DNA of 33,807 nt, from positions 1 through 33,807 of the forward strand of contig NZ_CAJYES010000005.1 of NCBI RefSeq assembly GCF_913773995.1, read 5' to 3'. Below the pieces are notes generated by a model, which had not been told where the DNA came from, did not search any database, and was given only the letters and a program-made list of their open reading frames with translations. Below are positions 1 to 33,807 of this stretch, piece by piece. This DNA is from an uncultured Pseudacidovorax sp. GTDB taxonomy: Bacteria; Pseudomonadota; Gammaproteobacteria; Burkholderiales; Burkholderiaceae_C. The translations under genes and the position numbers were made by a program. Position 1 is the first letter of the stretch. Every line of letters starts with the position of its first letter.

Positions 1-2
1 TG

Positions 3-329
3 ATCTTCGGGCGCATGCCGGTCGCCAGTGCCGACGCGGTGGTCGCCTTCACGGGGCTGAACCCTCGCCCGAACGACTCGGGCAAGAAGACGGGGCAAAG
101 GCGCCTGTCGAAGAAGGGCTGGCCCGAGAGTCGGCGCCTGCTGTACGCCGCGGCGATGTCGGCGGCGCGCACGAAGACGTGGAAGAGCTTCTACCAAGCG
201 CAGCGCAGCAAAGGGCTGAGCACGACTGCGGCTCTGGTGGTGCTGGCCCGAAAGCTCATGCGCGTGGCCTTCTCGCTGTTCAAGCAACAAGCGATGTTCG
301 ATGCCCGCCTGGCGGCCACTGTCGCTTGA
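3..329 (+). CDS. IS110-family transposase, C-terminal part (cut by window edge)
   Basis: The reading frame is open from the left edge and ends with TGA at 327-329, giving about 108 residues. The sequence matches the C-terminal Transposase_20 (IS116/IS110/IS902) region: an AFTGLNPRPNDSG stretch, then a basic RRLSKKGWPESRR segment, a LYAAAMSAAR helix and a closing RKLMRVAFSLFKQQ segment. In IS110 elements this half follows the DEDD RuvC-like catalytic domain, which would lie left of the window. IS110 elements lack conventional terminal inverted repeats, so the right end of the element cannot be fixed here. Whether the full gene is intact is unknown. The ATG at 15 is internal, not a real start. 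Confidence 0.85.
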   Translation: MFGRMPVASADAVVAFTGLNPRPNDSGKKTGQRRLSKKGWPESRRLLYAAAMSAARTKTWKSFYQAQRSKGLSTTAALVVLARKLMRVAFSLFKQQAMFDARLAATVA

Positions 330-409
330 CGAGAACCATAGAACCTCAGCCTGAACGGTCTGGGGTCGACCGGCCCCGCATGACGGCCCCCAGGACTCCG
401 CGACCTTAC

Positions 410-505
410 GGTCGCATGGTCCTGCGGTCCTGCGGTCCTGTGGTCCTGTGGTCCTGTGGTCCTGTGGTCGCACGGTCGCACGGTCGCACGGTCGCACGGT
501 CGCGC
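410..505. repeat. 12 tandem copies of an 8-bp unit, GGTCNNNN
   Basis: Twelve head-to-tail 8-bp units run without interruption. They are one GGTCGCAT, two GGTCCTGC, four GGTCCTGT, four GGTCGCAC and one GGTCGCGC. The GGTC core is invariant, and the tract changes from CCTGY to CGCRC units at position 466. Homogeneous blocks suggest expansion by slippage or unequal exchange. Confidence 0.92.
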
Positions 506-700
506 GGCCTGGAAAGGGGAGGGTTCGCCAGCATCGTCTAGGCGGAGGATGCCGGTGTGCGTGCGGAGGTGCCATTCGCGGCGCCGTGCAGTGCGGAAGG
601 CGGGTCGGTGGAGAGCGAGCATCCGCCCCGTGCAGCAAGCCGGTTAGCGCGAGCGTGCACCGGGAGCACGCATGCCGGCGTCCTCTGCCGGGTTGGCGCC

Positions 701-770
701 CGCACCGCCCGCACCGCCCGCACCGCCCGCACCAACCGGCACCAACCGGCACCAACCGGCACCAACCCGC
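701..770. repeat. 3 x 9-bp plus 4 x 10-bp tandem repeats
   Basis: Three copies of CGCACCGCC (701-727) are followed, after CGC, by three exact copies of ACCAACCGGC (731-760) and one variant, ACCAACCCGC (761-770). The two units differ in length, so the tract would shift frame if translated. This supports a non-coding minisatellite-like array. Confidence 0.88.
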
Positions 771-812
771 ATTACCCGCAACGCACCGTACAAGCGGCCC
801 CTGCCCCGCCCT

Positions 813-1739
813 TCAGTCCCGCCGCAACAACGCCTGACGCAGCAGCCGCGAAGCGCGGTCTCGGATGCGCCCCGGCATCTGCCTCAGCGGCCGGTGCGGC
901 TGCACCCGCGCGGTGGCGCAGGCCCACAGGAAGTCGTGCAGGATCGGCGTGTCGTTGATCGTGTCCGTGCCGCCGTACTTGTGGAACTCCGGGTGCCATT
1001 GCGTTGCCGCGATGTAGCTGTGACTGCCCTGGTCCGGCCGCCGGCGGATCGCCTCGGGCACATGGTCGGGCAGGCTCCAGGCCTCCACCTCGAAGCCCGG
1101 GGCCAGGTTCTTGATGCCCTGGTGGTGGATGCTGTTGACCCGCGCCTGGCCCACGCCCGGGTACATCTGCGCCAGGCGCGTGCCCGACACGATCTCGATG
1201 CCGTGGAAGTTCTGGTCGTAGGTCACCGGGTCGCGGTGGCGCAGCGTCTGCGGGTGGCCGTGCTGCTCCTCGATGTCCTGGTAGAGCGAGCCGCCGAAGG
1301 CCACGTTGATCAGCTGCAGCCCGCGGCAGACGCCGAAGATCGGCTTGCCGGCCTGCTCGAAGGCCTCCACCAGCGCCAGGTCGTACAGGTCGCGGATGCG
1401 GTCGCCGATCCAGGCTTCCTTCAGGGGCTCCTCACCATAGTTGCCGGGCCAGACGTCGGCGCCGCCGTGCATCACCACGCCGTCCAGCCATTCGGCGTAG
1501 TGCGCCAGGCTGGTGTCGCCGCGGGCCGTGTCGCCAGTCGGGCACGGCACCATCACCACCATCGCGCCGGCCGACATCAGCCAGTGGCAGATCGACTGCT
1601 CCACATACTGCAGCGTCTTGTTGGTGAACAGCGAGCGCTTGGGGTCGGCATGCGAGAAGCAGGCCGACAGACCGATCTTGAGGCGGCCGGAGACGGGCGG
1701 GGCGCCGCTGGCGAGCGGCAGCCGAGAGGCACGGGACAT
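813..1739 (-). CDS. Gamma-glutamyl-gamma-aminobutyrate hydrolase family protein (peptidase C26, class-I GATase fold)
   Basis: 308 residues. The class-I glutamine amidotransferase fold is clear: a GGADVWPGNY segment near residues 92-101, a nucleophile elbow GVCRGLQ with Cys138, and the catalytic His249/Glu251 in QWHPE. This is the PuuD/peptidase C26 pattern, a family that cleaves gamma-glutamyl amide bonds such as gamma-glutamyl-GABA in putrescine breakdown. No other puu gene is nearby, so the substrate is uncertain. The C-terminal 35 residues are Arg-rich and go beyond the usual family end. The gene is divergent from infA. The start is the first ATG of the frame; its ribosome-binding site is not optimal, and a slightly internal start is possible. 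Confidence 0.85.
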   Translation of the reverse strand: MSRASRLPLASGAPPVSGRLKIGLSACFSHADPKRSLFTNKTLQYVEQSICHWLMSAGAMVVMVPCPTGDTARGDTSLAHYAEWLDGVVMHGGADVWPGNYGEEPLKEAWIGDRIRDLYDLALVEAFEQAGKPIFGVCRGLQLINVAFGGSLYQDIEEQHGHPQTLRHRDPVTYDQNFHGIEIVSGTRLAQMYPGVGQARVNSIHHQGIKNLAPGFEVEAWSLPDHVPEAIRRRPDQGSHSYIAATQWHPEFHKYGGTDTINDTPILHDFLWACATARVQPHRPLRQMPGRIRDRASRLLRQALLRRD

Positions 1740-1827
1740 GTCCTCATGGTGCGCGCAGGCCGCTTCCGGGTGTGTCGGCCGAGGGCGCGTCCGGCGCGAA
1801 GGGGCGGCATGGAAGATGCTGCGCCGC

Positions 1828-1833
1828 TACAAT
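1828..1833 (+). promoter_or_regulatory. Candidate -10 element (TACAAT) for infA
   Basis: TACAAT matches the sigma-70 -10 consensus at 5 of 6 positions. It lies in the 285-bp divergent region upstream of infA. No good -35 hexamer is visible 16-18 bp upstream. If used, it gives a leader of about 185 nt. Confidence 0.45.
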
Positions 1834-1970
1834 CCCGCGGTTTTTTGCACCGCGCGGGCTGTCCGCGCGTGGCGACGTTCAAGCGTTGAGATCGTGGCGA
1901 TCCGTTTGTGGGTCGCCATGCCCCTGACAGTTTCGCGCCCGCCTCTTCCATGGACACAGGCTCGGGCGCC

Positions 1971-2006
1971 GGCAGTGGCAGCCGGTCGGCAGACCGGCGT
2001 CCTGCC
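1971..2006 (+). promoter_or_regulatory. Hairpin in the infA leader next to the ribosome-binding site
   Basis: A perfect 7-bp stem, GCCGGTC (1981-1987) with GACCGGC (1992-1998), closes a GGCA loop. An outer stem of GGCAG (1971-1975) with CTGCC (2002-2006) can extend it across an internal loop. The Shine-Dalgarno AGAGGA (2011-2016) starts five bases after this structure, so folding could affect ribosome access. Confidence 0.5.
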
Positions 2007-2024
2007 TGCTAGAGGACACACGAG

Positions 2025-2279
2025 ATGGCGAAGGAAGAACTGATTGAAATGCAAGGGGCGGTCACCGAAGTGCTGCCCGACTCGCGCTACCGCGTGACGC
2101 TGGAAAACGGCCACGAGGTCATCGCGTACAGCGGCGGCAAGGTGCGCAAGAACCACATCCGCATCATCCTCGGCGACAAGGTCTCGCTGGAGATGTCGCC
2201 CTATGACCTGAGCAAGGGCCGCATCACCTTCCGGCATCTGGAACGCCGCGGCCCGCCGCCCGAAGGCTCGCGCCGCTGA
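2025..2279 (+). CDS. infA: Translation initiation factor IF-1
   Basis: 84 residues. IF-1 is a single S1/OB-fold protein that binds the ribosomal A site during initiation. The family sequence is unmistakable: [18 protein letters not shown] at the start, then LENGHEV, a [10 protein letters not shown] loop and the [19 protein letters not shown] strand. It is about 12 residues longer than the 72-residue E. coli protein because of a basic C-terminal tail ([15 protein letters not shown]). Beta-proteobacteria often carry a second infA of this longer type outside the ribosomal protein operons, and no ribosomal gene is nearby here. Shine-Dalgarno AGAGGA lies 8 nt before the ATG. The gene appears monocistronic: it has its own leader and a terminator at 2332-2358. 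Confidence 0.95.
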
Positions 2280-2331
2280 TCGGTCCGGCACCTGCGCGGT
2301 GCCACTGCCCCGCGCGGGGCTTGTTCCACCA

Positions 2332-2358
2332 ACGGGGCTTCCGCCGAAGCCCCGTTTT
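2332..2358 (+). terminator. Rho-independent terminator after infA
   Basis: A perfect 10-bp stem, ACGGGGCTTC (2332-2341) with GAAGCCCCGT (2346-2355), closes a CGCC loop and runs into TTT. It lies 52 bp after the infA stop and just upstream of the next gene's ribosome-binding site. Confidence 0.85.
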
Positions 2359-2389
2359 CACGACCCAGGGTCTCGCAGGAGGCCCTTTC

Positions 2390-2725
2390 TTGTTTGTGTC
2401 TATGGACGGCGAAGACCAGCAGACCGAGATCCCCCCTTCCTTCGTCGCGCTGTACGCCGACGCCCGCCAGCGCCTGCGCGAGCCGCTGGCCGTGGTGCGC
2501 CAGCGCTACGAGCTGTGCGAGGACCTCGCGCAGGTGCTGACCGGCCAGGCACTGGGCCTGTCGCAAAGCGGCTCGGTGAGCGACCAGGAGGTGCTGCAGC
2601 GCTGCCTGGCCGGCCTGCGCACGGCCGACTCGGGCCTCAGCGCCGACGAGGCGGGCTGGACGGTACGGCGGCTTGCCGAACTGCTGGGCTGGGGTTGGCC
2701 GGACAGTCCAGACCGCGCGGACTGA
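2390..2725 (+). CDS. Conserved small protein of unknown function
   Basis: About 111 residues from the chosen start. The body (IPPSFVALYADARQRL, then QRYELCEDLAQVLT, and a C-terminal VRRLAELLGWGWP) is helical and acidic. I recall similar Burkholderiales proteins annotated 'ATPase with chaperone activity', but no Walker A, Walker B or other ATPase motif is present, so no function should be assumed. The longest frame starts with ATG at 2321, but that would begin upstream of the infA terminator hairpin. Shine-Dalgarno AGGAGG (2377-2382) is spaced 7 nt from an in-frame TTG at 2390, 13 nt from GTG 2396 and 19 nt from ATG 2402. TTG 2390 therefore fits best, with ATG 2402 as the alternative. Confidence 0.65.
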   Translation: MFVSMDGEDQQTEIPPSFVALYADARQRLREPLAVVRQRYELCEDLAQVLTGQALGLSQSGSVSDQEVLQRCLAGLRTADSGLSADEAGWTVRRLAELLGWGWPDSPDRAD

Positions 2726-2851
2726 GCGCGTCGAAGCCGGGGCCCACACCGTCTGGCGCGCTGGCTCCGAGGTGCCAGACGGCCCGGACGCTTTCCAGTT
2801 AGGCTCGGACGCTGGAGACACCACCCAGAACGCGCCCCGACTGCGGCGCGC

Positions 2852-4102
2852 ATGCGCCGCCTCATGACCCCGCCCCCTTCCTCCAGCGCCGCCGCGCGCG
2901 CCACGACCCGCAGCGCCTGGACCATGCTGCTGGTGCTGAGCACCGGCTTCGCGCTCAGCCAGGCCTTCCGCACCGTGGCCGCCATCATGGCGGCGCCGCT
3001 GGCCGCCGACTTCCATCTCAGCCCGCAGGCGCTTGGCCTGTTCGCCGGCGCCTTCCATTTCGCCTTCGGCGCGCTGCAGCTCTTCATGGGCATCGGCATC
3101 GACCTGCAGGGCGTTCGGCGCACCGTGCTGGTGGCCTTTCCGCTGGCCATCGGCGGGGCGGTGCTGTCGGCGCTGGCCCCCAGCTTCGGCGTGCTGGTGG
3201 TGGGGCAGGTGCTGATCGGCATCGGCTGCGCGCCGGCCTTCCTCGTGTGCACCGTCTTCATCGCGCGGCACTTCGCGCCGGAGCGCTTCGCCGCCGTCTC
3301 GGGCGCCATCCTGGGCCTGGGCAGCTGCGGCATGCTGGTGACCGGCACGCCGCTGGCCTGGCTGATCGAGGCCAGTTCCTGGCGCATGGGCTTCTGGGTG
3401 CTGGCCGCGGCCTCGCTGCTGGCCTGGGGCGCGATCGCGGCAGTGGTGCACGAGCCCGCACCCGCGGCCGATGCGCCGCGCGAATCGCTCGGCAGCGCCG
3501 TGCGCACCTTCGCCCGCCTGCTGCTGCTGCCGCACACCTGGGGCATCCTGGCGCTGGCCCTGGTGACCTATGCCTCCTTCGTGGCGCTGCGCGGCCTGTG
3601 GCTCGGGCCCATGCTCATGCAGCGCCATGGCTTCTCGCTCATGGCCAGCGGCAACGTGGCGCTGCTGATGACGGTGATCGCCATCGGCGGGCCGCCGTTG
3701 TTCGGGCGCATCGATCCAGGGCCGGCACGGCGCCGTCGCTGGCTGGTGGGCTTCACCGTGGTCTGCGCCGCGCTCTTCGCGGTGCTGGCCTTCGACACGC
3801 ATGCCGGCGCGGACATCGCGCTGGCGCTCGTCATCGGCCTGCTGTCGGGCTACATGGTGCTGCAGTACCCGGACGTGAAGAACGCCTACCCGATGGCGGT
3901 GACGGGCCGGGCGATGGCCCTGTTCACCATGGCGATGTTCCTGGGCGTGGCGCTGATGCAGTGGGTGACGGGCGCCATTGCCACCGCGGCGCAGTCGCGG
4001 GGCATCGAGCCCTTCCAGGCCGTGTTCGGCGCGATCGCGTTGATGCTGGCGGCCGGGGCGCTGGCCTACCGCGTGCTGCCGCAGGCACCGCGGGAGAGCT
4101 AG
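2852..4102 (+). CDS. Major facilitator superfamily (MFS) transporter
   Basis: 416 residues with about 12 hydrophobic segments in two six-helix halves, split by a polar loop near residues 203-220. The first half holds the MFS motif-A region as GIGIDLQGVRRTVLV after helix 2, where the usual GxxxDRxGRR is modified (D-L-Q-G-V-R-R). The family moves small solutes by proton coupling across the inner membrane. The substrate cannot be told from sequence. ATG 2852 opens the frame, and ATG 2864 (MTPPPSS) is an equally possible start. The gene converges on the CYTH-CHAD gene: the two stops share a CTAG tetranucleotide at 4099-4102. Confidence 0.85.
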   Translation: MRRLMTPPPSSSAAARATTRSAWTMLLVLSTGFALSQAFRTVAAIMAAPLAADFHLSPQALGLFAGAFHFAFGALQLFMGIGIDLQGVRRTVLVAFPLAIGGAVLSALAPSFGVLVVGQVLIGIGCAPAFLVCTVFIARHFAPERFAAVSGAILGLGSCGMLVTGTPLAWLIEASSWRMGFWVLAAASLLAWGAIAAVVHEPAPAADAPRESLGSAVRTFARLLLLPHTWGILALALVTYASFVALRGLWLGPMLMQRHGFSLMASGNVALLMTVIAIGGPPLFGRIDPGPARRRRWLVGFTVVCAALFAVLAFDTHAGADIALALVIGLLSGYMVLQYPDVKNAYPMAVTGRAMALFTMAMFLGVALMQWVTGAIATAAQSRGIEPFQAVFGAIALMLAAGALAYRVLPQAPRES

Positions 4103-5610
4103 CGCCGCCGCTTTCCCTTCCAGAACTTCGGCGCATCGTCCAGCCGTCGCAGGGCCTGGCCGGCCTTCTTCGCAGCCCGGGGCTGCTGCGCCGCCAGCCA
4201 GCCCACGGCGAACCAGGCATGCGCGTCCTGCTCGGCCGCCTGTTCGTACAGGCGGCGGGCGGTGACCTGGTCGTTGAACAGGCCCAGCGCGTCCTGTGCA
4301 GGCCGCAACTGCGCCAGGTAGCGCGCCGTGCGGTCCTCGCCCAGCAGCGGCGCCACGAACTCGGCCAGGTAGCGCAGCCGCTTGAGCCGCTTGCGGGTGC
4401 GGTGGCGCTGGTCGTCGTCCAATTCGTCGAAGCGCTCGGCATCGCGCAGCGACTGGCGGTGCAGCCGCCGCAGGCGATGGCGCAGGTGGGCCAGCGTGGC
4501 CTCGTGGTCGAGCGGCTCGGCCGCTGCCGCGGGGTCTTCGGCGGCGCGGCCGGCGAGGGCCACCAGCACGCCCTGGAATTCCGGGTCGCGCACCGCGGCG
4601 GCGGGCGTCTTTTCGTCGGCCGCCTCGGCCAGATGCAGCGCCGGCGCGTCGCTGCCCGCCATCCAGCGGCGCGATTCGGCCAGCACCTGCGTGCGGTCGC
4701 GCTTCGCACCGAGGACGCCGAAGGCCCGCTTGAGCGGCGCGTCCCAGCCCGGGTCCAGCCCCGGCGCCAGCGGCGCGAGCTCGCGCAGCGCGGTGCGCAG
4801 GCGGCGCAGGCCGATGCGCAGCTGATGGATCTGCTCTTCGTCTTCACTGCCCTCGGCGATCTCGCTGGCATTGGGCAGGATCTGCGCGAGGCAGGCGGCG
4901 ATCACCAGGCGCTGCAGCGCTGCGCCGTCGGGTGCGCGGTCGTCGCCGAAGCGGGGCTCCGCAGCCTTGACCGCGGGAACGTGTACGACGCCCTTCATGA
5001 GCCGCTCGCCGCGCTCGGCCTTGGAGACGGTGCCCAGCCACAGGCCGTGGCGCTGCGCCCAGTCGCGCGACAGCGCGACCAGGCCAGCGAGCGGGCCTTG
5101 CAGCAGCTCCAGTTCCAGCTCGCACACGGGGGCCACGCGCATCGGGCCGCCCGCGGGTAACTGCGCGACGATCTTGCCCACGTCCAGCGCAAGCTCCACC
5201 AGCGCGTCCCCGTGGCGGACGTCGCGCGTCAGGCGCCAGATGTCGGTGGCATAGGTCTCGACCAGCTCCTCGCCGGCGGCTTGCAGCACCTGCACCAGCC
5301 GCTCGCCCACGGGGGTGTCGCGGTGCCGAAGCAGGTCCGGACGCTGGAGGTCGGCGCCGCGCGCGGCGCCGAGATCGGCGTTGTGCTCCAGCCGCTGCAG
5401 CAGGCCATGGCCGGCGGCCTTGACCGTCTGCACCCAGCGCCGCCCTTCCTTGCGCAGGCGCAGCGCCATGCCCGCCGCGGCCAGGGCGCCATGGGGCGTG
5501 TCGAAGTAGCGCGCCTGCATGCGGGTGCGCTGCACGGCGCCCTGGCGCAGGTCGGCCTCGACCTCGGCCAGCCGCTCGGCGGGGATGTGGAACTTGAATT
5601 CGGTTTCCAT
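4099..5610 (-). CDS. CYTH-CHAD domain protein (triphosphate tunnel family)
   Basis: 503 residues. The N-terminal half is a CYTH domain, recognised by the signature ETEFK (residues 2-6, ExExK), a RYFDTP segment and repeated acidic/basic strand residues that line the triphosphate tunnel. CYTH proteins hydrolyse inorganic triphosphate or related triphosphates. The C-terminal half (about 230-490) is a CHAD domain: helical, rich in His, Arg and Lys, with IHQLRIGLRRLRTALREL and RTRKRLKRLRYLAEF motifs. Such domains bind polyphosphate. The arrangement matches E. coli YgiF-type inorganic triphosphatase. A 603-residue frame extends upstream, but similarity starts at METEF and ATG 5610 is the natural start. 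Divergent from the transglutaminase-like gene. Confidence 0.88.
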   Translation of the reverse strand: METEFKFHIPAERLAEVEADLRQGAVQRTRMQARYFDTPHGALAAAGMALRLRKEGRRWVQTVKAAGHGLLQRLEHNADLGAARGADLQRPDLLRHRDTPVGERLVQVLQAAGEELVETYATDIWRLTRDVRHGDALVELALDVGKIVAQLPAGGPMRVAPVCELELELLQGPLAGLVALSRDWAQRHGLWLGTVSKAERGERLMKGVVHVPAVKAAEPRFGDDRAPDGAALQRLVIAACLAQILPNASEIAEGSEDEEQIHQLRIGLRRLRTALRELAPLAPGLDPGWDAPLKRAFGVLGAKRDRTQVLAESRRWMAGSDAPALHLAEAADEKTPAAAVRDPEFQGVLVALAGRAAEDPAAAAEPLDHEATLAHLRHRLRRLHRQSLRDAERFDELDDDQRHRTRKRLKRLRYLAEFVAPLLGEDRTARYLAQLRPAQDALGLFNDQVTARRLYEQAAEQDAHAWFAVGWLAAQQPRAAKKAGQALRRLDDAPKFWKGKRRR

Positions 5611-5845
5611 GGGTCTCGATGGGCGTGCGGTTGGGGCGGGCGGCGCGGTCGCGCCCATCCTCGACAGGAGTGGATGAATCTGGCGTGGGCCTGTCAGGGC
5701 AGCATGCGCGGCATGGCGGGTTGGTGCACAGCGTCCCAGGCCGTCGGCCGACACGCCGCGCGGGTGCCGCTGCCCAGAATGCCGCCGCCTGCCGATGGTG
5801 GCAGGCCTGTGTGTCATTGTCCCCGTCGACCGAGCCGAGCCCTTC

Positions 5846-6625
5846 ATGCGCCTCAAAGCCACCAACTTCCTCAAGCTGGACTGCCAGCAGCCCTGCCCCG
5901 TCGTCGCCATGCTGCGCCCGCGCAGCGGTCTGGCCCAATGGGTGGTCAGCGAGCACTACCACCTGCGGCCCTGGGTGCCCACGGTCGAGTACGTGGACCC
6001 GTACGGCAACCTCGGCCAGCGCTTCGTGGTGCCGGCGGGCGGCATGGAGATCGAGGTGCAGGTCGAGATGGAAACCGAAGAGGCCCTGGCCGTCGAGCCC
6101 GCAGCCCCGGTCACGCCGGTGGACCAACTGCCGGACTGCGCCTTGATGTACCTGCTGCCCAGCCGCTACTGTCCGTCCGACCGCCTCGGTGACCGCGCGC
6201 AGCAGATCGTCGGCGACCTGCCGGCCGGCTATGCGCAGGTCGAGGCCATCCGCCGCTGGATCCACGAGCACATCACCTACGAATATGGCGTGAGCGACGC
6301 CAGCACCGACGCGGTGGGCACGCTCAACCTGGGCAAGGGCGTGTGCCGCGACTTCTCGCATGTGGGCATCGCGCTCACGCGGGCGCTGCAGATCCCGGCG
6401 CGGCAGGTGGTCGGCTATCTGCACAAGCTCGACCCGATGGACATGCACGCCTGGTTCGAGGCCTTCATCGGCGGCCGCTGGTACACCTTCGATGCCACCC
6501 AGGCCGAGCCGCGTGGCGGCCGCCTGGTGGTGGGCTACGGCCGGGATGCGGCGGACGTGGCCTTCATCTCCAACTACGGCGAAGTCTCCGTGAGCGAGAT
6601 GCGCGTAACGGTCGAGCAGGTCTAG
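5846..6625 (+). CDS. Transglutaminase-like cysteine peptidase/transglutaminase family protein
   Basis: 259 residues. An N-terminal beta-rich part (about 1-110) precedes a transglutaminase-like core. The papain-like triad is complete: Cys167 in GKGVCRDFSH, His201 in DMHAWFEA and Asp216 in FDAT. Bacterial members act as proteases or amide-forming/hydrolysing enzymes, and no precise substrate can be named. No signal peptide is seen, so a cytoplasmic location is likely. An in-frame ATG at 5795 would add 17 residues (MVAGLCVIVPVDRAEPF). ATG 5846 (MRLKATNFLKL) better fits the family start. The 235-bp region shared with the divergent CYTH-CHAD gene shows no clear promoter. Confidence 0.85.
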   Translation: MRLKATNFLKLDCQQPCPVVAMLRPRSGLAQWVVSEHYHLRPWVPTVEYVDPYGNLGQRFVVPAGGMEIEVQVEMETEEALAVEPAAPVTPVDQLPDCALMYLLPSRYCPSDRLGDRAQQIVGDLPAGYAQVEAIRRWIHEHITYEYGVSDASTDAVGTLNLGKGVCRDFSHVGIALTRALQIPARQVVGYLHKLDPMDMHAWFEAFIGGRWYTFDATQAEPRGGRLVVGYGRDAADVAFISNYGEVSVSEMRVTVEQV

Positions 6626-6664
6626 ACACTGGGCCTGGGCATCGCCCGCGGCCTTGTGCCGCCC

Positions 6665-6946
6665 TCAGCGCCAGCCGCGGTGCCAGCCGTACGTCGGGTG
6701 GTACCAGCCCCAGCCGAAGCGGGGGTGGTAGTGCCACACATAGCCCGGCGCCGGCATGGCATAGGTGGGCGCGACATAGACCACCGTGGGCGGCGGCGCG
6801 TAGACGGGTGGCGTGACCACTACCGGTCTCGGCACCACATGCACAGGTTCCGGAGCGACCACGCAGCCTGCGAGCAGTGCGGCAGGCAGGGCGGCCAGGG
6901 CCCAGAGGCGGGGGCTAAAAAAAGAAGGTTTGGTGTTTGTCCTCAT
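6665..6946 (-). CDS. Small Pro/Tyr/Trp/His-rich lipoprotein
   Basis: 93 residues. A signal peptide with a basic N-terminus and a hydrophobic core ends in a lipobox LAGC with Cys28, so lipidation at Cys28 is expected. No Asp stands at +2, which favours the outer membrane. The mature part is of low complexity: proline- and valine-rich (PPVYAPPPTVVYVAP), then aromatic and histidine-rich (WHYHPRFGWGWYHPTYGWH). Many Burkholderiales have such small YXXH lipoproteins of unknown role. It converges on the transglutaminase-like gene 39 bp away. Confidence 0.75.
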   Translation of the reverse strand: MRTNTKPSFFSPRLWALAALPAALLAGCVVAPEPVHVVPRPVVVTPPVYAPPPTVVYVAPTYAMPAPGYVWHYHPRFGWGWYHPTYGWHRGWR

Positions 6947-7023
6947 GGCTTCGTGTCAGCAGTGCCCCTTGAGGGCGAAGTCCACGTTCAACGCAGCCGC
7001 GGCGTGCGCCAGCCGACGCCCGG

Positions 7024-7037
7024 CATGTAAAGACATG
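7024..7037. promoter_or_regulatory. Inverted repeat CATGT-N4-ACATG upstream of the lipoprotein gene
   Basis: Perfect 5-bp arms around AAAG in an A/T-richer patch, 77 bp upstream of the lipoprotein start. It has the size of an operator half-site pair. No regulator can be assigned. Confidence 0.3.
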
Positions 7038-7066
7038 TTCACTCAGCCGGGCGTCAGTTCGGGTTC

Positions 7067-7085
7067 AGCCCACTGTCAGTGGGCT
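7067..7085 (-). terminator. Hairpin after the YihY-family gene
   Basis: Perfect 8-bp stem AGCCCACT / AGTGGGCT with a 3-nt loop, directly after the stop codon of the gene at 7088. There is no U tract, so termination is only a suggestion. Confidence 0.45.
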
Positions 7086-7087
7086 CT

Positions 7088-8248
7088 TCAAGAGACGGCC
7101 TTGCGCGTGCCGCCGCCGCGCGCCAGGCTCTTGCGCCGGAGCTTGTCCTTCTTGCGCAGGCGCTTCTGCCACTGCGAGGCGGCGACGCTCAGCACCGTGG
7201 CGCCGCCCAGCAGCAGAAGCTGGCGCGCCAGGTCGCGCGTGGCGCCCTGGAGGCGGCGGTCCACCTCGGCCTGGGCTTCGCCTGTCTGTGCCAGCGCGAC
7301 CGCCGCCGGCGGCAGCTTCGCGCTGCCGGCCTCGGGCACGCCCGTCTCCGACTGCGTCGGTACTTCCGGCGGGTTCGCGGTGGCGGCCGCCAGCCGCGCA
7401 TCCGCCACCGAGCCGTGTTCCAGCGCATAGACCTTGGTGAACTCGGCCCCGAGCAGGAAGATCTGGGCCGCGTAGTACACCCACACCAGCAGCACCACAA
7501 GCGAGCCGGCGGCGGCGAAGGATTCGGTCATGCTGCTGCGACCCAGGTACAGGGCGATGGCCGTCTTGCCGATCTGGAACAGCATCGAGGTCACGGCCGC
7601 GCCCACCCACACGTCACGCCAGGCGATGCGCGCCGTGGGCATGAACTTGTAGATCATGGCGAACAGCAGCGTCATGATCGCGAAGGAGATGGCAATGTTG
7701 AGCAGCTGCAGCATCAGCTCCCAACCCGGCAGCAGCGCGCCCACCCAGCTGCCCATCGCCGCCAGGAAGGCCGACACCAGCAGCGACACCATCAGCAGGA
7801 ACGCCAGCCCCAGGATCAACCCGAACGAGAGCACCCGCGCCCTCAGCACCGACCACACCCCCGTGGGCTTGGCCGATTGCGGCACATGCCAGATGCGATC
7901 CAGCGCGCTCTGCAGTTCGGCGAACACGGTGGTGGCACCGACGATCAGCACCCCGACGCCGATCAGCCCCGCGACCAGGCCCTTTCCAGGCTCGCTTGCA
8001 CTGCGGATCAGTCCCTGCACCGCGATGGCCGCCTCGCGGCCGATCAGGCCGGAGAGCTGGCCGACGATCTCGCCCTGCACCGCCTCGCGGCCGAACAGGG
8101 CGCCCGCCACCGCGATCACGATCACCAGCAGCGGCGCGAGCGAGAACAGGGTGTAGTAGCTGATGGCGGCCCCCATGCTGGGGGCGAAGTCGTCACTCCA
8201 GGCGACGACGGCTTTCTTGCAGAGCGAGAACAGTTCCTTGAAGGTCAT
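7088..8248 (-). CDS. YihY/virulence factor BrkB family inner-membrane protein
   Basis: 386 residues. The N-terminus FKELFSLCKKAVVAWSDD and the ISYYTLFSLAPLLVIVIAVAG first membrane segment are typical of the YihY/BrkB (formerly RNase BN) family. About six hydrophobic segments follow up to residue 275, including the conserved WRDVWVGAAVTSMLFQIGK and GSLVVLLVWVYYAAQIFLLGAEFT stretches. The C-terminal 110 residues are soluble, Ala/Gln-rich and end in a strongly basic tail (KRLRKKDKLRRKSLARGGG). The family function is unsettled. An upstream start at 8284 adds 12 residues, but ATG 8248 has Shine-Dalgarno AGGAAG at good spacing and matches the family start. Confidence 0.88.
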   Translation of the reverse strand: MTFKELFSLCKKAVVAWSDDFAPSMGAAISYYTLFSLAPLLVIVIAVAGALFGREAVQGEIVGQLSGLIGREAAIAVQGLIRSASEPGKGLVAGLIGVGVLIVGATTVFAELQSALDRIWHVPQSAKPTGVWSVLRARVLSFGLILGLAFLLMVSLLVSAFLAAMGSWVGALLPGWELMLQLLNIAISFAIMTLLFAMIYKFMPTARIAWRDVWVGAAVTSMLFQIGKTAIALYLGRSSMTESFAAAGSLVVLLVWVYYAAQIFLLGAEFTKVYALEHGSVADARLAAATANPPEVPTQSETGVPEAGSAKLPPAAVALAQTGEAQAEVDRRLQGATRDLARQLLLLGGATVLSVAASQWQKRLRKKDKLRRKSLARGGGTRKAVS

Positions 8249-8371
8249 GGTGGCGGCTTCCTGGAGAGGCGCACAACGGCGCACCGAGGTGAGCAGTGTG
8301 CGTGCCCTGCCGCGCCGTGCCCATCCGCCAACGGGCGCTTCGCGGGTAGGCCAAGTGCGATGCGCGGATGG

Positions 8372-8587
8372 TCAGGCCGGCTGGCCGCCCTGCGTCTTGC
8401 CGCCGTCGTCCGCCAGGTGCCGCATCACATCGGTGGCGCGGTCGCCCGCGGCGGCCACCGCCGCGCGCAGCTGCGCCTCGCTGATGTCCAGGCGGCGCGC
8501 CCATTCCGCCACCGAGCCATCCGACTGCAGGTCGATGCGGTCCGGGTCGTTGCCGGCGGGGGCGATGAGGGTGTGGTCGTCGGGCAT
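8372..8587 (-). CDS. DUF3606 domain protein
   Basis: 71 residues. The body fits DUF3606: a DRIDLQSDGSVAEWARRLDISEAQL segment (here split by the usual turn) followed by a helix AAVAAAGDRATDVMRHL. The domain is a small predicted helical, helix-turn-helix-like unit found in many soil proteobacteria and has no known function. A GGAG ribosome-binding site lies 4 nt upstream of the ATG. It sits between the YihY-family gene and the histidine-kinase-like gene on the same strand. Confidence 0.75.
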   Translation of the reverse strand: MPDDHTLIAPAGNDPDRIDLQSDGSVAEWARRLDISEAQLRAAVAAAGDRATDVMRHLADDGGKTQGGQPA

Positions 8588-8622
8588 GGGGACTCCGTGG
8601 GATGGAACAAGAAATGATCGGG

Positions 8623-9342
8623 TCAGCCAGCGGCCGGCCCGCGCGCGAAGCTGGCGACCAGCGTGCGGCCGCAGGGCTCGGTCTGGCGCATCACCTCCAG
8701 GCGGCCGCCTTGTGCGCGCACGGTGTCGCGCAGCCGGTGTTCGCCGCCGCCATCCGCGCCCTCACCGCCCTCGGGCAGCGTCGGCGCGTGCACCGCGAGC
8801 CGGAAGCGCTCGGGTTCCACGATGGAGGCGACGATGAGCCCGCTGCCCGGCGTGGCGATGGCCGCCGCCTCCGCCACCATGCGGCCGACCAACTGGGCCA
8901 GGCGGTCCGGATCGGCCTGGCAATGGCCTTCGCCCAGGCGGTCATGCTCCAGGGCATGGCCCGGAAAGGCCTGTGCCAGCGTCTCGACGCACTGGGCCAC
9001 CAGCGCATGCAGGGCGACGGGCCGGTACAGCGCGTCGCCGCATGCGCTGGACTGGGCCTCGGCAATGCGCTGGTCGATCAGTTGTTGGGCGCGCTCGCCT
9101 GCGCTGTCGATGTGATCCAGCACCTGTCGCTGCTGCGGATCGAGCGCGCCGCGGCGCAGCAGCTCGGTGCCCAGCCGGATGGCACCCAGAGGATTGCGCA
9201 GGTCATGGCTCAGCCGGGCGAGCTGGCGCTCCAGCTGGTGCACCTGGGCCTGCAGCGCGTCGCGCATGGCCTCCAGCGGCTGCAGGTCGGGCCGGCCGTG
9301 AGGCGTAGGCGGCTCGGTGGGGGCGGAATCCGGGTCGTGCAT
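8623..9342 (-). CDS. Histidine-kinase-like protein with degenerate ATPase domain
   Basis: 239 residues. A helical lead (about 20-43) runs into a good HisKA dimerisation/phosphoacceptor helix, SHDLRNPLGAI, with His46. The C-terminal part has the layout of a HATPase_c domain (DPDRLAQLVGRMVAEA, then a VHAP strand, then LRDTVRAQGGRLEV). However, the N-box Asn is replaced (Glu158 region), the DxGxG G1 box reads HAPTLPEG, and the GxGLG G2 box is absent. ATP binding is therefore unlikely. There is no sensor or membrane segment. ATG 9342 has CAGGAG just upstream; a longer frame from 9420 adds 26 low-complexity residues. It may be a phosphotransfer or docking protein rather than a kinase. Confidence 0.75.
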   Translation of the reverse strand: MHDPDSAPTEPPTPHGRPDLQPLEAMRDALQAQVHQLERQLARLSHDLRNPLGAIRLGTELLRRGALDPQQRQVLDHIDSAGERAQQLIDQRIAEAQSSACGDALYRPVALHALVAQCVETLAQAFPGHALEHDRLGEGHCQADPDRLAQLVGRMVAEAAAIATPGSGLIVASIVEPERFRLAVHAPTLPEGGEGADGGGEHRLRDTVRAQGGRLEVMRQTEPCGRTLVASFARGPAAG

Positions 9343-9626
9343 GGGCGCTCCTGGATGCGGGAACGGAAAGGCGATGGGAGAGGACGGGACAGAGATCGTC
9401 GGACGGGGTCCGCCGCGCACCGATGCGCCGTCGGCGCCACTGCGGGTAGGTCAATGACGACGCCACGGACACTGCGCGTCGCGCCGGTGCGCGCTGCAGC
9501 CTTCACGCACAATCGTCGACCCTGGGGCGGCTTCGCCGCCACCGGCCGGCGGTGCGGCTGCTTGCAGTGCGCGGACCGGCCCACCTCCTTCCAACGGGCC
9601 GCCCGCGGCCCTCCAGCCTTTCTTTC

Positions 9627-10106
9627 ATGCAGATCACCCAAGACACCGTCGTCACCCTGCGCCTGCGCATCGCGGATGCCCAGAGCGGCCAGCTGCTCGA
9701 CAGCCCCAAGGAGCCGGTCGTGTACCTGCACGGTGGCTACGACAACATCCTGCCGGCCATCGAGGCGGCTCTGGACGGCCAGGCGGCCGGCCACCAGGCC
9801 ACGCTGAACCTGTCGCCCGAGCAGGCCTTCGGCGCCCGCGACGAGGGCCTGCTGCGCACCATTCCCAAGAGCGAATTCCCGCCGGGCGTGAAGGTCGGCG
9901 GCCAGCTGCGCGGCCAACTCGACAACGGCGAACCGCATGTGTTCAACGTGGTCAAGATCAAGGGACCGCAGGTGCTGCTCGATGGCAACCATCCCCTGGC
10001 CGGCCGCAGCCTGCGCATCCAGCTGAACGTGGTGGCCGTGCGCGCGGCCACGGGCGAGGAGATCGCCCATCGCCATGTGCATGGCGATGGCGGCCATCAC
10101 CACTGA
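9627..10106 (+). CDS. slyD: FKBP-type peptidyl-prolyl cis-trans isomerase, SlyD type
   Basis: 159 residues. SlyD proteins combine an FKBP prolyl isomerase with an inserted chaperone flap (IF domain) and a metal-binding tail. The FKBP start (DTVVTLRLRIADAQSGQLLD), the YLHGGYDNILPAIEAALDG segment, the SPEQAFGARDEGLLRTIPK run into the IF domain, and LLDGNHPLAGRSL all match. The tail HRHVHGDGGHHH is histidine-rich and would bind Ni or Zn, but it is shorter and has no Cys compared with the E. coli tail. The frame extends upstream to 9552, but family similarity begins at ATG 9627. Cytoplasmic. Confidence 0.92.
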   Translation: MQITQDTVVTLRLRIADAQSGQLLDSPKEPVVYLHGGYDNILPAIEAALDGQAAGHQATLNLSPEQAFGARDEGLLRTIPKSEFPPGVKVGGQLRGQLDNGEPHVFNVVKIKGPQVLLDGNHPLAGRSLRIQLNVVAVRAATGEEIAHRHVHGDGGHHH

Positions 10107-10167
10107 AGCCCGTCGGGTCCTGCTCCGGCGCGATGCGGGACCGACGCCGAGGCGGCTGGCTTCACCC

Positions 10168-10185
10168 GGCGCCGCAAGGCGCCTT
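10168..10185. terminator. GC hairpin with GCAA tetraloop between slyD and amidase
   Basis: GGCGCC (10168-10173), GCAA loop, GGCGCC (10178-10183), followed by TT. It lies between two convergent genes and could end slyD transcription. The U tract is minimal. Confidence 0.35.
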
Positions 10186-11639
10186 CAGCCGCGCGGCGTC
10201 ACGGGCGATGGCGGCACGCCGCGGGCCTCGATGGCCTCGGCGGCCTCCAGGCACAGGTCCTCGCGGAAGCGGGCAGCCACCAGTTGCACGCCCACGGGCG
10301 CCGGCCCGTGTTCACTCTCGGCCATGCCGGTGCTCACCGTGAGGCCGGGCAGTCCCATGAAGGGCAGCGCGATCTGCGTCATCTGCGCTGCCCACACGCG
10401 GGCATAGCCTTCGGGGCCCTGCAGGTCCAGGTCGACCGGAAAGGGCAGCTCCGCCGACACCGGCAGCAGCACCAGCGGATAGCGTTCGTGCAGAAAGCGC
10501 TGCCATTGCCGCGTGAGCGTCGCGCGCCGCACCAGGATGGCCGACAGCGCCGCGCTGTCCATGCGCGCGGCCACCTCGGCTTGGCCGCGCAGCACAACCA
10601 GCGCGGCCGGGTCGCCCTCGCGCTCGGCCGTGCGCAACTGGGCTTCGTAGCCATCGCCGACCCACAGCAGCGTCTGGTCGTCGGCAGCGGCCTTCAGCGG
10701 CGGCAGCGCCTCGACCTCGTCCACCTGCCAGCCGGCGTCGCGCAGGCGTGCGGCCGCATCGCGCAGGGCCGCTTCGACCGGGGCGGTGGTGGCCAGTCCG
10801 TCCGGCCGCACGCACAGGGATGCCAGCCGCGGCACCGCGGGCCCGACCAGCGGTGCCGGCACCGACCAGGGGTCGCACGCATCCGGCCGGGCCATGGCCG
10901 CCAGCGCAAGGCGCAGGTCGTGCACGTGTCGCGCAATGGGCCCGGAGACGGCCGTGAGCTGGCCGCCGATCGTGCGCTCGGGGCTGGAGGCGTTCCACGC
11001 CGCCACCCGGCCGAAGCTGGGCCGCAGCCCATGCACCCCGCAGGCATAGGCCGGGTAGCGGATCGAGCCGGCGATGTCGGTGCCGTGGCCGATCGCGCCG
11101 ATGCCGGCCGCCACCGCCGCCGCGGCGCCACCCGAGGAGCCGCCCGGCGTCAGCGCCGGATTGCGCGGATTGCGGGTCACGCCGTGGAGCTGGTTGCCGG
11201 TGAACCAGCGGTAGCTGAAGGCGGGCGTGTTGGTGCGCCCGATGATCACCGCGCCGGCGGCCAGCAGGCTGTGCACCACCGGGCTGTCGTGTTCGGCGAT
11301 CAGGTCCTTCTGCAGGCGCACGCCGTTGGTGGTGGCGAAACCCTTCTGGTCGACGTTGACCTTGATGGTGACCGGCACGCCGGCCAGCGGCCCCACGTCT
11401 TCCCTGCGTGCCAGCGCTGCGTCGATGTCGGCGGCGCGGCGCAATGCGTCATCCGGCCGGTGGTCGACCACCGCATTGATGCCTGGATTGACCTGGCCCA
11501 ACCGGGCCAGGGCTGCCTGCGTGGCCTCGGTGGCGGAGATGCGTCGGCTGGCCACCAGCGCGGCGGTCTGAGCGGCGCCCAGTTGCCAGAGTTCGGTCGG
11601 CAGTGAAGAAGGGGAGCAAGAGGCGGAAGCGCTGGACAT
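10185..11639 (-). CDS. Amidase (amidase signature family)
   Basis: 484 residues. The Ser-cisSer-Lys triad is complete: Lys93 in PVTIKVN, Ser168 in PGGSSGG and nucleophile Ser192 in GTDIAGSIRYPA. The 24-residue Ser-Ser spacing is the one seen in the family. These enzymes hydrolyse amide bonds; the substrate is not evident, and the gene is not linked to gatB/gatC, so a GatA role is unlikely. ATG 11639 (MSSASASC) is preferred over an upstream start at 11711 that would add 24 unrelated residues. It lies on the same strand as, and 98 bp downstream of, the response-regulator gene. Confidence 0.88.
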   Translation of the reverse strand: MSSASASCSPSSLPTELWQLGAAQTAALVASRRISATEATQAALARLGQVNPGINAVVDHRPDDALRRAADIDAALARREDVGPLAGVPVTIKVNVDQKGFATTNGVRLQKDLIAEHDSPVVHSLLAAGAVIIGRTNTPAFSYRWFTGNQLHGVTRNPRNPALTPGGSSGGAAAAVAAGIGAIGHGTDIAGSIRYPAYACGVHGLRPSFGRVAAWNASSPERTIGGQLTAVSGPIARHVHDLRLALAAMARPDACDPWSVPAPLVGPAVPRLASLCVRPDGLATTAPVEAALRDAAARLRDAGWQVDEVEALPPLKAAADDQTLLWVGDGYEAQLRTAEREGDPAALVVLRGQAEVAARMDSAALSAILVRRATLTRQWQRFLHERYPLVLLPVSAELPFPVDLDLQGPEGYARVWAAQMTQIALPFMGLPGLTVSTGMAESEHGPAPVGVQLVAARFREDLCLEAAEAIEARGVPPSPVTPRG

Positions 11640-11737
11640 GCAGGCGGTATAGCGGGATGCGTGCCCGCTTGTCCAGCACCCTGGGCGTTCGACTCGCCTG
11701 CGTCCGTCCAAGCCCGGCCTGCGCGGCCGGTGGGTCT

Positions 11738-12118
11738 TCAGCGCATCGGGCCCTGCGCGTTGCAGTAGTCGAAGAAGGCGTCCAGGTCGTTGGACTTGTC
11801 GAATACCCGGTCGGCGCCCGCGTCACCGCAGCGGCGGCGCATGTCGGCTGTGGCGTAGTTGGTGAGCACCACCATGCGCTGCCGCGCTCCACCGTTGCGC
11901 AGCCGGCGCAGCACACCCAGGCCCGATCCCTGGCGCAGGAAGAGGTCGACGATGGCCAGATCCCAGCCGTCGGAATGCGACTGCATCCACCGGACCGCCT
12001 CGTCCTCGCCTTCGGCCAGCCCGACGATCTCGGCGTCGGTCAGGTCTTCGAGCGTGGGGATCAGGCTGTCCCGGATGGTGGGGTTGTCTTCGACGATAAA
12101 GATGCGGGGAGCGGCCAT
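11738..12118 (-). CDS. Single-domain response regulator (receiver only)
   Basis: 126 residues, a stand-alone REC domain. The acidic pocket (Glu10-Asp11), phosphoacceptor Asp58 in AIVDLFL, Thr86 in VLTNYAT and Lys108 in VFDKS are all present, so it should be phosphorylatable. There is no output domain, so it acts by protein contact or as a phosphate relay. The sequence LRRLRNGGARQRMVVLTNYATADMRRRC is typical of receiver proteins found in Burkholderiales. No intact kinase lies beside it; a degenerate kinase-like gene is 2.4 kb away on the same strand. Confidence 0.88.
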   Translation of the reverse strand: MAAPRIFIVEDNPTIRDSLIPTLEDLTDAEIVGLAEGEDEAVRWMQSHSDGWDLAIVDLFLRQGSGLGVLRRLRNGGARQRMVVLTNYATADMRRRCGDAGADRVFDKSNDLDAFFDYCNAQGPMR

Positions 12119-12223
12119 GGTGTGGCGCGGACTGAAGCAGACAAGCGTAAGGGCCGGAGGGTCGCGGGCTTGGCCGCCCGAGGCCTCCCTTCCTGTCGGA
12201 CGCGGCCTACGGAATGGGCAGGG

Positions 12224-12514
12224 TCAGCGCGTGCCCGCCTTCTTTTCGACTTCGGACTGCGCGGCTTCGAGGGCGTCAAGCACCTCCGCGGACCGGTTGA
12301 TCTGCTCCTCCACCTGCCCGGACTGGTCCAGTGCCTGGGCCACCTCGCCCACCTGCACATGATCGGGCAGCACCTCTTCGAGCACGGTGTTCACGACGGC
12401 CAGGTTGTCGGCCGCCTGGCGGATCTCGGCGGCCACTGCCTTGGCCTGGTCGATGGTGCGCTCCAGCGCTTCGACCGCCTGCGCCGTCGTCGGATCCTGC
12501 TTGTCTTGGCTCAT
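12224..12514 (-). CDS. Small acidic coiled-coil protein, function unknown
   Basis: 96 residues, nearly all helical, with heptad-like spacing (AVEALERTIDQAKAVAAEIRQAADNL and QVEEQINRSAEVLDALEAAQSEVEKK). It has no membrane segment, no cysteine and no recognisable domain. The heptads suggest a dimer or an adaptor. It lies 105 bp upstream of the receiver gene on the same strand and could be co-transcribed with it. I do not recognise the family. Confidence 0.6.
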   Translation of the reverse strand: MSQDKQDPTTAQAVEALERTIDQAKAVAAEIRQAADNLAVVNTVLEEVLPDHVQVGEVAQALDQSGQVEEQINRSAEVLDALEAAQSEVEKKAGTR

Positions 12515-12730
12515 TCAACGCTCCTGCGGAGGCCGTGGGAAGGCCCAATGCCGCGTGTGTAACGAGGGCGGATGGTAGCGCCGCCCGTCCGCTGCCGGCG
12601 GCCAATCCACTGTTGCACCCATGGTCCACCCTGTCTCGCTTGCATGGTCTTCCACAATCGGGTCCAACGCCGCATCTTCGGACTTCGGGCTGACCGCCAG
12701 CCCTCTTGCGAACGAAAGAAAGACTCCCCC

Positions 12731-13762
12731 ATGGCTACTGCCCCTTCCACCGCCGTCCTGGGCGTGCACCCGCTCGGCTTTCCCTGGCCGACCATCGACC
12801 CCTTCCTCTTCTGCGCCTACCACGACGACGGCTATCCGCGCGGCGACGGCCGCATGGCGCCGGCCGCCTCGCTCGCCGGGCGTGAGATCGGCGCCGACTT
12901 CAGCCGCAAGGACGGCTGGAGCATGTACCACGGCGAATCCGTGCCCGGCTTTCCGGCCCATCCGCACCGTGGCTTCGAGACCGTGACGCTGGTGCGTCGC
13001 GGGCTGATCGACCATTCGGACTCGCTGGGCGCCGCGGCCCGCTTCGGCGGCGGCGACGTGCAGTGGGTGACGGCCGGCCGCGGCATCGTGCATTCGGAGA
13101 TGTTCCCGCTGCTGCGCGAGGACGCGGACAACCCGCTGGAGCTGTTCCAGATCTGGCTGAACCTGCCGGCGGCCCGCAAGATGGTCGATCCGCACTTCAC
13201 CATGTTCTGGTCGGGCCAGGTGCCGCACCTGCGCGCCGAGGGCGTGGACGTCACGGTGGTGGCCGGCCGGCTGGACGGGGCCGACGCGCCCCCTTCGCCG
13301 CCGCCGGATTCCTGGGCCGCGCAGTCCGATGCCGACGTGGCCATCTGGACCGTGCGCCTGGCGCCGGGTGCGCGCTGGACGCTGCCGGCCGCGGCGGGGC
13401 AGGGTACGCAGCGGGTGCTGTACTTCTTCAAGGGCGCGTCGGCCACGGTGGGCGCGCAGGGGGTGCAGGGGCCGGCGGCCATCGAGCTGCGGGCCGATGC
13501 CGAGGTGCTGCTGGCCGCGGGCGACGAGGTGTGCGAATTCCTGCTGCTGCAGGGCCGGCCCATCGCCGAGCCGGTGGCCCAGTACGGGCCCTTCGTCATG
13601 AACTCGCAGGCCGAGATCATGCAGGCCATGCAGGACTACCGCCGCACCCAGTTCGGCGGCTGGCCCTGGCCCGACCCGGCGCCGGTGCATGGCGCGACAC
13701 CCGGGCGCTTCGCCCGCTATCCGGACGGCCGGCGCGAGGAGGCGGTGGACGCGGCGGAGTGA
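12731..13762 (+). CDS. Pirin family protein
   Basis: 343 residues, a bicupin. The metal-binding cupin motif is complete: His77 and His79 in AHPHRGFET, and His121 and Glu123 in GIVHSEM. This corresponds to the iron ligands of pirin and YhhW. Some bacterial pirins act as quercetinases; others bind partners. The body (FQIWLNLPAARKMVDPHF) is typical, and the C-terminal cupin (about 190-310) lacks the metal motif, as usual. ATG 12731 is preferred over an upstream start at 12572. The gene converges on the membrane-protein gene with a gap of 3 bp between stops. Confidence 0.9.
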   Translation: MATAPSTAVLGVHPLGFPWPTIDPFLFCAYHDDGYPRGDGRMAPAASLAGREIGADFSRKDGWSMYHGESVPGFPAHPHRGFETVTLVRRGLIDHSDSLGAAARFGGGDVQWVTAGRGIVHSEMFPLLREDADNPLELFQIWLNLPAARKMVDPHFTMFWSGQVPHLRAEGVDVTVVAGRLDGADAPPSPPPDSWAAQSDADVAIWTVRLAPGARWTLPAAAGQGTQRVLYFFKGASATVGAQGVQGPAAIELRADAEVLLAAGDEVCEFLLLQGRPIAEPVAQYGPFVMNSQAEIMQAMQDYRRTQFGGWPWPDPAPVHGATPGRFARYPDGRREEAVDAAE

Positions 13763-13765
13763 GCG

Positions 13766-14689
13766 TCAGCGCCGACTCGCGCTGCCGGCGATGGCGCGGG
13801 ACAGCCGCCACATGAGCCACAGGAAGCCCAGCGGCAGCAGCACCGTCTGCACGACGAACAGGGCGATCAGCCGCACCATGGTGCGGGTCCATTCGCCGGC
13901 CGCCTGCAGGATCGCCTCGTAGCCGGCGCGCAGGTCGGTGGCACGCTCGGACCAGCGCTTGAGGCGCTCCAGCAGGCCTTCCTGCGCAGGTGCGGCCGGC
14001 TGCGTGCGGCCCACCACCTGCTCGGGCGAGGCCTCGATCACCGCCAGGGCCGACTGGTATTCACCGGCCATCACGGCGCGGTAGACGCCTTCGTTCGCCA
14101 GGCCCACGGCCGGCACCGCGAAGCGCACCAGCAGCAGGCCGGCGAAGACCGGCGACAGCCATCGCAGCGCGCGTGCGGTGGCGGTCTCCTGCCTCGCTGC
14201 GGGCGCGTCGACGCCGGCGGCTTCCGCCCGCGCGCGGGTCGGCGCTGCGGCCGCGCGCCAGCGCAGCACCAGCCAGGCCAGCAGCACCGCCGTCAGCGCG
14301 ATCGACACCGCCGCATGCCCGCCGATGCCCAGCATCAGCAGCTGGATGCCGAAAGCCACGCTGGCCGCCAGCATCACCGCGGCGAAGCGGTCCACCAGTT
14401 CGTTCAGCGGCTTGAGGGCCTGGCCGGGCGCCAGGCTCAGGCCGACGCCGGCCGGCTTGACGTCCAGCTGCGTGCCCTGGGCCACCGACAGCACCGCGCC
14501 CAGCGCCCGCGCCGCCGCAAAGGCCGTGAGCGAACGCTGCAGGCCGGCGCGCAGCTGCTCGCGGGCCAGCGGCTCCAGCGGCACCAGCCAGCATCCCGCG
14601 AGCACGGCCGCGGCCACGAGCAGCAGCAGCGCACGCTTCAGAACGGCCGCGATGCCGCGTTCCGATGATGCGCCCGTGCGCTCGCTCAT
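13766..14689 (-). CDS. Uncharacterised multi-pass membrane protein
   Basis: 307 residues, not recognised. Hydrophobic segments lie near residues 17-36, 103-125, 127-145, about 180-200 and 270-293. The first contains a lipobox-like LAGC, but it is followed by WLVPL and is more likely a membrane segment. Amphipathic, Ala-rich stretches (about 40-100 and 210-265) separate them. The gene starts with ATG inside the stop of the upstream YciI-family gene (ATGA overlap), so the two are probably translated together. No motif gives a function. Confidence 0.65.
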   Translation of the reverse strand: MSERTGASSERGIAAVLKRALLLLVAAAVLAGCWLVPLEPLAREQLRAGLQRSLTAFAAARALGAVLSVAQGTQLDVKPAGVGLSLAPGQALKPLNELVDRFAAVMLAASVAFGIQLLMLGIGGHAAVSIALTAVLLAWLVLRWRAAAAPTRARAEAAGVDAPAARQETATARALRWLSPVFAGLLLVRFAVPAVGLANEGVYRAVMAGEYQSALAVIEASPEQVVGRTQPAAPAQEGLLERLKRWSERATDLRAGYEAILQAAGEWTRTMVRLIALFVVQTVLLPLGFLWLMWRLSRAIAGSASRR

Positions 14690-14976
14690 ATCGACTTGAG
14701 CGCCTCAGCCCCGGGCGCGGTCATGCTGGGCGTGAACTCGACGATCTCGATGCGGGCCAGCTTGTGCTGCGCGAAGGGGTCTTCGGCCAGCGCTGCCTCG
14801 AGCGCGGCGCGGTCGCCCGAGCGGGCCAGGATCACGCCGCCCACACGCGGCACCTGCCGGCCGGAGGCGATGAACAGGCTGCTGTCGTAGTGGCGGCGCA
14901 GCCAGGCGACATGGGCTTCCATGTGGGCGTCGATCTCTTCGACGGGGCGGATGTAGGTGAGGGTGACGATGAACAT
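14686..14976 (-). CDS. YciI family protein
   Basis: 96 residues. The sequence follows the YciI/YCII fold: MFIVTLTYIRPVEEIDAHMEAHVAWLRRH, in which the conserved His and acidic residues form the putative active site, then FIASGRQVPRVGGVILAR and a DPFAQHKLARIEIVEF strand. YciI proteins are small ferredoxin-like (Dabb) dimers with few known activities. The stop overlaps the start of the membrane-protein gene by 4 nt (14686-14689), which indicates an operon. Confidence 0.85.
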   Translation of the reverse strand: MFIVTLTYIRPVEEIDAHMEAHVAWLRRHYDSSLFIASGRQVPRVGGVILARSGDRAALEAALAEDPFAQHKLARIEIVEFTPSMTAPGAEALKSI

Positions 14977-15102
14977 GCGCCCGAGGGTAGCCCGGGCCCC
15001 CGGCCGCTGTCTCGGAAGGCCTCGGCCGGCGCGGAGGATTGAAGCGCCGCGGTGCCCGTCCTTCGAACGCGCCGCGGTACCGCTGTGGCCATCGCTTCCG
15101 CC

Positions 15103-16425
15103 TCAGCCCTGCCCTGTCGCCACCGTCCAGACCAGCCACACATTGGCCGCGCCGATCACCGCGAACAGCCCCCAGGCCGCGGCCTTCATCAACGGCCCGC
15201 TTGCGAACTCGCCCATCAGCCGTTTGTCGCTGGTGAAGCGCACCAGCGGCCAGATGGCGAATGGCAGCTGGAAGCTCAGTACCACCTGGCTCAGCACCAG
15301 CATCTTGCCCACGCCGCCGTCGCCGAACCACCACACGCCCACGAAGGCCGGCACGATGGCCAGCGCCCGGGTGATCAGCCGCCGCTGCCAGCAGGGAATC
15401 TTCAGGTCCAGGAAGCCTTCCATGATGATCTGGCCGGCGATGGTGCCGGTGAAGGTCGAGCTCTGGCCCGAGGCCAGCAGCGCGATGCCGAAGAGGGTGG
15501 CCGCCAGCCCGCCCACCACCGGCTCGATGAGCCGGTAGGCGTCCTCGATCTCGGTGACCGGCGTGCGCGCGCCGCCGTGGAAGGCGCTGGCCGCCAGGAT
15601 CAGGATGGCGGCATTGACGAACAGCGCCAGCGTGAGTGAAAGCACGGCGTCCATCGTGCCCAGGCGCACCGCCTCGCGCGTGGCCGCGGGCGTGCGCGCC
15701 ACCAGCCGGGTCTGCACCACGGAGGAATGCAGATACAGGTTGTGCGGCATCACCGTCGCGCCCACGATGCCGATGGCCAGGTATAGCGCGCCCGGCTGCT
15801 GCAGCCGCTCCAGGCTGGGCACGAAGCCCATCGCCACGCCGAACCAGTTGGGCTGGGCCATGGCCAGCTCGACCGCGAAGCAGCCGGCGATGGTCAGCAC
15901 CAGGCCGAGCACGATGGCCTCGACCCGGCGGAAGCCCGCGCCCTGCAGGCCCAGCACCAGCAGCGTGTCGAAGGCCGTGATGGCGATGCCCACGGGAATG
16001 GAGACGCCCAGCAGCAGGTGAAGCGCCAGGGCGCTGCCCAGCACCTCGGCCAGGTCGCAGGCCACGATGGCCAGCTCGGCGCCCAGCCACAGAAAGCGGT
16101 TGGTGCGCGGGCCGTAGTGCTGACGGCAGGCGCGCGCCAGGTCCAGCCCGCCGGCCAGGCCCAGACGGACGCACAGGGTCTGCAGCAGCATCGCGGCCAG
16201 GCTGGCCAGCAGCACCACGAAGAGCAGGCCGTAGCCGAAGCGCGAGCCGGCCTCGATGTCGGTGGCCCAGTTGCCCGGATCCATGTAGCCCACCGACACC
16301 AGCAGGCCGGGGCCGGCGAACTTCAGCAGCTTCTTGTGGATGGGCTGGCCCGGGTCGACGGTGACGCTGCCCTTGACTTCGGAAGGGCAGAAGGGCGCGG
16401 TGGCGGTGCGGGGCAGGCGGAACAT
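15103..16425 (-). CDS. mntH: Nramp family divalent metal (Mn/Fe) transporter
   Basis: 440 residues with about 11 hydrophobic segments. The two metal-binding motifs of Nramp/MntH are intact: DPGN at residues 49-52 (GYMDPGNWATD) and MPHN at 226-229 (ATVMPHNLYLHSS). The protein is a proton-coupled Mn(II)/Fe(II) importer of the inner membrane. The frame can start at GTG 16455, but ATG 16425 (MFRLPRTA) gives the better fit. It lies 73 bp downstream of a LysR-family gene on the same strand. No MntR or Fur box was recognised in that gap. Confidence 0.92.
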   Translation of the reverse strand: MFRLPRTATAPFCPSEVKGSVTVDPGQPIHKKLLKFAGPGLLVSVGYMDPGNWATDIEAGSRFGYGLLFVVLLASLAAMLLQTLCVRLGLAGGLDLARACRQHYGPRTNRFLWLGAELAIVACDLAEVLGSALALHLLLGVSIPVGIAITAFDTLLVLGLQGAGFRRVEAIVLGLVLTIAGCFAVELAMAQPNWFGVAMGFVPSLERLQQPGALYLAIGIVGATVMPHNLYLHSSVVQTRLVARTPAATREAVRLGTMDAVLSLTLALFVNAAILILAASAFHGGARTPVTEIEDAYRLIEPVVGGLAATLFGIALLASGQSSTFTGTIAGQIIMEGFLDLKIPCWQRRLITRALAIVPAFVGVWWFGDGGVGKMLVLSQVVLSFQLPFAIWPLVRFTSDKRLMGEFASGPLMKAAAWGLFAVIGAANVWLVWTVATGQG

Positions 16426-16498
16426 GGCGGGGCCGATGGTAAGGAGACGCGTCACCGATCGGGCGGGGCAGGGGTGCAGCGCCGCCGGATGTGCCCGG

Positions 16499-17419
16499 TC
16501 AGAACTGCTCGGGCGAGGGCATGTGCTCGCGCATCCACGCCGTGAAGGCGCGCAGCCGCGGCGGGTACTGTCGCGCGTAGGGATGCATCAGGTAGATGGG
16601 CAGCGGATCGCCCACCCACTGTGGTGCCAGGCGCACCAGCCGGCCCTGGGCCAGATCCGGCGCTACCGCCCAGGCCGACACCAGTGCGACGCCGGCCCCG
16701 CCGAGCACGGCGCGGCGGGTGGCATAGAGGCTGTCGGTGGCCAGGCGCGGCCGGATGGCGAAGGTCTCGCGCGCACCGTCGGCCTCGTGTGTGAGCGTGA
16801 CCTCGTCGCGGTAGAAGGTCTGCAGCGCCAGCCAGGGGAGGGCGGCCAGTTGCTGCGGCGCCTCGGGCGGCGGACCCTCGCCCCACAGACCGGGCGGTGC
16901 CACCACGATGCGCTGGATCTCGGTCAGGCGCTGTGCCACCACCGAGGGATCGCTCACGGCACCGACGCGGATCGCGCAGTCGATGCCCTCGGCGATGAAG
17001 TCCGGCTGGCGGTCGTGCAGCAGCCATTCGACGCTCACTTCGGGATGGGCCTGCAGGAAGCCCAGCAGCGGTGCCATCAGCTGGTCCTGTCCGAAGGCAT
17101 GCGGCACCAGCACGCGCAGGTGGCCGCGCGGCGTGTTGCGGGCGCCGCGGACCTCGGCCTCGAAGCTGTCCCAGCGCTCCAGCAGCTCGCGCGCCTGGGC
17201 CAGGCAGCGCTCGCCGTCCTCGGTCAGCGCCATGGCATGGGTGGAGCGGTGCAGCAGCCGCAGCCCCAGGCTGCGCTCCAGCGCCTGCAGGCGGCGGCTC
17301 ACGGTGGGCTGGGTGCTGCCCATCTGCTGGGCCGCGGCCGAGAGGCTGCCCGCGTCCACGATGCGCACGAAGGTCTGCAGCAGGTCCAGCCGGTCGACGG
17401 CAAGGGTGGCGTCTTTCAT
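16499..17419 (-). CDS. LysR-family transcriptional regulator
   Basis: 306 residues. An N-terminal winged helix-turn-helix (about 10-70: LLQTFVRIVDAGSLSAAAQQMGSTQPTVSRRLQALE in two parts) precedes a LysR substrate-binding domain. The HTH follows the TQPTVSRRLQALE pattern of LTTRs. It is transcribed divergently from the MFS exporter gene at 17556 across 136 bp, the usual layout for an LTTR controlling its neighbour. An LTTR-type inverted repeat lies in this region. The effector is unknown. mntH lies downstream on the same strand, but there is no evidence that this protein controls it. Confidence 0.92.
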   Translation of the reverse strand: MKDATLAVDRLDLLQTFVRIVDAGSLSAAAQQMGSTQPTVSRRLQALERSLGLRLLHRSTHAMALTEDGERCLAQARELLERWDSFEAEVRGARNTPRGHLRVLVPHAFGQDQLMAPLLGFLQAHPEVSVEWLLHDRQPDFIAEGIDCAIRVGAVSDPSVVAQRLTEIQRIVVAPPGLWGEGPPPEAPQQLAALPWLALQTFYRDEVTLTHEADGARETFAIRPRLATDSLYATRRAVLGGAGVALVSAWAVAPDLAQGRLVRLAPQWVGDPLPIYLMHPYARQYPPRLRAFTAWMREHMPSPEQF

Positions 17420-17468
17420 GCACTGAACGTATAGCCGATCTGCAATCCAACCGTCTACAGCTTTTTGT

Positions 17469-17485
17469 CATTCGTTGAAAGAATG
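17469..17485. promoter_or_regulatory. Candidate LysR operator between the LysR and MFS genes
   Basis: CATTC-N7-GAATG, a perfect inverted repeat containing the LTTR T-N11-A core (T17471, A17483). It lies 49 bp upstream of the LysR start and 70 bp upstream of the MFS start. Confidence 0.55.
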
Positions 17486-17555
17486 CTCCCCATTCGACGG
17501 CGCCCACCTTGCTTGTGTTCGGCGGGGCGGCGCCGCCGACTGCCAAGGAGTTCTC

Positions 17556-18770
17556 ATGTCATCCCTTCCACTCGCCGCTGGTGCCGCCGCCCCCGCCCAG
17601 CCCGACCTGTCGCGCAGCCTAGTGCTGATGCTGGCCGCCGGCGCCGGCCTGGGCGCCGCCGCCCTCTACTACGCACAGCCGCTGCTCGGCATCCTGGGCG
17701 CCGACCTGGGTGCCAGCCCGGCACACACCGGTCTGGTGCCCACGCTCACCCAACTGGGCTATGCGGCCGGCATCCTGCTGCTGATCCCGCTGGGCGATCG
17801 CTACGACCGTCGCCTGATCATCCTGGTCAAGGTCGTGCTGCTGATGCTCGCCCTGCTGGCCAGCGCCATGGCGCCCGGGCTGGGTGCACTGCTCGTGGCG
17901 AGTCTCGCCATCGGCCTGACCGCGACGCTTGCGCAGGACATCGTGCCCGCCGCCGCCGCGCTGGCGCCCGAGGCGCACCGCGGCCGCACCGTCGGCACGG
18001 TGATGACCGGGCTGCTGCTGGGCATCCTGCTGTCGCGGGTGGCCAGCGGGCTGGTCGGCCAGCAGTGGGGCTGGCGCGCCGTCTTCCTGGCCGCGGCCGG
18101 CTCCATCGCGCTGATCGGCGTCGCGCTGTGGCGCGGGCTGCCGCGCTTCGTGCCCTCGACGCAGCTGAGCTACGGCCAGCTCATGGCTTCGCTGGTGCAG
18201 CTGTGGAAGCGCTACGGTCCACTGCGCCGCGCGGCACTGGCGCAGGGCCTGCTGTCGATCGGCTTCAGCGCCTTCTGGTCCACGCTGGCGGTGATGCTGC
18301 ACGAGCGCTTCCAGATGGGCAGCGCCGCCGCCGGCGCCTTCGGCCTGGCCGGCGCCGCCGGTGCGCTGGCCGCGCCGCTGGCCGGCCGCCTGGCCGACCG
18401 CCGCGGCCCCGGCCGGGTGACGCAGCTGGGCGCCGGGCTGGCGCTGCTGTCCTTCGCATTGCTGCTGGTGCAGGACCTGCTGCCACCTGCCGCGCAGATC
18501 GGCCTGCTGGTGGTGGCCGCCATCGGCTTCGACTTCGGCGTGCAGGCCACGCTGGTGGCGCACCAGACGCTGGTCTACAGCCTGGACCCGGGCGCCCGCA
18601 GCCGGCTGAATGCACTGCTGTTCACCGGCATGTTCATCGGCATGGCCGCCGGTGCCGCGCTGGGCAGCCAGGTGCTGGCCCATGTGGGCTGGTTCGGCGT
18701 CGTGCTGCTGGCCATGGCGAGCGCCGGGGCCACGCTGGCCGTGCGCCTGTGGCCGCCGCGGCGCGGCTGA
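17556..18770 (+). CDS. MFS transporter (drug/solute exporter type)
   Basis: 404 residues with 12 hydrophobic segments. MFS motif A reads GDRYDRRLIIL after helix 2, with a related copy GRLADRRGPGRV in the second half. The start LYYAQPLLGILGADLGASPAHTGLVPTLTQLGYAAGILLLIPLGDRYDRR (in parts) is typical of the YbcL/multidrug-efflux-like MFS group. A good Shine-Dalgarno AAGGAG (17545-17550) stands 5 nt before ATG 17556, so the longer frame from 17475 is not the start. It is divergent from a LysR gene and is probably its target. Substrate unknown. Confidence 0.9.
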   Translation: MSSLPLAAGAAAPAQPDLSRSLVLMLAAGAGLGAAALYYAQPLLGILGADLGASPAHTGLVPTLTQLGYAAGILLLIPLGDRYDRRLIILVKVVLLMLALLASAMAPGLGALLVASLAIGLTATLAQDIVPAAAALAPEAHRGRTVGTVMTGLLLGILLSRVASGLVGQQWGWRAVFLAAAGSIALIGVALWRGLPRFVPSTQLSYGQLMASLVQLWKRYGPLRRAALAQGLLSIGFSAFWSTLAVMLHERFQMGSAAAGAFGLAGAAGALAAPLAGRLADRRGPGRVTQLGAGLALLSFALLLVQDLLPPAAQIGLLVVAAIGFDFGVQATLVAHQTLVYSLDPGARSRLNALLFTGMFIGMAAGAALGSQVLAHVGWFGVVLLAMASAGATLAVRLWPPRRG

Positions 18771-18788
18771 GCGACGTTCGGGGTCTCC

Positions 18789-18830
18789 TGCAGAAAGGCC
18801 GCCTGGCGAGCACCGGGCGGCCTTTCTGCA
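18789..18830. terminator. Perfect 15-bp hairpin, shared between convergent genes
   Basis: TGCAGAAAGGCCGCC (18789-18803) pairs exactly with GGCGGCCTTTCTGCA (18816-18830) around a 12-nt loop. It lies 18 bp after the MFS stop and 7 bp before the stop of the convergent glycosylase gene, so it can serve both strands. A U tract is lacking outside the stem. Confidence 0.65.
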
Positions 18831-18837
18831 TCCGGCG

Positions 18838-19443
18838 TCATCGCCCGGAAAGCTTGGGAAGTCTAGGAAAAGGCCGGCTCAGGAAAGGCGAGGCCGCCTC
18901 GCCAAAGCGCCAGGGCACGTCCGCCGCGCGGGTGATGCCGATGCGTGGCCCGGTCTGCACCTGAACGCGTTCGCCGGCGGGCCGGGGACGGAGCTCGAAG
19001 GGCGGGGCATCCAGCCGCAGGTGGTTGAAGCTGGCGTCCACGCCCAGCGCCTGCCCCACGCGGCCGGGGCCGGCGGCCAGCAGGCGCACATCCTGCACGC
19101 CGCGGCGCTCGCGCATGCGGGCCAGGCCCTCGGTGGGCGCCAGCGCACGGATCAGCACGCCCGCGCCGTGGCCTTCGGGGCCGCAGACGAAGTTGAGGCA
19201 CCAGTGGATGCCATAGGAGCGGTAGACGTAGGCCCGGCCCGGCGGCCCGAACATGGCCGCATTGCGCGGCGTGGGCCCGCGGTGGCTGTGCGAGGCCGGA
19301 TCCTCGCGGTCATAGGCTTCGGTCTCCACGATGCGGCCGCCGACGCCGTCCACCAGCAGCTCGACGCCGATCAGGGCCCGCGCCACCTCGTGGGCCGGGG
19401 CGAGGAAGTCGATGAAGGCGGTCGTGGGCGATGAGGCTGTCAC
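18838..19443 (-). CDS. 3-methyladenine DNA glycosylase (AAG/Mpg type)
   Basis: 201 residues from a GTG start. The alkyladenine glycosylase fold is clear: [17 protein letters not shown], with the catalytic Glu42 and Tyr44, then [27 protein letters not shown] with the nucleotide-flipping and minor-groove residues, and [13 protein letters not shown]. The enzyme removes alkylated purines in base excision repair. No ATG precedes the conserved region within a sensible distance. GTG 19443 ([13 protein letters not shown]) is the best start, and further upstream the frame runs antisense through another gene. It is divergent from the amidase gene at 19615. Confidence 0.88.
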
Positions 19444-19614
19444 GGAGCGGAAGGGGCGAGGACGGATCTTCAGTCTAGGAGGCGCGCCACTCCGCCCGCG
19501 CCGGACGAATGCCGGTGCACCCGACAGCCCGCGCCAGGGTGCGTGGCGCCAGAATGACCGGGTCCTTGTCACCCAGGAGCCGGCACCGCGCCGCGGCCGC
19601 CGTCCTCGCCCGCC

Positions 19615-21006
19615 ATGCCCCAGCCGACCGACTTCGCCACGCTGATCCACAAGGGCGCCACCGCCTGCGCCCACGCCGTCTCGGCGGGCGAGGCCACCGC
19701 CCTCGAACTCTGCGACGCCGCCATCGCTGCCATCGAGGCGAAGGACGGCGCCCTCAACGCCGTCGTGCTGCGCGACTTCGACCGCGCGCGCGATCAGGCC
19801 CGCGCGGCCGATGCCCGGCGCGCGCAGGGCGAACGGCCGCCGCTGCTGGGCGTGCCGATGACGGTGAAGGAGTCCTTCAACATCGCCGGCCTGCCCACCA
19901 GCTGGGGCTTGCCGCCGTTCAGGGACTTCCGCCCGGCGACCGACGCGGTGGCCGTGCAGCGGCTCAAGGCCGCGGGCGCCGTCATCCTGGGCAAGACCAA
20001 TGTGCCCGTGGCGCTGGCCGACTGGCAGACAGCCAACCCGATCCATGGCCGCACCGTGCATCCGCTGGATGCCTCGCGAACGCCGGGCGGCTCCTCCGGC
20101 GGCGGCGCGGCCGCGCTGGCAGCGGGCCTGGTGGCGCTGGAACTGGGTTCGGACCTGATGGGCTCGCTGCGCGTGCCCGCGCACTTCTGCGGCGTGTGGG
20201 CGCACAAGCCCAGCGCCGGCATCCTGCCCCTGCGCGGCCAGGCCTTTCCCGGCACGCCCGACACGCTCGGGCCACCGCCCGACCTGCCCACGGTCATCGG
20301 CCCGCTGGCACGCAACGCCGACGACCTGCTCCTTGCGCTGGACGTGCTGGCCGGCCCGGAGATGCCCATGGCCCAGGCCTGGCAACTGCAGCTGCCGCCG
20401 CCGCGCCAGCCCGATCCGGCGCGCTGGCAGGTGCTGGTGCTCGACGGCCATCCGCTCGCTCCTGCCGATGCGGAGGTGCGCGGCGCGGTGGCCGAGGCGG
20501 CGCGGCGGCTGCAGGCGCAGGGCGCACGCATCGTGCACGCTGCAGAACTGCCGCCCGGCGCCCTGCCCGACCTGGCCGTGCTGCACCGCGCCTACCAGCA
20601 GTGGGTGATGACCGTGCTCGGTGCCTTCGAACCCGGCGCCGAGTGCGCCCTGAACGCGCACGAATGGATCCGCCTCGTCGCCGAGCGCGGCCGTTTGCGG
20701 GCGCAGTGCTTTGCGCTGCTGGAGCGGGTCGACGCCATCCTGATGCCGGCTTTCGGCTGTGCCGCCTTCGCGCACCAGGACGAGCCGGACTGGGCGAAGC
20801 GCAGGCTGCGCGTCGCTGGCGCCGACACGCCCTACGAGGCCCAGTCCGCCTGGGCCAGCCTCGCCTCGCTGGCCAGCCTGCCGGCCACCGCCGTGCCGGT
20901 CACGACGGGCGCGGGCGGACTGCCGCTCGGCGTGCAGGTGATCGGCCCCTGGCTGCAGGACCGCGGCACGGTCGAGGTGGCGCGCCGGATCGCGACCCCG
21001 GACTGA
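19615..21006 (+). CDS. Amidase (amidase signature family)
   Basis: 463 residues. The triad is Lys85 in [17 protein letters not shown], Ser160 in PGGSSGGG and nucleophile Ser184 in [12 protein letters not shown], with the family spacing of 24 between the serines. The usual GGS of the nucleophile loop is MGS here, as in a subgroup of amidases. It differs from the window's other amidase (10185-11639) enough that a recent duplication is unlikely. Substrate unknown; cytoplasmic. It ends 89 bp before the Sia-like cluster on the same strand. A candidate operator and an A/T-rich island in the gap suggest separate control. Confidence 0.88.
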
Positions 21007-21031
21007 CGACGCACCGCCTGCTTCAGTCACA

Positions 21032-21055
21032 GCGCTGTCACACAGTGCATTTAAC
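21032..21055 (+). promoter_or_regulatory. Palindrome and A/T-rich island upstream of the Sia-like cluster
   Basis: GCGCTGT-CAC-ACAGTGC (21032-21048, 6 of 7 pairs) is followed by CATTTAAC, a rare A/T-rich patch in this DNA and a possible -10 region. A convincing -35 was not found. Confidence 0.3.
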
Positions 21056-21095
21056 GTTTGCTTACACAGGCGTGTCTTCTTTCCCGCCACCCGTC

Positions 21096-22331
21096 ATGGC
21101 CGCCGCCAGCGAATACCTCAGCGACTTCCGTCCCCGTTCCCGCCAGCCCAGTGCCGCCGATCTGTGCGTGCCCGTGCCCTGCATGACCGCGGACGAGACG
21201 AACGAGAAGGTCATGGAGGTCTTCGCGCGTCATCGCGATCTGCTGGGCCTGCCGGTGGTGGAAGACGGCCGGCCCATCGGCCTCATCAACCGCAACACCT
21301 TCCTGTCGCAGATGAGCAAGCCGTTCCGCATGGAGCTGTACGGCCGCAAGAGCTGCATCGCCTTCATGGACAAGGAACCGCTGGTGGTGGACGAGGCGCT
21401 GGACATCGACGCGCTCACCTTCCGCGCGGTGGAGTTCGGCGAGAAGGCCCTGGCCGACGGCTTCATCGTCACGCGCGGCGATGCCTTCGCCGGCGTGGGC
21501 AGCGGGCTGCAGCTGATGCGTGCCGTGGCCGACATGCAGGCCGCGCGCAACCGCCAGATCATGCTCAGCATCGAATACGCCAGCGTGATCCAGCAGGCGA
21601 TGCTGCGTCCCTCGCGCGACGCGCTGGCCCGGGCCTGCCCCGAGGCCGACCTGGTCTGGGAGCCGCGCGACGTGGTGGGCGGCGACTTCTTCCATGCCTG
21701 CGGCACCCCCGAGGGATGGTTCGCGGCCTTGGCCGACTGCACGGGCCACGGCGTGCCCGGTGCCTTCATGACGCTCATCGCCTCGGCCAGCCTGGGCCAG
21801 GCCGTCGAGCGCCACGGTCCGCGCGATCCCGGGGGGCTGCTGGCCCAGGTCAACCGTGGCATCAAGCAGGCGCTCGGCCAGCTGGACGGCCGGGACGAGA
21901 CGCCCGGCTCGGACGACGGCCTGGACGCCGCCTGCCTCTGGGTGCAGCCGGTCGAGGGCACGCTGGTGTTCGCCGGTGCGCGCCTGTCGCTCTTCGTGCG
22001 CCGCCCGGGTGGCGCCGAGGTCGAGCTGGTGGAAGGCCATCGTCGTGGCGTCGGCTATGTGGACAGCCCGCTCGGCGAGGTCTGGCCCAACCACACGCTG
22101 CAGCTGCCTGCGGGCAGCCTTGTGTTCGCCGCCACCGACGGCCTCATCGACCAGATCGGCGGCCCCCGCGCCATCGCCTTCGGCAAGCGCCGCCTGCGCG
22201 AGCTGCTGCTGGCCCAGCCCGAAACGGCCTCGCCGGCCGATGTCAATCGCGCCGTCGGTGCCGCCTTGCGCGACTGGCAGGGCGAGCACCATCGCCGCGA
22301 CGACCTCACCTACTTCTGCTTCCGTGTCTGA
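21096..22331 (+). CDS. CBS-domain PP2C/SpoIIE-type serine phosphatase (SiaA-like role)
   Basis: 411 residues. The N-terminal 150 residues form a CBS pair: VMEVFARHRDLLGLPVVEDGRPIGLINRNTFL is split over the first unit, and DGFIVTRGDAFAGVGSGLQLMRAV forms the second. A linker helix (150-172) leads into a PP2C/SpoIIE phosphatase. Metal ligands are present: Asp197 in VVGGDFF, Asp214 in ADCTGHGVPGAFM, Asp348 in AATDG and Asp403 in RRDDLT. It should dephosphorylate a Ser/Thr phosphoprotein, most plausibly the SiaC-like product two genes on. The Pseudomonas SiaA has a membrane sensor and HAMP; this protein is soluble. ATG 21096 is used; GTG 21072 is possible. Neither has a strong ribosome-binding site. 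It ends 4 nt before the kinase gene. Confidence 0.85.
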   Translation: MAAASEYLSDFRPRSRQPSAADLCVPVPCMTADETNEKVMEVFARHRDLLGLPVVEDGRPIGLINRNTFLSQMSKPFRMELYGRKSCIAFMDKEPLVVDEALDIDALTFRAVEFGEKALADGFIVTRGDAFAGVGSGLQLMRAVADMQAARNRQIMLSIEYASVIQQAMLRPSRDALARACPEADLVWEPRDVVGGDFFHACGTPEGWFAALADCTGHGVPGAFMTLIASASLGQAVERHGPRDPGGLLAQVNRGIKQALGQLDGRDETPGSDDGLDAACLWVQPVEGTLVFAGARLSLFVRRPGGAEVELVEGHRRGVGYVDSPLGEVWPNHTLQLPAGSLVFAATDGLIDQIGGPRAIAFGKRRLRELLLAQPETASPADVNRAVGAALRDWQGEHHRRDDLTYFCFRV

Positions 22332-22335
22332 ACCG

Positions 22336-22908
22336 ATGCCCGCCGACCTGATCGCCGACAAGTACGGGACCTTCTTCAACCTGGCGCGCCAGCACGAGGT
22401 CATCTTCTACTACGTGGGCTACTTCTCGCAGCACATCGTCGGCGCCATGGCCGAGGCGGTGAAGCTGCAGCTGGAGGTGGCCGGCGTGGCCGGGCCCACG
22501 CGGCGCAAGCTGTTCTCGTCCTTCGTCGAGATGGCGCAGAACATCATCCATTACTCGGCCGACGCCCTGACGCCGCCGCACCAAGAAGACCGGGAGCTGC
22601 GTCACGGCTCGGTGTGCATCCGCCGCGAACCGGATGGCCGCTTCCTGCTGCTGTGCGCCAATCCGGTCGAGCCCCAGGCGGCGGACGAGTTGCGCGCCAA
22701 GCTGGAAGTCCTGCGCAGCATGACGCTGGACGAGATCAAGCAGGCCTACCGCCAGAGCCTGCGCGAGGAAGCGCCCGCGGGCAGCAAGGGCGCGGGCATG
22801 GGATTGCTCACGGTGGCGCGCGATGCCAGCGAACCGCTGGACTTCGACTTCGACGCGTCCGCGTCCGTGGGCGGTGCGCCGGTGTTCCATCTCAAGGCCT
22901 GCATCTGA
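22336..22908 (+). CDS. siaB: SiaB-family protein kinase (GHKL fold, DUF6272)
   Basis: 190 residues. The sequence matches the SiaB kinase family. It has an N-terminal FFNLARQHEVIFYYVGYFSQ region and an N-box helix, FVEMAQNIIHYS, with Glu65 and Asn69. The glycine lid GSKGAGMGLLTVAR spans residues 149-162. In the Pseudomonas system SiaB phosphorylates SiaC and is opposed by SiaA. The ATG is 4 nt after the phosphatase stop. GTG 22324, overlapping that stop, is an alternative start adding four residues. This tight packing implies coupled translation of kinase and phosphatase. Confidence 0.88.
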   Translation: MPADLIADKYGTFFNLARQHEVIFYYVGYFSQHIVGAMAEAVKLQLEVAGVAGPTRRKLFSSFVEMAQNIIHYSADALTPPHQEDRELRHGSVCIRREPDGRFLLLCANPVEPQAADELRAKLEVLRSMTLDEIKQAYRQSLREEAPAGSKGAGMGLLTVARDASEPLDFDFDASASVGGAPVFHLKACI

Positions 22909-22940
22909 CGCGGACGCGGCCCCTTCCCGATCCCCTGCGC

Positions 22941-23330
22941 ATGGACAACCTCTACATCGCCCCCACCCCCAGCTCGCCCGAGGTGGACTTCCGCTTCGAC
23001 AGCCATTCGCTCGCCCTGCGCGGCGAGTCCTATCCCGAGAACGCGGCGGCCTTCTATGGCGAGGTGCTGGGCCGCCTGCGCGCCTACCTGGCCGAGGCGG
23101 CGCCGAGCCGCATCGAGGTGCACATCGCGCTGGCCTACTTCAACAGCTCCAGCACCAAGATGCTGTTCAACCTGATCGATGCACTGCACGGCGCGGCCGA
23201 GGCGGGCTGCGTGGTGCAGCTGTCGTGGTACTACGACGAGGAGGACGACACCCTCCTCGAGTTCGGCCAGGAGCTGGCGGATGACTTTCCGGCCGTCGTC
23301 TTCACCTGCCTGCCGGTCGGCGCGCGCTGA
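22941..23330 (+). CDS. siaC: SiaC-family phosphoprotein (DUF1987)
   Basis: 129 residues, the usual length. The start MDNLYIAPTPSSPEVDF, the SYPENAAAFYGEVL segment and the strand-helix AYFNSSSTKMLFNLIDAL, followed by VVQLSWYYDEEDDTLLEFG, are diagnostic for DUF1987. The fold resembles the SpoIIAA/STAS anti-sigma antagonist. In Pseudomonas the unphosphorylated form binds and activates the diguanylate cyclase SiaD, and phosphorylation of a threonine in an N-T-S-S motif blocks this. The equivalent motif here is N-S-S-S, with Ser69 at the expected site and Thr72 as another candidate. It starts 32 nt after siaB. Confidence 0.88.
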   Translation: MDNLYIAPTPSSPEVDFRFDSHSLALRGESYPENAAAFYGEVLGRLRAYLAEAAPSRIEVHIALAYFNSSSTKMLFNLIDALHGAAEAGCVVQLSWYYDEEDDTLLEFGQELADDFPAVVFTCLPVGAR

Positions 23331-23352
23331 GGCCGGCCGCAAGCGAGCGCCC

Positions 23353-24150
23353 ATGCACGACATCGCCGCCACGCCGCCCGACCTCTTCGACGCCGAGCGC
23401 CAGGCGCTGGCCGCCGCCCGCGCCGTGCACGCGGCGGGCGCGGGCGATGCCATGGCCGCCCACGCCGCCCTGGGCGAGCTGCTGGCGAGCTACGACCGGC
23501 TGCTGCGCGAGACGCGTCGCCTGGTCCGCCGCAGCGACCGGGCCGAGCTGGAGATGACCCGCCTCAACCAGCGTCTGCAGGACCTGGCCGGTGAGCTCGA
23601 GTACCGCGCCACGCACGATCCGCTGACCGGCGTGCTCAACCGCGCCGCCATCATCGACGTGGCCAACCGTCAGTTCCTCAGCCACGACCTGGCGCTGGTG
23701 GTGCTGGACATCGACCACTTCAAGCGCGTCAACGACAGCTTCGGCCATCCCGCCGGCGACCAGGTGATCCTCGGCGTGGTGGATTGCCTGCAGCATGCCG
23801 CGCCCCCCGGGGCCCAGATCGGCCGGGTCGGCGGGGAGGAGTTCACCGTGGTGCTGCCGGGCTGGTCGATGGAGCGCACCGCGCAGATCGCCCAGCTGGT
23901 GCGCCGCGCCATCGAGGGTCGCGACTTCGCCCTGCCCGATGGCAGCCGCGTCACGGCGAGTTTCGGCGTGAGCTGGATGCCACGCGGGGCCTGCTTCGAC
24001 CTGGCCTACGCCCTGGCCGACGAGGCGCTCTATGCCGCCAAGCGCGGCGGGCGCAACCAGGTGGCCCGCGCCGCCGGCCCGGGGCTTTCGGCCGGCGCAG
24101 CGGAAGCTTCGCCCGCGCGCCTTGTCGCCGCACAGGCGTCCGGCGCATGA
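23353..24150 (+). CDS. siaD: SiaD-like diguanylate cyclase (GGEEF)
   Basis: 265 residues, matching the length of SiaD. The N-terminal 85 residues are helical with a coiled-coil stretch (ASYDRLLRETRRLVRRSDRAELEMTRLN, in two parts), which in Pseudomonas SiaD is the contact for SiaC. The GGDEF domain follows: THDPLTGVLNR, Asp119/Asp121 in VLDIDHFKRVND, and an intact GGEEF at 160-164. The product inhibition site RxxD that normally sits nine residues before GGEEF is absent (PPGA). The enzyme should make c-di-GMP from GTP. The gene lies 22 nt after siaC and its stop overlaps the start of the next gene (ATGA). Confidence 0.88.
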   Translation: MHDIAATPPDLFDAERQALAAARAVHAAGAGDAMAAHAALGELLASYDRLLRETRRLVRRSDRAELEMTRLNQRLQDLAGELEYRATHDPLTGVLNRAAIIDVANRQFLSHDLALVVLDIDHFKRVNDSFGHPAGDQVILGVVDCLQHAAPPGAQIGRVGGEEFTVVLPGWSMERTAQIAQLVRRAIEGRDFALPDGSRVTASFGVSWMPRGACFDLAYALADEALYAAKRGGRNQVARAAGPGLSAGAAEASPARLVAAQASGA

Positions 24151-25928
24151 CCCAAACCCTTGTTCTCGGCCGGCCGAAGAAGGCCCGCGCGCAAGAGTGC
24201 GACGACGCCGGTGGGCCCCCACCCGATGTGCACGCCGCTGTTCGGCTGGCGCTGGCCGAGACCGATGTGCGGCGCTTCGCCCTGGGCGCGCTGGAGCAGC
24301 TGGCCCTGCTGCTGGATGTGCCCTGGCAGGGACTGGTCTGCGCTGCGCCGGATGGCCGCCCCGGTGAGGCGCGGGTGCTCGCCGCCCAGGGGCGCTATGC
24401 GCATTGGCTGGAGCGGCCTCTGACCCAACTGCCCGAGCCGCTGCTGCGCACGCTGCTGGCCGATGCGCTGACCCGCGGCACCAGCGTGCAGGACGCCACG
24501 GGTCGCATGGCGCTTTTCATCGGCCGTCCGGGCACGGGCGGCATGGTCGTGCTCCTGGATGCGCCCGGCGCATCCGCCGCCAGGCGGCCGGACTGGCGCC
24601 TGCTCGATGCCTTCTGCGCCAACCTGGGCCTGCTGCTGCACAGCCGCGGCCTGCTGGAGCGGCTGCACGAGCAGGCCTACAAGGATCCGTTGCTGTCACT
24701 GCCCAACCGCGCCCGCTTCATCGAGAAGGTGGACGAGTGCGTGAACCGCGGCCTGCAGGGCCACATCCTGGCGCTCGTCGACATCGACGACTTCAGCGCC
24801 ACCAACGACGTGATGGGCCATCGCTTCGGCGACCGCCTGCTGGAGGTCGTGGCCCGCCGCCTGGGCGATGCCCTGCCGCCCGGCGTGCTGCTGGCGCGGG
24901 TGGGCGCCGACACCTTCGGTGTGCTGGGCCCGGTGGGCCAGGTGGCGCCGCAGCGTCTGCTGGACAGCGTGGGGCAGCCGCTGGCGGTGGAGGCCGTACC
25001 GCACAAGGTGTCGCTCACCTGCGGCTGGGTGCTGCTGGGCGAAGGCGGCGGCAGCGGCGTGGACCAGGTCAAGGACGCGACCATCGCGCTCAAGCGGGCC
25101 AAGCGCGACCACCGCGGCCAGCACCTGCAGTACCTGGCGCACATGGGGGCCGAAGCCCGTGCCCGTGCCCTGCTGCTGTCGGACCTGCGCGCCGCCATCG
25201 AGCGCCAGCAGCTTTTTCTGGTCTATCAGCCGCAGCTGGATCTGCGCACCGGTGCCCTCATCGGCCTGGAGGCCCTGCTGCGCTGGCGCTGCGAGGACGG
25301 CCGCTTCATCCCGCCGGCCCAGTTCATCCCGGTCGCCGAGCATTCCGGGCTGATCGTGGCCCTGGGCGAATGGGTGCTGGCGACGGCCTGCCGCACCATG
25401 CGCGAGCTGCTGGATGCCGGTCGCGCACCACTGCGCATGGCGGTCAACGTGTCGATGGCGCAACTGCAGGACGCCGGCTTCGCCGCCACCGCGCGCCGCG
25501 CGCTGGCCGAAGCGGGCATCGAAGCGCGACACCTGGAGCTGGAGATCACCGAATCGGTGGCGGTGCTGCCCACCGACTTCCTGGAGGCCACGCTGCAGAC
25601 GCTGCGTGCCGAGGGGGTCTCCATCGCCATCGACGACTTCGGCACCGGCTATTCCTCGCTCAGCTACCTGGAGCGCCTGCCGCTGGACCGCATCAAGATC
25701 GACCGCAGCTTCGTGCGCCAGCTGGGCGAGCCGCGCGGCGCGCGCATTGCGGAGATGGTGGCCCAGCTCGGCCGCCGGTTGGGCCTGGCGGTGCTGGCCG
25801 AGGGCATCGAGGACGAGGTCGCCTGCGGCGCGCTGCAGGCCATGGGCTGTCACGAGGGACAGGGCTTCCACCTGGCGATGCCGATGGACAAGGCGGCCCT
25901 GGACGGCTGGCTGCAGGCGCGGGCCTGA
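24147..25928 (+). CDS. DUF3369-GGDEF(degenerate)-EAL protein, likely c-di-GMP phosphodiesterase
   Basis: 593 residues. Residues about 25-165 resemble DUF3369 (VRRFALGALEQLALLLDVPWQGLVCA). A GGDEF-like domain (about 175-335) keeps DPLLSLPNRARF and the VDIDDF metal site, but the signature reads GADTF (253-257), so cyclase activity is unlikely. The EAL domain (about 345-590) looks active: EALLRW with Glu375, NVSMAQL, ELEITES, the loop-6 motif DDFGTGYSSL (496-505), KIDRSFV and AEGIE with Glu552. It should hydrolyse c-di-GMP, with the GGDEF part possibly sensing GTP. The ATG overlaps the siaD stop by 4 nt, so cyclase and hydrolase are translationally coupled. No membrane segment. Confidence 0.88.
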   Translation: MTQTLVLGRPKKARAQECDDAGGPPPDVHAAVRLALAETDVRRFALGALEQLALLLDVPWQGLVCAAPDGRPGEARVLAAQGRYAHWLERPLTQLPEPLLRTLLADALTRGTSVQDATGRMALFIGRPGTGGMVVLLDAPGASAARRPDWRLLDAFCANLGLLLHSRGLLERLHEQAYKDPLLSLPNRARFIEKVDECVNRGLQGHILALVDIDDFSATNDVMGHRFGDRLLEVVARRLGDALPPGVLLARVGADTFGVLGPVGQVAPQRLLDSVGQPLAVEAVPHKVSLTCGWVLLGEGGGSGVDQVKDATIALKRAKRDHRGQHLQYLAHMGAEARARALLLSDLRAAIERQQLFLVYQPQLDLRTGALIGLEALLRWRCEDGRFIPPAQFIPVAEHSGLIVALGEWVLATACRTMRELLDAGRAPLRMAVNVSMAQLQDAGFAATARRALAEAGIEARHLELEITESVAVLPTDFLEATLQTLRAEGVSIAIDDFGTGYSSLSYLERLPLDRIKIDRSFVRQLGEPRGARIAEMVAQLGRRLGLAVLAEGIEDEVACGALQAMGCHEGQGFHLAMPMDKAALDGWLQARA

Positions 25929-25963
25929 GGTCGGCGCACCGGCATTCCTGCCGTGCTGGCTCC

Positions 25964-25998
25964 GGGTTGCGGGTTGCGGGCTGCGGGCTGCGGGCTGC
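25964..25998. repeat. Five tandem 7-bp units, GGGYTGC
   Basis: Two GGGTTGC units are followed by three GGGCTGC units without gaps. The tract lies between the EAL gene and the convergent gap terminator. Confidence 0.85.
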
Positions 25999-26020
25999 GG
26001 CGCAAGGGTGACCCGCAAAG

Positions 26021-26045
26021 AAAAAAGCGCGCCGTGGGGCGCGCT
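26021..26045 (-). terminator. Rho-independent terminator of gap
   Basis: On the minus strand, AGCGCGCC (26045-26038) pairs with GGCGCGCT (26033-26026) around a 4-nt loop and is followed by TTTTTT (the plus-strand A run at 26021-26026). It lies about 50 bp after the gap stop codon. Confidence 0.88.
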
Positions 26046-26094
26046 CTTCATCGGGGCTCGAAAGCCGGGGCCGCGGTAGCGGCCCGGTGTGGCC

Positions 26095-27114
<1,020 letters not shown>

Positions 27115-27678
27115 TCAGTTTGGAAAAACGCGCAGCTCCGAGGCCAGGAGGCCCAGGAGCGCCATGTCGTGGAAACGGTTGTCCCAGAAGGCCGCCTCCC
27201 GCAATCTTCCCTCGATCCGAAAGCCCAGGTACTGGGCCAGGCGCAAGGAAGCGGCATTGTCGGGGTGGATGAGGGCGTCGACGCGGTGGATGCCCTGGGT
27301 CTGGAAGGCCCAGCCGAGCACGGCCACCAGGGCCTCACGCATGTAGCCCTGCTGCCAGGCGCTGCGGGCCAGTTCGTAGCCCAGCGTGCAGCGGTGCCAG
27401 CGTGGGTCCCAGTTGAACAGGCCGCAGGTGCCCAGCATCGTTCCGCCGCTGCGGGACTCCAGCGCCCAGCGGAACACCGGCGGACCGTACTGCCAGCCCG
27501 CCCTGCAGCGGGCGATGAAGTCGTGCGCCGTCGCCTCGGTGTCCAGCGGCGCCGCGCCCCAGTGGCGCATGGCGTCGTGATCGCGGTGCATCGCCGCCAT
27601 GGCGGATGCATCGGCATGCGCCAGTTCACGAAGGATGAGCCGTTCCGTCTTCAGTTCTGGAAAGGCGGGGAGGCTCAT
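27115..27678 (-). CDS. GNAT-family N-acetyltransferase (RimJ/RimL type)
   Basis: 187 residues. The order of GNAT motifs is clear: LKTERLILRELAHADASAM at the start, a GTCGLFNWDPRWHRCTLGYELARSAWQQGYMREAL segment (in parts) that carries the acetyl-CoA loop as QQGYMREA, and HPDNAASLRLAQYLGFRIEGRLR near the end. The family acetylates protein N-termini or small amines; the substrate is unknown. It lies between tkt (stop 17 nt upstream) and gap (21 nt downstream) on the same strand, so it should be co-expressed with central carbon metabolism genes. The start is ATG 27678; a longer frame runs antisense-like into tkt. Confidence 0.88.
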   Translation of the reverse strand: MSLPAFPELKTERLILRELAHADASAMAAMHRDHDAMRHWGAAPLDTEATAHDFIARCRAGWQYGPPVFRWALESRSGGTMLGTCGLFNWDPRWHRCTLGYELARSAWQQGYMREALVAVLGWAFQTQGIHRVDALIHPDNAASLRLAQYLGFRIEGRLREAAFWDNRFHDMALLGLLASELRVFPN

Positions 27679-27695
27679 CGGCGGGAGGCTGCTCT

Positions 27696-29729
27696 TCAGC
27701 CCTTGAGCACGGCCTGCACGGTGGCGGCCACGTTCTCGGGCGTGAAACCGAAGTGCTTGAACAGCACGCCGGCCGGTGCCGATTCGCCGTAGCTGTCGAT
27801 GCCCACCACGGCATCCACACCATACTTCCACCAGCCGCCGGTGCTGCCCATTTCGACCGCGACGCGCGGCAGGCCCTTGGGCAGCACGGACTTCTTGTAC
27901 TTGACGTCCTGGCGGTCGAAGGTGGTGGTGCTGGGCATGGAGACCACGCGCACCGGGATCTTGCGGGCGGCCAGCAACTCCTGCGCGGCCAGCGCCAGTT
28001 GCACCTCGGAGCCGGTGGCGATGATCACCGCCTTGGCCTTCTTCTTGAGGCCCACGCGCGAGGGCTCGGCCAGCACGTAGGCGCCACGGCTGATGTCGGC
28101 CAGCTCGTCCTTGGGCGCGTAGTTCAGGTTCTGGCGCGACAGCAGCAGCGCCGTGGGCTGCGTCCTGTTGCGCAGCGCGCAGGCCCAGGCCACCACCGTT
28201 TCGGTGGTGTCACCCGGACGCCATACATCGAGGTTGGGGATCAGGCGCAGGCTGGCCGCATGCTCGATCGACTGGTGCGTGGGGCCGTCCTCGCCCAGGC
28301 CGATGGAGTCGTGCGTGAACACATGGATCACCCGCTGCTTCATCAGCGCCGCCATGCGGATGGCGTTGCGGCTGTAGTCGCTGAAGGTCAGGAAGGTGCC
28401 GCCGTAGGGGATGAAGCCGCCGTGCAGCGCCACGCCGTTCATGATGGCGGCCATGCCGAACTCTCGCACGCCGTAGTTGATGTGGCGGCCGATGCGGCCG
28501 TCCTCGGTGCGCACCACGGTGCCGTCGGCGGCGAAGCGCAGGTCGGGCGTGGCGGCGGTCTTGGTCAGGTTGGAGCCGGTCAGGTCGGCGCTGCCGCCGA
28601 GAAGTTCGGGCAGCTGCACCGTCAGCGTCTCCAGCGCCAGCTGGCTGGCCTTGCGGCTGGCCACGGTCTCGGCCTTGGTGTGGGCGGCCAGCACGGCGTC
28701 GACCACCACCTGGTCGAAGGCGGCGGGCAGCTCGCCCTTCATGCGGCGCTCGAAAGCGGCGGCCAGATCGGGGAAGGCCTGCGCGTAGGCGGCGAACTTC
28801 TCGCTCCAGGCGGCTTCGGCGGCCGCGCCCTTGGCCTTGGCGTCCCAGTCCTGGTAGACGGCCTCGGGCAGCTCGAAGGGGGCGTGTTCCCAGCCCAGGG
28901 CCGAGCGGGTCAAGCCGATCTCGTCGGCGCCCAGCGGCTCGCCGTGCGCCTTGGCGGTACCGCCCCGGTTGGGGCTGCCCTTGCCGATCTGCGTCTTGCA
29001 GACCACGAGGGTCGGCTTGCTGCCCTCGCCCGTCTTGGCCTGGGCGATGGCGGCGGAGACGGCGACGGCGTCATGGCCGTCCACCGGGCCGATCACGTTC
29101 CAGCCGCAGGCCTCGAAGCGCTTGGGTGTGTCGTCGATGAACCAGGGCGCGACCTTGCCGTCGATGCTGATGCCGTTGTCGTCGTACAGGGCGATCAGCT
29201 TGCCCAGCTTCCAGGCGCCTGCCAGGGCCACGGCCTCGTGGCTGATGCCTTCCATCAGGCAGCCGTCGCCCAGGAAGGCGTAGGTGTGGTGGTCCACGAT
29301 GGCATGGCCGTCGCGGTTGAACTCGGCGGCCAGCAGCTTCTCGGCCAGCGCGAAGCCCACGGCGTTGGTGATGCCCTGGCCCAGCGGGCCGGTGGTGGTC
29401 TCGACGCCGGGGGTGATGCCCACCTCGGGGTGGCCGGCGGTGCGGCTGTGCAGCTGGCGGAAGTTCTTCAGTTCCTCGATGGGGAGGTCGTAGCCCGTCA
29501 GGTGCAGCAGGGCATAGATCAGCATCGAGGCATGCCCATTGGAGAGCACGAAGCGGTCGCGGTCGGCCCAGTGCGGGTTGGCCGGGTTGTGCTTGAGGTG
29601 CTCACCCCAGAGGGCCGCCGCCATGTCGGCCATGCCCATCGGGGCGCCGGGATGCCCGGAGTTGGCTTGCTGGACGGCGTCCATCGCCAACGCGCGGATC
29701 GCGTTGGCCATCAGGGCTTGGTTGGCCAT
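27696..29729 (-). CDS. tkt: Transketolase
   Basis: 677 residues, full length. Conserved signatures are present: [13 protein letters not shown] with His26, the thiamine diphosphate motif starting [25 protein letters not shown], and GVREFGM with the catalytic Glu. The enzyme moves two-carbon units in the pentose phosphate pathway (and the Calvin cycle if present). The gene is first in the tkt-GNAT-gap operon and is divergent from speD across about 200 bp. No strong Shine-Dalgarno was seen. Confidence 0.97.
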
Positions 29730-29853
29730 GAGTAAAGGCTTTCGGGGGGATGAAGAGGGGAACCGGCGATTTTACCGATGCACGCTGCCGCGACCCTTCC
29801 AGACACCCGGCGCGGGCGACGGGCAGCGCTGTCATGGCCGATCCATGAGAAAT

Positions 29854-29864
29854 ATGTGTCACAT
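29854..29864. promoter_or_regulatory. Palindrome ATGTG-T-CACAT between tkt and speD
   Basis: A perfect 11-bp inverted repeat in an A/T-rich patch of the divergent region, 125 bp upstream of tkt and 62 bp upstream of speD. Possible operator; regulator unknown. Confidence 0.35.
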
Positions 29865-29873
29865 TTGTAAAGA

Positions 29874-29906
29874 AACCCCCCATATTGACTGCTGCAGTGG
29901 GGGGTT
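29874..29906. promoter_or_regulatory. Inverted repeat AACCCCCCA-N15-TGGGGGGTT upstream of speD
   Basis: Perfect 9-bp arms (29874-29882 and 29898-29906) enclose a 15-nt loop that contains CTGCAG and a TTGACT box. It ends 20 bp before the speD start. It could be an operator or, if transcribed, a leader hairpin. Confidence 0.5.
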
Positions 29907-29926
29907 GGACTGCTAGAGTGGCGCAC

Positions 29927-30316
29927 ATGCAGGGCCTGCACCTCACCGCCGACCTACACGATTGCCAGTGCGCCGACTTTTGGCTCACGGAAGGCACCAT
30001 CCTTCTCGAGTGCTTGACGCGCGTCGTTGCCGTCGCCAAGTTGAACGTGGTGGGCCAGGTGGCCCATCACTTCCCCGCGACGCCCATAGGCCGTGGCGGC
30101 GTGACGGTGGCGCTTCTGCTCGCGGAATCGCATGTGTGCATCCACACATGGCCCGAGCAGGGCAGCGTGACGCTCGATATCTACGTGTGCAATTTTGGCG
30201 GCGATCATTCCGATGCCGCGAAGGCGTTGCAGGAGGCGCTGATCGCCCTGTTCGCGCCACGGCACGTGGAGCGCAACATCCTGCACCGCGGCAGCATCAC
30301 TGGCCATCTGGTGTGA
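29927..30316 (+). CDS. speD: S-adenosylmethionine decarboxylase proenzyme
   Basis: 129 residues, the small class 1B bacterial type. Self-cleavage occurs between Glu67 and Ser68 in LLLAESHVCIHTWPE, making the pyruvoyl cofactor from Ser68. The other catalytic residues, His73 and Cys88 (IYVCNFGGD), are in place. The product, decarboxylated SAM, gives aminopropyl groups for spermidine. No spermidine synthase gene is adjacent. ATG 29927 is used; upstream non-ATG starts would place the start inside an inverted repeat. The stop overlaps the GTG start of the next gene by 4 nt. Confidence 0.95.
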   Translation: MQGLHLTADLHDCQCADFWLTEGTILLECLTRVVAVAKLNVVGQVAHHFPATPIGRGGVTVALLLAESHVCIHTWPEQGSVTLDIYVCNFGGDHSDAAKALQEALIALFAPRHVERNILHRGSITGHLV

Positions 30317-31050
30317 TTCCGGCCATGGTTCTCGCCGCTGGTCGCGGCGAGCGCATGCGGCCGCTGACGGACGGCACGCCCAAGCCCTTGCTCGAAGTCC
30401 GCGGCAAGCCGCTGATGCAGTGGCCCATGGAGGCGCTGGCGCGCGGCGGCTTCACCCGGCTGGTCGTCAACACGGCCTGGCTGGGCGAGCAGATCGCACA
30501 GCGCTTCGGTAGCGCCCCCCGCTGGGACGAGGGCCTCGTCTCGCATATCGCCTATTCGCACGAAGGCCGTGATTTCGGCGCGGCGCTGGAGACCGCGGGC
30601 GGCATCGCCCGCGCCCTGCCGCTGCTGGACACCGACCTCTTCTGGTGCCTGGCCGGCGATGTCTACACGCCCGACTTTCACTTCACGCAGGCCCAGGTGC
30701 AGTCCTTCGCCGACAGCGGCCGCCTGGCCCACCTGTGGCTGGTGCCCAATCCGCCGCACAACCCTCGCGGCGACTTCGGCATCGGCGAAGACGGCGCGGC
30801 CCTGAATCTGCCGCCCGACGACCCGGCGCCGCGTTTCACCTTCTCCACCATCGGTCTCTACCGCCGCGAACTTTTCGCGCCGCCCTGGTGCGGCATACCG
30901 CCCGGCAACCCGGCGGGCGTGAAGGCCGCGCTGGCGCCGCTGCTTCGGAGCGCCATGGACAATGGCCGCGTCAGTGCCCAGCTGCACACCGGCCGCTGGA
31001 CCGACGTCGGCACCCCCGAGCGCCTCGCCCAACTCAACACGCCGCCATGA
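30313..31050 (+). CDS. murU: N-acetylmuramate 1-phosphate uridylyltransferase-like nucleotidyltransferase
   Basis: 245 residues from GTG. The nucleotidyltransferase signature LAAGRGERMRPLTDGTPKPL starts four residues after the GTG, exactly as in MurU (family start MKAMILAAG). Further motifs are GKPLMQWPMEAL, WCLAGDVYTPD with the metal-binding Asp, and a C-terminal WTDVGTPERL. MurU makes UDP-MurNAc in the fosfomycin-insensitive peptidoglycan recycling route. Its usual partner AmgK is not in the window; the region upstream is speD. The GTG overlaps the speD stop (GTGA) and the stop overlaps pepP (ATGA). Confidence 0.82.
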   Translation: MIPAMVLAAGRGERMRPLTDGTPKPLLEVRGKPLMQWPMEALARGGFTRLVVNTAWLGEQIAQRFGSAPRWDEGLVSHIAYSHEGRDFGAALETAGGIARALPLLDTDLFWCLAGDVYTPDFHFTQAQVQSFADSGRLAHLWLVPNPPHNPRGDFGIGEDGAALNLPPDDPAPRFTFSTIGLYRRELFAPPWCGIPPGNPAGVKAALAPLLRSAMDNGRVSAQLHTGRWTDVGTPERLAQLNTPP

Positions 31051-32438
31051 ACGCCAGTCCTTCCCTCTACGCCGAGCGCCGGGCCCGCCTGGCCGCCCAA
31101 CTTGGTGCCGATGGCATCGCCCTCATCCCCACCGCGCCGGAGCGCCAGCGCAACCGCGACAGCGACTTTCCCTACCGGCACGACAGCTACTTCCATTACC
31201 TGACCGGCTTCACCGAGCCCAATGCCTGGCTGGTGGTCGATGCCGCGGGCCGCAGCACGCTGTTCTGCCAGCCCAAGGACCTGGAGCGGGAGATCTGGGA
31301 CGGCTACCGTCTGGGCCCCGAGGCCGCGCCCGAGCGCCTGGGCGTGCAGGAGGCCTTCTCCGTCGCCGAACTCGACAGCCGGCTGCCCAAGCTGCTCGAG
31401 AACCGGGCCACGGTCTGGTACCCCTTCGCCACCCATCCGGGCCTGGAAGTCCGTGTCGACGGCTGGCTGCAGAAGGTGCGCGCCCGCGTGCGCTTCGGCG
31501 CCCTGTGCCCCGAGCAGCAGCGCGACCTGTGCGGCCCGCTGGACGAGATGCGCTTGGTCAAGGACGCCTACGAGCAGGACGTGATGCGCCGCGCCAGCGA
31601 GATCAGCGCCCGTGCCCACATCCGCGCCATGCAGCTGAGCGCCCGCATGCTGCGCGAGGGTCGCGACGTGCGCGAGTACCAGCTCGACGCCGAGCTGCTG
31701 CATGAATTCCGCCTGGGCGGCTCGCAGTTTCCGGCCTACGGCTCCATCGTGGCGGCTGGCGCCAATGCCTGCGTGCTGCACTACCGGGCCGACGTGGCGC
31801 CGGTGCGCGCCGGCGAGCTGGTGCTGATCGATGCCGGCTGCGAGCTCGACAGCTATGCCAGCGACATTACCCGCACCTTCCCGGCCGATGGCAGGTTCAC
31901 CGGCCCGCAGCGCGCGCTCTACGACCTGGTGCTGGCCAGCCAGGATGCGGCGGTGGCCGCCACCAAGGCCGGCAACCGATTCAACGACCCCCACGAGGCC
32001 ACGGTGCGCGTGCTGTCGCAGGGCATGCTCGACCTGGGTCTGCTCGACGCCAACAAGGTCGGCAGCGTAGACGACGTGATCGAGCAGCGCGCCTACTTCC
32101 GCTACTACATGCACCGCACCGGCCATTGGCTGGGCATGGACGTGCACGACTGCGGCAGCTACGTGGAGCCCACGCAGGTGGGCGAGATCAGCGAGCGGCG
32201 CGACCCGCTCTCGGGCGAGGTGATCAAGAACCGCCCGAGCCGCATCCTCCAGCCCGGCATGGTGCTGACCATCGAGCCGGGCATCTACGTACGCGCCGCC
32301 GACGACGTGCCGGCGCAGTTCCACGACATCGGCATCCGCATCGAGGACGACGCCATCGTCACCGCCTCGGGCTGCGAGCTGATCACGCGCGGCGTGCCGG
32401 TGGACGGCGACGAGATCGAAGCGCTGATGCGCGGCTGA
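31047..32438 (+). CDS. pepP: Xaa-Pro aminopeptidase (aminopeptidase P)
   Basis: 463 residues. The N-terminal domain (RNRDSDFPYRHDSYFHYLTGF) and the C-terminal pita-bread metallopeptidase domain match PepP. All five Mn ligands are present: Asp262 (LIDAG), Asp273 (ASDITR), His360 (RTGHWLGMDVHD), Glu410 (TIEPGIY) and Glu433 (IRIEDD). It removes N-terminal residues followed by proline. The start overlaps the stop of murU by 4 nt, so the three genes speD-murU-pepP look like one transcript. Cytoplasmic. Confidence 0.95.
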   Translation: MNASPSLYAERRARLAAQLGADGIALIPTAPERQRNRDSDFPYRHDSYFHYLTGFTEPNAWLVVDAAGRSTLFCQPKDLEREIWDGYRLGPEAAPERLGVQEAFSVAELDSRLPKLLENRATVWYPFATHPGLEVRVDGWLQKVRARVRFGALCPEQQRDLCGPLDEMRLVKDAYEQDVMRRASEISARAHIRAMQLSARMLREGRDVREYQLDAELLHEFRLGGSQFPAYGSIVAAGANACVLHYRADVAPVRAGELVLIDAGCELDSYASDITRTFPADGRFTGPQRALYDLVLASQDAAVAATKAGNRFNDPHEATVRVLSQGMLDLGLLDANKVGSVDDVIEQRAYFRYYMHRTGHWLGMDVHDCGSYVEPTQVGEISERRDPLSGEVIKNRPSRILQPGMVLTIEPGIYVRAADDVPAQFHDIGIRIEDDAIVTASGCELITRGVPVDGDEIEALMRG

Positions 32439-32473
32439 GCGGGCGGCTCCTTGCGGCCCAGGCCGCCGGACGC

Positions 32474-33712
32474 TCAGCCGAAGCGCTGCGCCGAGTAGGG
32501 CGCCGCATCCACCATCGTCGGCCCGCCGTCGATCAGCTCGGCCAGCAAGCGGCCGCTGGCCGGGCCCAGCGTGAAGCCCTGGTGCGCATGGCCGAAGTTG
32601 AACCACAGGCCGCGGTGACGCGGGGCGGCCCCGATCACCGGCAGCATGTCGGCGGTGCAGGGCCGGGCGCCCAGCCAGGGCTCGCCTTCCACGGGGTGCG
32701 GCAGGTCGAGCAGTTCGCGGGCATAGGTCTCGGCGCGCGTGAGCTGCCAGGGCGTGGGCGCTGCATCCTGGCGGGCGAATTCGGCACCCGTCGTGATGCG
32801 GGCGCCGCGCCGCATCGGCGCGATCACCAGCCCGCGGTCCAGGTCGTAGACCGGCCGGCGCAGCGTGGGGCCGCCGGTGTAGTGCCGGTGGTAACCGCGC
32901 TTCACGAAAAGCGGCAGCCGGTAGCCCAGGGGCTTGAGCAGCCGGTCGGCCCAGGGGCCCAGGGCGACCACGACGTCCTGCGCCTCTACCGGGCCGCGCG
33001 TTGTCTGCACGCGCCAGCCCTCGGCGGTTGCCGTCAGTGTGGCGGCGTCGCCCTGCACCAGCACGCCACCGAGCTGCTGGAAATGCGCGGCATAGCGGGC
33101 CACCAGTTCGCCCGGGTCGCTCACGCACCACGGGTCCTGCCAATGCAGCGCGCCGGGCAGGGGCTGCGTGAGGGCGGGTTCTTCGGCGGCCAGGGCGGCG
33201 CCGTCGAGGGCGCGCACCCGCAGGCCGTGCCGCGCTGCGGTGGCTTCGGCATCGCGGTGTGCCTGCGCAAAGCTGGCGGCATCGCGGAACACATGCAGGT
33301 AGCCGTCACGCTGCACCAGGTCGTCGGCGCGTGCCGCCTCGATCAGCGGGGCATGCTCGCGCGTCGAATGTTCGATCAGGCGCGCATAGGCGGCGGCGAT
33401 GGGCGCGTAGCGTTCCGGTGAGGAATTGCGCCAGTAACGCGACAGCCCGCCGGCCACCGTCGGCAGGGCGCCCAGGTGCCAGTTGACGTCGGCCCCGCGC
33501 TTGAGGGCCACGCCCGCCAGCTTGGCCAGGCTGCGCGGAAAGGCATAGGGCGACACGGCCTCGCGCTGGATGATGCCGGCGTTGCCGTACGAGGTCTCGC
33601 GCCCCGGCAGGCCGCGGTCGACCAGGGCCACCGAATGGCCGCGCATCGCCAGATGGAGGGCGGTGCAGGTGCCGACCATGCCGGCGCCGAGCACGAGGAT
33701 CTCGCGGCCCAT
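32474..33712 (-). CDS. FAD-dependent D-amino acid dehydrogenase-like oxidoreductase
   Basis: 412 residues. An N-terminal Rossmann motif, VLGAGMVGTCTALHLAMRGHSVALVD (GxGxxG at 9-14), and the DAO-family SYGNAGIIQ segment bind FAD. The C-terminal part has LGARPCTADMLPVIGAAP and NFGHAHQGFTLGPASG, as in DadA. It should oxidise D-amino acids (or a related amine) to the imine and pass electrons to the respiratory chain. The DadA assignment is by pattern only; other DAO-family members are similar. It starts 5 nt after the stop of a RidA-family gene, a functional pairing because RidA hydrolyses reactive imines. Confidence 0.85.
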   Translation of the reverse strand: MGREILVLGAGMVGTCTALHLAMRGHSVALVDRGLPGRETSYGNAGIIQREAVSPYAFPRSLAKLAGVALKRGADVNWHLGALPTVAGGLSRYWRNSSPERYAPIAAAYARLIEHSTREHAPLIEAARADDLVQRDGYLHVFRDAASFAQAHRDAEATAARHGLRVRALDGAALAAEEPALTQPLPGALHWQDPWCVSDPGELVARYAAHFQQLGGVLVQGDAATLTATAEGWRVQTTRGPVEAQDVVVALGPWADRLLKPLGYRLPLFVKRGYHRHYTGGPTLRRPVYDLDRGLVIAPMRRGARITTGAEFARQDAAPTPWQLTRAETYARELLDLPHPVEGEPWLGARPCTADMLPVIGAAPRHRGLWFNFGHAHQGFTLGPASGRLLAELIDGGPTMVDAAPYSAQRFG

Positions 33713-33717
33713 GGGCG

Positions 33718-33807
33718 TCAGGCCTTCTGTTGGGCGATGACGGTCAGCTCGACCAGCGCGCCCGGCAGCATCAGGTCCGTGCGCAAGGTGGTGCGCACCG
33801 GCCGCGG
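33718..33807 (-). CDS. RidA (YjgF/YER057c/UK114) family protein, C-terminal fragment at window edge
   Basis: Only the last 29 residues are in the window; the frame is open to the right edge. They read VRTTLRTDLMLPGALVELTVIAQQKA, the end of a RidA-family protein, with the typical LVELTVIA strand. RidA proteins hydrolyse enamine/imine intermediates to ketones. It is upstream of, and almost touching, the D-amino acid dehydrogenase-like gene, so both are likely one operon. Confidence 0.7.
   Translation of the reverse strand, partial: PRPVRTTLRTDLMLPGALVELTVIAQQKA

Follow-up and report, generated by a model that had tools for sequence, protein, structure and literature searches.

The window, by which we mean the whole 33,807-nucleotide stretch of DNA analysed here, carries five consecutive + strand genes, A to E. 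Read from the sequence and its translations, the first four are spaced 4, 32 and 22 nt apart, and D and E share a 4-nt ATGA overlap, in every detail as the initial annotation had described them. Gene A (21096–22331, +) encodes a SiaA-class phosphatase of 411 aa with a PP2C/SpoIIE domain at residues 206–411 (Pfam SpoIIE, 2e-20; E = 4.7e-46 against the SiaA PP2C structure 6k4e in a PDB sequence search) and a CBS-type N-terminus (residues 26–72, Pfam CBS 3.2e-6); it has no transmembrane segment, its highest 19-residue Kyte-Doolittle mean being 1.25. Gene B (22336–22908, +; 190 aa) encodes a GHKL-like, SiaB-class kinase of the DUF6272 family (Pfam, 8.6e-38) that aligns with SiaB (6kko_A, E = 9.5e-14, PDB sequence search) over the N-box and G-box regions. 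Gene C (22941–23330, +; 129 aa) encodes a SiaC phosphoprotein (Pfam SiaC, formerly DUF1987, PF09345; 1.7e-38, 131 bits vs. a cut-off of 24.5; E = 1e-17 against the SiaC structures 6kko and 6k4f in the same type of search). Gene D (23353–24150, +; 265 aa) encodes a SiaD-class GGEEF diguanylate cyclase (Pfam GGDEF, 1.1e-32), for which SiaD (7e6g) ranked sixth among 54 GGDEF chains in the PDB sequence search; its AlphaFold2 model (pLDDT 86.5) has a long stalk helix at residues 33–87 and places 7e6g_A fifth in Foldseek (240 columns), and the stalk alone, used as a query against PDB sequences, returned no SiaD among its matches. Gene E (24147–25928, +; 593 aa) shares its first 4 nt with the end of D and encodes a predicted c-di-GMP phosphodiesterase with a DUF3369 remnant-GGDEF-EAL architecture (Pfam). 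A possible promoter or operator element, TTTAACGTTTGCTTAC, lies before A (21050–21065, +), and a similar element precedes A at three distinct loci from the same genus as the window (6 of 141 rows, each locus having been fetched twice); a sigma-70 consensus scan found no site before A, and no Rfam family reached its gathering score in the window, which therefore holds no riboswitch of any family covered.

The four protein families of A to D and their order are shared with P. aeruginosa SiaABCD, and their Pfam and PDB matches to SiaA–SiaD bear out the proposal that this is a Sia-like partner switch: a SiaC-family protein adjoins a SiaA-like PP2C phosphatase and a SiaB-like kinase, and a SiaD-like cyclase has a helical stalk bearing a SiaC-docking motif. 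C aligns with P. aeruginosa SiaC along residues 1–116, and both cyclases combine a stalk helix with a GGEEF domain. In their available text, the Sia papers (PLoS One PMC7647112, eLife PMC8457831, JBC PMC12834913) deal with P. aeruginosa and its Thr-type module, in which SiaA is a membrane sensor (PMC12834913) and SiaD contacts SiaC through S82, D83, R84 and Q86 (eLife PMC8457831). Window A, in contrast, is soluble and CBS-type; Thr68 of P. aeruginosa SiaC is replaced by the aligned Ser69 in C (codon 23145–23147, +); and where P. aeruginosa SiaD has two docking motifs and an RxxD primary I-site, D has a single motif (RETRRLVRRSDRAELEM, 23506–23556, +, located by pattern and alignment, with S61, D62 and R63 invariant in 27 aligned rows) and reads PPGA at the I-site position (23803–23814, +), so that the site is absent. 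The window further adds an EAL gene that SiaABCD lacks. Judged by its sequence, the cluster is thus a Sia-type partner switch, but not one of the P. aeruginosa type. The soluble CBS-type SiaA, the serine of SiaC, the single docking motif and missing I-site of SiaD, and a domain loss in E had all been overlooked earlier.

These features recur together. Of the 120 distinct Sia loci that carry a cyclase, 24 combined a Thr phosphosite with RxxD and at least two SiaC-docking repeats (one further Thr locus, with no SiaD above the cut-off, stands outside the 24), while 96 had a Ser phosphosite without RxxD, 88 of these showing a single repeat, and neither mixture (Ser with RxxD, Thr without) occurred at any of the 120. 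The phosphosite was Ser at all 123 distinct CBS loci, and the window locus belongs, on its motif states, to this Ser, no-RxxD, CBS-sensor class. Removal of identical SiaC+SiaD pairs had reduced 174 loci to 156, and earlier counts include loci fetched twice; the docking-motif patterns were widened twice, narrower ones having given two copies in 15/25 non-CBS SiaD; and L099, of the Ser class by its SiaC and SiaD, is counted as non-CBS because a contig end removes the start of its A. The 80 named loci are the best 80 of 304 by similarity to the window SiaC, so this sample leans towards the Ser class; B is only partial at L205, and G654, G683, G457, G501, G732, two loci of G577 and the second of G408 were left out. 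The A–D order is widespread in Burkholderiales and also occurs in some Pseudomonas.

The initial annotation had named absence of the EAL gene from close relatives as evidence against its proposal; within the genus, an E orthologue adjoined SiaC in all four SiaC-bearing genomes and in none of the 11 genomes without SiaC, and three close congeners lacked all five genes together as a block, never the EAL gene alone. Across 399 genomes of the family (top three candidates scored per genome), an E orthologue of at least 60% identity was found in 14, in each case at the SiaC locus; adjacency by chance is ruled out by this restriction to sia loci. Conservation of the five-gene order in the wider group held in part. 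Of the 39 rows in the Comamonadaceae clade of the tree, 34 had the EAL gene next to the cyclase (L065, scored there as lacking E, lies on a contig that ends at D), a pattern that rules out a late insertion private to the window strain; A–D nevertheless occurred without E at L037 and L047, both inside the E clade, and at two Rhodoferax loci. Four Acidovorax loci (L071, L072, L074, L078) showed A-C-D with no intervening B and no E, and with a MASE1-EAL gene upstream. The tree was built without seven of the 80 named loci (L055, L063, L071, L072, L074, L078, L099), each lacking one of five profile hits, and includes eight chosen G-handle loci.

The junction of D and E is conserved as well. With the search for E starts begun 30 nt before the D stop, E started near that stop in 33/33 orthologues (L063, with its run of N, stands outside this set): 31 had an in-frame ATG at −11 to +28 nt of the stop and the other two a TTG at −4, against a background in which a 15-codon stretch in these frames contains an ATG in 24% of cases. 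We infer from the overlap that E is probably co-translated with D.

By its domain remnants, E is the descendant of a two-component phosphodiesterase, a former response regulator whose receiver is decaying or deleted. Window E has no N-terminal receiver with a phospho-acceptor Asp; a REC-deletion scar alone (PDVHAAVRLALA, residues 26–37, 24222–24257, +, defined by alignment with full-length relatives) runs directly into DUF3369. Among 35 sia-linked E rows the receiver was gone in six, its phospho-Asp was replaced in 11, and the Asp was kept in 18, in which receiver control may therefore persist. Erosion extends further in places: E of L119 has neither receiver nor DUF3369, and Pfam found no DUF3369 match in E of L119, L067 or L038. 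Stand-alone REC-DUF3369-GGDEF-EAL relatives from genomes without SiaC (L207–L210) share the same core at 47–51% identity to E; unlike window E, they keep the key receiver residues (the two scanned with Pfam gave receiver scores of 28.4 and 28.5 vs. a cut-off of 30.2), and L208–L210, the three scanned for neighbours, lie directly before a gene for a periplasmic-binding protein and one for a PAS kinase. The E model retains a DUF3369 remnant, predicted to fold into a domain that leads into a long helix, and a GGDEF fold despite its degenerate signature (VGADTF, or GADTF; 24900–24917, +). The EAL domain (25182–25883, +; Pfam EAL 1.6e-68) carries E375, N434, E466, D496, D497, K517, E552 and Q572, which we take to be the full catalytic set and which are the same in all 39 aligned proteins, so that the output side of E is kept while its input is lost.

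We therefore propose, as a reading that we hold to be slightly on the probable side, that the locus is a soluble second-class Sia module whose switch controls the cyclase, with a phosphodiesterase that is translated together with the cyclase and is largely free of gating as its brake. The proposal builds on gene content, locus class, motif states, the overlap, conservation, block-wise absence and receiver decay, all of them read from sequence. Phosphorylation of Ser69 of C would be set by A, as CBS sensor and PP2C phosphatase, and by B as kinase; unphosphorylated C would dock on the single stalk motif of D and turn the cyclase on, a direction taken by analogy from P. aeruginosa; and E, presumably made in step with D, would hydrolyse c-di-GMP steadily, both activities being predicted ones. 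The CBS-type sensor of A suggests a cytosolic (perhaps nucleotide) signal rather than membrane stress. Without a primary I-site, D is probably not shut down by its own product, and with the receiver of E lost, the old kinase control of E would be lost too; steady hydrolysis by E could then let c-di-GMP drop fast once C is phosphorylated and prevent runaway accumulation while D is on. On our best reading, E would supply the brake that this cyclase class lacks. The E. coli DosC-DosP operon likewise sets a cyclase and a GGDEF-EAL phosphodiesterase side by side, and both proteins sense oxygen via haem domains, whereas in the window the gate on the cyclase would be a phosphorylated partner, and no sensor is evident in the phosphodiesterase. 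As far as the available text of one Sia paper goes (eLife PMC8457831), HsbA-HsbD and BgrSTUWV-BgrR also place a cyclase under a phosphorylatable STAS-like partner, although the partner there is a STAS protein and in the window a member of the SiaC family.

The initial annotation had gone further, placing the EAL protein under the same phospho-switch; the conserved, closely coupled EAL gene is borne out, and its control by that switch is unsupported. A strict SiaC-docking pattern matched 79/113 CBS-class SiaD and none of 76 EAL ORFs near SiaC, and a looser one matched 108/113 CBS-class SiaD, 25/25 other SiaD and 11/76 EAL ORFs, in these last at scattered places, some inside the degenerate GGDEF signature (the window's own E, outside the set of 76, was inspected by eye). 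Docking of E on SiaC via a SiaD-type motif was accordingly dropped as unsupported, and with E lacking such a motif and being an ex-response regulator that is losing its receiver, the idea that one phospho-switch sets both synthesis and breakdown is unsupported too. SiaC could bind E via another surface. That SiaC binds E too, with a single phospho-switch driving cyclase and phosphodiesterase in opposite directions, is in our view quite improbable: the conserved neighbourhood and the coupling of D and E fit it, an E deprived of its own receiver input could be open to a different regulator, and DUF1987 proteins are suggested, in the available text of eLife PMC8457831, to modulate adjacent proteins; yet besides the docking counts, a receiver-like domain persists in most sia-linked orthologues, E of L119 has dispensed with both receiver and DUF3369, and A–D can stand without E.

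An E that sits on the shared transcript and serves a separate c-di-GMP pool, controlled by a ligand of its own bound at DUF3369 or at the degenerate GGDEF domain (e.g. GTP), seems unlikely, if less so; the folded remnant with its long helix in the model and the retained GGDEF fold would suit such a role, but the input regions have been repeatedly trimmed, up to the missing DUF3369 matches noted above, and a conserved E start near the D stop fits joint dosage better. Degenerate GGDEF-EAL effectors are known in FimX and LapD, and this precedent would allow E to be a c-di-GMP binding effector, inactive as a phosphodiesterase despite intact-looking motifs; we regard that as very improbable, since ten EAL residues were identical in 39/39 aligned E rows and the best structural matches of E were the phosphodiesterases MorA, PA0575, DosP, BifA and MucR, presumably all active.

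A broader reading, which we offer tentatively and consider rather doubtful as a whole, is that there are two old Sia classes, that the Ser/CBS class, with a single docking site and a SiaD free of product inhibition, can swap allosteric feedback for a neighbouring phosphodiesterase, and that Comamonadaceae captured for this a receiver-shedding two-component enzyme, which the overlap of start and stop codons ties to the cyclase; the other class, with Thr phosphosite, membrane SiaA, two docking sites and a product-inhibited SiaD, would be the one studied so far. A second common class, if real, set apart by its sensor, its phospho-residue, how many docking sites it has and its feedback, would turn the published SiaD2-SiaC4 mechanism into a special case, and a linked phosphodiesterase losing its two-component input would be a natural experiment on product inhibition and a dedicated phosphodiesterase as interchangeable brakes. 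Among the matches listed, judged by open PMC titles and abstract starts, none described a Sia switch of the Ser class or with a CBS-type sensor, or a phosphodiesterase linked to Sia genes. EAL neighbours were commoner at CBS loci with a cyclase than at canonical loci (10/20 vs. 1/14 genera; Fisher p = 0.011, with genera treated as independent). With the E lineage excluded, the comparison fell to 4/15 vs. 1/14 genera (p = 0.33), one of those four cases (L185/L200) having its EAL gene upstream on the opposite strand, so it is mainly from one lineage that the idea of a phosphodiesterase taking the place of the lost I-site draws its support; outside the E clade, many Ser-class loci have no EAL neighbour. 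At the canonical loci, EAL genes occurred in the near flank of 2/24 and in the farther flank of 4/24, the latter all in one genus.

Direct reading of the sequence returned exactly the positions, gaps and ATGA overlap that the initial annotation had given for five genes at 21096-25928, here A to E. Domain and PDB sequence matches identified A as a CBS and PP2C phosphatase, B as a DUF6272 kinase, C as a SiaC-family protein, D as a GGEEF cyclase and E as a protein with DUF3369, a degenerate GGDEF (GADTF) and EAL. The block lies 89 nt from an upstream amidase gene on the same strand, its other neighbour is a convergent GAPDH gene, and the window's genome holds one SiaC copy. The closest named relatives belong to Pseudacidovorax (Comamonadaceae; 90% SiaC identity in strain RU35E, 91% across joined A-D columns). 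An element, TTTAACGTTTGCTTAC, precedes A at 21050-21065 and adjoins the short palindrome ACAGCGCTGT; with a search pattern built from these same sequences, similar elements were found before A in 3 distinct loci among 141 CBS rows, all from the window's genus.

In P. aeruginosa, according to excerpts of three papers (PMC8457831, PMC7647112, PMC12834913), SiaA sits in the membrane, the SiaC phosphosite is Thr68, the SiaD stalk has two SiaC-binding motifs (around S50/Q54 and S82/Q86), and the SiaD I-site includes R170 and D173. We surveyed 174 SiaC loci (156 distinct), of which 120 distinct loci had a SiaD-like cyclase. In counts that give no natural share of classes, since 80 named loci were chosen by similarity to the window, 24 of these 120 combined Thr, RxxD and at least two docking motifs with no CBS domain, and 96 had Ser but lacked RxxD; 95 of these 96 have a CBS-type SiaA, the exception being L099, where A is cut off. 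No mixed Thr/Ser and RxxD states occurred among the 120. The 95 CBS loci carried one docking motif in 87 cases, two in 2 and none by pattern in 6. The window has Ser69 in C, PPGA where RxxD stands, and one docking motif in D, whose stalk is a single 55-residue helix (33-87) in the AlphaFold2 model; SiaD 7e6g ranked fifth in Foldseek for this model. The window module belongs to the Sia-type switches broadly defined, but not to the P. aeruginosa type; D would be free of product inhibition through the primary I-site and would bind fewer SiaC copies.

SiaC was present in 4 of 15 genomes of the window's genus, and exactly these four carried an E orthologue (at least 62% identity) adjoining SiaC; the top EAL match in the other 11 reached only 35-41%. 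Across the family, where SiaC occurred in 34/399 genomes and the three best candidates per genome were scored, E at 60% identity or more was found in 14/399, always at the SiaC place (14/14), and the next-best matches had 51% identity. A tree built from concatenated A-D proteins, with 82 rows, shows E in 34 of the 39 Comamonadaceae-clade rows; the five E-less rows were two Rhodoferax, loci L037 and L047, both nested within the clade, and L065, which was scored E-less yet is cut by a contig edge. This distribution fits a single capture of E followed by a few losses. The tree left out four Acidovorax loci (L071, L072, L074, L078) with order A-C-D, which lack E and have no intervening B. One row, L068, titled Pantoea sp. 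18069, falls within Comamonadaceae, and its title or assembly is therefore probably wrong. In a Paracidovorax citrulli record (L035:4135-4565), the 5' part of A is split over two frames, which may point to a disrupted gene or to an error in the sequence.

E starts close to the D stop: with a search beginning 30 nt upstream of that stop, the first in-frame start lay at -17 to +28 nt in 33/33 orthologues, and an in-frame ATG at -11 to +28 nt in 31/33 (13 at -4 and 9 at -11), against a background in which 24% of 15-codon stretches in these frames hold an ATG. Most sia-linked E relatives have a receiver-like domain before DUF3369, with all Response_reg matches below the Pfam cut-off. Four stand-alone relatives from genomes without SiaC (L207-L210) retain the receiver key residues (acidic patch, LLDVV, TG, K), with L208 and L209 just under the cut-off (28.4 and 28.5 vs. 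30.2). In the three of these four loci that were scanned (L208, L209, L210), the next two genes encode a periplasmic-binding protein and a PAS-HATPase kinase, and L209 has a chemotaxis-receptor gene on the opposite side. Among 35 sia-linked E rows, window included, the phospho-acceptor Asp was kept in 18 and changed in 11, and the receiver was absent in 6 (window, L033, L034, L038, L040, L119); in the window, DUF3369 is connected by a scar, PDVHAAVRLALA, to what was the beginning of the receiver. Ten EAL residues were identical in 39/39 rows. In the E model the remnant is folded, a signalling helix is present and the EAL domain closely resembles PDE structures.

Homology predicts that A and B set Ser69 of C and that C switches D on. 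The initial annotation had suggested that E could be under this same phospho-switch, which is possible but unsupported, because a strict SiaC-docking motif was found in 0/76 EAL ORFs (79/113 in control CBS-class SiaD) and the old input is lost. The reading with the widest explanatory reach is a gated cyclase D without feedback, paired with a co-translated, mostly ungated PDE E that would supply the off-rate; we infer the enzyme activities and the brake role. Neither a CBS/Ser Sia class nor a Sia-linked PDE was mentioned in the titles and abstract openings listed from a limited literature set. Among 92 loci from family and order samples, window excluded, an EAL gene lay in the 3.5-kb flanks vs. 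the next 3.5 kb in 18/33 (10/20 genera) vs. 1/33 CBS loci with cyclase, 2/24 (1/14 genera) vs. 4/24 canonical loci, and 1/35 vs. 2/35 cyclase-less loci. With the E lineage removed, enrichment at CBS loci with cyclase is suggestive only (4/15 vs. 1/14 canonical genera, p=0.33). The input parts of these neighbours are unrelated to one another: 4HB_MCP-HAMP (L125), HAMP (L140), PAS-GAF (L163), PAS (L093), a weak MASE1 match in an upstream EAL gene (L071) and EAL-CBS-GGDEF (L202). EAL-CBS-GGDEF proteins adjoining sia loci (L140:10893-12695, L202:10118-12148) match the profile of the SiaA N-terminal CBS part, and thus may share a sensor module with SiaA.

Three congeners (G004, G009 and G013), each with a GAPDH 99% identical to that of the window, have ~110 nt between the amidase and GAPDH genes and lack all five genes of the block there. 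In G004, 17 nt at the end of the amidase gene exactly match E's end in genome G012 (two differences in G009), followed by unbroken similarity into GAPDH. This is consistent with the block having been lost through recombination across short similarity, with gain in the other lineage a possible alternative; in G002, the block is present away from GAPDH. A GNAT acetyltransferase gene of the window (27115-27831, minus strand), which lies between those for GAPDH and transketolase, also occurs in G012 and G005; a search at E 1e-15 did not find it in the three congeners without the sia block (G004, G009, G013).

Finally, CBS-SiaA, SiaB and SiaC are encoded without a cyclase over the cut-off in D's place at 27 distinct loci (a 28th, L055, is truncated by its contig end and not counted), among them L144-L150, L160, L161, L170, L178, L179, L189 and L195; the frames scanned downstream are very diverse (glycogen phosphorylase, chemotaxis receptor, aldehyde dehydrogenase, laccase-like). 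Six loci with gene order A-C-B (L157, L172, L186, L187, L188, L198) have no cyclase and continue into an HD-GYP-like protein (Pfam scan on L186 only) that keeps HHExxDGxGYP and lacks the HDxxK motif; there, the Sia switch could possibly act on a degenerate HD-GYP.
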